DNA of 64,000 nt from Xenococcaceae cyanobacterium MO_167.B27 (lineage in GTDB: Bacteria > Cyanobacteriota > Cyanobacteriia > Cyanobacteriales > Xenococcaceae): the NCBI GenBank assembly GCA_030065935.1, contig JASJCP010000028.1, positions 1-64,000 on the forward strand, in the 5' to 3' direction. The notes beneath the pieces are model-generated. The model had not been told where the DNA came from. It did no database searches and was given only the letters and a program-made list of their open reading frames with translations. This document shows positions 1-64,000 of this stretch, in pieces (the stretch's first letter is position 1; every line of letters starts with the position of its first letter). Both the position numbers and the translations under genes were made by a program.

Positions 1-824
1 CAGAGTTGATGGCTAGTAAGAAGATGAAAGTTCTTACGAGTATTCGCTATTTTATGATGAAGTCTAGCAACTTTAAGCTGTGCTTTCTCCCAGTTTTTAG
101 ACCGCTTCTTTTTACGAGATGCCTTGCGTTGCAGCACTTTAAGCCTACTTTGCAAGTCTCGAAAAAATCTAGCGGGTTCAATTCTAAGATTGTCGCTAGT
201 TACCAAAAAAGATTCCAATCCCATATCAATCCCAATTCCACGACCAAAAGGTAGTGGGTCAGGTACTTTGACATCACATTGGATAGTTACTACTGCATAC
301 CATATAGTGCCTCTAGCTCTGGCTACAATCCTTACTCCCTTAACTTTAAATCCATCTGGTATTGGTCGATGCTGATTAATTTTAACTTCCCCAATCTTAG
401 GAAGTTTAATCAAACCATTGTTGATCGGATTATCTTTGAATTGCGGGAACAAAAAAGATTGATATCTTCCGTATTTTTTAAATCGTGGAAACCCGAATTT
501 TTGAGCTTTAAATCTTTCCCAAGTATTATGCAGTCGTTTTACGCAATCTTGAGTCACCTGAGAATGAACAGCTTTGTAATATGGATTAGTTTTTTTCCAC
601 TGAGTAAGTTGTCTTTTCTGTTCCAAGTAACTAGGGAAAGGAATATCCGGAGGCATGATATATTCCCCTATCATTGAGCAGGAGTATAAACTACATTTTC
701 TCGAATTAAGCCAATCTTTGAGGTCGCCCAAGCATCTGTTATAAAGATGTCGGCACGTCTCCAACCATTCAAGCATAAGTGCTGTTTGCTCTGCTGTTGG
801 CTCAATTCTGTAGGTGTAGTTCAT
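1..824 (-). CDS. tnpB: IS200/IS605-type TnpB (OrfB) RNA-guided nuclease/transposase accessory protein, truncated by the window start
   Basis: Minus-strand reading from ATG at 824 is open to position 1: MNYTYRIEPTAEQTALMLEWLETCRHLYNRCL...RFKKYGRYQSFLFPQFKDNP...GRGIGIDMGLESFLVTSDN. HTH_OrfB-like N-terminus and RuvC-I 'GIDMGLESF' motif. Missing from the ORF track because it runs off the edge. Confidence 0.88.
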   Translation of the reverse strand, partial: MNYTYRIEPTAEQTALMLEWLETCRHLYNRCLGDLKDWLNSRKCSLYSCSMIGEYIMPPDIPFPSYLEQKRQLTQWKKTNPYYKAVHSQVTQDCVKRLHNTWERFKAQKFGFPRFKKYGRYQSFLFPQFKDNPINNGLIKLPKIGEVKINQHRPIPDGFKVKGVRIVARARGTIWYAVVTIQCDVKVPDPLPFGRGIGIDMGLESFLVTSDNLRIEPARFFRDLQSRLKVLQRKASRKKKRSKNWEKAQLKVARLHHKIANTRKNFHLLTSHQL

Positions 825-984
825 AGTCAACATCTGACTATTTTAGCATAGAATATGAATCACGATAAAATTCATGGCAATTAAGATTAGACTCCCATTC
901 ATGAGGGGCTGTCGCCTGCGCGAGAGGGATACTGGGGGAACCCCAGCATATCCAATCGAAGCGTTGTGGTTTCCCAGGCGTTTA

Positions 985-1030
985 AAAGCCCCGTCCCGAC
1001 TTTCGTGCTATCCCACAGAAAGCGGGGCTT
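985..1030 (-). terminator. Strong stem-loop (AAGCCCCG...CGGGGCTTTT) downstream of tsaB; terminator or IS-end structure
   Basis: On the minus strand AAGCCCCGCTTTC-tgtgggatagcac-GAAAGTCGGGACGGGGCTTTT: nested complementary arms followed by T-run, just 3' of tsaB. Confidence 0.5.
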
Positions 1031-1047
1031 CTGCTTATTGAGTTAAT

Positions 1048-1668
1048 TCATACAGGATGTTGACCATAAAATGGAATAGCTTTTGACCAATCACCATCTT
1101 TTTTCTGTTGCCACTGTAAATAGCCTAACTTTAAAATATCTTTTGCCGTATCAGCAATTTGTTCAGGGGCTTGAATTAATTTGTAAGAAGATGAAAGATT
1201 GTTTAAAGTTTCTTGCCAAGCAGAATTAGTCATTATGGTATCTGGTAAATAGCATTGCCAAACTCCATCAGAAGATAACTGATAAATCCCCACAAATAGC
1301 TGTTCTCTTCTTCCTGGCATTTCTACAGCCAATAAATCATGACTAGGGTTTTTTATAACAAAATTATACGCGATCGCAGCTAAATTAGAAATACCATATA
1401 AGGGAATATTTAACTGTTGAGCTAAAGTCCTAGCCGTTACCACTCCAATTCTAGTTCCTGTAAACCCTCCAGGTCCTTTTGCTACCGCAATAAATCCTAA
1501 ATCTTGCCAAGTTTGAGGCTCAATTATTTCTTGTAAATACTGATGTAAAAGAGATGATAAACTTCTCCCCAAATCCCAAATTTGTTGCCGATTATCTTCG
1601 CCAAAATTACTAATAATAAGTCCTAATTGAGGAGTCGTGCTGTGAATAGCTAATCCGTATTTATTCAT
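1048..1668 (-). CDS. tsaB: tRNA threonylcarbamoyladenosine biosynthesis protein TsaB
   Basis: 206 aa ORF with TsaB-like 'GLAIHSTTPQLGLIIS', 'VAKGPGGFTGTRIGVVTARTLAQQLNIPLYGISNL'. Confidence 0.9.
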   Translation of the reverse strand: MNKYGLAIHSTTPQLGLIISNFGEDNRQQIWDLGRSLSSLLHQYLQEIIEPQTWQDLGFIAVAKGPGGFTGTRIGVVTARTLAQQLNIPLYGISNLAAIAYNFVIKNPSHDLLAVEMPGRREQLFVGIYQLSSDGVWQCYLPDTIMTNSAWQETLNNLSSSYKLIQAPEQIADTAKDILKLGYLQWQQKKDGDWSKAIPFYGQHPV

Positions 1669-1733
1669 TTAACATTGAGTTGAGTTAGGAAACCCTATTC
1701 TCAGCCAAGGAGATTGGGGTACTTCGTGTGAGT

Positions 1734-1762
1734 TAGAAGTCAGAAGTCAGAAGTCAGAAGTC
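1734..1762. repeat. Short tandem heptamer repeat (AGAAGTC)n
   Basis: agaagtcagaagtcagaagtcagaagtc read directly. Confidence 0.9.
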
Positions 1763-2117
1763 CTAAAGGATACACCTTCGGATATCAGAAGTCAGAATCA
1801 ACAAAGGATTGCAAGTTTTTGAATTATAATGAATAACTCTCTATAGTATCTAGCTATTTTTGAGAATTAGTATGATACTAAATCCGCTTACCAAAGTATA
1901 CTTTTAGTTTAAAGTATAGAATTAGCTTAAACCTTTCTGAATTCTGCATTCTGCATTCTAAATTCCCACACATTTAAAGTGTTGTATCCAAACAGGATTT
2001 AGTATGACTTCTGACTTTATGCGAAGCGGTTATACCCTTTAGGGTTAGCTATCCTTTAGGATTTCTGACTTTTACTCTAGACTAAGTCTCTGGTTACTAA
2101 TGATAAATGGTATAAGC

Positions 2118-4151
2118 TTAAAGCCCAAAGAAAACCAGTATTTTCGGTAAAACTTTGCCACAGGCTTGGGCTAATTTGGTAGCAGGTTCTACACCTTCCG
2201 CTATCACTTTCAAAAATCCTACTGCCTTTTTTGCTTGCTTCTGCATAGTTGCTTCTTCAGGGTTTTTTCCTGCTTCTGCTAGAACTTGTAACTGTTCTAG
2301 AGCCTGTTTTTGATCTTCTTCTGGTAAATCAGGGTCATCAATTGCTTCTTGGAGTTGAGTTAGTAAATCTTTGATTCCTGGTTCTTGGGGGTTGGATGAG
2401 GATGATAACTGGTTAATCGTGTTGGCGATTGTACCGTTTATTTCTCCTAAGTTAAATCCACCAGCACCACTGTTGTTAATCGTGCCAGAGTTATTCAAAT
2501 TGCGACTTTGGTTAGTATAATTACCACCACCAGTATTGATATTCTGATGCTTGTCTATCATTTGGTTCTTTCCTTGAGAATTATTAATGGCAATATTTGT
2601 TCTAGTTTCTAAAAGCATCTGGAGAGTTGCACCTCTTTCTAATAGAACTGCTTTCATCGCTTCTGGGGGTAAAGCTTCTAAATGTTCCAGGTTAGTGAAA
2701 TAGTTGGCATGGAGCAGGGAAAGATTGGCTTGAGGGGAAGTATCTACTTTGATATCAAGTTTATCTTTATTTTTGCCTTTCTTCTCCACCGAAACAATTT
2801 CTAATTCCGCGTCTGGATTAGTTTTTTGCAACTCTTGGAAAGCAATTGCTACTAATCTGGGGTCAACTGGTTTGTTGTGATAAAGATTTAAGGTTTGAAC
2901 TAAGGGAGTAATAAAATCAACAAAATCTCCTTCTTCAAAGTTTTTCTGCCAATCATCGGGCTTACGATAACGATTTTCATCATCAATTTCTTTTGCTGAA
3001 CTTTCCAGCCAATCAGGTCTTTCTTTTGGTAGCAAGCGCATAAAAATGTAGTTGCATCTAACCCCATTAAGTATAGTATCGGGAGTAATGCTCCAGCCTT
3101 CAATACAAGCTCCCGTCAGAGTTGCCCCCGTTAAATTTGTTCTGTCTAACTGAGTCTGTACTAGTTTGGCTCTGGATAAATCTGCATCTTCTAAATTCGC
3201 CTCACCCAAGTCTGCACCCATAAAGCTGGCATCGGTAAGATTCGCTCCTTGTAGATTAATCCCTCGTAAAAATTTCTGGTCAAAGTTCTTATCTTCTCCT
3301 TTGCCTATAAGCCATTGCCTTACTTGAGTGTCTTGTAGATAAGTCTTTCCAGGGCGGGCGCGGTCAACCATTTTTGCTCCATACCAACGAACGCGGGTAA
3401 GGGTAGCTTTCCTTAAGTCTGTGCTTTTGAGTTTAGCGGATGAAAAATTAGCCTCTGTTAAATCAGCACCACGAAAACTCGTACCTCCTATGGCAGCAAA
3501 AGCAACTGCAAAGCTACGCAACCAAGCATCTCTTTTATCTCCTTTCATAGCACGCCACCCAATATACACTCCTGCTCCTGCTATTGCTACTGCTGCTGCT
3601 ACTGCTAATACTACTGCTGCTGCTACTGCTAATACTACTGCTGCTGCTAATACTACTGCTCCTGCTCCTGCTGCTGCTAATACTACTGCTCCTGCTCCTG
3701 CTCCTGCTACTGCTCCTGCTACTGCTACTGCTACTGCTACTGCTCCTGCTACTGCTACTGCTCCTGCTCCTATTCCTTGGCGAATGATCAAAATCAAGAA
3801 GATGACTAGTACTATTAAACTAACCCAACCTGCAATTTGATTATTTAAGTCTGGGTCAAAAATAAGTGCTACAAAAACACCAGCTACCAATGAGAGAAAT
3901 CCTGATATCCCAGCTAACAGCCACGAAAGAATAACTAGAAATGTTGCCCAGCGTTTTTGCAGTCCGCACTTGGCACCAGTAAAGTTAGCCCCTCTCAAAT
4001 TAGCACCAGTAAAGTTAGTACCTCGGATATCAGCTTCACTAAAATCTGCTCCTGCCAAGTTTTGCCCTTTAAAAGATTGACCTCTGAGATTTACACGCCG
4101 AAAGTTTCTTTCCCCTGCTTGATATCTCTTCAGTACTTCACTTGCTTTCAT
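2118..4151 (-). CDS. Pentapeptide-repeat protein with transmembrane/low-complexity Gly-Ala-Val segment and conserved C-terminal domain
   Basis: 677 aa; A(D/N)LxxA pentapeptide repeats at both sides (NLAGADFSEADIRGTNFTGANLRGANF; INLQGANLTDASFMGADLGEANLEDADL) around a hydrophobic GAVAVAGAVAVAVAVAGAVAGAGAG... block. Confidence 0.85.
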   Translation of the reverse strand: MKASEVLKRYQAGERNFRRVNLRGQSFKGQNLAGADFSEADIRGTNFTGANLRGANFTGAKCGLQKRWATFLVILSWLLAGISGFLSLVAGVFVALIFDPDLNNQIAGWVSLIVLVIFLILIIRQGIGAGAVAVAGAVAVAVAVAGAVAGAGAGAVVLAAAGAGAVVLAAAVVLAVAAAVVLAVAAAVAIAGAGVYIGWRAMKGDKRDAWLRSFAVAFAAIGGTSFRGADLTEANFSSAKLKSTDLRKATLTRVRWYGAKMVDRARPGKTYLQDTQVRQWLIGKGEDKNFDQKFLRGINLQGANLTDASFMGADLGEANLEDADLSRAKLVQTQLDRTNLTGATLTGACIEGWSITPDTILNGVRCNYIFMRLLPKERPDWLESSAKEIDDENRYRKPDDWQKNFEEGDFVDFITPLVQTLNLYHNKPVDPRLVAIAFQELQKTNPDAELEIVSVEKKGKNKDKLDIKVDTSPQANLSLLHANYFTNLEHLEALPPEAMKAVLLERGATLQMLLETRTNIAINNSQGKNQMIDKHQNINTGGGNYTNQSRNLNNSGTINNSGAGGFNLGEINGTIANTINQLSSSSNPQEPGIKDLLTQLQEAIDDPDLPEEDQKQALEQLQVLAEAGKNPEEATMQKQAKKAVGFLKVIAEGVEPATKLAQACGKVLPKILVFFGL
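3570..3775. repeat. Low-complexity GCT/ACT/CCT trinucleotide-based tandem repeat inside the pentapeptide gene
   Basis: ~200 bp of (GCT CCT/ACT)n read directly; encodes the AVG-rich segment on the minus strand. Confidence 0.9.
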
Positions 4152-4595
4152 TCGATAGGCTGTTCTTTTGCTTTCTTCTTAATTTACTAATGGATCTTAA
4201 ATTAAGAGGCAATAGCTTAAAGTAAGTTGATATTTATACGATTTTCTTTATTTATAAATTAATGTTTGGCTGAAAACTCATGTGCCTCGTGCCTTGAGAT
4301 GAAAGCCAGACCAGTAACAAAACATCCGAAGGATACCGCTTAAATCGAGAACTTGAAAACAAGTCTGTAATTTGAAACAATATACTTTGTAACTGCAAGT
4401 AAAAGAGTCCGTTCTGATACATGGCATTCCGACAAGGGAAAGAGGAATTGTAGGCGACGGCGGGTAGCTCCCTTAAAGAGGCGTAACAACGATAATTGTA
4501 GTTCTGAACCATGAAAACTTAAAGTTAGAGGGTTCTGTTGGGGAATACGTCCGACAGGTAAAAACTTTAACGTGAGCGTAAAAACTCTAATTCTC

Positions 4596-4717
4596 TCTTC
4601 TACCTTCGGGTCGGAAGAGCAGGGCGTGACACCACGCGGTGTGGCAACTTCGGTTGTCTTGTCAATCGTCCGAACGTGACACATCACTTAGTGTAGTTAC
4701 AAGCTTCATCCGCTTGT
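4596..4717 (+). ncRNA. Candidate structured RNA (two UUCG-tetraloop hairpins plus a third stem-loop)
   Basis: CTCTTC-t-ACC-TTCG-GGT-cg-GAAGAG (4596-4620); ACACC-acgc-GGTGT (4629-4642); GGCAAC-TTCG-GTTGTC (4643-4658); ACAAGC-ttcatcc-GCTTGT (4699-4717). Confidence 0.45.
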
Positions 4718-4899
4718 CGGTGCAGTAATTGACAGATAAATGAACTACATATAGCAGTTCTCGTACTGGTAAGGTACAGTAACCTTAAGCTTTTTGTTCA
4801 TCGTTCATCGTTCATTGGGTGTACCGCATAACTGTGAGAACCGCTATAAGTAAGCGAGAGTTTTAAACAAAAAAACAAATGATCAATGTTGAATGTTAA

Positions 4900-5715
4900 A
4901 TGACAAATGTTAAAGAGCGTACTTCTAAGAATTTTAAGAAATTACAAGCCCGTTTGCGGGGTTTAGTGGGCAAGGCAATTTATGATTACAAAATGATTCA
5001 AGAAGGCGATCGGGTTATGGTCTGTCTTTCTGGAGGCAAAGACTCCTATACCATGCTCGATTTGCTCCTTAGCTTGCAACGTAGCGCACCAATTAACTTT
5101 GAAATTTTAGCAGTCAACCTTGATCAAAAGCAGCCTGGATTCCCCGAAAATGTTCTACCAGAATACTTATCATCTTTAGATGTTTCTTATCGCATCATCG
5201 AAGAAGATACTTATAGCGTTGTAACAAGAGTTATTCCTGAAGGAAAAACCTTTTGTGGCTTATGTTCCCGTTTACGTCGTGGTATTTTATACCGAGTGGC
5301 AGGAGAAGAAGGAGCAACCAAAATTGCTTTGGGACATCATCGAGATGACATCGTCGAAACTCTATTTTTAAATATGTTTCATGGTGGCAGATTAAAAGCT
5401 ATGCCTCCCAAACTATTAAGCGATGACCGAAAAAATATCATTATTCGTCCCCTCGCCTATTGTCCAGAAAAAGACATTCAACGCTACGCTAAGGGGCGAA
5501 ATTTCCCTATAATTCCCTGTAACCTTTGTGGTTCTCAAGAAAATTTACAACGGGCGAAAATCAAAGAAATGTTGCAATCCTGGGAGCAAGAATATCCAGG
5601 TAGGACTGATAGTTTATTTCGCAGTATTCAAAATATTGCTCCTTCCCAATTAGCAGATCGAGAATTATTCGATTTCGCTGAATTAGATAAATTGGCAATC
5701 CCTAAGACTTTATAG
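4900..5715 (+). CDS. ttcA: tRNA 2-thiocytidine biosynthesis protein TtcA
   Basis: PP-loop [10 protein letters not shown], CxxC '[15 protein letters not shown]', second CxxC 'IPCNLCGSQ'. Confidence 0.93.
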
Positions 5716-5766
5716 CTAAATACACTCGCAAAAAGAAAGAGAGTAAATTTAAAATATAATAAATAA

Positions 5767-8259
5767 GTGATTGCTGATGAAGTGGCAAGAATATTTCCTC
5801 AAATCAATCCTCAAAATACTGGTAGTAATCAAGCTGAACCAGATATTTATTGGAGACTTAAAAAACAATTACCAGATGATTTTGTTGTAATTCATAGTTT
5901 GCCCTGGTTAGCTTCAGTTGCCAAAGAAATTGATGGTCGTTCCGTCCCAACAGGCGAAATAGATTTTATTGTTTTACATCAAAAGCTAGGCATTCTTGCA
6001 GTTGAAGTTAAGGGTGGTATTTTTAGTTATGAGAAAACTGATTTTGTATATAAACGTACAGGTCAAAAAATCGATCCTATTCGTCAAGTAAGACGTGGAA
6101 CTCATGCCCTAGCGAAATTATTACATAAAGTTGGAGCAGGTAGTTGGCGCATTGGTTATTGCATTATTTTTCCACATTCTGAGATGCGAGAAAGTATTCC
6201 TATCTCATTAATAGATTTTACGGTTCAGACTCCACAACCTATTATTCTTGATATACGTCATCTCAGTAATCTTGGACAAGAGATTCAAGCAATAATGAGT
6301 TATTGGCAAAAAGCACTTAGTACATGGTGCATAAAAGAACAGGAGTTTGAAAAATTAATTGACGTATTGCTGCCTTCGAGTGATTATACTCCATGCTGGC
6401 AAACCAGAATTAATCATGATACTGTTACTTGGCTGAAATTAACATCAGAACAATCAAGATGCTTGGATAGAATTAGTCAAGAAAATCGTTTGGTAGTTAC
6501 AGGATTTCCAGGTACTGGAAAAACGCTTTTGTTAATAGAACAAGCTCGTAGATTATCAAAGTTAGGAAAAAAAGTACTGGTTATAACCTATAATTACTTG
6601 CTATCAAAACGTTTACAAGATGAACTATCTAATGTTGATGTTGAAGTTTCTACTTTCCATGAACAATGTCGTCGGGCTGTACAAATTATGGGGGAACAAA
6701 GCCCCGATTTTAGTATATCTCATGGTATAGAAGAGCGAAAAAAAGAGTGGTATTATTTTACTGCACCAAATATACTTGAACAAGCTTTAGAATCCAAAAA
6801 ATTACCGAACTATGATGCTTTATTAGTTGATGAAGGTCAGGTTCTATATACTGATTGGTTAGAAATACTTAGCCAGTGGTTTGATACAAAAAAAATAATA
6901 GTATTTTGTGACTCAACACAAGTATTTAATTTTGAAAAATCAACATCTCTTGAAGATATAGTAAAAATTATTAATGCTAAATTACCTTATATACTTACTT
7001 TAAATTTGCGATCTCCGCGTAAGATATTTGAAAGAATTTCACAAGTAAAACAATCAGAGTATCAACAGTTTTGTCCACGCTCTTATGAAGAAGATACCCT
7101 TGAAGAAATAGTTGTTGATGATACACGTTCTGCTTTTATTAAAATTGTTGATCGGTTATTTAAAGAAGGAATATCTAAAGAATCTATAATTATAATAGAT
7201 ACTGTTTCTAGATATCAAAAACAATTGAGTTATAAAGGAATTGAAGTTGTTCGCTCATCAAGATTTCGTGGGCTAGAATCTCCTGTTGTTATTATTTTAG
7301 CTGATAAAAAAACTGATGAAAACTCTTTATTTTGTGCATATACAAGAGCAACAAGTCGCTGTATTGTTATTTATTGTGCTATAAAAATGACCACAGGAAG
7401 TTATGGTGATTTTGGGAATTTAATTTTAGATGATGATGATGGTCGCATTCAAGAAGAGGCAAATTTAGGATTAACATCCAGTATTTTTGATAATGCAAAT
7501 TTTGAGATAATTACTGTAGCAGATAAATCAATTAATCTATTGTGGTGTTTTGATTGGGGTGGTTGGGTGATTGATCCCACAAAAAACGATCAAGTTGCAC
7601 AATTAATGTGGACTCATCATCTCATTGTTACTACCAATTATCCTGTATATACTTGGAATGCTTCTGACAGAGGACAACTTATACATTTTAAGCCTGTTAA
7701 ACAAATAAATTCTGAATTAGATAAAAGTTGGTATGATCTTTATTATTGCGAAAATTGTAGAACAGTAACTCTTTTTAGATTAAATTTTATAAAGGAAATT
7801 CATGAATGTACAATATGTTTTCCATTAAAACAAAAAGTTTTATTTAAAGAAATTGAAGAAGAACTAAAAAAACAAGCAAAATTAGATAATATTTTGTCAT
7901 TGGGAACATTGGCTGAAATAAAAGACAAGAAAAAATTAACTATTTTTTTAATGGCATTAGGTAGATGGAATACAATTACTGAAGAAGACAAACAAGATTT
8001 TAATAATTATCCAATAAGAATTGACGGAAAAAGCGCGTATATAGCTGCAAAACTACTAGTTTTAACCGATATTATCAAGCTCAACAAAAATATTATACTT
8101 GATGAAATAGCAACAAAATATCGTGCTAAATGGTGTCCCGATCTTGTAAATAGAATAGCTGAAAAATCTTGGCGAAATATTGTAGCTCAGGCTCTTAATA
8201 CTTGGTTTGGGAAAGGAATTATTGAAAAAGTAGATAAAGGAGTTTATAAAAGAAGATAA
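5767..8259 (+). CDS. NERD-domain nuclease fused to UvrD-like superfamily I helicase, with C-terminal Zn-ribbon-like CxxC pairs
   Basis: GTG start. N-term 'GEIDFIVLHQKLGILAVEVKGGIF' (NERD-like); Walker A 'GFPGTGKTLL'; DExQ-type 'LLVDEGQ'; 'LNLRSPRKIF'; 'RFRGLESPVVIIL'; 'YTRATSRCIV'; 'YYCENC...CTIC' Zn-binding pairs. Confidence 0.88.
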   Translation: MIADEVARIFPQINPQNTGSNQAEPDIYWRLKKQLPDDFVVIHSLPWLASVAKEIDGRSVPTGEIDFIVLHQKLGILAVEVKGGIFSYEKTDFVYKRTGQKIDPIRQVRRGTHALAKLLHKVGAGSWRIGYCIIFPHSEMRESIPISLIDFTVQTPQPIILDIRHLSNLGQEIQAIMSYWQKALSTWCIKEQEFEKLIDVLLPSSDYTPCWQTRINHDTVTWLKLTSEQSRCLDRISQENRLVVTGFPGTGKTLLLIEQARRLSKLGKKVLVITYNYLLSKRLQDELSNVDVEVSTFHEQCRRAVQIMGEQSPDFSISHGIEERKKEWYYFTAPNILEQALESKKLPNYDALLVDEGQVLYTDWLEILSQWFDTKKIIVFCDSTQVFNFEKSTSLEDIVKIINAKLPYILTLNLRSPRKIFERISQVKQSEYQQFCPRSYEEDTLEEIVVDDTRSAFIKIVDRLFKEGISKESIIIIDTVSRYQKQLSYKGIEVVRSSRFRGLESPVVIILADKKTDENSLFCAYTRATSRCIVIYCAIKMTTGSYGDFGNLILDDDDGRIQEEANLGLTSSIFDNANFEIITVADKSINLLWCFDWGGWVIDPTKNDQVAQLMWTHHLIVTTNYPVYTWNASDRGQLIHFKPVKQINSELDKSWYDLYYCENCRTVTLFRLNFIKEIHECTICFPLKQKVLFKEIEEELKKQAKLDNILSLGTLAEIKDKKKLTIFLMALGRWNTITEEDKQDFNNYPIRIDGKSAYIAAKLLVLTDIIKLNKNIILDEIATKYRAKWCPDLVNRIAEKSWRNIVAQALNTWFGKGIIEKVDKGVYKRR

Positions 8260-8280
8260 AGACTAAACCCTATTTAAAGC

Positions 8281-8318
8281 TTGACACTCCCGAAAATTAA
8301 AATTCCAGAGAGTGTCAA
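8281..8318. terminator. Stem-loop between convergent genes
   Basis: TTGACACTC ... GAGTGTCAA (9-bp perfect inverted repeat, 20-nt spacer) between the NERD-helicase gene and the convergent dctP-like gene. Confidence 0.45.
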
Positions 8319-8334
8319 TTGTCAAAATATCAAA

Positions 8335-9432
8335 CTAAGAAACAAAATTAGCAAAGCTCAATTCATTAATCTTATTCCACTGACTAATTAAAGAACGAAA
8401 CTCATTCCACTCTTCATATATCTCTTTAAAAGTAGTATCTTTACTGGCGTTTTCCTCATAAATATCTAATGCAGCTTTTTGGGCTGCTTGTAAAATTTCC
8501 TTACTGTAGGGAATTAACTTAGTACCACTGGTAAGAATACTTTGGAGAGAATTACGATTCAAAGCATCGTATTTAGATAGCATATTCAAATTAGCTTCCA
8601 TAGCAGCAGTTTTAATCACTTCTTGATACTCTTGAGGTAATTTATCCCACTGAGACTTGTTAATTTGCAATTCTAGAGTTGCTCCAGGCTCCCACCAACC
8701 AGGGTAGTAATAGTAGGGTGCAGCCTTATTTAAGCCGAGTTTTTCATCATCGTAGGGACCCACCCATTCAGCAGCATCAATTGCCCCTCTGTCTAATGCT
8801 AAAAAAACTTCTCCCCCTGGCAAAACTTGTACATTAACTCCCAGGCGCGACATTACCTTCCCTCCTAAGCCTGGAATCCTCATTTTTAAGCCATTGAGGT
8901 CGCTCAAAGATCGCACTTCTTTTTTAAACCATCCCCCCATTTGCGTCCCTGTATTGCCCGCAGGAAAGTTAATCACATTAAAATCTGAATACAGCTTGTG
9001 CATGGTGTCTAATCCTCCCCCATGATAAAACCAAGCATTTTGCTGTTGTGCGTTTAAACCAAAAGGCATAGAAGTGCCAAAAGCTAGGGCAGGGTTTTTC
9101 CCCACATAGTAGTAACTAGCAGTGTGTCCGCATTCTACTGTGCCATTTTGTACCGCATCTAATACTTCTAAACCTGGGACAATTTCCCCTGCTGCATAGG
9201 GTTCAATGGTGAATCTCCCACCAGTCATAGCTTTGACGCGATCGCATACTGTTTCGGCCCCTCCAAAAATTGTATCCAAGGATTGAGGCCAACTAGTCAC
9301 CATCCGCCATCGCACATTAGGCAAGCTTTTATCTGTAATGCTGCTAGTTTCTTGACTGGAATTACACGCTACTAAAGTTGTAGCGGTTGTTGCTGCAACA
9401 CCTATGTGGGAAAAAATTTTGCGTCTTTTCAT
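8335..9432 (-). CDS. dctP: TRAP transporter substrate-binding protein (DctP family)
   Basis: Lipoprotein-like signal 'TTLVACNSS'; '[64 protein letters not shown]'. Confidence 0.85.
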
Positions 9433-9646
9433 GATTTTAATTGCTACTAAAAGTTATGGTCATTTTTATTCCCAGATACTATCAGACTGAACACAATTAA
9501 CTTACATAGTTTTTGAGTCTCAAAACTTTTTAAAATCAAGGTCAAAACTAAACCCAATCTGGTTTTTAGCTAATTTATCCTTACCTAATTTGGTAATCTA
9601 AGCGAGTAGAATACGTAGATGAATCGAATTCAGTTAAAAAAAACAG

Positions 9647-10177
9647 ATGAAACAACGTGGAGTAGCGGTTTGGTTTACGGGGTTTAGCGGTGCTGGTAAA
9701 AGCACCATCGCTACAGCCTTGACTAAGGAATTAAAGTCTCAAGGCTATGGTCTTGAGGTTTTAGATGGGGATGAGATTCGGGAAAACTTAACCAAAGGAT
9801 TGGGATTTTCTAAAGAAGACCGCGATACTAATATTCGCCGAATTGGTTTCGTTGCCAAACTGTTAGTTCGCAATGATGTAATAGTACTAGTACCGGTTAT
9901 TTCTCCCTATCGTGCTATCAGAGATGAGATGAGAAAAGCGATTGGCAATTTTGTTGAAGTCTTTGTTAATGCTCCCATAGAAGTCTGCGAAAAGCGTGAT
10001 GTCAAGGGACTTTATCAGAAAGTTCGGGCTGGAGAAATCAAGCAGTTTACTGGCATTAGCGATCCTTATGAACCTCCTCTCAATCCTGAAGTGGAGTGTC
10101 GCACCGATCTAGAAGAATTGGAGGAGAGTGTAGGTAAAATTATGAGTAAGCTTAGAGACTCTGGCTATATTTCCTAA
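9647..10177 (+). CDS. cysC: Adenylylsulfate kinase
   Basis: 'GVAVWFTGFSGAGKSTIATAL', 'LDGDEIRENLTKGLGFSKEDRDTNIRRIGFVAKLL', 'FTGISDPYEPPLNPEV'. Confidence 0.95.
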   Translation: MKQRGVAVWFTGFSGAGKSTIATALTKELKSQGYGLEVLDGDEIRENLTKGLGFSKEDRDTNIRRIGFVAKLLVRNDVIVLVPVISPYRAIRDEMRKAIGNFVEVFVNAPIEVCEKRDVKGLYQKVRAGEIKQFTGISDPYEPPLNPEVECRTDLEELEESVGKIMSKLRDSGYIS

Positions 10178-10221
10178 TATATTTTTTGCCAATACTGCTG
10201 ACTTTTCAGGTAGATCTGCCC

Positions 10222-10431
10222 CAATACTGTTCGGTTAAAAAAGTTATCTGTTGAGAAAGAGAGACAGAAGAACGTCCTTCGGAGGATGGAGAAGGTGGAG
10301 AAGAAGGGGAGGACAAGGGAGCAAGACTTTCTCCACTCTTTCCCCACACCTCCCACTCTCCCACCTCTCTCTTCCACACTCCCCACACTCCCTAATCTCA
10401 TTAAGTTTTTAGGCTTATCCGAACAGTATTG
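10222..10431. mobile_element. MITE-like element with 13-bp perfect terminal inverted repeats CAATACTGTTCGG
   Basis: CAATACTGTTCGG (10222-10234) and CCGAACAGTATTG (10419-10431); flanked by a direct repeat CTGAC(T/C)TTTCAGGTAGA (10198-10214 / 10436-10452). Confidence 0.6.
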
Positions 10432-10649
10432 AAAGCTGACCTTTCAGGTAGAGCTTCGCAAGCGCAAGCGCAAGCGCATAAGAATACACCTGTGGATATA
10501 CTCTTCTGGGTTAGGACTAACCCTCAACTAGAAGGAAGGAACATTGACAATTTGTTAAAATCTGGGTTAATAACATTTTTTAAGGCTCTTATTCCTTATA
10601 AGGGTTTTATTAAAGATTGTTGGATTTATTTAACCCAGTTTATTTTCTG

Positions 10650-11099
10650 ATGAGTCATTTTGCTTCTAATCGGTCATCACCATTATTTTCTTCAGGACAA
10701 ATTGTCGCCCTAGATCATTGCCATGGTATTTTGTATGGAGAGATAATTCAAACTGTTCCCCAACGTCAAATGTGTTGGGTTAGGGGGATTGCGCTTTCTC
10801 TGAAAACTAAGCACTTTATGATCTCCTTTGAGCGAGATGCTGAAAATAATATAGACTCAAATAATTTAGAGAATTGCAACGATTCTACAACTGTATTGGT
10901 TGATTTGTATCGTAACGTAGATTTACTCTTCCCTGTGGATTTGTTTAGAGTGGCTGTTGATACGGAAATTATGCCAATTCTGAGTAAGATAGATCCTTAT
11001 CCTTATAGTGGCTTCCATGACATTACATCTTCTAGACAATATCTAAATTGGTTTCTCAAAGAAATTTGGCAGACTAATCAAGATAAGTTTCAAGTTTGA
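10650..11099 (+). CDS. Conserved hypothetical protein (cyanobacterial)
   Basis: 149 aa from internal Met 'MSHFASNRSSPLFSSGQIVALDHCHGILYGEIIQTVPQRQMCWVRGIAL'; the upstream part of the 10617 ORF looks like non-coding lead-in. Confidence 0.65.
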   Translation: MSHFASNRSSPLFSSGQIVALDHCHGILYGEIIQTVPQRQMCWVRGIALSLKTKHFMISFERDAENNIDSNNLENCNDSTTVLVDLYRNVDLLFPVDLFRVAVDTEIMPILSKIDPYPYSGFHDITSSRQYLNWFLKEIWQTNQDKFQV

Positions 11100-11644
11100 C
11101 TACCTATCATAGTTGAGATAATTGTCTGGATTTTGGTCAATAAAACTGCCTAATAGCTAATAATGGGAAAGTTTTAATTTGGCGTTAATCTATTCTTGAC
11201 AAACTTGCTTTAGTCGTGGATCAGGCATTTTTCAGTAAATTACAATACAAGACAATGTGTAAATTAACTTCATAATAAAAATCTAATGATACTAAAATAT
11301 CTGATAACTTTTACTAAAGTAATAGGCAATTTAAGTATTTCTGAGGATATCAAAATCACAATAATTAGTTATAAACGTGGATATGTTTTTCTAAACCTCT
11401 GGATTTGAAACCTAAACTTATGGAACTGAAATAGTAATTTCCTGTCTAAATATGAATAGATAGTCAGTGTTTAAAATCTGATTTGATGTAGGATGGATTG
11501 AAATACACAATCTTTATCTTACTTTTATCAAGATTTTATGAAGCTAGTATTCAAAAGGTATATATCCTTTAAACTACTGATTATTATGTATAAAATAAGT
11601 ACTAAAGTAAAACTTTTTAGGTAATTATACTAGGGTGGTAAAAA

Positions 11645-11986
11645 ATGATGAGTGGCCAAACATTACTAAATTCTGAATTCGTAACTTTTCAACCTCAAGG
11701 TTATGTTAGCGCAGCTAATGCTGGAGAATTTTGGCAAGAACTAGCTCACACTGTGGAAAATCAAACTGATTCTGCCGTCCTAGTAGATATGGCATCAGTA
11801 GAATTTATGGACAGTGCTGGTTTAATGGCTCTAATCAAAGGATTCCACTTAGCTCAAGATTTAGAACGTCGTTTTAGTCTTTGCTCCATTCCTCCCTCCG
11901 TCAGAATGGTGTTTGAATTAACTCAATTGGATAAAGTATTTGAAATTTTTGATAGTAAGGAAAGCTTCACTGCGACAATGGTGTAA
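11645..11986 (+). CDS. STAS-domain anti-sigma factor antagonist
   Basis: 113 aa; 'DSAVLVDMASVEFMDSAGLMALIKGFHLAQ' matches the STAS phosphoacceptor region. Confidence 0.88.
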   Translation: MMSGQTLLNSEFVTFQPQGYVSAANAGEFWQELAHTVENQTDSAVLVDMASVEFMDSAGLMALIKGFHLAQDLERRFSLCSIPPSVRMVFELTQLDKVFEIFDSKESFTATMV

Positions 11987-12103
11987 GTTTAAGTGTGTGA
12001 TGGTGGGGAGAAGATAAAAACTGACTCCTTTCCCCTAGCCCCAAAAACTATGGTTTGTTCGGTATATTAGAAAAGCTGAATCTATCAGAAGGGGACTACA
12101 TCT

Positions 12104-14713
12104 GTGACCATTGGAATTGAAAAATTCATTTCTCCTGAAATAAGTAAACCAGCTCGCTATTTGGGTGAAGAACTCGGAGCGGTTCATAAGCCTTGGGACT
12201 CCGCACAGGTACGATGGGTATTGACCTATCCTGAAGTCTATGAAGTAGGTGCGTCAAACTTAGGGCATATTATTCTCTACAATATTATCAATGCGCAACC
12301 CGATCAATTATGCGATCGCACTTATCTGCCAGCTTCAGATTTAGCAGCTAAGTTAAAGGAAAGTAATACACCTCTATTTGCTTTAGAATCTAAAAGATCG
12401 CTACAAGATTTCGATATTTTAGGCTTTAGCCTCAGCTACGAGTTGGGCGCAACAAATATCTTAGAAATGCTCACTCTGGCGCAGATTCCCCTTACTTCCC
12501 AAGAGAGAGAAGCAGGAAATTATCCTCTAATCTTTGCAGGGGGACAAACCGCCACTTCTAACCCTGAACCCTATGCAGAATTTTTTGATTTTATTGTTTT
12601 AGGAGATGGGGAAGAACTTTTACCTGAAATCGGACTGGTATTACAGGAAGGAAAAGCAGCAAAACTTAGTAAAGAAGATTTATTACTAGATTTAGCTCAA
12701 GTTCCTGGGGTATATGTGCCAAGATTCTATGATATGCAGGAAGATGGCTCAGTAATTCCCAATCGCTCCGATGTTCCCAAAAGAATCTTGCGCCGAGTTG
12801 CTACTCCGATTCCTGCTTATTCTATCGGTTTAGTCCCCTATGTCGAAACAGTACACGATCGCCTGACAATAGAAATTAGAAGGGGTTGCACTCGTGGCTG
12901 TCGCTTTTGCCAACCAGGAATGTTAACTCGTCCTGCAACGGATGTGGAGCCAGAAAAAGTGGTTGATGCGATCGAAAAAGGCATGAGAGCCACTGGTTAT
13001 AATGAATTTTCCCTTCTTTCTCTCAGTTGTTCTGATTATTTGGCATTACCTGCGGTGGGAATGGAAATAAAAAACCGTCTCAAAAATGAAAATATTTCCC
13101 TTTCCTTGCCCAGTCAACGGGTAGATCGTTTTGATGAAAACATTGCCAACATTATTGGGGGTACTCGTAAATCTGGTTTAACTTTCGCTCCCGAAGCTGG
13201 AACACAGAGGATGCGGGACATTATTAATAAGGGATTAACTAATGAAGAGTTACTCAGGGGCATTAAAACCGCAGTACAAGAAGGCTGGAGCAAAGTTAAA
13301 CTCTATTTCATGATCGGTTTACCAGGAGAAACCGATGTAGACGTAGTAGGTATTGCGGAAACAGTCAAATGGCTGCGTCGAGAATGCCGTGAGGTTAATA
13401 ATAAGCGTCTGAATTTTAATATTACCATCTCTAATTTCACTCCCAAACCCCACACTCCTTTCCAATGGCATTCTGTCTCCACTGCGGAATTTCTCCGTAA
13501 GCAAGACTTACTGCGAGAAGAATTTAGGCGCATTAGGGGAGTAAAGGTGAACTATACCGATGTCAGAATATCGGCAATGGAAGATTTTGTGGGAAGAGGA
13601 GATCGCCGTTTGGCTTCTGTAGTGCGTCGTGCTTGGGAATTGGGTGCAGGAATGGACTCCTGGTGGGAAAATCTCCCCAAAGCCTATAGTGCTTGGGAAA
13701 GTGCGATCGCGGAAGCAGGTTTAACTTGGAAATATCGCCAAGTGGAAAATGGGGAATGGAATGTATTTAAGGAAGGAGGAGAAGAGGTTAAGCAAGAAGG
13801 ATTGGGTGATGAGTTAGATGCACCTTTGCCTTGGGATCACCTCAATACTGGTATTGATAAAGCATGGCTCAAAAAAGACTTACAACTAGCTTTAGATGCT
13901 GCTACTGTTCCTGATTGCGCCTTTGAAGGCTGTTCCCATTGCGGAGTATGTAGCACGGATTTTGGTCACAACATAGTAGTTTCCCCCCCAGCTATTCCCA
14001 AATTTGAAGGACATGGTAAACCCAAATGGAATAGGGAACAAAAAATTCGGGTTTGGTTTGGTAAGCAAGGAAATATGAGATTACTAAGTCATCTAGATTT
14101 AGTTCGTTTGTTTGATCGCGCCTTGCGTCGTGCTTCTCTCCCCATTTCTTTTACTAACGGATTTCATCCAGGACCCAGACTGGCGATCGCAAATGCCCTC
14201 TCTCTAGGTACTACCAGTAGTGGCGAAATTGTTGATTTTGAGTTAACTGAAGATATTCCTGTAGAAGAGTTTAAAGAGAGATTAGCCTCCCAATTACCAA
14301 CGGATATCCCTTTATATAAAGTAGAAGAAATTGATGTGAAATCTGCTTCTGCTACTCAAATTTTAGAGCGAGCCGAATATTTAATTACCGTTGCATCTAT
14401 TTCAGAATCAGATCAGGTAAATTGGCAAGAATGTATTGAAGCGGTGCACAACTCTTCAGAAATACTGTGGAACAAGACCACAAAATCAGGAAAAATCCAA
14501 GAAGTCAATTTATGCGATCGCTTATTTGAGTTAGAGTTGGCTAATACTTTATCAGACAATTGTGTGGTTTTGCGTTATGTAGGAAGTTGTCGCAATGATG
14601 GAACCAAATTATCTCCTGATAATATTATCTATATGCTAGAAAAAGTTTCACAACAGGAGTTCCAATTATTAAATGTCCATCGTCAGCAATTGATTCTGTT
14701 GGTCCAAGTTTAG
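12104..14713 (+). CDS. TIGR03960-family B12-binding/radical SAM protein with C-terminal DUF2344-like domain
   Basis: GTG start. 'RRGCTRGCRFCQPGM' radical SAM cluster; C-term 'KIRVWFGKQGNMRLLSHLDLVRLFDRALRRASLPISFTNGFHPGPRLAIANALSLG'. Confidence 0.9.
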   Translation: MTIGIEKFISPEISKPARYLGEELGAVHKPWDSAQVRWVLTYPEVYEVGASNLGHIILYNIINAQPDQLCDRTYLPASDLAAKLKESNTPLFALESKRSLQDFDILGFSLSYELGATNILEMLTLAQIPLTSQEREAGNYPLIFAGGQTATSNPEPYAEFFDFIVLGDGEELLPEIGLVLQEGKAAKLSKEDLLLDLAQVPGVYVPRFYDMQEDGSVIPNRSDVPKRILRRVATPIPAYSIGLVPYVETVHDRLTIEIRRGCTRGCRFCQPGMLTRPATDVEPEKVVDAIEKGMRATGYNEFSLLSLSCSDYLALPAVGMEIKNRLKNENISLSLPSQRVDRFDENIANIIGGTRKSGLTFAPEAGTQRMRDIINKGLTNEELLRGIKTAVQEGWSKVKLYFMIGLPGETDVDVVGIAETVKWLRRECREVNNKRLNFNITISNFTPKPHTPFQWHSVSTAEFLRKQDLLREEFRRIRGVKVNYTDVRISAMEDFVGRGDRRLASVVRRAWELGAGMDSWWENLPKAYSAWESAIAEAGLTWKYRQVENGEWNVFKEGGEEVKQEGLGDELDAPLPWDHLNTGIDKAWLKKDLQLALDAATVPDCAFEGCSHCGVCSTDFGHNIVVSPPAIPKFEGHGKPKWNREQKIRVWFGKQGNMRLLSHLDLVRLFDRALRRASLPISFTNGFHPGPRLAIANALSLGTTSSGEIVDFELTEDIPVEEFKERLASQLPTDIPLYKVEEIDVKSASATQILERAEYLITVASISESDQVNWQECIEAVHNSSEILWNKTTKSGKIQEVNLCDRLFELELANTLSDNCVVLRYVGSCRNDGTKLSPDNIIYMLEKVSQQEFQLLNVHRQQLILLVQV

Positions 14714-14728
14714 TTGCACTGAGCGCAA

Positions 14729-15055
14729 TTAACGATTTTGTTCAAAAACGCCAAGTAATGCACTATCAGGATTATCAATGCAAGTATCGACAATCGTATT
14801 GGTTGCCTCAGCGAGTAATGGAGCATCGATCATTGTGTTATTGGTTTTGCCATTGATGAAGGCATGCATAAAGATGATTAGGTTGGCTCTATCTTCACCT
14901 TCAGACTTCAAAAGATCTCTGCAAGTCAGTGTTTGTAAATCGACCACATCGCTCTGATCTGTGTTTCTTAAAGATTGTGCCTGAGCAGATGTACTGAAGC
15001 CACTAATAGCGATCGCCCAAAACCAAAATAGCCAACTAAATTTTTTCATAATCAC
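14729..15055 (-). CDS. HdeA/HdeB-like small secreted protein
   Basis: Signal peptide; 'LTCRDLLKSEGEDRANLIIFMHAFINGKTNNTMIDAPLLAEATNTIVDTCIDNPDSALL' with two Cys as in HdeA-like proteins. Confidence 0.7.
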   Translation of the reverse strand: MIMKKFSWLFWFWAIAISGFSTSAQAQSLRNTDQSDVVDLQTLTCRDLLKSEGEDRANLIIFMHAFINGKTNNTMIDAPLLAEATNTIVDTCIDNPDSALLGVFEQNR

Positions 15056-15096
15056 TCCTCTTAAATTTCTTAAAAACTTTTATGCCTTAACTGGGA

Positions 15097-15447
15097 TTAG
15101 CGATTGCGATTACGGCGCATACAGCGCCTATACTCTCGTTGGTAAAGTTTATCCCTGGATTCTTGTTTACGAACAGTACCACCAACTGCGCCAAGACCTG
15201 CACCAATTGCTGCTCCTCTTCCAGCATTACCAGAGATCGCACCGATGATTGCTCCAACAGCAGCCCCCCTCCCAGCACCCTTAAATGTTCCACCTCTAGC
15301 ATTACGCCGAGCATAATCACGAGCGCGATTATGACAATAAGAATGTGGGTTTCGGCGCTGAGCTTTGGCAGGATTGGCAGTAAATAGGACTAATCCAGGT
15401 AAGATGATTACACCCAGGGCTAGACCAATACTAAACCTTGTTTTCAT
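15097..15447 (-). CDS. Glycine-zipper family protein, exported
   Basis: Signal peptide then 'GAGRGAAVGAIIGAISGNAGRGAAIGAGLGAVGG'. Confidence 0.8.
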   Translation of the reverse strand: MKTRFSIGLALGVIILPGLVLFTANPAKAQRRNPHSYCHNRARDYARRNARGGTFKGAGRGAAVGAIIGAISGNAGRGAAIGAGLGAVGGTVRKQESRDKLYQREYRRCMRRNRNR

Positions 15448-15671
15448 GAACTATAGAAATTGTAAAACTCAGAATAATTTTACCGTAGTTTAAGATAAGG
15501 TGATTTCTGGTAAAGAATATACCAAAAGTCTTACAATCAAAATGCCAGGCATAAGATCAGGGAGAAGAAGTTGGAGCGATCGCCATAAGCCTTAGCGATC
15601 GCCTGATACAGAATTAACACTCTAGTCAGAAGGGTAAGTGTACCTCATGAGTCCGAGAAACGCTATAAATA

Positions 15672-15720
15672 CGCGAAACTTCAGTTTTAGGCGGTTTGGT
15701 ATCTAGGTGCAAGATATGAG
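15672..15720. repeat. Partial copy of GGTGCAAGATAT-ended repeat family
   Basis: gaaacttcagttttaggcggtttggtatctaggtgcaagatatgag, matches the 3' halves of the 15786 and 17316 copies. Confidence 0.7.
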
Positions 15721-15785
15721 TTTAATAATAATTGAATCCATAGTAGGGGTATAGGAAATAAGTAATAAGTAATAAGTAATACTGA

Positions 15786-15911
15786 AATGTTGCACCAAAG
15801 CGATAAATTACCTTAAAATAAATCTCTTGGCTAATACCTCTTTTAATAGACTTATTGTCTTAGAGAGAAGTTTAAGTTTTAGGCGGTATGGTTTCGAGGT
15901 GCAAGATATAA
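15786..15911. mobile_element. MITE-like repeat copy (TTGCACC ... GGTGCAAGATAT) directly abutting the pepP start codon
   Basis: ttgcaccaaagcgataaattacc...aaataaatctcttggct...aataGACTTATTGTCTTAGAG...ggcggtatggtttcgaggtgcaagatat. Confidence 0.7.
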
Positions 15912-15912
15912 G

Positions 15913-17253
15913 ATGAATGTAATTTTACCCACAGACTTATCCTACTGCAATAGTCTCAGACAAAGACGAGAGAAGCTGGCAGAAAAGAGCGATAATCCCG
16001 TAATTTTATGGTCTGGTAAAGCTGCTAGTCGTAATTTCCCTGCTAATCAGTATCCCTTTCGCGCTAGTAGTCATTTTCTCTATTTTGCTGGCTTACCCTT
16101 AGAAAATGCAGTAATTCGCCTCGAAGCTGGTAAATTAGAATTATTTTATGACAATCCTCCTGCTTCCGCTAGTTTATGGCATGGGGATATGCCTCACAGA
16201 GCAGAAATTGCCGAAGTTATTGGTGCTGATAGACACTATCCCCTAGAGGAATTAGCGGGTAAAACTACAGACGCGGTAACTATTCCTGTACAAGATGTTA
16301 TAACCTATCAACAACAGTGTGATTTACTGCAACGTTCTGTATCTTTAACAGGAAAGGATTTAAACTTAGCCCAAGCTATTGTCAGTTTAAGATTGTGCCA
16401 TGATGAAATGGCTGTAGCAGAGTTGCGAAAAGCAGCACAAGTAGCAGTAAAAGCCCATCAAGCAGGAAGAAACGCGGTTTTATCAGCTAAAACCGAAGCT
16501 GAAGTCCGTTCTGTCATGGAAGGAGTGATTATTGCTCACAATATGACTTGTTCCTATAACAGTATTGTCACCACTCATGGGGAAGTCTTACACAATGAAC
16601 AGTATCATCATTCCTTGCAACCAGGAGATTTATTATTAGCTGATGTAGGTGCAGAAACTCCTTTAGGTTATGCTTCCGATGTTACTCGTACTTGGGCAGT
16701 TTCAGGACAATTTTCTCCGACTCAAAAAGATATCTATGACATAGTTTTAGCAGCCCACGATAATTGTATTGCTAAGATGCAGCCTGGTGTGGAATATCGC
16801 GACATTCATCTGTTAGCAGCAACCACCATAGCAGAAGGTTTAGTAAATTTAGGTATTGTACAGGGTAATCTAGAAGAATTAGTAGCTAGGGATGCTCATG
16901 CTTTATTTTTCCCCCACGGAATCGGTCATTTATTAGGTTTAGATGTTCACGATATGGAAGACTTAGGAGATATGGCAGGATATGAATCAGGAAGAGTTAG
17001 AAGCGATCGCTTTGGGTTAAAATATTTACGTTTAGATCGTACCCTGCGATCGGGTATGCTAGTCACTATTGAGCCTGGATTTTATCAAGTTCCTGGTATT
17101 TTAAATAATCCTGAGTTCCGCAATACTTATAATGATGTAATTAACTGGGAACGTTTAGCAATGTTTTCTGATGTCAGAGGAATTCGCATCGAAGATGATG
17201 TTCTCATTACTGACTCTGGGACAGAGGTGTTAACTGCTGATTTATCTTATTAA
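15913..17253 (+). CDS. pepP: Xaa-Pro aminopeptidase (M24B)
   Basis: 446 aa; 'LLLADVGAETPLGYASDVTRTWAVSGQFSP', 'FFPHGIGHLLGLDVHDM', 'GMLVTIEPGFY', 'GIRIEDDVLI'. Confidence 0.93.
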   Translation: MNVILPTDLSYCNSLRQRREKLAEKSDNPVILWSGKAASRNFPANQYPFRASSHFLYFAGLPLENAVIRLEAGKLELFYDNPPASASLWHGDMPHRAEIAEVIGADRHYPLEELAGKTTDAVTIPVQDVITYQQQCDLLQRSVSLTGKDLNLAQAIVSLRLCHDEMAVAELRKAAQVAVKAHQAGRNAVLSAKTEAEVRSVMEGVIIAHNMTCSYNSIVTTHGEVLHNEQYHHSLQPGDLLLADVGAETPLGYASDVTRTWAVSGQFSPTQKDIYDIVLAAHDNCIAKMQPGVEYRDIHLLAATTIAEGLVNLGIVQGNLEELVARDAHALFFPHGIGHLLGLDVHDMEDLGDMAGYESGRVRSDRFGLKYLRLDRTLRSGMLVTIEPGFYQVPGILNNPEFRNTYNDVINWERLAMFSDVRGIRIEDDVLITDSGTEVLTADLSY

Positions 17254-17315
17254 TACAAAGTCAGTGAGGAGCATTCATAGAAAAGGTCTAATACTAAATC
17301 CTGTTGCTAAAACTC

Positions 17316-17452
17316 ATATCTTGCACCAGTGGGATACATTACCAAGAAATAAATTTCTTGGCTGATATAGAAAAGTCATCTCAAGAGGACTAAAACTTGG
17401 GTTTCATAAAAACTTGAGTTGGGTGGCGGTATGGCTTCCTTGTGCAAGATAT
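17316..17452. mobile_element. MITE-like repeat copy, 137 bp with ATATCTTGCAC / GTGCAAGATAT termini
   Basis: atatcttgcaccagtgggatacattacc...aaataaatttcttggctgatat...cttgagttgggtggcggtatggcttccttgtgcaagatat. Confidence 0.75.
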
Positions 17453-17573
17453 TAGCCAAAACCTACTTATAACTTACGGGGTTAAAACCTCTGCACGCTA
17501 TACATACAAAGTTTGCTTAAACAGACTAGAAAGATAAAGGATAAGATTTCAGTTAACTAAAAGGAATAACATT

Positions 17574-17987
17574 ATGACAAACCCATCTCTACAATTTTTA
17601 AATCCCACTGGATTAAACGATCCATCAAAACATAATTATACTCATGTTGCGATCGCATCTCCAAGCTTAACTACAATCTATATTTCGGGTCAATACGGTG
17701 CAAACGAGAATGGTGAGCTAGTTTCACCGAATTTTACCGAGCAATTGGAACAATCCTTTACTAATCTCCGAATTGCTTTAACTGAGGCTGGAGCAAGCCC
17801 AGAAAATGTAGCCAAAACTACTATGTTGGTGGTTGAGCATGATGAAAGTAAACTACCTCTTTTAGGGCAGCAAATTGAAGCTATGTGGGGCGATAAACCT
17901 CCTGCTTGCACTTTGATTCCTGTACCTAGACTCGCCCTTGACGGTATGTTATTTGAAATTGAAGCTATTGCTGTTATCAAGACTTAG
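17574..17987 (+). CDS. RidA/YjgF family protein
   Basis: 'NYTHVAIASPSLTTIYISGQYGANENGELVS...LTEAGASPENVAKTTMLVV...PACTLIPVPRLALDGMLFEIEAIAV'. Confidence 0.9.
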   Translation: MTNPSLQFLNPTGLNDPSKHNYTHVAIASPSLTTIYISGQYGANENGELVSPNFTEQLEQSFTNLRIALTEAGASPENVAKTTMLVVEHDESKLPLLGQQIEAMWGDKPPACTLIPVPRLALDGMLFEIEAIAVIKT

Positions 17988-18033
17988 ATTCTTCCTGTCG
18001 GGGTTTCATATTTTCATTTTACAAACACTATTT

Positions 18034-18309
18034 ATGCCTAAATCTCAAACCATCTCTCTTAGACTTTCTTCGGAATTACTCCCACAAGCGGAAGAAATTG
18101 CAGGTAGTGCCGAGAATCTTCACGATTTCTTAGTTAGTGCTATAGCAAGAGAAATCCAACGCCGTAAATCTCCAGCCAAAAAAACGAGCTTTTGGGAAGA
18201 AGTTGCCAAATTACGAACTGAAATTCAACAGGAAGGGATAGAAATAGATACAGAGGAAATTTGGGGCGATGTTCGAGACAAAGAATTAGGGCGCGATGTA
18301 ATTCTGTGA
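18034..18309 (+). CDS. Ribbon-helix-helix/VapB-like antitoxin
   Basis: Internal Met of the 17938 ORF: MPKSQTISLRLSSELLPQAEEIAGSAENLHDFLVSAIAREIQRRK...; its TGA overlaps GTG of a VapC-like stub. Confidence 0.7.
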   Translation: MPKSQTISLRLSSELLPQAEEIAGSAENLHDFLVSAIAREIQRRKSPAKKTSFWEEVAKLRTEIQQEGIEIDTEEIWGDVRDKELGRDVIL

Positions 18310-18347
18310 GCAAATATTTAATTGATACCAATATTTTATGTAACTAA
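18306..18347 (+). pseudogene. VapC (PIN-domain toxin) 5' remnant: VSKYLIDTNILCN*
   Basis: GTG AGC AAA TAT TTA ATT GAT ACC AAT ATT TTA TGT AAC TAA, overlapping the antitoxin stop (GTGA); 'YLIDTNIL' is the canonical PIN N-terminus. Confidence 0.7.
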
Positions 18348-18357
18348 ACAATAAAAT

Positions 18358-18990
18358 ATGCAATATATCTATCTCCACGGTTTTGCTTCTAGTCCCCAAT
18401 CTTATAAAGCTCAATACTTGAAACGTTGTTTTGCTACAGTGGGAATTAATTTAGAAATTCTCGATCTCAATCAGGGAAACTTTAGCAATCTTACTCTCAC
18501 TCGACAAATTCAACAAACAGTTGCAGCTTTTAAGACTACTAATACTCCTACAACTTTAATTGGATCGAGTTTTGGTGGTTTAACTGCTACTTGGGTAAAG
18601 GAAAAATATCCCCAAGTTAAAAGTTTAATTCTTCTCGCACCTGCTTTTAATTTTCTCTCTTACTGGTTGCCAAAATTAGGAAAAGCTCAAGTTAAACAAT
18701 GGCAAGAGTCTGGTTATATGTCAGTGTATCATTACGGACAAGACAAATTATTACCTCTCAGTTATGAATTTGTCAGAGACGGGGAGAAATATAATGAAGC
18801 TTTATTAAAAAGAAGTATTCCCACTTTAATTATTCATGGGAAACAAGATGAGACGATTCCTGTGACAGCTAGTATCGAATATGCTAGAAACAAAAATCAA
18901 GTAAAGTTAATTACTCCCGATAGCGATCATAGTCTTCATGAAGAGATGGAGCATATTTGGCAAGAAATTCAGCTTTTTTGTTCTCTCTAA
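18358..18990 (+). CDS. YqiA/YcfP-type alpha/beta-fold esterase
   Basis: 'IYLHGFASSPQSYKAQYL', nucleophile 'LIGSSFGGLTATWV', 'LIIHGKQDETIPV', 'DSDHSLHEEM'. Confidence 0.88.
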   Translation: MQYIYLHGFASSPQSYKAQYLKRCFATVGINLEILDLNQGNFSNLTLTRQIQQTVAAFKTTNTPTTLIGSSFGGLTATWVKEKYPQVKSLILLAPAFNFLSYWLPKLGKAQVKQWQESGYMSVYHYGQDKLLPLSYEFVRDGEKYNEALLKRSIPTLIIHGKQDETIPVTASIEYARNKNQVKLITPDSDHSLHEEMEHIWQEIQLFCSL

Positions 18991-19080
18991 AACAATAAGA
19001 CAACTATGGGAAAACCCATAATCGTCTCTTTAAGATAAGAGTATTCAGTCAAGTTTTTTTCATTCAGGATTCGTTCAGTG

Positions 19081-19479
19081 AGGGACAGACCGCCAATGCT
19101 AATAAACAATTCACGCTAAGAAACATTAAACTACAATCAGTGTCTGCCCCTCTATCGGGTTCGGAACTACTATGGTTTTAAATTCCGAGTTAGATTGGTA
19201 GTAATTAATGGGTAAAATTAAAGGTCGAAATAGTTGGTTTATAATGCAGTTTTCCCAAATATCATTCCTAATTTAGATAATAACTAGAACACCTACTCTG
19301 GTTAAGATTATGGGCTGTAAAATCAATATGTACGACAATCACTTATCACTTTTACAACGCCATCTTTTTTTTGCTATTACCTCGGAAGATACGGGTTAGA
19401 TTGATAGCGGAGGACACAAACTTCAATCTGGGTTTTAAGAAGAGGTTGTTTTCTTTCTCTTTTGTGTCTATCAACACCC
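19081..19479. ncRNA. Intergenic region with multiple stem-loops; candidate structured RNA(s)
   Basis: AGGGACAGAC/GTCTGCCCCT (one mismatch), TCGGAA/TTCCGA, and a long interrupted helix GGGT-TTGATA-GACACAAA ... TTTGTGTC-TATCAA-ACCC at 19393-19479; duplicated GTTAGATTGRTAG. Confidence 0.4.
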
Positions 19480-19659
19480 TAACATTCAATTTGGCAGTGA
19501 CAATTGTTTGTTACTGAATATTTACAATTGTTAATGAAATGAGATAAGGGTATTTAAAACTTAAAATAAAAGCCAATTTTGGGAAAAACTCAGATATGCT
19601 CAAGCCAGTAAGTTCAAGGTACAATAGCCTATCTCGTACTTAATATCTATGTCCTTTTT

Positions 19660-22533
19660 ATGTCTTCAAGCAGACCAGTATTAATACTCATTGACGGTCA
19701 TTCTTTAGCCTTTCGTTCTTATTATGCTTTGGTTAATTCTAGACGGGGTGCTTTACGAACTTCCACAGGAATACCTACTAGCATTAGTTATGGTTTTATC
19801 AATGCTTTATTAAAAGTTATAGAAATCGAAAAACCTCAGTATGTTGCGATCGCATTCGATCTAGCTCAACCTACTTTTCGTCACAAAGCAGACAGTAATT
19901 ATAAAGCAAATCGGAAAGAAACTCCTGATGATTTTATTCCCGATATGGAGAATTTACAACAGTTACTTGCAGCTTTAAATCTCACTATTGCTACTGTAGC
20001 TGGTTACGAAGCTGATGATGTTCTTGGTACTTTAGCGCAACAGGGAATCAATGAAGGATATAAAGTTAAGATCTATAGTGGCGATCGCGATTTATTTCAA
20101 TTAGTGGATGATGCCAAAGAAATAAGTATTCTGTATAGTGATCCTAAAGCATTTAAAAAACCAGGTAAAAATTATTTTGAATGCGATCATAATGAAGTAA
20201 TTGAAAGATTAAAGATTACACCAGAACAAGTAATTGATTATAAAGCATTGTGTGGAGACAAGTCTGATAATATCCCAGGAGTAAAAGGAATAGGAGATAA
20301 AACAGCAATCAAACTGCTAAGAGAATATGAAACTTTAGACAATATTTATGAGAATCTAGATCAAATTAAAGGCGCAGTGAAGCAGAAATTAGCAACAGAT
20401 CGAGACAATGCTTTTCGCTCTCGCTTTTTAGCTACCATCGCTTTAGACACTCCTATAGAGATTAAGCTTACTGATTGTAAATTGCAAGGATTTAATCCAC
20501 AACAAGTACTTACTTTATTAGAAAAGTTAGAACTAAGAACATTTAGAGACAATATAAAAAATATCTATCAATTTTTAGGAGGCGATCCTGAAACTTATCC
20601 AAAATCAGTTAATCAGCAATTATCTCTTTTCGACACAAGTCAAGATATTGTCGCACAAAACAGCAACTCTATAAACATTGACCCTTTAATAGTAGATACA
20701 GAAGCCAAACTACAACAACTAATTAGCATCCTTAAAAAACACACTAATACCGATAAACCAGTTGCTTGGGATACAGAAACAACTTCCTTAGAACCTCATA
20801 ATGCGGAACTAGTAGGGATTGGTTGTTGTTGGGGAGAAGCTACCACAGACATTGCTTATATTCCCACACATCACACCACAGGAAACCATTTAGAAAAGCA
20901 ACAAGTATTATCTGCTCTCAAACCCATCTTAGAATCTTGTGCATATCCCAAAGCTTTTCAGAATACCAAATTTGATCGCCTAGTATTTCACTATCAAGGA
21001 ATTAAACTAGCAGGAGTAGTGTTTGACACCATGCTAGCTAGTTATTTACTTGCTCCTCAAAGTAAGCACAACCTAACCGACTTATCACAACATTATAATA
21101 TCCCCCTGATTGCTAAAAAATACGAAGACTTAGATATTCCCGAAGGAAAAACCATTGCTGACTTAGAAATTGCTCAAGTTGCAGAATATTGTGGGATTGA
21201 TGCTTATGCGACTTATAATTTAGTCGATAAATTAAAAACTGATTTAGAGCAAGTTCCTGAAATAAAAAAACTTTTACTAGAAGTAGAACAACCTTTAGAA
21301 ATAGTTTTATCCGCAATGGAAACTGTTGGTATTAAGATCGATACCCAATATCTAAAGCAATTTTCTCAACAAATCAAAGCAGACTTAGACTCCATTGAAA
21401 AACAAGCATATAGTTATGTACCAGATGTAGAATTAAACTTAAACTCTCCCAAACAACTTAGTGAGCTACTGTTTGATAAATTAAATCTCAACAAAAGAAA
21501 ATCTCGCAAAACCAAAACAGGATATTCTACAGCGCAACCAGTATTAGAAAAACTCCAAGGCGCTCATCCGATTATTGATTCCATCCTAGAATATAGAACA
21601 CTGCATAAACTATATTCAACCTATGTAGAAGCTATCCCCAAATTAGTCAGAAAAGACACCAATAGAGTTCATACAGAATTCAATCAGACAGTAGTAGAAA
21701 CAGGAAGACTATCTTCTTCTAATCCTAATTTACAAAACATACCCATTCGTACTGAGTTTTCACGTCAAATTCGTCAAGCTTTTATTCCTGAAGCAGGGTG
21801 GTTACTAGTTGCTGCTGACTATTCTCAAATAGAATTAAGAATCCTCGCTCATTTAAGTCAAGAGCCAGTATTAGTAGATGCTTATCGTAATAGTTTAGAC
21901 GTTCACAGTGTCACAGCAAAACTATTATTTGAAAAAGACGAAATTACTCCCGAAGAAAGACGCTTAGGAAAGATAATCAACTTTGGAGTAATTTATGGAA
22001 TGGGAGCGCAAAGATTTTCTAGAGAATCAGGATTTAGTAGCGAGCTTGGTAAAGAATTTATTAACAAGTATCGTCAGCGATACGCTAAAGTTTTTGACTA
22101 TTTAGAAGGAGTCAAAAAAGAAGCAGTTACCCAGGGCTTTGTACAAACTATTTTGGGAAGAAGACGCTATTTTACTTTTGTAAGTGAAACTTTGCAGCAA
22201 CTAAGAGGAAAAAATCCTCAATCAATCAACTTAGATCAAATTGATTATAGTTATCAAGATGCACAACAATTAAGGGCTGCTGCTAATGCTACCATTCAAG
22301 GTTCTAGTGCTGATATTATTAAGATCGCAATGGTCAAATTACACCAAGTATTAGAACAATACCAAGCTAGACTATTACTACAAGTTCATGACGAATTAGT
22401 GTTTGAAATGCCTCCTGATGAATGGTCACAATTAGAAAACCAAATTAAATCTATTATGGAAAATGCTGTCAGTCTCAGCATTCCTCTTGTAGTAGATATT
22501 CATGCTGGAAACAACTGGATGGAAGCAAAGTAA
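19660..22533 (+). CDS. polA: DNA polymerase I
   Basis: 957 aa; 5'-3' exo ('GYEADDVLGTLAQQ', 'SGDRDLFQLV'), 3'-5' exo ('AWDTETTSLEPHNAELVGIG'), pol motifs ('ADYSQIELRILAHLS', 'GVIYGMGAQRFS', 'QVHDELVFE'). Confidence 0.97.
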   Translation: MSSSRPVLILIDGHSLAFRSYYALVNSRRGALRTSTGIPTSISYGFINALLKVIEIEKPQYVAIAFDLAQPTFRHKADSNYKANRKETPDDFIPDMENLQQLLAALNLTIATVAGYEADDVLGTLAQQGINEGYKVKIYSGDRDLFQLVDDAKEISILYSDPKAFKKPGKNYFECDHNEVIERLKITPEQVIDYKALCGDKSDNIPGVKGIGDKTAIKLLREYETLDNIYENLDQIKGAVKQKLATDRDNAFRSRFLATIALDTPIEIKLTDCKLQGFNPQQVLTLLEKLELRTFRDNIKNIYQFLGGDPETYPKSVNQQLSLFDTSQDIVAQNSNSINIDPLIVDTEAKLQQLISILKKHTNTDKPVAWDTETTSLEPHNAELVGIGCCWGEATTDIAYIPTHHTTGNHLEKQQVLSALKPILESCAYPKAFQNTKFDRLVFHYQGIKLAGVVFDTMLASYLLAPQSKHNLTDLSQHYNIPLIAKKYEDLDIPEGKTIADLEIAQVAEYCGIDAYATYNLVDKLKTDLEQVPEIKKLLLEVEQPLEIVLSAMETVGIKIDTQYLKQFSQQIKADLDSIEKQAYSYVPDVELNLNSPKQLSELLFDKLNLNKRKSRKTKTGYSTAQPVLEKLQGAHPIIDSILEYRTLHKLYSTYVEAIPKLVRKDTNRVHTEFNQTVVETGRLSSSNPNLQNIPIRTEFSRQIRQAFIPEAGWLLVAADYSQIELRILAHLSQEPVLVDAYRNSLDVHSVTAKLLFEKDEITPEERRLGKIINFGVIYGMGAQRFSRESGFSSELGKEFINKYRQRYAKVFDYLEGVKKEAVTQGFVQTILGRRRYFTFVSETLQQLRGKNPQSINLDQIDYSYQDAQQLRAAANATIQGSSADIIKIAMVKLHQVLEQYQARLLLQVHDELVFEMPPDEWSQLENQIKSIMENAVSLSIPLVVDIHAGNNWMEAK

Positions 22534-22715
22534 GAAAGGATGAAGTATGAAAGATGAAGTATGAGGAAGTAATCAGTATTCAGTAATCAGTCTCCCAGTC
22601 CCCGACTCTCCCAAACTCCCCCCGAGAGGAGACTTAATATATCTAGGTATTGAACCCAAAATAGATCGGTTTTGTAATGAAGTCTCCTTCGGGGCCCCAT
22701 TCCCCATTCCCCAAT

Positions 22716-22760
22716 ACTACTAACCACTAACTACTAACCACTAACAATTAACAATTAATG
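22716..22760. repeat. Short tandem repeat, (ACTAACA/C)n family
   Basis: tactactaaccactaactactaaccactaacaattaacaattaatg. Confidence 0.85.
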
Positions 22761-23465
22761 ATGCTCTTTATCAAAAAAATTGAATTGACTTAAAATTTTA
22801 GTGTTTTCAGGAGTTAGAATTTTATGTAACTCTGAAGTTTGATTGACAACTCCTAATATTTTTGTGTATTCTTTGTTTAAATTCTCTAAGTGCCTCTGTT
22901 GTTCTGGAGCTAGAGAAGATTGCTGTAAATTTTTTAGCTCTTGATTCAGCTTAGAGATAGATGCTTCTACTCCTTTTATGAGATATTTTATAAGAGAACT
23001 TTGTGCTTGACTATAGCTTTCTAATTGTTCTAATTTATTGTGTAATTCTTCTTTAGGTTCTGATGCTGGAAGACAATAGTTTTGAATTGTAGCTTCTTGC
23101 TTCCTTAATCTAATGGCGATCGCTGCTCTTAATTCTACACTAGTAACGGGTTTACGAAGATAATCATCTGCTCCCATTTCCATTCCCAAACGAAAGCTAG
23201 AGCTATCGGTAGTAGCGGTGAGAAAAATAAAAGGAATGGCTGCGGTTTCTGCATCTTGTTGTAAATAAGTAAGAACATCATAGCCGTCTAAATCGGGCAT
23301 AATAATATCACAAATAATTAAGACGGGAAGATGTTTCTGAGCTAATTCTATGCCTTGTCTGCCATTTTCTGCTCCAATAGCTTCAAATCCTTCATTGTTC
23401 AAAAAATCTACAAGGCTATTTAAAGTTGTTTTTTCGTCTTCAATTACTAATATAGTTCTCTTCAT
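22755..23465 (-). CDS. CheY-like response regulator with C-terminal coiled-coil tail
   Basis: 'MKRTILVIEDEKTTLNSLVDFLNNEGFE...LIICDIIMPDLDGYDVL...FIFLTATTD...GADDYLRKPV'. Confidence 0.9.
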   Translation of the reverse strand: MKRTILVIEDEKTTLNSLVDFLNNEGFEAIGAENGRQGIELAQKHLPVLIICDIIMPDLDGYDVLTYLQQDAETAAIPFIFLTATTDSSSFRLGMEMGADDYLRKPVTSVELRAAIAIRLRKQEATIQNYCLPASEPKEELHNKLEQLESYSQAQSSLIKYLIKGVEASISKLNQELKNLQQSSLAPEQQRHLENLNKEYTKILGVVNQTSELHKILTPENTKILSQFNFFDKEHH

Positions 23466-23698
23466 ATTTTTTAATAAAATAAGTTATTCTGTCACCTTTA
23501 AGAAGTATTTTTTGATTTAGTATATTATCAACAGATAAACTCAGATAGACACAGATAATTTATTGAGTTTTGTCTCTCAACATTATGGCAGTTGCATTAA
23601 CTGTGTCGCCAGACTAGTATCAATAGTATTGAGGAATGCAGAGAGAGGAAGCACCAGGAGCGCAGGGAGATATAAATTAGAACATACCATCTATTACT

Positions 23699-23791
23699 CA
23701 TATCTTGCGCCTCGAAGCCATACCGCAGCGAAACTTGAGTTTCGGCTCTAAGACAATAAGTCTGTTGAAATAGACTATAAACTAACTCCAG
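23699..23791. mobile_element. Partial MITE-like repeat copy, inverted orientation
   Basis: catatcttgcgcctcgaagccataccgc...aaacttgagtttcggCTCTAAGACAATAAGTCtgttgaaatagact = reverse complement of the 15786 copy's 3' part. Confidence 0.65.
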
Positions 23792-23863
23792 AAGCTACTT
23801 TTTTTCCTTGTAACACTTTGACCGCTTCTGTTAATTGGAGCGTTGTTAGTTGCTCATTTTTAA

Positions 23864-25588
23864 TTACTGTCCCTGCTGCTTCTCTTTGAGCCACTGTAAC
23901 AGAGCATCTTCCAATTTAGGAGATAGGGAAAGGGGTAAATTTTCAGAACGTAGGTATAAGTCTCGTTGGGGAAAAGGAATTTCAATTTGACTTTCTTTTA
24001 AAGCTCTTTCGATGCGGAAGTAAAGATCGCTTTTGAGGGGAGCTTGGCGACTGGGTTCAGAAATCCAAACTAGTAATTCAAAATCTAAAGAACTTTCTCC
24101 TAAACCCACAAAGAATACTTGGGGTGATGGACGATGTAAGACTTCTGGATGTTCTTTCGCCACCCGTAATAATAGTGAGTTAACCGCTTCTGTATCAGAA
24201 CCATAGGCAACTCCTACTGGGATATGTAATCGAGAAATCGGACTGTCGTGACTCCAGTTAATTACTTCATCAGTGAGTAAGCGAGAATTGGGGACAATAA
24301 TCGAAACCCGATCCAAAGTGGTTAAAAGAATGCTTCTTGCTCCCACTCTTTCTACTGTTCCCACATAGTTTCCCACTTCAATAAAATCCCCTACTTGTAC
24401 CGATCGCTCAAATAGTAATACTAAACCACTAGCAAAGTTTTTCGCAATATCTTGGAACCCAAAACCAATCCCCACCCCCAAAGCACTACCCAAGATAGTC
24501 AAAGAGCTAAGGTTTAAACCCCAAACTTGAAGTAAGATAATTGTTCCAAATCCAATCAAGCCATACCGAGTAATAATAAAAATAACTTCTTGAGAGCCAC
24601 GGTTCATACCTATTTGGCTCAAAACTCTGGTTCGGAGTAAATTTACTGTTTTACTCGTTGCGACAAATAAACCCCAAAATAAACCCACGAGTATTACTAT
24701 ATCTATAAAAGAATAAGAGCGATCGCCTAAAGAAAACAACGAAGTAGTAACAATACTCCACAAAATAATCCAAACTTCATAGCGTAGCTCTCGCGAGAAG
24801 GGAAACAACTCTGTTATTAAGTATAAAGCGCAACACCATAACCCTACTCTAGTTAGACCAAATTTGACCTTATACAAGAAACTAAAATCAGTCTCGCTAC
24901 TACTTTCAGAAACATTCCCACCTCGAATCAGCCTAGGGAAAGCTTGCCTAATCGAATAGTGTCTTAAAAGACTACAGAATCTATTGCCAATAAGTGCAAT
25001 AACCAAAATCATAGCACCTAAAATTACTTTTTGAAGTATATACCCAGGAGTCCGCTCTTTCCTTGCTTGATTAATAGATTCTTCAATTTTGGTTTTCCAA
25101 ATTTCCGCTCTTTCCTGTACCGTTTCTCCTCTAGATACATCCTGTTTAGTAACAGTTAGTAAATAACCACCATTAAGCAGAATATTAGATAATTCCCCCT
25201 TAGTTTGAACTTCTATCTGGGGTGGGTTGGGTAAGTTTACAGCACTTTCTAACCGAGAATTAATCCCTTTGGCTCGCGCTTCTGCACTTAATCTATCCGA
25301 CTTACCAATCGGAAAAATTTGTCTACCATCTATTATCACAGAAGCTGGAGCATCGTTTGGCAACAACGACGGGAAGTTAAATTTTTCATCAATAGAAAAA
25401 CGGGGAGCATCAGAATTATCTTGAGCGAAAGTCCCAAAAGTTAAGACTAATAAAAATGACAATACCAATAGTAATGTCATGGGAATGAACAAAAAGAAAA
25501 TTTTTCTTCGGTTCAGAGTCTTTAGTTTCACTAGCTTGCTCGATGGCGATGATGGTAAGTTACATTTCCCAGTGTAATTAATTATCAA
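23864..25588 (-). CDS. MscS-family mechanosensitive ion channel with N-terminal periplasmic extension
   Basis: 'LGSALGVGIGFGFQDIAKNFASGLVLLFERSVQVGDFIEVGNYVGTVERVGARSILLTTLDRVSIIVPNSRLLTDEVINWSH'. Confidence 0.92.
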   Translation of the reverse strand: MIINYTGKCNLPSSPSSKLVKLKTLNRRKIFFLFIPMTLLLVLSFLLVLTFGTFAQDNSDAPRFSIDEKFNFPSLLPNDAPASVIIDGRQIFPIGKSDRLSAEARAKGINSRLESAVNLPNPPQIEVQTKGELSNILLNGGYLLTVTKQDVSRGETVQERAEIWKTKIEESINQARKERTPGYILQKVILGAMILVIALIGNRFCSLLRHYSIRQAFPRLIRGGNVSESSSETDFSFLYKVKFGLTRVGLWCCALYLITELFPFSRELRYEVWIILWSIVTTSLFSLGDRSYSFIDIVILVGLFWGLFVATSKTVNLLRTRVLSQIGMNRGSQEVIFIITRYGLIGFGTIILLQVWGLNLSSLTILGSALGVGIGFGFQDIAKNFASGLVLLFERSVQVGDFIEVGNYVGTVERVGARSILLTTLDRVSIIVPNSRLLTDEVINWSHDSPISRLHIPVGVAYGSDTEAVNSLLLRVAKEHPEVLHRPSPQVFFVGLGESSLDFELLVWISEPSRQAPLKSDLYFRIERALKESQIEIPFPQRDLYLRSENLPLSLSPKLEDALLQWLKEKQQGQ

Positions 25589-25799
25589 GTTCTAGATACT
25601 TAGTTTCTAGTAAAAATGCACCCTGAGTAAAACGCACTCCCCAATATCCCCCTGGATGACGATTGAGAATTATCCCCTTTTCTCCTACAGTTAAAACATC
25701 AGGAGGGCGTAACATCGGCATAGGATCGGCAGTTTTAACATAGGGTGGTAACATCACTAATTTTACGCGATCGCCTACTTTGAGAGAATTCATATCCAA
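25578..25799 (-). CDS. SipA-like (DUF3148) regulatory protein
   Basis: 'VGDRVKLVMLPPYVKTADPMPMLRPPDVLTVGEKGIILNRHPGGYWGVRFTQGAFLLETKYLE' resembles cyanobacterial NblS-interacting SipA. Confidence 0.7.
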   Translation of the reverse strand: MDMNSLKVGDRVKLVMLPPYVKTADPMPMLRPPDVLTVGEKGIILNRHPGGYWGVRFTQGAFLLETKYLELDN

Positions 25800-26201
25800 A
25801 ACCTGTTAACTTTTTTGAGTGCGAATCGTTCTCAAAAAACCCAAATAACTAGGAAGATGACCCGCATTCCTAGATTAACCCATCAAGGGTGGAGCTTCTA
25901 TAAGCAGCCAGAAACTTATCTATAATTGTCCATAGTTGTTCAATTTAGATCGGAAAGCGAAATTAAACAATAAAAAGTAAGCGCAACGCATATGGTGTTA
26001 ATCATCAGTATGTCAAAGCGTGTAGGTGGTTCTTGACTGCCACCACTGATGAATAGTAGGTGACAGCTAAGTGTAAATGTTTAGAATCGTGTCTTTAGAC
26101 CGATTCGGAACATCCGCGCTATATCTCTCGTGTTTTAACCGAGAGAGAAGTCAATGACACATCCGTTTTATCTTTGCGAGTGTAAGACCCTCACAAGAGC
26201 G

Positions 26202-26244
26202 TGGGAGCAACGCGAAACAGTTGTTTTCTTAAAAGCGCGATCGC
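26202..26244. repeat. Left arm of 43-bp inverted repeat flanking the ISKra4-like element
   Basis: GGGAGCAACGCGAAACAGTTGTTTTCTTAAAAGCGCGATCGCT; inverted partner at 28176-28218 (41/43 identical). Confidence 0.85.
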
Positions 26245-26467
26245 TAGCTTGCTAGTCTTCGACCCTCAAAGAAGTCCACAGGTCGCGCTCATTACTTCCA
26301 AGCAAGAGAAAAATGGTAGTTTCAAGAGATAAAAGAGCTAAAAAATAGCAGCAAGAATTTAAAAAGACTAATATTAGGGGAATTTTTCACAGCAAAATCT
26401 TCCCGAATCATTGAGTTTCGGTTAACAAAGAAGATAATTTTCAGAACTTTATCCGCCTGAAATAATG

Positions 26468-28034
26468 TTAGCTGGTAGAGGGATAAATTCTCCAAGTTAA
26501 AATAGAATTTGTGAAATCACTCCAAGCTCCTGAAAGCCATTGACAACGAGCGTGTAAAATAATTTCGGCATTTTCTTCTAACCAAAATTTACCATTACAG
26601 AGGAGACAAAAAAATCAAGGGGTCTTGTTACTTTAGTTAATGGTAAAAGCCATAGGTTATCGCTTTCTGAAGACCCCTTGATTTTTAAAGTCATTTGTTA
26701 CCTTTTAAACGCAAATTAACAGCTTGACGGATTAAACTTTCCACAGCACCACTACCAATTGGTAAGTTTAATTGAGAAATTTTATCATAGTTAAATAAGC
26801 CAGTTGCCAGAGGTTTATTAAAATAATAAATCTGACTTGTCATGATTTTACGACGAGAACCACGACTGGCTTTTGTGAGCTGTTTCATCTGTTCAATTAA
26901 TTGGTCAACTTGACCTCTTTTTAAATCAGAGCGAGCTGCTTTAAACCAAGCGATTCTTTCTTTTTCATCATTAAAAGCAGCAGTAGCAAATTTTTGTAAA
27001 TGTTCGGTAGCATGATAAAAATCTATGAGATAATAAGTGAAATCTTCACACCCCAAACGATTAAGTAAAGTCGGTATATGTTGCCAAATCCATTCAGCAC
27101 CATCAGCAACAAGTAAGATTTGTTTAGCAGTCTTTATACCCAAGCTTACTAAATACATTTCTAGGATTTTTAAAAACTCTTTATAATCGCCATAAGTGCC
27201 ATCATTAACAAGAGGAACTTCACCATTTTTGATCTTTTTACCTTTTTTATCTACCGTATAGATAGTCAGTAATTTAGGCTCAATCCATTCCCCTTTATAT
27301 TTTTTTCTTTGGGTTTTGGGATTAGGCTTCTTTGGTTCATAAATTCGGACTCTGGTTCGACCCCCATCGACGGAAATAATTACTCTTTTATCTTTTAAGT
27401 TGGAACTAGTTGATAACAAATCTCGTTCAACAGCCCGTATTTTTGATTTTCTAATACTTAAGCCTTCCCCTCCAAATTTATAAGTTAAACGTTGAATTCT
27501 TTTGAGACTAATTTTAACTCCCCAATCAATTAAACTGTGCCTAGCTGTCTCAAATGAAGTTGTAATTGTGCCATATTTAGCAATAGTAGACCAAAGATAG
27601 GGAGTTACACCAGATTCCATTCCTAACCATCTTAAAAAAGGAAAAAAGCCTTGTCCCTTGGGTTTTTTTTTAGACTTTTTCTTACTCTTTCTTTCGACTA
27701 CATAAGGTAATCTTAGCTTGGCTACTACATTTCCTACTGTTAATATTTCTCGGGGTTTTAAGCCATTTTTTTGAGTTTTTGTTCTCCACCAACCTTGAGT
27801 CTGATTAATTGCTGTACGAGATGCTTCTGTTGATTTAGATAAAGTATCTAGCAGTATGGCTACACATTGTCCAGCTAAAATTAAGCCCGCTTCTCGAATT
27901 TTTTCTTCTCGCTCTTTAATAATCGTTCCATCCCATTGATTAACATTATTTAATTTCAACAGTTGAGCTATAGTAACTTGAAAATCTTGTAAGGACTGCT
28001 TTAAATTAAAATTAGCAAAAGTTTTGTTTTTCAT
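26468..28034 (-). pseudogene. ISKra4-like transposase, interrupted near its 3' end by a 103-bp hairpin-bearing insertion
   Basis: ORF 26691-28034 ends '...LPIGSGAVESLIRQAVNLRLKGNK*'; the missing tail 'GKFWLEENAEIILHARCQWLSGAWSDFTNSILTWRIYPSTS*' is encoded at 26593-26468 on the same strand. Confidence 0.85.
26594..26696. mobile_element. 103-bp insertion with 17-bp perfect inverted repeats inside the transposase gene
   Basis: AAAAATCAAGGGGTCTT (26610-26626) / AAGACCCCTTGATTTTT (26670-26686); GTAA(C/T) present at both junctions. Confidence 0.7.
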
Positions 28035-28138
28035 GGTTATTCTCTTAGGTCAAATCGACTCAGACTATTTTTTCGGACTTGACTGGAGAATACCTTTTTT
28101 TACTGATTCTTCTGTTCTTTTTCTCTCCTGCTCTACTG

Positions 28139-28169
28139 CGACTTGAGGGCGAAGCCTGCCCTCAAGTCG
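28139..28169. other. 12-bp perfect hairpin CGACTTGAGGGC-gaagcct-GCCCTCAAGTCG
   Basis: Read directly; lies between the transposase start and the right 43-bp repeat. Confidence 0.6.
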
Positions 28170-28175
28170 GAAACC

Positions 28176-28218
28176 AGCGATCGCGCTTTTGAGAAAACAA
28201 CTGTTTCGCGTAGCTCCC
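28176..28218. repeat. Right arm of 43-bp inverted repeat flanking the ISKra4-like element
   Basis: AGCGATCGCGCTTTTGAGAAAACAACTGTTTCGCGTAGCTCCC. Confidence 0.85.
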
Positions 28219-28398
28219 ATTGCAGATGCTATGTTTGCCCCAGTAGTGTTTCGATTCAATACCTATGGTGTCTCCTGTGATTCGGTAGCTGGTGAATATA
28301 TGAATATGGTTTTAAATGACCCTGATGTGAAAAGATGGTATGAAGCTGCTAAGGATGAAGAAGCGGTGATTGAAAAAGTAGAGGTAGGAATTGTCTAA
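28189..28398 (+). pseudogene. C-terminal fragment of a glutathione S-transferase family protein, 5'-truncated at the repeat
   Basis: 'PIADAMFAPVVFRFNTYGVSCDSVAGEYMNMVLNDPDVKRWYEAAKDEE' matches the GST C-terminal helix region; upstream residues are encoded by the 43-bp repeat. Confidence 0.75.
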
Positions 28399-28462
28399 TT
28401 TTACCTAACCTTAAGGTCGGTATTGTATTAGTTACAAAGTATAGTAGAACTTATAAAGAAAT

Positions 28463-29359
28463 ATGAATATTGATTATCAGAAAAAAATTCAACCTCGCTC
28501 TGCTAAAGAAAGAAGTTTAGATATTATTTTTTATTGGGCAGCAAAAGTTTTCGCGATCGCGATCGCGGTAGTATTAGTAATGATTACCATACTAGTAGCT
28601 CTACGAGCTTTTCCTGCCATAAGAGAATTTGGTCTAGGTTTTTTAACTACCAGTAGTTGGAATCCTGTAAGAAGTCAATATGGTATTTTACCAGCCATTT
28701 ATGGGACTATAGCCAGTTCATTTATTGCCTTATTAATATCTGTACCTATAGGTTTGGGAACAGCAATTTTTCTCAGCGAAGACTATTTCCCCCCTGCAAT
28801 ACAAAGAACTATTGTTTTTTTAGTTGAATTATTAGCAGCCGTACCCAGTGTAGTTTATGGACTCTGGGGAATTTTTGTTTTAATTCCCTTCCTAAAAGAA
28901 ATTACCCCCCTCAGAGGTCCTGGAATGCTCCCCGCAGCCTTAATCCTTTCAGTGATGATTTTGCCTACTATTGCTGCTATTTCCCGTGATGCCATTATCA
29001 ATGTACCTAGTGGCTTGAGACAAGCTGCTGTAGGTTTGGGTGCAACTCGTTGGGAAGCAATCCTCAAGATCGTTTTACCTGCTGCTTCTTCAGGAATTAT
29101 CGGCGGTATTATGCTGGCGTTGGGAAGGGCTTTGGGGGAAACAATGGCTGTAACCATGTTGATTGGGAATGCTAACAAAGTTGACTTTTCTGTATTTGCC
29201 CCATCTAATACTGTTTCTTCCTTACTGGCTAATCAGTTTGCTGAAGCTAGTGGCTTACAAGTAGCAGCCCTGATGTATGCTGCTCTAATTCTTTTTGCGA
29301 TCACTCTAGCAGTTAACGTACTAGCACAGTTATTAGTAACCAGACTTCAAAAAATCTAA
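28463..29359 (+). CDS. pstC: Phosphate ABC transporter permease PstC
   Basis: 298 aa permease; 'AVPSVVYGLWGIFVLIPFLKE', 'AIINVPSGLRQAAVGLGATRWEAILKIVLPAASSGIIGGIMLALGRALGETMAVTMLIGN'. Confidence 0.93.
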   Translation: MNIDYQKKIQPRSAKERSLDIIFYWAAKVFAIAIAVVLVMITILVALRAFPAIREFGLGFLTTSSWNPVRSQYGILPAIYGTIASSFIALLISVPIGLGTAIFLSEDYFPPAIQRTIVFLVELLAAVPSVVYGLWGIFVLIPFLKEITPLRGPGMLPAALILSVMILPTIAAISRDAIINVPSGLRQAAVGLGATRWEAILKIVLPAASSGIIGGIMLALGRALGETMAVTMLIGNANKVDFSVFAPSNTVSSLLANQFAEASGLQVAALMYAALILFAITLAVNVLAQLLVTRLQKI

Positions 29360-29408
29360 ATATAGCTAATCCCAGGATGAAGGATGAAGGAATGATTCAT
29401 CAACCATT

Positions 29409-29460
29409 AGCAACTAGCAACTAACAACTAACAACTAACAATTAACAATTAACAATTAAT
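29409..29460. repeat. Short tandem heptamer repeat (CAACTAA/CAATTAA)n
   Basis: gcaactagcaactaacaactaacaactaacaattaacaattaacaattaat between pstC and pstA. Confidence 0.9.
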
Positions 29461-29461
29461 C

Positions 29462-30370
29462 ATGACATTAGAATATTATTCCAATAATCAATCTAATATA
29501 GAGTTCGATCCTGCTAGTTTAAAAAAGAATCTTTCTTCTTTCCGTACTCTATTCGGTTTATTTATGTCAGGGGTAGCAGGATTATTTACCTTCATGGCAA
29601 TTGTGCCTTTATTTATCATTCTGAGTTATCTCCTCAGCAAAGGAATTAGCTCCCTCAGATTACAAGTCTTTAGCGAATTACCTCCACCACCTTTGGTAGA
29701 AGGGGGCGGTTTTGGTAATGCCATCATTGGAACAGTACTCATGGTGGGTATTGGAGCTTTAATTAGTGTCCCTATCGGGGTAATGGCTGCAATTTATTTA
29801 TCAGAATTCAGTGAAGGAAAGTTAGCAGATTGGATTCGTTTTGCTACTAATGTCCTTAGTGGTGTTCCCTCCATTATTATTGGGGTATTTGCCTACATTG
29901 CTGTTGTTCTAACAACTAGAACTTACTCCGCTTGGGCTGGAGGTTTCGCCCTGGCAATTTTAATGTTACCAATTATTGTGCGGACTACCGATGAAGCCCT
30001 GAAACTTGTTCCCCAAGAAGTACGCCAAGCCTCTATTGGTGTGGGCGCAAACAACTATCAAACTGTATTGCAAGTAGTATTACCTGCTGCGATTCCTGCC
30101 ATTATTACAGGTGTTACCCTAGCAGTAGCTCGTGCTGCTGGAGAAACTGCACCTTTACTGTTTACTGCTCTGTTTACTCAGTTTTGGCCCAATTGGGGAA
30201 ATAAGTTAGTTGAGCCTACAGCGTCTTTAGCGGTATTGGTTTATAATTTTGCGATCGTTCCTTTCCAAAATCAACAAGAGTTAGCCTGGGCTGCTGCTTT
30301 TATCTTGGTAGTCTTGGTGCTATTAACTAGTATTATTTCTCGCATTGCAACTCAAGCGCGTACTTATTAA
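29462..30370 (+). CDS. pstA: Phosphate ABC transporter permease PstA
   Basis: 'GVPSIIIGVFAYIAVVL', 'EALKLVPQEVRQASIGVGANNYQTVLQVVLPAAIPAIITGVTLAVARAAGETAPLLFTALF'. Confidence 0.93.
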   Translation: MTLEYYSNNQSNIEFDPASLKKNLSSFRTLFGLFMSGVAGLFTFMAIVPLFIILSYLLSKGISSLRLQVFSELPPPPLVEGGGFGNAIIGTVLMVGIGALISVPIGVMAAIYLSEFSEGKLADWIRFATNVLSGVPSIIIGVFAYIAVVLTTRTYSAWAGGFALAILMLPIIVRTTDEALKLVPQEVRQASIGVGANNYQTVLQVVLPAAIPAIITGVTLAVARAAGETAPLLFTALFTQFWPNWGNKLVEPTASLAVLVYNFAIVPFQNQQELAWAAAFILVVLVLLTSIISRIATQARTY

Positions 30371-30933
30371 ACCCCTTTAGTTTTTAGACAAATAAATTTA
30401 CACTTCTTAAAATCAACTGTTACTTAATGTAAATATTTTTCAGGAATTCAAGAAATGGAGAAATCCGTAATCAGCCTGAAAAAATGTTTCAATTACCTTA
30501 ATTGGTGAGCAAAGTATTAACGTCACTTCGCGACTTTCGGCAGAATTTATATGGCGTGATGAGCAGAAGGTTTGTCCTTGCTTCTACCTTCTTACCTTTG
30601 GTCTAAGTCCCCTTCTTCTTTAAGGAGGAATAGAGTTAAGGAGGGGTTTAAGTCCCCGCAAAAAACTTCTGCCGTCTGCCTTCTGCCTTCTGCCTTCGTT
30701 TTAATACTTATACGGTTATTCCCCCCTCCCTATTCAGGGTAGGGGACGTTAAGGTTTTAATCATAAACTTTATAAAAAGTTACATAACTTAAAACCATGA
30801 TGAGTCTAATTACTCTACTAGTCTATATCTGGGCTTTGTTGGTGATTCTGAATCGACTTAGCAGCCAATATAAATCTAGTAGCTAAGTTGTTCAAACAGT
30901 TTCAGAATTGTCAAATTTAACTTTAACTAGACT

Positions 30934-31513
30934 ATGAGTCACTCTCAAGTGTCTCAAACTCTCAAAATGGCAGTGCCTAATGAAGTAATACCCATTGAGC
31001 ATTATTTACGCCAACCTCAAAGGCTAGTTCAGGCTATTACCGACCCCAGTCGAATTCAGCAACTGTCTCTGTCCGACTTTCGCTTGCAGCTTAAGCCTCT
31101 ACAATTCATGATGCTTCATATCCAGCCTATGGTAGAATTAGGGATTTGGACGCAAGGGGATGAAGTTCTAAATTTGCGATCGCTTGGTTGTGAGATTCAA
31201 GGTGCATAATTCTTAGTACAGTCTTTTCATCTAGAATTGGCTGGTACTCTCTCACCCTATCGCCGAAAAACCACCACGGAATTACGAGGAAAGGCTGAAC
31301 TTAAAGGTACAAGTTGAAGTTCCTCCTGCTCTTAAGCTTCTTCCTAAGTCCGTTCTGGATAGCTCTGCTAAAACGTTTCTCAATGGCATCTTATTGACCA
31401 TTAAACATCGTTTAGAACACCAATTGTTGCGGGATTATTACAACTGGGTTAAGGCTAATCAAACTGGCTTAACATCTCCTCTGCTGATGCAGATGGAGAG
31501 TCTGACTAGTTGA
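30934..31513 (+). pseudogene. DUF1997-like protein, disrupted by one nonsense codon and one +1 frameshift
   Basis: ORF 30934-31209 '...LGCEIQGA*' continues in frame 'FLVQSFHLELAGTLSPYRRKTTTELRGKAELK', then after an extra base near 31303 'VQVEVPPALKLLPKSVLDSSAKTFLNGILLTIKHRLEHQLLRDYYNWVKANQ...*'. Confidence 0.75.
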
Positions 31514-31756
31514 ACCAGTAAAGATTCGAGTTGAAGAAAAATAGTGATCTACCAATTAGTTTCTTAATTTTTGGCAAAAATGGAATCCGTATTTTAACTC
31601 AAATCTTAGGATTTTTCATTTTGGCAATCTCGATTCAACTTTTAACTGACGGCATTTTTGCTGTTCTAGAACAATCAGGTTGGAGCTAACATTTAAAATC
31701 CTAAGTCAAATTAAATAATCAATCAATTTTAATCATCACAATTTTTATATATTCCC

Positions 31757-32425
31757 ATGGAACTACATCAGATTAAAACTTTTCTCGATAGCCCTAATCC
31801 TCAAAATCGCATGAAAGCGATTACTGAATTAAGACACCATGAACCTTCTTTAGTTGTCCCCCTACTCAAGCAAAGAATGCATGACCAAGAATTTATAATT
31901 CGTTCTTTTGTCGCAATGGGTTTAGGGTACAAGCAAACAGAGGAAGGATTTGAATTATTACTGGATTTAATAGAAAATGATCGGGATTATAACGTTAGGG
32001 CCGAAGCAGCTAATTCCCTTTCTAAATATGGAGAGCATGCAATTCCTCATCTGGTGAAATTATTTGAACAAGATTCTCATTGGTTAGTTCGTCAGAGCAT
32101 TTTCGCAGCTATTGAGCTAACAAACTATCCTGAAATTCTTTTAAAATTGTCGGCACTAGGAATAGAGGGAGATGATCCAGTTGTGAAACTTACAGCGATC
32201 GCCAATTTAGGTCAATTAGCAAAAACTCCTTACCAAGCCTCAGCATTAGAGGTACTCCTTACCGCAGTAAAATCTAATCAAAGTATCATTAGGGTGAGAG
32301 TGGCAAGAGTCTTAAAACATTTCGATGATCCCAAAGCCCAAACCGCTTTACTAGAATTGCGAGAAGATTCTGATTATCGAGTGGTGGCTGCGACTTTAGA
32401 AGGACTGTTTAGCAGTGAGCAGTAA
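31757..32425 (+). CDS. HEAT-repeat protein
   Basis: Repeating helices: 'EGFELLLDLIENDRDYNVRAEAANSLSKYGEHAIPHLVKLFEQDSHWLVRQSIFAAIE'. Confidence 0.85.
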   Translation: MELHQIKTFLDSPNPQNRMKAITELRHHEPSLVVPLLKQRMHDQEFIIRSFVAMGLGYKQTEEGFELLLDLIENDRDYNVRAEAANSLSKYGEHAIPHLVKLFEQDSHWLVRQSIFAAIELTNYPEILLKLSALGIEGDDPVVKLTAIANLGQLAKTPYQASALEVLLTAVKSNQSIIRVRVARVLKHFDDPKAQTALLELREDSDYRVVAATLEGLFSSEQ

Positions 32426-32551
32426 TCAGTAAACAGTGATCGATGTCACAGAAACATCTGGATATGGTTATCTTTCGGGATAGTTTGTTAAGAACCATCA
32501 AAGTTTGGGGAAACATATAGATTGTAGTACCGTGAATCTTGTCTAAGAATA

Positions 32552-33532
32552 ATGTATTCTGCTGCCGATCTTGCAACTCAATCAACTAATAATCAACCTA
32601 TCCCAGTTGTACAGACTTGGAATTTATGCAAGGTATATCGTACTGGTTTCTGGATGAACCAAAAAATTGAATCTCTCAAAGACTGTTCTCTAACAGTGTA
32701 TCAGGGCGAAACTTTTGGATTGTTGGGACCAAACGGTGCAGGGAAAACCACTTTATTAAAAACTTTACTGGGAATTATTCGCCCTACTTCTGGGAAAGCA
32801 GTACTTTTGGGTCGTCCTATTGGCGATCGCAATGTTAAGCAAAAAATTGGCTATCTTCCAGAAAATGCTTATCTTTATGACTATCTCACAGCCTGGGAAT
32901 TTCTCGGTTTTACGGCTGGTTTGTTTCAAATTCCCCAATCTAAGCAAAATCGCAAGATTACAGAACTTTTAGATTTAGTTGGTTTAGCCAAATCCACTGC
33001 TAAAAAGAAAAAGCTGAAGCAGTATTCTAAAGGGATGCTGCAACGGGTAGGAATGGCGCAAGCTTTGATTAACGATCCTGAAGTTGTCTTTCTTGATGAA
33101 CCCATGTCAGGATTAGACCCTATGGGACGTTATCGGATGCGAGAAATTGTTTTATCTTTGAAACAAGCAGGAAAGACGATATTCTTTAACTCTCACATTT
33201 TAGCGGATGTGGAACAGATATGCGATCGCATTGCCATTTTGGCTCTGGGGGATTTGATTTGTCAAGGCTCTCTTAATGAACTTCTGGGTAATGGCGATGT
33301 ATATCAAGTGTTAATCAAAGGAGGAGACTCCGAGACTCTTGCACCCTGGATTTCTAATTTAACTTGGGAAAACAATCGCTGGCATGGTCAATTACAAAAA
33401 TCACCAGAAGCTTTTTTAGCTCATCTCAATACTATTGATGCTCAATTAATTAGTATGCAACTGGCTCGCCCTTCTCTAGAAGAATTCTTTATGCAGCAAT
33501 TACGAGAAAGAGGTATCGAGTTTAGTCGTTAA
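32552..33532 (+). CDS. ABC transporter ATP-binding protein
   Basis: Walker A 'GLLGPNGAGKTTLLKTLLG', signature 'YSKGMLQRVGMAQAL', Walker B 'EVVFLDEPMSGLDP'. Confidence 0.93.
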   Translation: MYSAADLATQSTNNQPIPVVQTWNLCKVYRTGFWMNQKIESLKDCSLTVYQGETFGLLGPNGAGKTTLLKTLLGIIRPTSGKAVLLGRPIGDRNVKQKIGYLPENAYLYDYLTAWEFLGFTAGLFQIPQSKQNRKITELLDLVGLAKSTAKKKKLKQYSKGMLQRVGMAQALINDPEVVFLDEPMSGLDPMGRYRMREIVLSLKQAGKTIFFNSHILADVEQICDRIAILALGDLICQGSLNELLGNGDVYQVLIKGGDSETLAPWISNLTWENNRWHGQLQKSPEAFLAHLNTIDAQLISMQLARPSLEEFFMQQLRERGIEFSR

Positions 33533-33839
33533 GATTGAGTAGCTCTGTTTATACAACCGACACATTATCTTGTTGAAATCTTTATTTAGTAAGGATTTTC
33601 ACTTCTGTATTATGTTAATAATGCTAAATGTAGCTACCCACCCTGTAGCAATACTTTTGGCAGTAAGGTAAGGTGTTTGGGAAGTATCTTAAATCTGTAG
33701 AGATATCTGATAGCTTGTGATATCTCCTAGAGGAAAGGGTAAGATTATTTCAAGTATTAGAGGCGGAAATAGTCCACCTCTGATTTTTTTGTGAAGAGAA
33801 TAAATACGAAAATCAAAATATCAAGGTTTTTAGAGATTT

Positions 33840-34550
33840 CTAATGATATTTTTGTTTGTTTTTAGCACAAGCAAATCCCAATACACCCAATGCTAGCAAG
33901 CCAAGCAGAGAATTAGGTTCTGGAGTTGCTGCAACTTCTACTTGTCCCCGAATTGCACCAGTAGGAGTCCCCAATGAATGAATATTCCAATACAAACTAG
34001 TATCACCTTCTGGGACATTGAGTAATTCATCAACTACTGATTGGAAATCAGGGAAAGATGCTGTTGCCACAAATTCTCCTTTGCTTTCTTCCAAAAGACC
34101 GCTTATGGTAGTGCTTTCTGGGGTAATGTCAATAAAAAAATCGTCATCTAGATCGCTAGTAATACTGAAATTCCCCAAATCATCTACTCTTAACTCTCTT
34201 ATGGGAAAGGGTAGTTCTCCATTTACACCACGCTCAGCACCTCCATGAAGATGGAAAAGAGTGATATCGTCATCATCTGTGGGAGTAGTTCCGTCTCTAA
34301 GAGCAGTAAAATTAAGCTCTGGAGTTACAATGACTTCATACCTTAGCCCATAGTTATCATCATCATCTTGTAACAGGTCTAGGGTAGCAAAACCAGTAGC
34401 AGTAGAGGTTGATTCAACAACTTCTTGAGCAGCATCGAGAGAAGAAGTAAAACGTCTAATTAAATCAAAAGCTTGGGCTGGTTGGCTGATAGATATGGTA
34501 ATAGGTGCTAGTGCAAAGGTGCAAAGAGGAATACTGAGCCATCGTTTCAT
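33840..34550 (-). CDS. CHRD-domain protein with PEP-CTERM sorting signal
   Basis: 'FTSSLDAAQEVVES...ATGFATLDLL...ITLFHLHGGAERGVNGELPFPI...YWNIHSLGTPTGAIRGQVEV' and C-term 'ATPEPNSLLGLLALGVLGFACAKNKQKYH'. Confidence 0.88.
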   Translation of the reverse strand: MKRWLSIPLCTFALAPITISISQPAQAFDLIRRFTSSLDAAQEVVESTSTATGFATLDLLQDDDDNYGLRYEVIVTPELNFTALRDGTTPTDDDDITLFHLHGGAERGVNGELPFPIRELRVDDLGNFSITSDLDDDFFIDITPESTTISGLLEESKGEFVATASFPDFQSVVDELLNVPEGDTSLYWNIHSLGTPTGAIRGQVEVAATPEPNSLLGLLALGVLGFACAKNKQKYH

Positions 34551-34642
34551 ATTTTAAGAATCTCCTTATGTAACGAAATGTTTATGTTCTAAGTAAAAAC
34601 ACTGAACATATTATTTAAGTAGTGTACTTCTATATAAGAAAT

Positions 34643-35275
34643 TTAAGTATTACGATTGTTGTAAACAAAAATTGCAGCTTGAGTGCGGTCGCGTAAATTT
34701 AATCTCCTCAAGATACTATTAACGTGATTTTTGACGGTACGCTCTGTAATATAAAGTTCTTCGGCAATTTCTCGATTACTATAGCCTTGAGCAATTAAGT
34801 TTAAGACTTCTTGCTCTCTGGTGCTTAATTCTGCTATTTCTGGAGGAGTCTTAACCTTAGTATTAGCACCCGCATTGACTTTTTCCCACAGTCCAGGTCC
34901 TAATTGGGTGTAACCTTTGTAAATAGAACGAATAGCTTGGGCAAGTTCTTCTGAAGGAGTATCTTTGAGTAAATAACCTTTTGCGCCACAAGCCATAGCT
35001 TGAATAACATATTCATCATCATCAAAGGTAGTAAGAACTAATACTTTAATTTCAGGAGCTTGTTGGGTTAAGGCTCTAATGGCTGCAACTCCATCCATAA
35101 TAGGCATTCTAATATCCATTAATACTACATCAGGTTTCAATTCCAGCGATCGCATTACGGCTATTTTTCCATTGTCTGCTTCTGCGATCACTTCAATATC
35201 TGGCTTAGTTTGCAACAGACTAGCTAAACCCTCTCGCACAATACTCTGATCATCAGCAAGCAAAACTCTAATCAT
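34643..35275 (-). CDS. NarL/FixJ-family response regulator
   Basis: REC 'VLLADDQSIVREGLASLL...VVLMDIRMPIMDG' plus LuxR HTH 'LSTREQEVLNLIAQGYSNREIAEELYITERTVKNHVNSILRRL'. Confidence 0.93.
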   Translation of the reverse strand: MIRVLLADDQSIVREGLASLLQTKPDIEVIAEADNGKIAVMRSLELKPDVVLMDIRMPIMDGVAAIRALTQQAPEIKVLVLTTFDDDEYVIQAMACGAKGYLLKDTPSEELAQAIRSIYKGYTQLGPGLWEKVNAGANTKVKTPPEIAELSTREQEVLNLIAQGYSNREIAEELYITERTVKNHVNSILRRLNLRDRTQAAIFVYNNRNT

Positions 35276-35303
35276 TTATAATGCTTCCCAAGATTTATCG
35301 GAC

Positions 35304-36602
35304 TTATACCAAAAGTTTAATCTCCACCTGAATTTTACATCCTGCTCCTGGCTTACTAATTAAACTAAAGTTACCATCTAGAGCTTCTATTCTTTCCCTC
35401 ATTCCTTGTAAACCAAAACCCGTAGTATTAGCTAATGGTTCAAAACCAACACCATTATCTTCTATTGTTAGAAACAGTTTCTCTGCTTTTTCTTCCAAAT
35501 ATACATTAACTTGACTTGCCTGACTGTATCTAGCAATATTAGTAAGTGCTTCTTGTACTAAACGATAGATAGCAGTAATAATTTCTCCTGAAATAGCGGA
35601 TACAATATAAATATGATAATTTACTTGAATTTCTGTAGTTGATTGAAACTCTTGAATTAACTTTTCTAAACTCGCTTCTAGCGATCGCTCTTGTAAAAGT
35701 TTTTGGCGTAAAGTAGCCACAGACTGACGAACATTTTGCAAAGCTTCTCTTCCTAACTGTCTGGCTTTTACAAGATGTTCTTCTGCTTTAGCTGGATTTT
35801 CTGAGAAAAAACAAGCCACATTTTCTAATTGAATACTTTGAGCAGTCAGAGAATGACCTACAGAATCATGAATCTCACGAGCAATACGATTTCTTTCTTC
35901 TAGAGTAGCTTGATTTTCAATTTTTAAAGCATATTGACGCAAGCGACTATTAGCTAATATCAGTTTTTGTTTACTTTCATATTCTGCTAATACTGCTCCG
36001 ACTAACAGCATCACAAAAGCTAGTACCAAGCCAAAAAGTAAAGCGGAATTCAACAAAAATCCCCACAAAATCCCTCTAACTTCTTCCTCTGATAAATGCC
36101 TTAACAAACGAGGTAAAGGTCTTCCTAAAGGAATTCCTAGAGGGCGAATGTGCCACCAGGACATAATTTTAACGGCAATAAAAGATATATAAGCTAATGC
36201 AGCAGTAATAATTCTTTCTTTACCAGGAAATAATACACAAGCTCTAATTACTACTATCAATAGTAATGGAGTAAATAAGCGATCGCCTTTGCCCCCTAAC
36301 AATACACTTAGCCAACTTAAAACTAAGCAAATAGAAATATAAATCTTAGCCAATAAAGGATTATTAAATGGTATTTTATAGCCCATTATTCCTAGTGCAG
36401 CAACAGTAAACAATGCTCCCAAATCAAACAAAAATTTTAATTCTTGATGGTGTAATGCTCCTGGAAAAGGACGAGAAGGAAGTAAAAAACTAAATACAGT
36501 CAGTAAAGCAATTCCCAACAAAATCCACTCTAGATAAAGCAATAAGCGGAAAGGATGTTGTTTCCAAACTAGTTTAGACATCAATTTATATTTATGTAGC
36601 AC
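35304..36602 (-). CDS. Sensor histidine kinase (NarX/DesK-like, HisKA_3)
   Basis: Multiple TM helices; 'ERNRIAREIHDSVGHSLTAQSIQLEN'; 'VQEALTNIARYSQASQVNVYL...IEDNGVGFEPLANTTGFGLQGMRERIEAL'. Confidence 0.92.
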   Translation of the reverse strand: MLHKYKLMSKLVWKQHPFRLLLYLEWILLGIALLTVFSFLLPSRPFPGALHHQELKFLFDLGALFTVAALGIMGYKIPFNNPLLAKIYISICLVLSWLSVLLGGKGDRLFTPLLLIVVIRACVLFPGKERIITAALAYISFIAVKIMSWWHIRPLGIPLGRPLPRLLRHLSEEEVRGILWGFLLNSALLFGLVLAFVMLLVGAVLAEYESKQKLILANSRLRQYALKIENQATLEERNRIAREIHDSVGHSLTAQSIQLENVACFFSENPAKAEEHLVKARQLGREALQNVRQSVATLRQKLLQERSLEASLEKLIQEFQSTTEIQVNYHIYIVSAISGEIITAIYRLVQEALTNIARYSQASQVNVYLEEKAEKLFLTIEDNGVGFEPLANTTGFGLQGMRERIEALDGNFSLISKPGAGCKIQVEIKLLV

Positions 36603-36668
36603 TTTATCAAGCTAGAAATAAGTGAGATTTATAGCGGTTCTCATCTTCTATGTACAGTCTGAAACACT

Positions 36669-36715
36669 GTTAATTGTTAGTTGTTAGTTGTTAGTTGTTA
36701 GTTGTTAGTTGTTGA
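36669..36715. repeat. Short tandem heptamer repeat (GTTAGTT)n
   Basis: gttaattgttagttgttagttgttagttgttagttgttagttgtt. Confidence 0.92.
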
Positions 36716-36722
36716 TGGAAAA

Positions 36723-36755
36723 ACTTGCTACTTGCTACTTGCTACTTGCTACTTC
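36723..36755. repeat. Short tandem heptamer repeat (TTGCTAC)n
   Basis: acttgctacttgctacttgctacttgctacttc. Confidence 0.92.
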
Positions 36756-36920
36756 ATTCCTCATCCTTCATTCCTCATCCCTGTTTTAACAAACTACTAG
36801 TCCCAAAGTACCAAAAGACAATAACAAATTTAGGAACAGAGATCGAGGTAAGAGCAATATTCAATTATCTACTATTGAACTGTAAGTAATTTTATCTCAA
36901 AAATTCCGAGGACATTAGTT

Positions 36921-37439
36921 ATGAAACTTCGCACTATCTCAACTTTAGCAGCTTTATCTTTAGCCATTCCCCTAGCTGGTTATGCAATTCAATCTCAAGC
37001 TAAAGATTATAGATTATATGAAACTAACACCACTATTATCAGCCAAAGACCTTCAGAAAGAAGACAAAAAATCGAAAGAATGATGCAACAACTCGATCTT
37101 ACCCCTGAACAAACACAACAAATTAACGCTATTAGAGAAGAATCTCGCAGCGAATATGAAGCTTTAAAGCCAGAAATAAGGGCAAATCAACAACAAATGC
37201 AGTCTTTACTAGCTAGTGATGCTTCTAATAGGGAATTACGGCAACAACATCAACAAATGCAACGTCTGTATCAACAAATGGGCGATCGCAGATTTGAAAC
37301 CATGTTACAAATTCGCGAAGTTCTCACCCCAGAACAAAGAGCCAAAATGGCTCTTTGTTCTGGGGTGAGCGTCCAGAATCTCGTGGTTTTCGCCGTTTCC
37401 ATTAGATTTTGTAGGTGGGGCGATGCCCCACTTGATTGA
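36921..37439 (+). CDS. Spy/CpxP-like periplasmic protein with frameshifted C-terminus
   Basis: Signal peptide; 'ERRQKIERMMQQLDLTPEQTQQINAIREES...LTPEQRAKMA'; downstream of a palindrome the original-looking tail 'ERPESRGFRRFH*' is in another frame. Confidence 0.8.
   Translation: MKLRTISTLAALSLAIPLAGYAIQSQAKDYRLYETNTTIISQRPSERRQKIERMMQQLDLTPEQTQQINAIREESRSEYEALKPEIRANQQQMQSLLASDASNRELRQQHQQMQRLYQQMGDRRFETMLQIREVLTPEQRAKMALCSGVSVQNLVVFAVSIRFCRWGDAPLD
37322..37370. repeat. Perfect palindrome with 22-bp arms and 3-nt loop inside the Spy-like gene
   Basis: CTCACCCCAGAACAAAGAGCCA-aaa-TGGCTCTTTGTTCTGGGGTGAG (37323-37369). Confidence 0.95.
37415..37431. terminator. Short GC-rich hairpin GTGGGGC-gat-GCCCCAC
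   Basis: Read directly, between the two convergent genes. Confidence 0.4.
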
Positions 37440-37442
37440 ATA

Positions 37443-39488
37443 CTAACTTTCTAAAGCTGATTTTTTTATACTATCAAGCAATTCAGAAAACTTGTTAAGA
37501 TCTTGTTCTAGTTGAATAGGAGCTTTTATATAGTTAGGAGAGCGTAGTTTTGTACCATCTGGTAATTCTTGACTTAAATAACCTTTTTGAAACTCATCTT
37601 TACGAATAAAACCTCTTAATTCTAACCATCCTAAATTATCTTGTAGATTTAGATTAGATAATTGTAATCCTGCTTTAATAGCTTTGTATAAAAATGTTTT
37701 CTTGATATGAAGTTTCACTAACATGAAAATCTCTCCTTCCCAATCAAGTTCGTTTTGCGGAATTGCTAAATAGTTTCCATTAGTTGATTTTAATGATATT
37801 GTGTATTCAGGTTTAATGTCGTACATTTGTTGATCTACAACTATTGTAGTAAAATCCCCATTATCTCTTTTTTTCTCAGTATCTTCTATTGTTGAATAAT
37901 CTACTGGGAATTCTATATTACTAATATTAATTGCATATTTATGAAATCCATGTTCTGCTAATTTTCCTCTTACTTCATCTTCAATCTTACCCGTAAAATT
38001 TCTTTGACCTCTCATGCCATATTTTTTAGGCTGTCGGAGTACATCATCATAGCTTTCTACTACTGCCTTAGCATCGTTATAGTCTAAATCTATTGAACGA
38101 TTATATAGTTTTAGAGTATAGTTTTCCAATTCTCTAATATTGCAACATAGCCTATTACCAGAACCTTTAATTTTTTTAAAATGAATTTCTGGTTCAATTG
38201 TTAATTCTCCCAACTTAAGATTATTTTTTCTTCTAAAATCTAAATCTTTTAACTTTATACTCCTTTTGCATAATGTCAAGAATTTTAGAGTTTGATTGAG
38301 AGTTAAATATATATCTTCATTTTGATTAATTAATAAATCTGTATCTTCATTTTTGATTTTTTGAACAAGATTATATTTTTTTTTGAAGCTACTAGAAACT
38401 GTGTAAATACGACTACTATATTGCATTAATTCTTTTTGAGAAATATTTTTGGATAAATTATCTTCAAATACTAAAGGTAATTTAAGCTGGTGATAATCTA
38501 ATATAATCTTTGCTTGATTATGAAATTGACTTTGAAAGACTTTTTTTAATTCTTCTGCAATTACTTTAATTGCAATAGGAGGTACTGAATTACCTATTTG
38601 TTTTCGCACACTAGCTATTTTGCCAACAAACTGAAAATCATCAGGATACCCAAATAAACGCGCTCTTTCTCTATTTGTTAACGGTCTGGGTTCTTCATAA
38701 TGATAACCCCAAGTACCACCACCACCTGCTGCAATAATAGTAGTAGATGGTTTACTTCTATCTAGTCTTCTATAGACATGAGATATCATTCCTTTAACGT
38801 AGTAAGGAGAATCTCTAGGAATAGATTGAAAATTACCGCCTTCTGGAATAAGCTCTAAAATTTTTTTAGTCTTGGGTTTGATGTTAATATATTCGTTATT
38901 ATAAATTGCTTTCTCTACTCCTTTTAAAGCTTCTCCACAGGTAATATAATTATCTGGAGAGTGACTTGGTTGAGGCTTTTGATAATAAAAAGGAATATCT
39001 TGTCTAATACCAATAATTAAAACTCTTTCTCTGATTTGTGGTGTACCATAGTCGGCAAAATTGTAAACATCTGCATAAATTTTGTAACCACAGTTTTTGA
39101 AATCTTCTATTATTGTTTTAATAGCCTTGCCTTTATTAGCCGTTACTAATCCTTTAACATTTTCTGCTACAAACAATCGAGGCTTTTTATACTGTACGGC
39201 TCTAACAAAATATTGATAGAGATTACCTCTATCTGTTTTAATACCACCTCTTTTCCAAATCATTGAAAAATCCTGACAAGGAAAACCTCCTAATATTACA
39301 TCACAATCAGGAATACAATTAAAATCAATATTAGAAATATTTTCTTCTATAATGTGATCGCCAATATTTAAACGATAAGTTTCACAAGCATCATGTTCAA
39401 TATCATTGGCCCAAACTATATTATATCCCGACCAAATAAAGCCGAGATCCATTCCACCACAACCACTAAATAGCGAAACTGTTTTCAT
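37443..39488 (-). CDS. C5-cytosine DNA methyltransferase with ~350-aa C-terminal extension (putative fused restriction endonuclease)
   Basis: MTase motifs 'FSGCGGMDLGF', 'GGFPCQDFS', 'ENVKGL', 'QIRERVLIIGI', 'IGNSVPPIAIKV' within ~320 aa; extension with 'TIVVDQQMYDIKPEYTISLKSTNGNYLAI'. Confidence 0.88.
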   Translation of the reverse strand: MKTVSLFSGCGGMDLGFIWSGYNIVWANDIEHDACETYRLNIGDHIIEENISNIDFNCIPDCDVILGGFPCQDFSMIWKRGGIKTDRGNLYQYFVRAVQYKKPRLFVAENVKGLVTANKGKAIKTIIEDFKNCGYKIYADVYNFADYGTPQIRERVLIIGIRQDIPFYYQKPQPSHSPDNYITCGEALKGVEKAIYNNEYINIKPKTKKILELIPEGGNFQSIPRDSPYYVKGMISHVYRRLDRSKPSTTIIAAGGGGTWGYHYEEPRPLTNRERARLFGYPDDFQFVGKIASVRKQIGNSVPPIAIKVIAEELKKVFQSQFHNQAKIILDYHQLKLPLVFEDNLSKNISQKELMQYSSRIYTVSSSFKKKYNLVQKIKNEDTDLLINQNEDIYLTLNQTLKFLTLCKRSIKLKDLDFRRKNNLKLGELTIEPEIHFKKIKGSGNRLCCNIRELENYTLKLYNRSIDLDYNDAKAVVESYDDVLRQPKKYGMRGQRNFTGKIEDEVRGKLAEHGFHKYAINISNIEFPVDYSTIEDTEKKRDNGDFTTIVVDQQMYDIKPEYTISLKSTNGNYLAIPQNELDWEGEIFMLVKLHIKKTFLYKAIKAGLQLSNLNLQDNLGWLELRGFIRKDEFQKGYLSQELPDGTKLRSPNYIKAPIQLEQDLNKFSELLDSIKKSALES

Positions 39489-39554
39489 TTTTCATTATTT
39501 TTATTGTTCTCCTAAATAGTAAAAGCACTATTATTCCGATTTACATAAATAGTT

Positions 39555-40226
39555 TTATAAATTCTGACAAGAGCGAAAAGACATTCGATGTTTCGGTGAA
39601 GCACCATATTTTTGTAAAGCGAGACGATGTTTTTTAGTAGGATAACCCTTGTTAGAAACTAAATCATATTCGGGATATTCCTGAGCCAAATTAATAATTA
39701 AATCATCTCGCCAAACTTTAGCTAAAATACTAGCAGCAGCGATCGCAGCAGATTTTTTATCCCCTTGAATTACTGTTTTTTGAGCAATAGATAAATCAGG
39801 AATTAAAAACTTACCATCTACTAAACAAATATTAGGAGATAGTTTAAGTCCCAATACTGCTCGTTTCATTGCTAACAGAGAAGCTTGTAAAATATTCAGC
39901 TTATCTATTTCTTCTACAGTTGCTTGGCTAATGTACCAATCAGTAACAGTAGTTTTAATTGGTTCAATTAAGTTTTGTCGTTTTTTTGGTGATAGTTGCT
40001 TACTATCTTTAACTCCTATTTCTTTTAGCTTAGGTATAGCAGACAGAGGGAGAACGACAGCAGCAGCTACTACTGAACCGAATAACGCGCCTCGTCCTAC
40101 CTCATCTATTCCAGCTACTAAAGTATCTTGATTGGTCGAAGATACTCCGCCTATGATAGGCGAAGCCTGCTTCCACTTCGTCAATTCTAAAAGCAGACTG
40201 CTCTCAAAACTGTTTTCAAAGCTCAT
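39555..40226 (-). CDS. rnhB: Ribonuclease HII
   Basis: 'LVAGIDEVGRGALFGSVVAAAVVLP...IGVKDSKQLSPKKR...AIAAASILAKVWRD'. Confidence 0.95.
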   Translation of the reverse strand: MSFENSFESSLLLELTKWKQASPIIGGVSSTNQDTLVAGIDEVGRGALFGSVVAAAVVLPLSAIPKLKEIGVKDSKQLSPKKRQNLIEPIKTTVTDWYISQATVEEIDKLNILQASLLAMKRAVLGLKLSPNICLVDGKFLIPDLSIAQKTVIQGDKKSAAIAAASILAKVWRDDLIINLAQEYPEYDLVSNKGYPTKKHRLALQKYGASPKHRMSFRSCQNL

Positions 40227-42262
40227 ACAGTAACTTCTTTAACTTCTTTTTGAGCGGAGGAACGACGACGACGACGACGACGACCATTACTAGCTGCTTC
40301 CTCGCTTTCATCAGTAGAAGTAGAATCTTCTACTTCTACTGATGCTTCTGCTTCTACTGGTGCTTCTACTTCTACTGGTGCTTCTGCTTCTGAAGACTCT
40401 TCTACAGATACTAATTCTAATACTGGTGTCTCTGGGGTAATAGTTTCTGATTCGAGTAATGAAGATTCAACTTGTTCTACAGTTTCTTCTATAGGTTCTT
40501 CTTCTCCTGGTGCTTTGACGTACAATAAAACCGATTTGGGGTCTTTAGCTTCTCCGTCTAAGCGTATTAAAGGAGATATGCCCATCAAAGCATATAATTC
40601 TTGCTCGAAGTCAGTCATTTCAACAGAGACTTTTTCTAAGTTGACCTCTTCTTTTCTGGGAGAACGATTAATAGTTCTAGATTTACGTTCTTCACCGTTA
40701 GTATAGCGATCGCTTTTTGCTTCACTTGCAGCTATAGCCCTTTCTTTGTCTAAGTCTCTAGTAGCAGTAGTTGTTACTTCTGTTTCCTGTAAATCTTCTT
40801 TCAGAGATAAATCATTGCGACGACGACGACGACGGCTTTTACTAGAAATACCTCCCTGTTCTTGGTAATTAGGGTGATTAACTAATTCTAGAGAACGAGA
40901 ACTTACCTCAAAATCGATTTCTGAAGGATAGTCAATAATTTTTCTTTCCCGTTCAACCTTCTCAGGTATAGTGGGAGAAATTGCAGGAGGAACTATGGGA
41001 GGACTTTCTAAAGATTCTCCTTGATATTTCCCTGGAAGAAGGGCTAAATGACCTAAACCACCGCAACTCGGACAAGTCTGACCAAATAGTTCGTAAATAT
41101 TTTTCCCTTGACGTTTACGGGTTAGTTCTACTAAACCTAGTTCTGAGAGTTGAGCAATTTGGGGTCTGGCTTTATCTGCTCTTAAAGCTTGATTAAAATG
41201 TTCGAGTAATTTCAGGCGATCAGAGTTAGTATCCATATCAATGAAGTCAACTACAATCACACCGCCAATATTCCGCAAACGTAACTGACGAGCAATTTCG
41301 GTAGCAGCTTCTCGATTTGTCCACAATACTGTTTCTCTGGCTGTGGCAGAACGAGTAAAAGAGCCTGAGTTAACATCTATTACGGTGAGAGCTTCTGTAG
41401 GTTCAATGATGATATAACCACCAGAAGGTAATTCTACTCTAGGTTTAAGAGCTTCCCGAATCGCAGCGTTAACCCGATAGTATTCTAAAATTGCTTGGGG
41501 TTCTCGATGATAGTCAACAAACACCCCTTGTGGAGAACGTCCACCGCTCCAATTTGCAAGATGCTGCTTGACTCGCTTCATTCCAGCTTGAGAGTCAACC
41601 ATGATGGTATTCACCTCAGCAGAATACATATCTCGTAGCACTCGCTGAATAAAATCATCATCCCGATTTAAGAGAGTAGGGGGTTTAGCGTAACTAGCTT
41701 GATTTTGGATAGATTCCCATTGCTTTTGCAGAATCTCCAAATCTTCCATAATGGCTTCTTCCGCTTTTCCTTCTGCTTCGGTGCGGACTAATAAACCCAT
41801 TCCTGCTGGTTTGACCAATATTGCTAGGGCGCGGAGGCGACTCCGTTCATTCTCGTCTCTGATACGCCGAGAAAGTTTTACCCCTTTTCCATAGGGCATT
41901 AGTACTAAATAACGTCCTGGTAGGGTGATATTTCCTGTCAACCTAGGCCCTTTGTTCCCTGTTGGCTCTTTCATCACTTGAACTAGGACTTTTTGGTCTG
42001 GAACTAGTAGTTCAGTAATAGCGGATGCGGTTTTTTTGAGACGTAGAGGTCCTAAATCTGTGACATGAATAAAACCGTTGCGTTCTGCATCCCCAATATT
42101 GACAAAAGCTGCATCAATTCCGGGTATAACATTTTCCACTAGACCAAGATAAATATCACTTACTTGTTGCGCTCCTGTGGCAACTACTAATTCTTGGATT
42201 TGTTCTTCCCAAAAAACAGCAGCGATCTGATGCTGTTCTGCAATAATAATTTGTTTTGGCAT
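40223..42262 (-). CDS. rne: Ribonuclease E/G
   Basis: 'LVENVIPGIDAAFVNIGDAERNGFIHVTDL', 'GGYIIIEPTEALTVIDVNSGSFTRS', Zn-link 'CPSCGGLGH'; Arg-rich C-term 'GRRRRRRRSSAQ'. 4-bp overlap with rnhB. Confidence 0.95.
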   Translation of the reverse strand: MPKQIIIAEQHQIAAVFWEEQIQELVVATGAQQVSDIYLGLVENVIPGIDAAFVNIGDAERNGFIHVTDLGPLRLKKTASAITELLVPDQKVLVQVMKEPTGNKGPRLTGNITLPGRYLVLMPYGKGVKLSRRIRDENERSRLRALAILVKPAGMGLLVRTEAEGKAEEAIMEDLEILQKQWESIQNQASYAKPPTLLNRDDDFIQRVLRDMYSAEVNTIMVDSQAGMKRVKQHLANWSGGRSPQGVFVDYHREPQAILEYYRVNAAIREALKPRVELPSGGYIIIEPTEALTVIDVNSGSFTRSATARETVLWTNREAATEIARQLRLRNIGGVIVVDFIDMDTNSDRLKLLEHFNQALRADKARPQIAQLSELGLVELTRKRQGKNIYELFGQTCPSCGGLGHLALLPGKYQGESLESPPIVPPAISPTIPEKVERERKIIDYPSEIDFEVSSRSLELVNHPNYQEQGGISSKSRRRRRRNDLSLKEDLQETEVTTTATRDLDKERAIAASEAKSDRYTNGEERKSRTINRSPRKEEVNLEKVSVEMTDFEQELYALMGISPLIRLDGEAKDPKSVLLYVKAPGEEEPIEETVEQVESSLLESETITPETPVLELVSVEESSEAEAPVEVEAPVEAEASVEVEDSTSTDESEEAASNGRRRRRRRSSAQKEVKEVTV

Positions 42263-43135
42263 TAATTTTCCTCAAAATCTTAACTTATGATGAAGACCTT
42301 ACTGTCCCTTGTCTTCAATTTGCTTACATTCCCGAAAAATAATTAAGTAGAGTGGATGATGTCATATATTGAGATTGATGTATCAGATATAGCTCATCTA
42401 AATAAAAGTTATCAGTCAGTTTTCACCTTTTAGGTGTCTTCTGAGGCAATTATTGGTTCTTCTTTTGGAGCAATTTTCCTTGGTTCAAGAAAAGATTATC
42501 CAGTCTTCTAAAGCTTTTTGGAATCAGACAACCCATAGAAGAAGCTTCTACCCAAGTTTGATTCCCTTGACCGGGCTTCTGCGCCTTTTGGGTGGGGGAT
42601 TCATAGGGAATGATCAATTATGAGGGCAGAGGAAACCAGAGAAAGGATTAATAATTAATTATGAGGGCAGAGGAAAGTGTTTCGTGCTTATTTATAGTCT
42701 ATTTAATATTTCCTTGTTCGGAAACCTTTATCCTTCATCCTTGTTCTTGCTCCTTATAGTACCAGCCTTGTTCCAAACCAATCCTCATCCTTTATCCTTG
42801 ATCCCTCATACCTTATCCAAAGAGTGACTTTGGCTAGTAGCTATTAACGATAATAGCTATGGCTTACAGCAATCACCTAAATTAAGCTGTGATTACTCTA
42901 TGTTAACGAAAACTTCTCTAAATCTGCTTATGGAATTTTAACCTGAATATAACCTTCAAGATCAATCTTTGACAAGAAAATTATTGGATAGAGCGTAAAT
43001 TACAAGTTTTTATGATCTCTATTGCAGAGGTCAGCTAAGGAAGAAGGATCAAGGAAACTTGTTTTTCAATTGAAAAACTGAAATAACACAAAACCTCTTA
43101 CCCTACTTCGGAGTTAGTAGTTTTCTCTCTTCAAT

Positions 43136-44299
43136 TTATCCTAAAACCGCTTTTTGACGGAAGGATTTGACAGTAGAGAGGACTGCTTGTCCCACAGTTT
43201 CTATTTCAGCAACAGTATTAAATCTGCCAATACCGAAACGGAGAGAAGCATAAGCTAGTTTTTCTGCTCGCCCCAATGCAGTTAAGACATGAGAAGGAGC
43301 AATCTTGGTAGAAGAACAAGCTGAACCAGAAGAGACTGCTACTATAGATTTTAACCCTAAGAGTAAAGCAGCACCATCTATTCCTTCTACACTAACATTG
43401 AGATTACCAGATAGTCTTTTTGTAGGATGTCCATTGAGACTAATTCCTTCTAACTGCTGGAGTATTGACCAAAGTTTTTCTCTCAGTTGCAGAATGTATT
43501 GATTTTCCTTAGCCATATTATTGATACCGATTTCTACAGCTTTAGCAAAGCCCACAATTTGGGGTGTATAGAGAGTACCTGAACGTCTGTTTTTTTCTTG
43601 TCCTCCTCCATGAAGTTGCGGTGCTAGCTTAACTCTGGGGTTACGCCGACGCACGTATAATGCACCAATACCTTTTGGTCCATAAACTTTGTGGGCTGTT
43701 AAAGACATTAAATCTAGGCTCATTTCTTGTACATCGAGGGGGATTTTGGCGATCGCCTGTGCTGCATCGGTATGAAACAAAACTTGATGCTGGTGACAGA
43801 TTTCCCCGATTTCTTTTAAAGGCTGAAGCACACCAATTTCATTATTAGCTGCCATCACAGAAACTAAAATGGTGTCGGGACGAATTGCTGTTTCTAATTT
43901 CTCTAAATCAATTAAGCCCTCTGAATTTACAGGTAAATAGGTGATTTCAAAGCCTAAAGTTTGGAGATATTCACAAGGGTCTAGAACTGCCCTGTGTTCT
44001 GTTGCTACGGTAATAATGTGCTTTCCTTGACTAAAATAGGCTTCTGCTACCCCTTTAATGGCTAAATTGTTCGCTTCTGTCGCACCGCTAGTAAAAACTA
44101 TTTCTTCTGGAGTGGCATTAATTGCATTAGCTATAATTTCTCGTCCTTGCTGTACTGCTGTTTCTGCTTCCCAACCGTATTGATGAAGACTAGAAGGATT
44201 ACCAAAATACTCAGTAAAATAGGGCAACATAGCGGATAATACCCTTTTGTCCATAGGGGTAGTAGCATGACAGTCTAGATAAATAGGACGCTGGAACAT
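43136..44299 (-). CDS. Cysteine desulfurase (NifS/IscS-like)
   Basis: 'IYLDCHATTPMD', 'HTDAAQAIAKIPLDVQEMSLDLMSLTAHKVYGPKGIGALYVRRR', 'VSSGSACSS'. Confidence 0.94.
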   Translation of the reverse strand: MFQRPIYLDCHATTPMDKRVLSAMLPYFTEYFGNPSSLHQYGWEAETAVQQGREIIANAINATPEEIVFTSGATEANNLAIKGVAEAYFSQGKHIITVATEHRAVLDPCEYLQTLGFEITYLPVNSEGLIDLEKLETAIRPDTILVSVMAANNEIGVLQPLKEIGEICHQHQVLFHTDAAQAIAKIPLDVQEMSLDLMSLTAHKVYGPKGIGALYVRRRNPRVKLAPQLHGGGQEKNRRSGTLYTPQIVGFAKAVEIGINNMAKENQYILQLREKLWSILQQLEGISLNGHPTKRLSGNLNVSVEGIDGAALLLGLKSIVAVSSGSACSSTKIAPSHVLTALGRAEKLAYASLRFGIGRFNTVAEIETVGQAVLSTVKSFRQKAVLG

Positions 44300-44426
44300 A
44301 GTTTGTTAAGTATTCAATTAATCTGTTTTGGTTGATGGGGAGAGTTAGGAGATGCTTGAATGCTTTGTTTCATAATTTAATTTGTCTAGTAATTAAGTAG
44401 TGTTCAATAGTATTTTTAAATGCTCC

Positions 44427-44912
44427 ATGAAACAATGTGCGATCGCCCTAGGTAGTAATTTGGGAGATTCTCTCCAAACCCTAGAAAATGCTTTAACCTC
44501 TCTCCATCAGATTCGGGGGATTAAAGTTCTTAAAACTTCTAGTTGGTATCAAACTCAACCCGTTGGTCCTCCACAGCCAGATTATCTCAATGGCTGCGCT
44601 ATTTTAGAAGTGCAGCAAACTCCCGAAGAATTGTTAAGTTTATTGCAAGAGGTAGAATTACAATTTGGCAGAGTTAGAAACGAAAAGTGGGGCGCGAGAA
44701 CCCTAGACCTGGATATTATCTTATATGAAGATAAGATACTCAATACTCCCAGTCTTACTATTCCCCATCCCCATTTTACTCAAAGAGCTTTTGTGTTAGT
44801 CCCTTTAGCGGAAATTGCCGGAGATTGGATTGAGCCTCACTCCCAACAAACGATCGCTCACTTGGTTAAAAATGTCGATTGTTCAGGAGTACAAATCAAC
44901 GACAAGAAGTGA
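44427..44912 (+). CDS. folK: 2-amino-4-hydroxy-6-hydroxymethyldihydropteridine diphosphokinase
   Basis: Internal Met start: 'MKQCAIALGSNLGDSLQTLENAL...LQEVELQFGRVRNEKWGARTLDLDIILYED'. Confidence 0.93.
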   Translation: MKQCAIALGSNLGDSLQTLENALTSLHQIRGIKVLKTSSWYQTQPVGPPQPDYLNGCAILEVQQTPEELLSLLQEVELQFGRVRNEKWGARTLDLDIILYEDKILNTPSLTIPHPHFTQRAFVLVPLAEIAGDWIEPHSQQTIAHLVKNVDCSGVQINDKK

Positions 44913-45774
44913 CAGTACTCAGACGTAACGCAATTTCATCTAGAGCTTTTACTAGGGTGGCATCTGAGCGATTTCGAGGTTGATTAGCGATCGCGCTAAA
45001 GACGAGAGTGCCTTGACGACTTTCTACATAACCAGATAAAGCCCTAACCCCTCTGAGAGTACCTGTTTTGGCTTTTACTGTCCCTTGAGCGGAGGTGTAG
45101 CGCAGACGGTTTTTCAGAGTACCTGTTTGTCCTGCTACGGGTAAAGAGGCTAAAAATATCTCACTACCTCTTGCTGAATACATGGCTCGGAGAGTGTTGA
45201 CCAGAGTTCTTGGGGTTGCTAAATTATTGCGAGATAATCCCGATCCATCCGCCATCCGATAGCCAGCCGAATCGACTCCTATGGTACTAAGAATACTTCT
45301 GACTCTGGAGTAGCCTCCTAAGTAGCGTAACAAAACATCTGCATAACTATTATTACTCCGAAGATTGGTTGTTATTATCCATTCTCGAATGGAGCGAGAA
45401 CGAATTTGTCCTTGAGGATTAAGTTTTTGCAGTGCAGCAGCTGTCACCAATAATTTAATATTAGAAGCAGGAATCATGTAAGAATCAGGATTCCTGCTGT
45501 AGATGGTTGAACCATTTAACGACTGTACTAAAATTGCCCATTTACTACCCTTCAATCCAGGACGTTCTACAATATTATCTATTACTGAGGGAATAAAATG
45601 GGGACAAATACCTGCTCGTTTAGTTTCTGGAGGAGGTACAAAAATTTCAATAGTTTGGCTATTGTAATTTGTCAGATTGGGATTAGCATCAGCTTTTTTG
45701 GCTTTTGTCAGAGTAGTTAAGCTAATGCTTGTCGCGATCGCAGCCAGAGCAAATCCACAACGAAAAAAGTTCAT
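44896..45774 (-). CDS. Short PBP4/S13-like D-alanyl-D-alanine carboxypeptidase
   Basis: Motifs 'PASNIKLL' (SxxK), 'DGSGLSRNN' (SxN), 'VKAKTGTLRGVRALSGY' (KTG). Overlaps folK by 17 bp. Confidence 0.85.
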   Translation of the reverse strand: MNFFRCGFALAAIATSISLTTLTKAKKADANPNLTNYNSQTIEIFVPPPETKRAGICPHFIPSVIDNIVERPGLKGSKWAILVQSLNGSTIYSRNPDSYMIPASNIKLLVTAAALQKLNPQGQIRSRSIREWIITTNLRSNNSYADVLLRYLGGYSRVRSILSTIGVDSAGYRMADGSGLSRNNLATPRTLVNTLRAMYSARGSEIFLASLPVAGQTGTLKNRLRYTSAQGTVKAKTGTLRGVRALSGYVESRQGTLVFSAIANQPRNRSDATLVKALDEIALRLSTVTSCR

Positions 45775-45981
45775 TGATTGTTGAGGTACTAGAGGTTGAA
45801 CTGTATAGAAATATCTAGTTTAAGAATCTATTACCTGAAAGGCAAAGAGATTAACTGATCTTGTTCTGTAATTTTCCCTGCTTCTCTCTCGCCATCCCAA
45901 ATAATTGCCTGTATCTAGAATAAGTCACCAAATTTTTAAATTATTTTTCACTAATTGTCAAGACAAATTTAATTTTTATTT

Positions 45982-47313
45982 ATGAGCCAATTTCCTAATT
46001 TTCGATTTTCCCTCCAGCCACCTAGATTAAGTAAATCCAGCCAACATCAGTACTTTCAGACGGCAGTACCTTGGTATTTGGTGTTTTTGGTCATTATTAT
46101 TAGCTTATTATCTGGTTGTGAATTTTTAACTAAACAAGAATCGAGTTTGGCACAAGAACAGAAATCTCAATCTTCTGTAATAAAAACTGCCGTTGATGTT
46201 GTTGTAGCATTAGAAGAAAGTTTGAGCCAAGCCCAAGAATATATCGGGACAACTCAACCCATAACAGAATTATCTTTGCGAAGTCAAGTAGCAGGGACTT
46301 TAATTAGTTTATCTGTAGAAGTGGGCGATCAGGTCAGAAGAGGTCAAGTTATAGGTCAAATAGACGATACCCTGTTACTAGCAGCAGTTAATCAAGAAAA
46401 ATCTGAGTTAGCTAGTTTAGAGTCAGAATTAGCTAAAGCCCAGATTGAGGTTAAAAATGCCGAAATTCAAGTTGAGGAAGCCCAAGTTAGACTAGAACAA
46501 GCCGAAAGCGAGCGAGAAAGATATCAAAACTTGGCTGAACAAGGTTTAATCTCGCGACAAGAAGCAGAATCTTTCGCTACTGCTGCTAAAGTAGCTCAAA
46601 AAGCAGTACTTTTGGCGGAAGAATCAGTAAAAATCGCAAGACAGGCTGTTAGCTCCCAAATCGGTCGAGTTGAGGCACAACAATCCGTGGTAGCTGAGTC
46701 AATTCAAAGACAAGCATATACCAAGTTGATCGCAGAAACTACAGGAATTGTGACTCATAAGGTTAGTGAGCCAGGAAATTTGGTGCGAGAAGGGGAAGAA
46801 ATCCTCAAAATTGGTGATTTTAACCCCATTAAAGTCGTCGTACCTTTATCGGAATTAGATTTGGATCGTGTAACTGCGGGACAAACTGTAGCAGTAAAAT
46901 TAGATGCTTTTCCCGAAAGCAATTTTTCGGGTCGAGTTAACCGCATTGCACCAGTATCTAATGTGGCTACGAGACAAATTCCCATCGAAATTGTGATCCC
47001 TAATCCCGATAATGTGATTAAAGGTGGCTTACTAACTAGAGTAAGTTTTATGAAGTCTGGGATCTCCCAGGTAGCTATTTCCGAATCTGCTGTAATTGAA
47101 GAAGATGGCAAAAACTACGTCTTTGTTGTGGCTCAAGAAAACTCCCAGAAAAGAGAGGCTGTAGTAACTAAGCGAGAAGTAGAGTTAGGAACTCGCGCTA
47201 ACCAAAAGGTTGCTATTCTTAAAGGAGTTGAATCGGGAGAAAAAGTAGTTCTCCGTAGTAGTCAACCCCTCAATGATGGGGAAACTGTTGGTTTAAGCAT
47301 CATTTCCGAATAG
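45982..47313 (+). CDS. RND efflux periplasmic adaptor (HlyD/AcrA family)
   Basis: 'LRSQVAGTLISLSVEVGDQVRRGQVIGQIDDT', coiled-coil hairpin, 'TTGIVTHKVSEPGNLVREGEEILKIGD'. Confidence 0.9.
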   Translation: MSQFPNFRFSLQPPRLSKSSQHQYFQTAVPWYLVFLVIIISLLSGCEFLTKQESSLAQEQKSQSSVIKTAVDVVVALEESLSQAQEYIGTTQPITELSLRSQVAGTLISLSVEVGDQVRRGQVIGQIDDTLLLAAVNQEKSELASLESELAKAQIEVKNAEIQVEEAQVRLEQAESERERYQNLAEQGLISRQEAESFATAAKVAQKAVLLAEESVKIARQAVSSQIGRVEAQQSVVAESIQRQAYTKLIAETTGIVTHKVSEPGNLVREGEEILKIGDFNPIKVVVPLSELDLDRVTAGQTVAVKLDAFPESNFSGRVNRIAPVSNVATRQIPIEIVIPNPDNVIKGGLLTRVSFMKSGISQVAISESAVIEEDGKNYVFVVAQENSQKREAVVTKREVELGTRANQKVAILKGVESGEKVVLRSSQPLNDGETVGLSIISE

Positions 47314-47337
47314 ACAATTTTTTGAACCCAGTTAATT

Positions 47338-47649
47338 TCAATCTCTCTCTCCTTCGGTATATTTAGGATGTATTTGTTCTGCTTCAGGACATTCATCAGC
47401 AATTGGTAGTTCTGAGTTATTTTTAGAAACAGAGGCAAGTTTTCTCATTACAGAGCCAATACTATCAAGACGTACCATCTCTTCCCAAGAACTAATTTCA
47501 TCATCTTCTTCGGTTTCATAGCGGATGGTGACTAAATCTCCTTCAAAGTCAACAATTTGACCGTTATCAATCCATCTCTGTTGATCCCGCAAGAAAATGC
47601 AAACCTCACGACCGTCCTGATAAAGTTGATAAATCTTGCGGTGTAGCAT
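47338..47649 (-). CDS. Conserved hypothetical protein
   Basis: 103 aa 'MLHRKIYQLYQDGREVCIFLRDQQRWIDNGQIVDFEGDLVTIRYETEEDDEISSWEEMVRLDSIGSV'. Confidence 0.65.
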   Translation of the reverse strand: MLHRKIYQLYQDGREVCIFLRDQQRWIDNGQIVDFEGDLVTIRYETEEDDEISSWEEMVRLDSIGSVMRKLASVSKNNSELPIADECPEAEQIHPKYTEGERD

Positions 47650-48358
47650 CGCTTTCTCCTATACAAATAACCCCTATTTTAGTGATTACCTTTGATGTTG
47701 ATATTGCTATTGTGACATAAAGTGAAGGATCAAGAGCAAAAAATGACTCGTAAAATTAGCTATTTTTAAAACCTCAGTTTGACAGACTACATTAGAAATT
47801 AACCATAGAAGCCTGAAAAATCAAGAGTTCTACCTCTTGTGGAAGATTCAGTTCAGGATTTTTTTATTTTTCCCTATAACCTATTCCCAGCTTAAGTTAG
47901 ACTCCAATTAAATTACTGATAATTGATAGGGCGATAATTGGTAATTGATTTAGTTGGTATAATTACGTAAACAAAATTTGTTAAGGAATTTTGTTAAGTG
48001 TTTTCTCTGAGAAAGACCCAAAATTTTGAGAAAATTCCCCTGTTCATCACAATTAATTAAACTGTTTGAATAATCCTCTTGATTGTAACAGTTAAATTAA
48101 GGTAAAGCAGGGCTGGGAAATGACACTTACTAAGCAGTTTGGATAATTCCTCCCTAACCCAGGTCATAAATAACTTATGCTATTAATCCCAGCAGCTAAA
48201 CATACAAGATATCGTCATTGATTCAAGACAATATTAATTTTCTTACAGATGGCTTGGCATCGGAAAATTTAACTAAATTAGTATCAGGGAAATATGTAGA
48301 TTTTGTTGGAGCAAGTCTAGTTTCTCGGATATTTATGAAGTCAAAAAAACCATTATCT

Positions 48359-49516
48359 ATGAAGCATTCACAAAGAGCAATAAATCACCAACAGACAATA
48401 AATTATGTACCATTATTCATTGCACCTGCTCAAGTTTTGCGAGGGGAGAATATCTTGAGCCAGTCGGGAGTAGCGATCGCAGCTTTGGGGAAACGACCTC
48501 TAGTAGTGGGAGGAAATCACACTTTAGAGATGATTCAACCCCATCTAAAACCAATAATTCAAGAATATAAGTTAGAAACAGCGAGAGCTAGCTATCTTCC
48601 TGATTGTACAGAATCCTCTTTAATGAAGTTGCGAGAAACTGCCACAACTCACAAAGCTGATTTTATTATCGGTGTTGGTGGGGGAAAAGCTCTAGATACT
48701 GCTAAATTATTGGCTCATCAGTGTCAAATACCCGTAGTTACTATTGCTACTTCTGGTGCTACTTGTGCAGCTTGGACAGCACTATCAAATATTTATTCTG
48801 AAACCTCAGCCTTTCAGTATGATGTAACCTTGGCACGTTGTCCCGATTTACTGATTCTAGACTATAGTTTGATTCGTACTGCTCCTCAAAGGACTTTAGT
48901 TGCAGGAATTGGAGATGCGATCGCCAAATGGTATGAAGCTTCTGTCAGTAGTGGCAATTCTAACGCCACTTTAACCATCGCAGCAGTGCAGCAAGCCAGA
49001 ATTTTACGAGATATTTTATTCCAAAAATCTTCAGCAGCTTTAGAAAACGATCAGGGAGATGATTGGCGCGAAGTAATAGACGCTACAGTGTTATTAGCTG
49101 GTGTAATTGGAGGTATTGGCGGAGCAAATTGTCGGACGGTTGCTGCTCACGCAGTTCACAATGGTTTGACCCATATTCAGTCTGCTCACCACGCCCTACA
49201 CGGGGAAAAAGTAGCTTATGGGATTTTAGTTCAATTGCGTCTTGAGGAAATGATCCAAGGAAATCAATTAGCAGTCTCAGCCAGAAAACAATTACTAGAA
49301 TTTTACAAGGATATCGGTTTGCCACAGACCCTAGAAGATTTGGGTTTAGGGCATATTAGTCTTTCACAACTGCGTCAATCCGCAGAGGTAGCTTGTCAAC
49401 CTAATTCTGACATTCATCGCCTACCTTTTTCCGTATCTCCAGAGCAACTTATGGCTGCAATGGTTTCTACTAAGGAGTTAGTAGAATCTCCTGTAGGAAG
49501 AGAAACACCAGCGTAA
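48359..49516 (+). CDS. Iron-containing alcohol dehydrogenase, GldA-like (glycerol dehydrogenase family)
   Basis: 'KADFIIGVGGGKALDTAKLLAHQCQIPVVTIATSGATCAAWTALS', 'HAVHNGLTHIQSAHHALHGEKVAYGI'; TTG-start extension to 48218 possible. Confidence 0.85.
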   Translation: MKHSQRAINHQQTINYVPLFIAPAQVLRGENILSQSGVAIAALGKRPLVVGGNHTLEMIQPHLKPIIQEYKLETARASYLPDCTESSLMKLRETATTHKADFIIGVGGGKALDTAKLLAHQCQIPVVTIATSGATCAAWTALSNIYSETSAFQYDVTLARCPDLLILDYSLIRTAPQRTLVAGIGDAIAKWYEASVSSGNSNATLTIAAVQQARILRDILFQKSSAALENDQGDDWREVIDATVLLAGVIGGIGGANCRTVAAHAVHNGLTHIQSAHHALHGEKVAYGILVQLRLEEMIQGNQLAVSARKQLLEFYKDIGLPQTLEDLGLGHISLSQLRQSAEVACQPNSDIHRLPFSVSPEQLMAAMVSTKELVESPVGRETPA

Positions 49517-50309
49517 TTAATAAACAGAAAATACCCGCTAATCCAGCTAAAGGTTGTTGACTAATACCAGTTATCCAGGGCTTCTCAGGTTGTTTGTAGG
49601 TTACTATCTCAGCCGAGTCTAGACAAGATAAACCCCAAATCCAGCCTGTATGCAAGCCCCAAGCTAAACCGAGACTTCCGTTGTCTGCTAATCTTGCTCC
49701 TACTAAAACCATCCCCATCAGCCACAAACCAGGGATTTGGGGAACAGTAGTTTTTCTTTCCCAAACTAGGTGTAATAGTGCAAAAAGTAAGCTAGAAATT
49801 ATTGCTGCTGACCAATAAGGGTAATCTTTATCTAACTCACTCAGAATAAAACCGCGAAATACTATCTCTTCAACTATCCCTATTGCTAATCCCAAAACCA
49901 AAATTGGTAGTGCATTAGCTAAGAGTTGTGGGCGGTTTTCCCAATTCCAATTTACTAAACCCAAAACCGACTCTAGGGAAAATACAATTATTAAGGTAGC
50001 TACTGCTAATATCAGACCGCTCACCAGAGAAATAAATATGTCCCAACTTACCCCCAAATCAGCAAAAGAAAACCCTTGTTGTCTAATTATGAACCAAATA
50101 ATTACAGGGGCTAGGGGATAAAGAGATGCCAGAAAAAGTATTTTTTGTTTGACAGTCAAAGGGCTAGCTAGTTGATAGTTAATCAATTTAGCTAGAGGTA
50201 GAGCAATGGGTAGCCAGGCGATGACCCAAGCAGCAAAAAAAATAATTATGGTAAGTGGGGATGAAACCATCATCAAAAGCCATAAAGTGAAAATCACCTT
50301 TGGAATCAA
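49470..50309 (-). CDS. CPBP-family intramembrane protease (CAAX protease-like)
   Basis: 'GLAIGIVEEIVFRGFILSEL', 'ISSLLFALLHLVW', 'LGLAWGLHTGWIWGL'. Confidence 0.88.
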   Translation of the reverse strand: MIPKVIFTLWLLMMVSSPLTIIIFFAAWVIAWLPIALPLAKLINYQLASPLTVKQKILFLASLYPLAPVIIWFIIRQQGFSFADLGVSWDIFISLVSGLILAVATLIIVFSLESVLGLVNWNWENRPQLLANALPILVLGLAIGIVEEIVFRGFILSELDKDYPYWSAAIISSLLFALLHLVWERKTTVPQIPGLWLMGMVLVGARLADNGSLGLAWGLHTGWIWGLSCLDSAEIVTYKQPEKPWITGISQQPLAGLAGIFCLLITLVFLFLQEILLTP

Positions 50310-50345
50310 AGGCGATTAATTTATGAAAAATTCCTACATCGAGGA

Positions 50346-50738
50346 CTAGTTTTCATCATCAGTATCATCATCACTATCAACTTGTTTTAGGTGAATGTGT
50401 TTGTAACCTAATTTGATTTCAAATTTATCACCCTCTTTCAAGTTCATAGCCTGAGTGTAGGTAGAACCAATAACAATTTGACCATTTTTATGAACACTGA
50501 CTTTGTAAGTAGGTTCTCTACCGCGTCCGTCTTTTGCTCCTTCTGGATCTAGAGGAACGCCTCTTGCAGCTAGAACTGCATCGTAAAAGTCAGTTAAATT
50601 GACACGGGTTTGATTGTCTTTTGTAATAGTGTAATATCCACAGCGTTTTGCTGTTTCTCGTCTGGGTAAGTGAGAAAGCTCTTTTACTTTTTGAAGTAGT
50701 GCCTTTCCTGTTAAAGCAGTAGTGGCGGTTTCAGTCAT
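50346..50738 (-). CDS. AbrB-family transcriptional regulator (cyAbrB type)
   Basis: From internal Met: 'MTETATTALTGKALLQKVKELSHLPRRETAKRCGYYTITKDNQTRVNLTDFYDAVLAARGVPLDPEG'. Confidence 0.88.
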   Translation of the reverse strand: MTETATTALTGKALLQKVKELSHLPRRETAKRCGYYTITKDNQTRVNLTDFYDAVLAARGVPLDPEGAKDGRGREPTYKVSVHKNGQIVIGSTYTQAMNLKEGDKFEIKLGYKHIHLKQVDSDDDTDDEN

Positions 50739-51292
50739 GATTTTTAAATTTGTCCTCTTACTTTTTTGAGTTTGCCAACTCAATGAGTATATTATAAATT
50801 GACCCTATAAAAAATATACCTCTAAATATCAAGATTGTCACAATATTATTGTAAGAGTTTGGATTTTTTTTAGAATATGGTCAGCTAAAATTTGCCCTTA
50901 TACTTATCCACAAAACCATGAAAGTCTTTAAATGTTCTATGTTTTATTGCTATATCTTGCTTTGGGTAATTTCTGTATAGATTGATATTTTAAATACCTG
51001 ATTTGTACGAGGGGCAGTGATTGCAACAGAGTGAAAGTACTTAATTGCACCATTCAATCAATATTAAGAACATAAAAGACCCTTAGTAAAATTTTCGATA
51101 AGAAACATATGTTATTGATTGTAAATATTTTGCAATATCAGTTAATATTTTTTCCCTAAATTATTGAACAGGGGGGACTAGAGGACTGGGGAGATTGGGA
51201 ATTGGGGAATTAGGGAATTAGGGACTTGGGGAGATTAGGGGAATTGGGGAAATAAGGCTGATTACTTATTCATCCGCAAATCTTTCATCCCT

Positions 51293-51412
51293 CACTGATA
51301 ACTGATAACTGTTCACTGCTAACTACTAACTGATAACTGCTCACTGTTCACTGATGAGTGATGAGTGATAACTGATGAGTGATAACTGATGAGTGATTAC
51401 TGGTTGGGTGAT
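51293..51412. repeat. Short tandem repeats (TGATAACTG/TTCACTG/TGATGAG variants)
   Basis: ctgataactgataactgttcactgctaactactaactgataactgctcactgttcactgatgagtgatgagtgataactgatgagtgataactgatgagtg. Confidence 0.85.
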
Positions 51413-51470
51413 GAGCAATCAACTTTTCATCAATCGCAAAGCGACTACCGAAGGTCTCAACAATCAACTA

Positions 51471-52241
51471 TTAACAAAAACCAGACAAACGGAATAAATG
51501 AGAATGTTCGGGATGATAGAGACGAGAGCGAGCATCAGTAACTTTCCCTAGTGCAGGACTGATAATGTATAAGGTAGTGCGAATCAAATTATTTTCTTGG
51601 CTAACAGATGCCATATCTTCTAGATTAACTAGCCAGATTTTTTCGTCTTGCCATCCGATACGAAAACAAATAGCTACGGTCGTATCTGGGGGATAGTGTT
51701 GTAATAGTTTGGCTTGGGATTTTTCTACATGACGCGCAGCTAAATAGAGACAGAGACTAGCTTGGTGTGCTGCTAGACTCGCTAAATCTTCAGTATCGGG
51801 GACGGCGGAGGCTTGACCGCTAACACGGGTTAAAATGATAGTCTGGACAAGTTCTGGTACGGTTAATTCAGTGGAAAGTTTGGCAGCAGCAGCTTGAAAA
51901 GCACTAATTCCAGGGATTAACTCAAAGGCAATTCCTGCTTCTAATAATTGCTTCATTTGTTCGGCGATCGCACTATACAGGGTCAAGTCACCAGAGTGCA
52001 AACGCACTACAGTCAGGTTTTGTTTTACTCTGTCAATCATCAGAGGGACTATATCTTCTAGGGTTTTATTTCCTGTCCGAATTAACTCTGCATCGGGACG
52101 GACATCCTGTAAGATTTGTTTGGGGACAAGAGAGTCTGCATAGAGGATGACATCTGCTTGAGATAAGATGCGATAGGCTTTTAGGGTGAGTAATTCAGGA
52201 TCGCCTGGACCTGCGCCAATGATATATACTTTTGGTTTCAT
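51471..52241 (-). CDS. cobM: Precorrin-4 C11-methyltransferase
   Basis: 'KPKVYIIGAGPGDPELLTLKAYRILSQADVILYADSLVPKQILQ', 'VVRLHSGDLTLYSAIAEQMKQL...LIPGISAFQAAAAKLSTELTVPELVQTIILTR'. Confidence 0.93.
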   Translation of the reverse strand: MKPKVYIIGAGPGDPELLTLKAYRILSQADVILYADSLVPKQILQDVRPDAELIRTGNKTLEDIVPLMIDRVKQNLTVVRLHSGDLTLYSAIAEQMKQLLEAGIAFELIPGISAFQAAAAKLSTELTVPELVQTIILTRVSGQASAVPDTEDLASLAAHQASLCLYLAARHVEKSQAKLLQHYPPDTTVAICFRIGWQDEKIWLVNLEDMASVSQENNLIRTTLYIISPALGKVTDARSRLYHPEHSHLFRLSGFC

Positions 52242-52245
52242 GGGG

Positions 52246-52290
52246 TTAATTGTTAGTGGTTAGTGGTTAGTGGTTAATTGTTAATTGCTG
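52246..52290. repeat. Short tandem heptamer repeat (TTAGTGG/TTAATTG)n
   Basis: ttaattgttagtggttagtggttagtggttaattgttaattgctg. Confidence 0.9.
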
Positions 52291-52342
52291 ATGGATCGTG
52301 AATTACTGATTACTTATTCCTTCATCCTTCATCCTTCATCCT

Positions 52343-53179
52343 TTATCTTTCTTCCCTCCCTTTGACATCTGGTAGGGGACGTTTTAGTATATAGAGCCAA
52401 ATTAAGCCTAAACTCCCCAACGCGATCGCCCCTAAACTTACTACTTGAGCAATTCTTAGAAACCCTAACATCAAACTGTCAGTGCGTAAGGCTTCAATCC
52501 AAAAACGACCGATACTATAGGCTATGAGATAGACAAAAGTAAGAGTCCCTACTTTGAGCTTGTTTTGATGTTTTAAGCCCCAAAAGAATAAAGTAATTAA
52601 TAAGATAAATACTCCTATATTCCAGAGAGACTCGTATAAAAAAGTAGGATGAAAGTAATCATAGTTTATATATTCTAAAGGACGATTAGCGGGAGGGATA
52701 AATAGTTTCCAAGGTAAATCAGTTGGTCTGCCAAAAGCTTCAGAATTAAAAAAGTTTCCCCATCTACCGATCGCCTGTCCTAATATTAGAGAGGGAACTA
52801 CTAAATCGATTAATTGCCACATAGATACTCTGTTGATTCTAGAAAAAATCATTGTTGCAATTGTGCCACCGATTATCGCCCCGTGAATCGCAATTCCTCC
52901 TTTCCAAACAGCGATAATATCTTCTGGTCGATTGACATATTCTTGCCATTGAAATAAGACATAATAAATTCTGGCACATGGTATTGCTCCGATAACTAAC
53001 CAGATTGTTAAGTCTATTATTAATTCTGGATCGACTTTTCTTAGTTTGGCTAAATTTTGAGCTACAGTGATACCAATTAATACTGCCGAAGCAATTAATA
53101 ATCCGTACCATCGGAGAGTAATAAAGCCCAAATCAAAAATTATGGGTCCTGGGGATTGGAATTTAAAAGCGAATAACAT
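52343..53179 (-). CDS. lgt: Prolipoprotein diacylglyceryl transferase
   Basis: '[15 protein letters not shown]', '[12 protein letters not shown]', '[18 protein letters not shown]', '[13 protein letters not shown]', '[13 protein letters not shown]'. Confidence 0.95.
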
Positions 53180-53193
53180 AGTTAAATTATAGG

Positions 53194-54234
53194 TTAAAGA
53201 CTATAGTGGCGAAAAATAATCCATTCTCCTGAAACTTCCGCGATCACACCACCAGGCATGGTGGAAGTGCGACTTTTATTAGGAGCATCAATTAAATTAC
53301 AAACTGCTTCTATTTCTGCAAAAGTAGGATATTGCTGGATAATTTGAGGTAAAAATTGTCGGATAATTCTTCTTTGTAATGCTAAAGGAACATCTCTAAG
53401 GATATAGCGATTTAGTTTGTCATCTCTTCCTGTTTTTACTTTTATTAATAACTCTTGTGCCTGTGCTTCTAAATATTCTACGTCAGCTTTTAATAATTCT
53501 GCGGTTTGGGCGAGAGAGTTTTCCACTTGAGGATTAAAATTATCTTGCAAATAAGGAATTAAATCCCCTCTAATCCTATTCCGAGCATATTTTTTATTCT
53601 CATTAGCAGCATCTAACCAAATAGGTAATTGAAATTGCTGACAAAATTCTAAAGTTTCTCGACGGGTAAAGTCTAAAATCGGGCGAATTAATTGGATGTC
53701 TGGAGTCAGAAACCTTTGCCAACTCAGAGAGGTTAAGCCATCAAGTCCAGCACCACGAATTAAATTGTATAAAAAAGTTTCAGCGCGATCGCTTTTTGTG
53801 TGGGCAGTAACAATATATTTAAAGTTATATTCTTCTGCAATTTCTACTAAGGCTTGATATCGCCATTTTCTGGCTGCTGCTTCTGTTTCTTTTAAATTTT
53901 GAGCTACTTTAAGATAAAAAGGTAAATTATGATTTTGGGCTAATTCTCTCACATGATCTGATATTCCAGCATCTGTTGACCAACCATGATCGCAATGAGC
54001 TATAGCTAAATTCCATTGCCATTTAGGTTGTAAATCTAATAGTAATTTTGTTAAACATAAAGAGTCTTGTCCTCCAGATAGAGCAATTAAAATTTTAGTT
54101 TTTTTAGGTAATAAACTTGTTTTTTTCAGAGTTTGATGTAATCTAGCGTGGAATATTGTCCAACAATCTCGGCGTTGCTGTGGTGTGTGGAGATTCCGCC
54201 CAAGACCAGGCACTTTGCGATCGCTATTTTTCAT
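53194..54234 (-). CDS. tilS: tRNA(Ile)-lysidine synthetase
   Basis: PP-loop '[17 protein letters not shown]', 'AHCDHGW', '[25 protein letters not shown]'. Confidence 0.93.
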
Positions 54235-54353
54235 AAGAATCTCATAAAATTATCCTAATATGGCAATCAATATGTTTTATTGTATTGAATGACAAAATAC
54301 AGTTTAATATAATTAAGATATAAGTTGATTTTTTAAACAACTAAGCTGTTTAT

Positions 54354-55370
54354 ATGAAAGGTGAGCTTCTAAAAAGATTGTTTAGAGCGATCGCATCTAA
54401 TGACCAAGAAGCGATTGACAAGCTCACGTACCTAGTTATTGAAGACGAACGCAAAAAAGGACACACAGTTCTAGCCAATCAACTGGAAAATATAACTAGA
54501 ACTACTCAATCTAATGATTCGATAGATAGCAGTGGTGATAAATCTCGTAAAAATGGATTATCTCCTAGTTCAAATGTAGAGACTTTAAGTGTATTACCAA
54601 CCAGCAAAAAGCTCAATACACCTTTAGTTACTTTTATTCCTAGAGAAAAACTAAGACATCAGATGATTTTGCCATTATCGGTGGAAAAGCGTTTTCAAAG
54701 GATTGAAAAAGAATATGCTGCAAGAGATAGATTAGCTCATCATGGACTGCGTTACAGGCAAAAAATTCTTTTGTTTGGTGTTCCTGGTTGTGGAAAAACT
54801 ATGGGAGCAGAGCGTTTAGCTTGGAATACAGGATTGTCTTTTCTCAAAGTTCGTTTTGATGCAATGGTTTCTTCTTATTTAGGAGAAACAGCAAGCAACT
54901 TAAGATCGGTATTCGATCTGGCTGCTCAAAATTCTTATTTGTTATTCTTTGACGAATGTGATTCTATTGCCAAATCTAGAGAAGATATGCAAGAAGTTGG
55001 TGAAATAAAACGAGTAGTTAATACTTTTCTACAAATGTTAGATGAATATGAATCTTACTCTGGACTTCTAGTAGCAGCAACAAACTTGAATAAATCTCTT
55101 GATACTGCTCTTTGGAGACGTTTCGATGATGTGATTGAAGTACCAATTCCTGGCAAAAAAGAGCTAGAATCGATAGTCAGACAAACTCTATCAGCGATTG
55201 AGGTAGGTTCGATTAACTGGCAGTTGATTATTCAACAAATGGAAGGATTTTCGGCTGCACAAGCTGTCAGAGTCGCACAAGATGCAGCCAAAAGAGCCAT
55301 CTTAGATCGTGAAGAGTTAGTTATTCAGGAACACTTAGAAGAAGCGATTAAAGAAATCAAAGTTTCCTGA
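54354..55370 (+). CDS. AAA+ ATPase (IetA-like) partnered with a subtilisin-like protease
   Basis: Walker A 'LLFGVPGCGKTMGAERLAW', Walker B 'YLLFFDECDSIAKSRED', 'ATNLNKSLDTALWRRFDDVIEVPIPGKKE'; gene pair with 30-bp gap. Confidence 0.85.
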   Translation: MKGELLKRLFRAIASNDQEAIDKLTYLVIEDERKKGHTVLANQLENITRTTQSNDSIDSSGDKSRKNGLSPSSNVETLSVLPTSKKLNTPLVTFIPREKLRHQMILPLSVEKRFQRIEKEYAARDRLAHHGLRYRQKILLFGVPGCGKTMGAERLAWNTGLSFLKVRFDAMVSSYLGETASNLRSVFDLAAQNSYLLFFDECDSIAKSREDMQEVGEIKRVVNTFLQMLDEYESYSGLLVAATNLNKSLDTALWRRFDDVIEVPIPGKKELESIVRQTLSAIEVGSINWQLIIQQMEGFSAAQAVRVAQDAAKRAILDREELVIQEHLEEAIKEIKVS

Positions 55371-55400
55371 AGTTAATTATCTCTAATTACAGGAAGTTTA

Positions 55401-58004
55401 ATGGTTGATAACTCTAAGCAATTCCCTCATATTCAGCTTAAACTCGCCAGAGAAGGAACTGCAAAACCAGCTACGGGAGGAGGAAGTAACAAAACCAACC
55501 CCATAACAGCAAAAAATAGAAGTGATCGCTGGGGACATGGAAATAAATTAAAGAGTTCTGCCAATTCAATCGTTGCAGACTGGAAATCTTCGACCGAAAA
55601 AAGAGAAGAAGAGGAAAAACCAGAACTTCCTGACGCAAGACGTATTATCTTACAAGTCGATCCTAAAGCTTTCGATCCAGACAAACTTAAGGGTTATGGA
55701 ATAGAGGTTATTGGCGATCTTGAAGATGGTTATATTATTGGCGCATCAGCAGATTTAGAATTAACAAAGTTAGAGCAAAAAATTGAAAAATTTATCAAAG
55801 AACAAAGAGGAGGTGGTTCAGTACCAGAAATATGGGAAATATTTGAAGGCTCTCAGAAAATAGAATCAATCCTGTCTCCTGAATTGTTAGCACATTGGGA
55901 TGAAGTTCAAGATGAGCAAATATACATTGTTGATATTGGAATAGCTTGTATAGGGAATAAAATTAAATTATCTGATTATCCAAGGAAAAAAGATGATGAA
56001 ACTGTTGATAGTTACAGTGAAAAATTAAATAATTGGAGAAATAAAAGAGATACTACTTATGAAGAATGGGATAATTTAAAATCTCAACGAGAAGATGAGT
56101 TAACACAATTTGTTGAAAATTATCAAGGTAAAATTTTATCTATTGTTGATGGAGATACTCCAAAATTTATTGAACTTCCTGATAGTTTTTCTTGTCGCAT
56201 TCAGATTTCAGGAAAAGGATTAAAAGATTTAGTTTTTACCTTTCCTTATATTTTTGAAGTTAGCGAACCAGATGAATTTAAAGTAGCAATTCGCAACCCA
56301 AGTACATCAAGATATACTCAGCATATTTCAGAATTGCAGCCTCCTAAAAAAGATGCGCCTAAAGTCTGTGTTATTGATAGTGGAATTCAAGAAAGACATC
56401 CGTTATTAAGAGCAGCGATAGATTCTCAAAGTTCAACCTGTTGGATTCCTGGAGAAAGTAATAAAACTGCCGATTATGTCAGTAATGGGGGACATGGTAC
56501 TAGAGTAGCTGGAGCAATACTCTATCCGAGAAATATTCCTCGTACTGGTCAACAACAAGCAATTTGTTGGCTACAAAATGCCAGAGTTTTAGATGCTAAA
56601 TGTAAACTTATAAAACAATTATTTCCTCCAGATTTAATCAAAGAAATAGTTGACTTTTATCATACAAAATCTAATACTAGAATCTTTAATCATTCAATTA
56701 CTGGTGCTGTTCCTTGTAGAACTCGTTATATGAGTGCCTGGTCAGCTACGATTGATGAATTGACTTATCAAAATGACATTCTTTTTGTTGTAGCTGCTGG
56801 TAATTTACTTTTAGAGCCTGATCCTGAATATAATCCTGTTACAAGACTAACTATTAAAGAACATCTACAAAATCAAAAATTATATCCCGAATATTTATTA
56901 GAAGATTCTTGTCGAATTGCCAATCCCGCACAGAGTTTTCAAGCTTTAACTGTTGGTTCTGTTGCATCTGATTACTACAATAATCCGCCTCTTAATTCTC
57001 TGGCGGAAAAAGATCAACCATCAGCCTTTTCTTGTTCTGGGTTGGGTATTTGGGAAACAATTAAACCCGAAGTTGTTGAATATGGCGGTGATGTAGTTAC
57101 TGATAATAACAATATTCCTAGTTTAACCTACCCAAATGCAGTATGTCCTGAATTAGTGCGCTCGACTTTAAATGGTGGTGATGCTGTAGCTGCTGATAAG
57201 ATTGGTACATCTTTTGCTACACCAAAAGTTACTCATATTCTTGCTCGTTTAGCTACTGAATTTCCACAAGAAAGCTGTTTGTTATATCGTGCTTTAGTTG
57301 TACAATCGGCTCGATTACCAGAGTGGACAAAACAAAGTGATGTTAATCTATTTCATGCTATTCGTACAATTGGTTATGGTATTCCCAATCTTGATCGTGC
57401 TTTAGGAAATACTGAAAATAGAATTACTTTAATTACTCAAGGTGATAGAAAAATTAAAGCCAGACAAGCTCATGTTTATCAAGTTCAATTACCCAAAGAA
57501 CTGAGATCGCAAGGAGATGAATTAGAAATTTTATTAGAGATAACTTTATCTTACAAGGCACAACCTCGTAGAACGAGACGTAACAGAAGAAGATATCTTT
57601 CTACCTGGCTTGATTGGGATTGTAGCAAAAGAGGAGAAGACCCAGATTATTTTCTTAATAGAATACTTAAAGAATATGATGCACCTGAAGATGCAGATAA
57701 AGGAGAAAGTATTTTTACTTGGACTCTTGGTAAACAAAAAAATCATAAAACAATTAAGGAAATTTCTAGGAGTGCAGGAACTCTTCAGAAAGATTGGACA
57801 ATTGTAAAATCTTATGAGCTAAGAGAAGCTTTTTGTATTGCTGTAGTGGGACATGAAGGTTGGAATAACGATCCAGATGCTTCTGTCCCCTATTCTTTAG
57901 TTGTCAGTTTTGAGGCAATAAATCCTAATATTCCTATTTATTCAGCAATTGTACAAGCTGAAACTAAAGTTGAACTTGAAGTTAAAAAACAAGTAACTGT
58001 TTGA
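55401..58004 (+). CDS. S8 (subtilisin-like) serine protease (IetS-like)
   Basis: Catalytic Asp 'VCVIDSGIQERHPLL', His 'GGHGTRVAGAI', Ser 'GTSFATPKVTHILARLA'. Confidence 0.88.
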   Translation: MVDNSKQFPHIQLKLAREGTAKPATGGGSNKTNPITAKNRSDRWGHGNKLKSSANSIVADWKSSTEKREEEEKPELPDARRIILQVDPKAFDPDKLKGYGIEVIGDLEDGYIIGASADLELTKLEQKIEKFIKEQRGGGSVPEIWEIFEGSQKIESILSPELLAHWDEVQDEQIYIVDIGIACIGNKIKLSDYPRKKDDETVDSYSEKLNNWRNKRDTTYEEWDNLKSQREDELTQFVENYQGKILSIVDGDTPKFIELPDSFSCRIQISGKGLKDLVFTFPYIFEVSEPDEFKVAIRNPSTSRYTQHISELQPPKKDAPKVCVIDSGIQERHPLLRAAIDSQSSTCWIPGESNKTADYVSNGGHGTRVAGAILYPRNIPRTGQQQAICWLQNARVLDAKCKLIKQLFPPDLIKEIVDFYHTKSNTRIFNHSITGAVPCRTRYMSAWSATIDELTYQNDILFVVAAGNLLLEPDPEYNPVTRLTIKEHLQNQKLYPEYLLEDSCRIANPAQSFQALTVGSVASDYYNNPPLNSLAEKDQPSAFSCSGLGIWETIKPEVVEYGGDVVTDNNNIPSLTYPNAVCPELVRSTLNGGDAVAADKIGTSFATPKVTHILARLATEFPQESCLLYRALVVQSARLPEWTKQSDVNLFHAIRTIGYGIPNLDRALGNTENRITLITQGDRKIKARQAHVYQVQLPKELRSQGDELEILLEITLSYKAQPRRTRRNRRRYLSTWLDWDCSKRGEDPDYFLNRILKEYDAPEDADKGESIFTWTLGKQKNHKTIKEISRSAGTLQKDWTIVKSYELREAFCIAVVGHEGWNNDPDASVPYSLVVSFEAINPNIPIYSAIVQAETKVELEVKKQVTV

Positions 58005-58132
58005 CATAATGTTTGTTAAATTACTTAATTTTTATTTAAAATATTTAAAATATATTCATTGTTGTCAATAATTCTAAAACTTTGTACTTATTACACGAGA
58101 TCGATATAGTTTTTTCCCAAATAGTTTCCGCA

Positions 58133-59494
58133 ATGGAAATAGTACTATTTTTTTCTATTGCAGGGATACCTTTAATTATTCTGTGGCTGATTGGAGGAGG
58201 AATATTTTTTACTCTTAGATATGGTTTTATTAGTCTGCGAGGATTTAAAGAAGCAGTCGCCATTGCGACAGGAAAATATGAAACAGATGGGGAGGGAGAA
58301 GTATCCTCTTTTCAAGCTTTAGCTACCGCTTTGTCGGGGACAGTAGGATTAGGAAATATTGCAGGAGTTGCGATCGCTATTCAAGTAGGAGGCGCAGGGG
58401 CGGTTTTTTGGATGAGTATCGCTGCTTTCTTGGGGATGTCTAGTAAGTTTGTTGAATGCACTCTAGGACAGCAATACCGCCAGGTTAACCCTGATGGGAC
58501 AGTAGCAGGAGGACCCATGTATTATTTAGAAAAAGGTCTAGGTGATTTGGGTTTTGCCAAGTTAGGGAAGTTACTAGGAATAATTTTTGCTCTGTTTTGT
58601 ATCGGTGCTTCTTTTGGTGGCGGAAATATGTTTCAAGTCAATCAGTCTTTTTCCGCTTTGACTGCTTTGTTTCCTGGTGTGGAAAGTTATAACTGGGTAT
58701 TTGGTTTAACTGTTGTAGTGTTAGTGGGGTTGGTAATTGTTGGAGGAATTAACCGCATTGGGGTGGTTACAAGTAAGTTAGTCCCCTTGATGATTGGGAT
58801 ATATTTAGTAGGTTGTTTGTGGGTCATTGGTAGCAAAATTACAGAAATACCAGATGCGATTATAACTATCTGTCAGTCAGCTTTTTCCGCTAATGCTGTA
58901 GAAGGGGGTTTAGTAGGGTTGTTAGTCTTAGCAATTCGTCGTAGTGCTTTCTCTAATGGTGCTGGTTTGGGGGCTGCTGCGATCGCTCATTCGGCTGCAA
59001 AAACTCAAGAGCCGATACAAGAAGGATTAGTATCGATGTTAGAGCCATTTATTGACACTGTTGTAATCTGTAACTTAACCGCTTTAGTAATAGTTTTAAC
59101 TGGAACTTATGGGGTAAATATTCCCTCAGATATTAATGGCTCAGAGTTAACCGCTTTGGCTTTTTCCCAGGTAGTTAGTTGGTTTCCCTATCTTTTAGCA
59201 GTGGTAATTTTCTTGTTTGGTTTTTCTACTACTTTGGCATGGAGTTATTACGGCGAAAAATCTTGGATCTATCTATTCGGCGATCGCAATACTTTGATTT
59301 ATAAGGGTGTCTTTCTAATTTGTATTTTTGTTGGGGCGGTGGTTAATCTGGGAGTCGTAGTAGAATTTAGCGACATGATGTTATTAGCAATGGCTCTACC
59401 CAATCTGATTGGATGTATTCTGTTATCCAACAAAGTTGCTAAAAGACTAAATAATTATCTGTTAAAACAAAACTTGGAATCTAAAATAAATTAG
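58133..59494 (+). CDS. Alanine/sodium:amino acid symporter (AGCS family)
   Basis: 'GEVSSFQALATALSGTVGLGNIAGVAIAIQVGGAGAVFWMSIAAFLGMSSKFVECTLGQQYR', 'GGPMYYLEKGL', 'FSNGAGLGAAAIAHSAAKT'. ORF also open from TTG at 58082. Confidence 0.92.
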   Translation: MEIVLFFSIAGIPLIILWLIGGGIFFTLRYGFISLRGFKEAVAIATGKYETDGEGEVSSFQALATALSGTVGLGNIAGVAIAIQVGGAGAVFWMSIAAFLGMSSKFVECTLGQQYRQVNPDGTVAGGPMYYLEKGLGDLGFAKLGKLLGIIFALFCIGASFGGGNMFQVNQSFSALTALFPGVESYNWVFGLTVVVLVGLVIVGGINRIGVVTSKLVPLMIGIYLVGCLWVIGSKITEIPDAIITICQSAFSANAVEGGLVGLLVLAIRRSAFSNGAGLGAAAIAHSAAKTQEPIQEGLVSMLEPFIDTVVICNLTALVIVLTGTYGVNIPSDINGSELTALAFSQVVSWFPYLLAVVIFLFGFSTTLAWSYYGEKSWIYLFGDRNTLIYKGVFLICIFVGAVVNLGVVVEFSDMMLLAMALPNLIGCILLSNKVAKRLNNYLLKQNLESKIN

Positions 59495-59621
59495 GGTGTA
59501 GGCTTGGTGAAACAATGTTCTTTCTAGAATACTAAAAATCGTCATCCTTTATCCTTTATCCCTCATCCCTTAGTAGTAAGTAGTAAGTAGTAAGTAATAA
59601 CAATCAATCTCCCCACACCGC

Positions 59622-59688
59622 CTGACCCTATGACCCTATGACCTATGACCTATGACCTATGACCTATGACCTATGACCTATGACCCCT
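59622..59688. repeat. Short tandem heptamer repeat (CCTATGA)n
   Basis: gaccctatgaccctatgacctatgacctatgacctatgacctatgacctatgacctatgacc. Confidence 0.95.
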
Positions 59689-59762
59689 GACCCCAGTCCC
59701 TCTCTCTCCCCAATCTCCCCTACTCTCCCCATTCCCCATCTCAACTATCTAATTAATTTGAA

Positions 59763-60692
59763 CTAATTACTATTAAAAAAATCTAGAATTTCCTGATAAA
59801 AAAAAGCTCCTTTATTTCGACTATCAGCAGCAGTAACAACAAGTCTTAAAGTTTCAATTAAAGAATTTTTAGTAGCATCTATAATTAGCTCTAGAAGTTG
59901 ACTAATATCATTTTGATTTTCTTGTCCATAGGCGATAACATTGATATAATCATTACGAATTGCATTAGAAATAATTACAATGGGATAGCCTGTCTTGAGT
60001 AAAATTAAATTCATCAATAGTCTTGCTGTTCTTCCGTTACCATCACGGAATGGATGTATAGAAACAAAACGAAAATGAGCAGTAGTTGCATATTCTATGG
60101 GATGTAATTCTTGAGCTTGTTCTGAATTAAGCCAATTAATAAATTCTGCCATTAATTGTGGCACTAAATAATGTGGTGGATCAAGATAATTTGTTCCTGC
60201 TGCTTTAACATCTAATCCCCGATATTTCCCCGCTTCATCTGGGGCGATTTTTCTTAAAATTAAATTATGAATTTGTTTGATTTGCCATTCTCCAATCGTA
60301 CTATCTTCTTTGGCTAATGTTTCTACGTAGTCAATAGCATCTTTATGTCCAATAATTTCTAAATGTTCTTGTAGTGTTTTCCCACCAATAGTAATTCCTT
60401 TCGATAAAACTAATTCTGTTTCACTTTGACTCAGGGTATTACCTTCAATTGCATTGGAATTATAGGTAAACTGAACATCATATATTTTTTTTAATTCCGC
60501 AACAATTATTGGAGAAAGGGGACGAAAGCTATCTAACCATCTTTTGAGTTTATTTATCTGTTGCAATTGAGACTGATTATTCATATTCAGATAGTGATTG
60601 ATTAGTTTCTCAATATCTGGAGTAGTATGTGTTTTATGTAATTGAATAAGTTTCGAGATGAATTCATCGTATAGTTGGTAACTGGAGGTCAT
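59763..60692 (-). CDS. Fic/DOC family protein (class II-like, N-terminal inhibitory motif)
   Basis: Active site 'HPFRDGNGRTARLLMN'; N-terminal 'YNSNAIEGNTLS' matches (S/T)xxxE(G/N); flap-like 'RGLDVKAAGTNYLDPPHYLVP'. Confidence 0.92.
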   Translation of the reverse strand: MTSSYQLYDEFISKLIQLHKTHTTPDIEKLINHYLNMNNQSQLQQINKLKRWLDSFRPLSPIIVAELKKIYDVQFTYNSNAIEGNTLSQSETELVLSKGITIGGKTLQEHLEIIGHKDAIDYVETLAKEDSTIGEWQIKQIHNLILRKIAPDEAGKYRGLDVKAAGTNYLDPPHYLVPQLMAEFINWLNSEQAQELHPIEYATTAHFRFVSIHPFRDGNGRTARLLMNLILLKTGYPIVIISNAIRNDYINVIAYGQENQNDISQLLELIIDATKNSLIETLRLVVTAADSRNKGAFFYQEILDFFNSN

Positions 60693-60784
60693 AATTTATG
60701 AGATTTATGCACGCAAGTTTTTAAATTGAATATTATCCAAAGCATAAATTTTATCTACCTCACCAGTATCAGAATTACTATAAT

Positions 60785-61225
60785 TTAACGCCCTTTTGGT
60801 AAGTAACCAGAAGGCTGAGATGGTTTGGTTTTGGGAGTGGATTCTCTTCCTCCCCACACTAGGGGTAAGCTTAGTATGCCAAGTAGTGCTATTACTCCAG
60901 AAATTAGCCAGATCGTAAATCTACTGGGTTGATAGTTTCCTTGCTCAATTTGCCAATAGACTCGGTTGTAACGTAAGGCTGCTAGTCCTACAATAATTAC
61001 TCCTGATATGACTAAACTTATACCTAAAATCTCAGAATTAACTAGGGAGTAGTTTTGTCCTAAGTTTTGTGTGGTTACTGTTTGGGACTGACGGAGAAAT
61101 AAACCAAAACGAGCGATCGCCAGACCAAATCCGATTAAAGAAATAGAGGTGCGAAGCCAAGCTAAAAAAGTGCGCTCATTCGCTTGATGCTCTCTCTGAC
61201 GAGGGCTTTTACCCTGTTTTGTCAT
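60785..61225 (-). CDS. DUF202 (YidH-like) membrane protein
   Basis: 'ANERTFLAWLRTSISLIGFGLAIARFGLFLRQ' plus three TM helices. Confidence 0.88.
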   Translation of the reverse strand: MTKQGKSPRQREHQANERTFLAWLRTSISLIGFGLAIARFGLFLRQSQTVTTQNLGQNYSLVNSEILGISLVISGVIIVGLAALRYNRVYWQIEQGNYQPSRFTIWLISGVIALLGILSLPLVWGGRESTPKTKPSQPSGYLPKGR

Positions 61226-62096
61226 TACTACTCAACCGTACATTGATAATTGATAAACCTAAAATGCTGAGAAACAGCACTAAGCCAATAGTGCAAGCAT
61301 AGCTCATATCGAAATCTTGGAAGGCTCTCTCATATAAATAATACACTACGGTTTTAGTACTGTTGCGGGGTCCTCCTTGGGTCATTACATAAATCTCTTC
61401 AAATACTTTAGTAGCGGAGATAGCAGAAATTACTGTGACTAGAAATAAATAGGGACGCATTAGGGGTAAGGTAATATCTAAGTGTTTGCGCCATCCATCT
61501 GAGCCATCAATTGCTGCTGCTTCGTATAATTCGGGAGATATCCCTTGTAAACCTGCAAGATAAATTACCATGTAGTAACCTAATCCTTTCCAGATGGTGA
61601 CTAACATCACGCTCCACAGAGCTAAATCGGGACTGGTTAACCAGGGAATTCCCGACTCAAAACCTAGAGCTTTAATAAATTGATTCAGTAAGCCGTTGCT
61701 AACATAGATCGCTTTCCAAGCAATACCTGCTACTACCATTGAGATTACTACAGGGGTATAAAAAGCAGTGCGAAACCAGTAAATACCTTTTAATTTTTGA
61801 TTGACTAAAATCGCTAAGATTAAGGGTGCTATTACCAAGACAGGAACAGCACCTACTAAATATAAAAGGGTATTACCGACAGTTTGCCAGAAAACGCGAT
61901 CGCTGGCTAGTCGCTGAAAATTTGTCCATCCTACCCATTGAGGTGCTTGGGTGAGGTCATATTCGTATTGAGTAAAACTTAAAGAAAAGGCTGATATCCC
62001 TGGTAAAAAAACTGTTAGAGTCAGAATCGCGATCGCAGGCAGCAAGAACAGATAGGGAATCAGTTTTTTTTGATTACTTGATAAAGACTTGAACAA
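61209..62096 (-). CDS. Carbohydrate ABC transporter permease (MalF/UgpA-like)
   Basis: 'FLLPAIAILTLTVFLPGISAFSLSFTQYE', 'YLAGLQGISPELYEAAAIDGSDGWRKHLDITLPLMRPYLFLV'. Confidence 0.92.
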   Translation of the reverse strand: MFKSLSSNQKKLIPYLFLLPAIAILTLTVFLPGISAFSLSFTQYEYDLTQAPQWVGWTNFQRLASDRVFWQTVGNTLLYLVGAVPVLVIAPLILAILVNQKLKGIYWFRTAFYTPVVISMVVAGIAWKAIYVSNGLLNQFIKALGFESGIPWLTSPDLALWSVMLVTIWKGLGYYMVIYLAGLQGISPELYEAAAIDGSDGWRKHLDITLPLMRPYLFLVTVISAISATKVFEEIYVMTQGGPRNSTKTVVYYLYERAFQDFDMSYACTIGLVLFLSILGLSIINVRLSSNDKTG

Positions 62097-62597
62097 TTAA
62101 CTATTCACAATTAGTTTTTTGTTACTATAGCAAATAGCATCGCTCAGTCAATCAACAACCCACACTTTCTTGCTCTCTATAAATACTAAATGGACTTGGT
62201 AAAGAAGCTAATCCTAAAACCAATCTACCAATCAATCCCTCTTAGACAATTCTAGAAAGAATGTTGTTATGCTTTGAACGATGCTATTCGGTGCTAGACA
62301 GATAATATAATGAAACAGCTTATTTTCCTCGTAATTATCTAATGTGTACTTGGCTGTTTGATCTGCCATGAAAGTTATTTCAACCTTCAATATTTAATAT
62401 AATCAATTATTCTTTTAGGGTCTAGTTATTGCAACTAAAGTTCATCTTTTTGAGAGTAAAAACTACCATTTAGATTAAGTAAAATGAACAAAAAGACTAA
62501 TTACTGCGTCTATACTATTGGGATAAAAGAGACAACTGTATCAAATATTCCTGATACTTAATGCTCTAGACCCTCCCACCTATTATAAGTTCGTAGT

Positions 62598-64000
62598 ATG
62601 AAGAAAAGTTTACAAAACTGGTGTATTTTATTTGTTTCTGTTGCTTTACTGTGGTTAGGAATATTGCCCTATCCCCAGGCTATTGGTGCAGACAATCAAG
62701 ACAAAGTAAATCATTATATATCCCGTATGAGTTTTGGCGTTACCCCAGGACAAATCTCAAAAGTTCAAGCTAGTGGGATAGAAAATTATCTCCAAGCACA
62801 GCTTAACCCCGAATCTATCCCAGAATCTCGCGTTTTAGAACTTCGTTTGGCAGAATTAGATACTATCAGCCGTAATCCTGTCGATTTGTTCCAATATTTC
62901 GAGAAATATAGGCTTTATCACCTACCTAATCAGGGAGCAAATTTATCAGAAGCAGAAAAAAAAGAATTCAGAAGAAAAAGAAGTGAATTCCGACGCAAGG
63001 TTACAGAACAAGTGCAGCAAGCTAATTTATTGCGGAGCATTTTGTCTGAGCGACAGTTACAAGAAGTGATGGTCAACTTCTGGTTCAACCATTTTAATGT
63101 TGCTTCTACCAAAAGAGTTACTCTATTTTGGCTAGCAGATTATGAAAATGATATCCGAACTCATGCTTTAGGCAATTTTCGGGATTTACTAGCTACTACA
63201 GCACATCATCCAGCAATGTTAATTTATCTGGATAACGATCTAAATGTTGCTCCCAATAACCGAGCTAGGGGTAATCTCAAAGGGATTAACGAAAACTATG
63301 CTCGGGAATTGATGGAGTTACACAGTCTCGGAGTTGATGGAGGTTACACCCAACAAGATGTTATTGCACTAGCTAAAATTTTGACGGGATGGGGAGTAGA
63401 TGGTAAAAATAATTCGGGAGATGAAAATGGTTTCAGGTTTTACCGACGACGACATGACTTCTCCGATAAAGTGTTTTTGGGTCAAACCATTGCGGGGACA
63501 GGTATCGAAGAAGGGGAAAAAGCTCTAGATATTTTAGCTACTCATCCTTCAACGGCTCGTTTTATCAGTTACAAACTGGCACAATATTTTGTAGCAGATG
63601 AACCCCCCAATAGTTTAGTTGATCGCCTAGCAGATAAGTTTCTTGCTAGTAATGGCAACATTAAAACTGTATTAGATACTTTATTCCATTCTCCAGAATT
63701 TAACGACCCTCAGTATTACGATAATAAGTTCAACAATCCTTATCAGTATCTAGTTTCCATCTTGCGAGCTAGTAATATTGACAATCCTAACTTCAAGCGA
63801 TTAAGAGGGATGTTAGCTCAGTTATCAATGCCTCTATATAATTGTGTCACTCCAGATGGTTATACAAATACTAAAGATCCTTGGTTAAATCCTGAAGGGA
63901 TGTTGCGACGAGTCAGTTTTGCCAATGCTATAGCCAATGGAACAATCAGTAATAAGCAACCTGTTAATGCTCAACAATTAGAAAAAACTTTAGGAAATAA
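62598..64000 (+). CDS. DUF1800 family protein, truncated by window end
   Basis: Open from ATG 62598 (MKKSLQNWCILFVSVALLWLGILPYPQAIGADNQDKVNHYISRMSFGVTPGQ...NFWFNHFNV...GINENYARELMELHSLGVDGGYTQQDVIALAKILTGWGV...) to the window edge; not in the ORF track. Confidence 0.9.
   Translation, partial: MKKSLQNWCILFVSVALLWLGILPYPQAIGADNQDKVNHYISRMSFGVTPGQISKVQASGIENYLQAQLNPESIPESRVLELRLAELDTISRNPVDLFQYFEKYRLYHLPNQGANLSEAEKKEFRRKRSEFRRKVTEQVQQANLLRSILSERQLQEVMVNFWFNHFNVASTKRVTLFWLADYENDIRTHALGNFRDLLATTAHHPAMLIYLDNDLNVAPNNRARGNLKGINENYARELMELHSLGVDGGYTQQDVIALAKILTGWGVDGKNNSGDENGFRFYRRRHDFSDKVFLGQTIAGTGIEEGEKALDILATHPSTARFISYKLAQYFVADEPPNSLVDRLADKFLASNGNIKTVLDTLFHSPEFNDPQYYDNKFNNPYQYLVSILRASNIDNPNFKRLRGMLAQLSMPLYNCVTPDGYTNTKDPWLNPEGMLRRVSFANAIANGTISNKQPVNAQQLEKTLGN

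Follow-up and report, generated by a model that had tools for sequence, protein, structure and literature searches.

The chromosome of Xenococcaceae cyanobacterium MO_167.B27 carries a horizontally moving IetAS gene pair that we read, with a probability of roughly 0.68, as a two-protein toxin-antitoxin defence in which the ATPase IetA restrains the protease IetS, and which phages counter with an ietA of their own. The sequence examined, referred to throughout as the window, is the whole stretch of 64,000 nucleotides that was analysed (positions 1-64,000, forward strand, of contig JASJCP010000028.1, assembly GCA_030065935.1). New here is the existence of cyanophage contigs with ietA and without ietS; a literature search, outside which most subscription papers lay, turned up no account of cyanobacterial IetAS or of an IetA carried by phages. 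The pair and its parts lie in the window as follows:

54354..55370, + strand: ietA, a classic-clade AAA ATPase of 338 aa, predicted antitoxin/unfoldase (open reading frame, Pfam, PADLOC profiles, structure model)
54360..54527, + strand: N-terminal three-helix bundle, IetA residues 3-58 (AlphaFold2 model)
54777..54800, + strand: Walker A motif GVPGCGKT, IetA residues 142-149, conserved in homologues
54876..54884, + strand: predicted pore-loop-1 motif YLG, IetA residues 175-177, with L176 and G177 conserved
54939..54956, + strand: Walker B motif LLFFDE, IetA residues 196-201, conserved in homologues
55116..55127, + strand: RRFD, predicted arginine finger region, IetA residues 255-258, with R255, R256, F257 and D258 invariant and the role putative
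55371..55400, + strand: ietA-ietS spacer of 30 bp, in which GGAAGT stands some 8 bp 5' of the ietS ATG
55401..58004, + strand: ietS, an S8 subtilisin-like protease of 867 aa, predicted toxin/effector (open reading frame, Pfam, PADLOC profiles, structure model)
55638..56264, + strand: two N-terminal modules of IetS (residues 80-148 and 174-288), each a beta-alpha-beta-beta-alpha-beta fold (AlphaFold2 model)
56376..56378, + strand: catalytic Asp326 of IetS, invariant in 42 sequences
56493..56495, + strand: catalytic His365 of IetS, invariant in 42 sequences
56802..56804, + strand: predicted oxyanion-hole Asn468 of IetS, invariant in 42 sequences
57210..57212, + strand: catalytic Ser604 of IetS, invariant in 42 sequences

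The sequence-only reading had described two co-directional genes 30 bp apart, the first an AAA+ ATPase with intact Walker A and B motifs and the second an 867-aa protein with an intact S8 triad, and each of these points is borne out: the intact open reading frames run from 54354 to 55370 and from 55401 to 58004, profile searches match IetA to Pfam AAA (1.8e-28) and IetS to Peptidase_S8 (7.5e-34), the ATPase motifs are conserved in homologues and the triad residues are invariant across 42 homologues of IetS. Many relatives have an ietA/ietS overlap of about 4 nt, as against the 30-bp spacer in the window. The pairing goes far beyond chance, because ietA and ietS stand intact and in identical order at 47 subfamily loci.

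The AlphaFold2 model of IetA (pLDDT 88.8) consists of the three-helix bundle, a disordered linker at residues 58-77 and then the AAA module, whose nearest solved folds are the 26S Rpt subunits, Cdc48 and FtsH. The model thus predicts a threading ATPase of the Rpt/Cdc48/FtsH type with a small N-terminal helical bundle, in which YLG would serve as pore-loop-1 by its likeness to Rpt and FtsH. In IetS (pLDDT 85.4, pTM 0.89) the two N-terminal modules, the second of which contains a long helix at 202-240, lead into a poorly predicted linker at about 289-311, beyond which lies the catalytic domain. Among PDB entries, the pro-form subtilase ProN-Tk-SP (3afg) matches best over the longest stretch. The N-terminal region is accordingly predicted to comprise two propeptide-like modules, a likeness to zymogens of the pro-subtilisin type that is one of secondary-structure modules by fold match rather than of residue-level superposition; a Pfam profile search gave no propeptide match in IetS. 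Both proteins are free of segments that resemble a signal peptide or would span a membrane (top 19-residue hydropathy 0.79 for IetA and 1.27 for IetS), and IetS should therefore work inside the cell. Searches of solved structures by IetA and IetS sequence found generic AAA proteins and generic subtilisins only. At two loci the IetS N-terminal region is doubled within one protein (L140:7952-11155 and L145:8078-11497; 1068 and 1140 aa).

The proposed IetA/IetS identity was upheld by the PADLOC profile search that had been put forward as its check, with matches of 2e-78 for IetA (models PDLC02196/02195/04232) and 2e-62 for IetS (PDLC02198 and others) over most of each protein's length, and with PADLOC IetS models matching 42/42 aligned IetS homologues. 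Gene order, AAA and S8 domains, intact active sites and sizes of about 340 and 870 aa are all shared with IetAS. The window pair differs in that its scores fall far under the NCBIfam equivalog cut-offs (IteA, NF042959, 216.1 vs 510 bits; IteS, NF042956, 122 vs 900 bits) and in that the best IetS model covers residues 310-852 only, with the N-terminal region outside the match. At about 40% identity or above, the group of the window IetS includes members from Bacteroidota, Nomurabacteria, Planctomyces and Burkholderia (plasmid), whilst identity to other IetS groups is about 22-32%. By sequence, then, the pair belongs to the known IetAS family when this is taken broadly, within a divergent subfamily and as another equivalog. 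Two AAA/S8 pairs of other hosts and elements, likened to the window pair by description rather than alignment, have shown antitoxin/toxin roles: sgiAT of Salmonella genomic island 1 (PMC5006074) and TA132/133 of Mycoplasma mycoides (PMC8562856).

A 2023 survey regarded the mechanism of IetAS as still undescribed (PMC9958689). In published genetics of homologues, losing the ATPase alone is lethal whilst losing the protease or both genes is tolerated (PMC8562856), and S025 and S026 of SGI1 act as toxin and antitoxin (PMC5006074). A review places ietAS among the systems that mutations in phage proteins evade (PMC10286901). We infer a cytosolic subtilase with a built-in propeptide-like N-terminal region, kept inactive in healthy cells by IetA acting as a hexameric threading ATPase. 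This restraint would be lifted when a phage infects the cell or the element is lost, and the freed IetS would cleave cell or phage proteins so that growth halts before phage release; alternatively, cells losing the element would die. Cyanophages would counter with ietA alone, the infecting phage supplying extra IetA so that IetS stays off.

The direction of control could also run the other way, with IetA unfolding chosen (phage) proteins and feeding them to IetS in a two-component ATP-dependent protease. The likeness of IetA to substrate-threading motors, the conservation of its YLG pore-loop-like motif and the adjacency of ietA to ietS in all intact loci would suit such an arrangement. Feeding does not readily explain why homologues that lose the ATPase alone die, why the protease alone is toxic (PMC8562856, PMC5006074), or why ietA occurs by itself in hosts (L127, L152, L154) and in phages, with no IetS to feed, and we think it unlikely. 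Homologue genetics and the phage cassettes together favour an IetA that restrains IetS.

Decay of the pair in hosts was counted over subfamily host loci, leaving out those interrupted by contig ends. Besides the 47 intact pairs there are 11 loci that keep an intact ietA but have a broken ietS or none, five with both damaged and a single one (L104) in which ietA is frameshifted and ietS intact. Decay polarity was rejected as proof of toxin and antitoxin roles: the skew of 11 vs 1 towards broken ietS runs in the fitting direction, but gene length alone yields p = 0.11. Two loci tell against IetA as antidote. Firstly, L104 (G168:C52) is an exception to the antitoxin model, in that its intact ietS is preceded by two ietA copies in tandem, each with a frameshift in the linker and an AAA core that stays open. 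Secondly, at L119 in G181 an N-truncated ietS with its triad intact persists without ietA.

A scan of IMG/VR recovered viral contigs encoding IetA 57-77% identical to that of the window. Seven IetA-bearing phage records, all incomplete metagenome contigs, contain no IetS beside ietA or elsewhere in the record, and the same profile brought up no viral contig with ietS alone. Of five records checked, four, spread across both phage groups, have strong hallmarks of phage structure or packaging: a terminase large subunit (2.4e-141), a tape measure protein, a major head/protease protein (1.5e-25) and a minor tail protein whose match (1.7e-57) comes with best relatives in Cylindrospermopsis phages. 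In the fifth (G553, 188 kb) the only matches, to head and adaptor proteins, are weaker. Terminase_3 (PF04466) was absent from six phage records, so that the phage call rests on the other hallmarks. The records of L165, L166 and L167 show strong enrichment of HIP1, the cyanobacterial octamer. Known isolated phages carry distant AAA genes only, some together with a distant S8 gene.

The boundaries of these cassettes are sharp. Over 1146 bp L166 and host G534 share 98.8% identity, from about 70 bp upstream through the whole of ietA and the spacer into the opening bases of ietS, where similarity ends; between L167 and host G180 similarity likewise ends at the ietS start codon. DNA identity to the host operon in the two captures is 99% and 85%. 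A maximum-likelihood tree pairs L167 with a host (99/92), places L165 and L166 within another host clade (100/99) and has the short-form group L169/L171/L173 branching deeply; two captures of ietA are secure and there is probably a third. Cassettes without ietS at L165:5974-7077, L166:5931-7076 and L304 (IMG/VR) have in common the sequence ATG-GTT-TAA, a scar seen in three viral contigs, each of a different metagenome sample, where L165 and L166 read TAA and hosts read CAA. Among 218 host-family genomes the TAA scar does not occur, and the junction is found twice, both times with CAA. Outside the cassette L165 and L166 differ in sequence, from which it follows that the cassette moved between phage backgrounds. 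Phage ietA is under strong purifying selection (dN/dS of about 0.06 between phages). The thyX of L166 is 80% identical to that of G534, which suggests the G534 group as host of this phage; a spacer or prophage link of L166 to hosts was rejected, a whole-locus DNA search having given, among the matches listed, only homologues of ietA, thyX and dnaN and no spacer evidence.

The cassettes suggest that IetA is the antidote and that phages use it in counter-defence, and we hold it a little better than an even bet that cyanophages have at least twice excised ietA where ietS begins and retain it by purifying selection for this purpose. An unrelated auxiliary gene or passenger, with no antidote function, is the other possible account of phage ietA. 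Its case is that thyX and dnaN, neighbours on the same phage, are host-like too, and that the IetA of one phage group has diverged and is without the helical bundle. A passenger should hardly be cut at the start of ietS in at least two separate captures, nor does it sit well with the purifying selection or with viral contigs on which ietS by itself was not seen, and we regard this account as doubtful. Phage antidotes to toxin-antitoxin defence are known in Gp145 (against DarTG), Dmd and pseudo-ToxI (PMC11481870); phage ietA, likened to these as a putative antidote, differs in being a near-identical copy of the host AAA antitoxin with a remnant of the toxin's start codon. Since the captures come from other cyanobacterial families, counter-defence fits the IetAS family and not specifically the window strain. 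If true, it would be evidence from nature that the antidote is IetA by itself and that cyanobacterial IetAS is directed against phage. A recent, trimmed phage copy of a host antitoxin offers a direct handle on which half of the pair is the antidote, bears on what IetS must be kept from doing, and speaks to how phages build counter-defences out of the defence operon itself.

Other phage stretches show features of their own. L169, L170, L171 and L173 encode a shorter IetA in which the N-terminal helical bundle is missing, next to a protein that has tail-fibre-like matches; this form may act differently, and may do so as a poison subunit. GATC is almost absent from the L169, L173, L177 and L178 stretches (0 vs 75 expected in L178), which suggests escape from GATC-directed restriction.

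Within hosts, IetS is patchily distributed, present in 6/27 genomes of the family, 41/196 of the order and 51/390 of the class, counts that take in relatives at about 30% identity. It was not found in three congeners examined, whose genomes are 76-81% complete. The insertion site and its flanks are as follows:

53194..54234, - strand: tilS, flank, with its first ~24 codons in the non-shared segment
54163..58030, no strand: segment that congener G196 lacks at its tilS/AGCS junction, with flanks 86.7% and 89.6% identical
58082..59494, + strand: sodium/amino-acid symporter (AGCS type) gene, flank

At this exact site in G196 tilS adjoins the symporter gene without an insert, and congener G198 has there a different gene of about 190 codons, Uma2-like by reading. 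The first ~24 codons of the window tilS appear unlike those of congeners because the boundary of the ietAS segment falls inside tilS. No boundary direct repeats of 8 nt or more flank the insert. Only 30/820 locus pairs, mostly of close relatives, have a flanking protein in common; a flank seemingly shared between L104 and the window was rejected as coincidence, being an iron-dehydrogenase-like gene several kb from ietAS. Across 26 genomes, IetA and IetS distances agree closely (Mantel r 0.74, or 0.71 with the host marker lgt removed), whereas agreement of each with lgt is weak (r 0.32 and 0.33). Judged by these distances, ietA and ietS have co-diverged and travel as one unit. Two findings had been named in advance as able to undo the sequence-only reading, a lack of co-occurrence elsewhere and conserved housekeeping contexts without patchiness; instead, the genes co-occur throughout, in a patchy set of genomes, at many unrelated loci and opposite an empty site.

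Another possible reading is an addiction module of plasmids or islands that plays no part against phage. IetS-like proteins occur in 468 plasmid records, 320 of them predicted conjugative, though only 11 have a match spanning at least 80% of the query, and relatives reside on Synechocystis and Leptolyngbya plasmids; the family was first described, in the account of Yamamoto 2009 given by PMC8562856, as a stability module of pTiC58, and sgiAT of SGI1 is a precedent (PMC5006074). The window pair, however, is chromosomal, amid housekeeping genes and with no adjoining mobile-element genes seen, curated defence libraries class the family as anti-phage, and phage capture of ietA alone is better explained if phages meet IetS. 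Addiction as the sole function is thus rather improbable. Housekeeping protein quality control, for which an AAA protein beside a protease recalls the logic of FtsH and Clp, is already contradicted by a patchy, movable and often decayed distribution and by the empty congener site, and is most improbable.

The Fic gene earlier noted downstream of the toxin-antitoxin candidate is present:

59763..60692, - strand: Fic gene (Pfam 8.9e-22)

It has the HPFRDGNGRTAR motif and a SNAIEGN inhibitory-like motif, with PADLOC matches to SoFic (1.1e-30) and PDC-S04 (1.2e-33). Its tie to the pair did not stand, since the symporter gene intervenes and Fic runs on the opposite strand, and Fic as a third component of IetAS was rejected as having no support. 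Elsewhere in the window are a C5 cytosine DNA methylase (37443-39488) that extends at its C-terminus for about 350 aa with no Pfam match, and a NERD nuclease-related domain fused to a helicase (5767-8259, 830 aa), which may serve in defence or repair.
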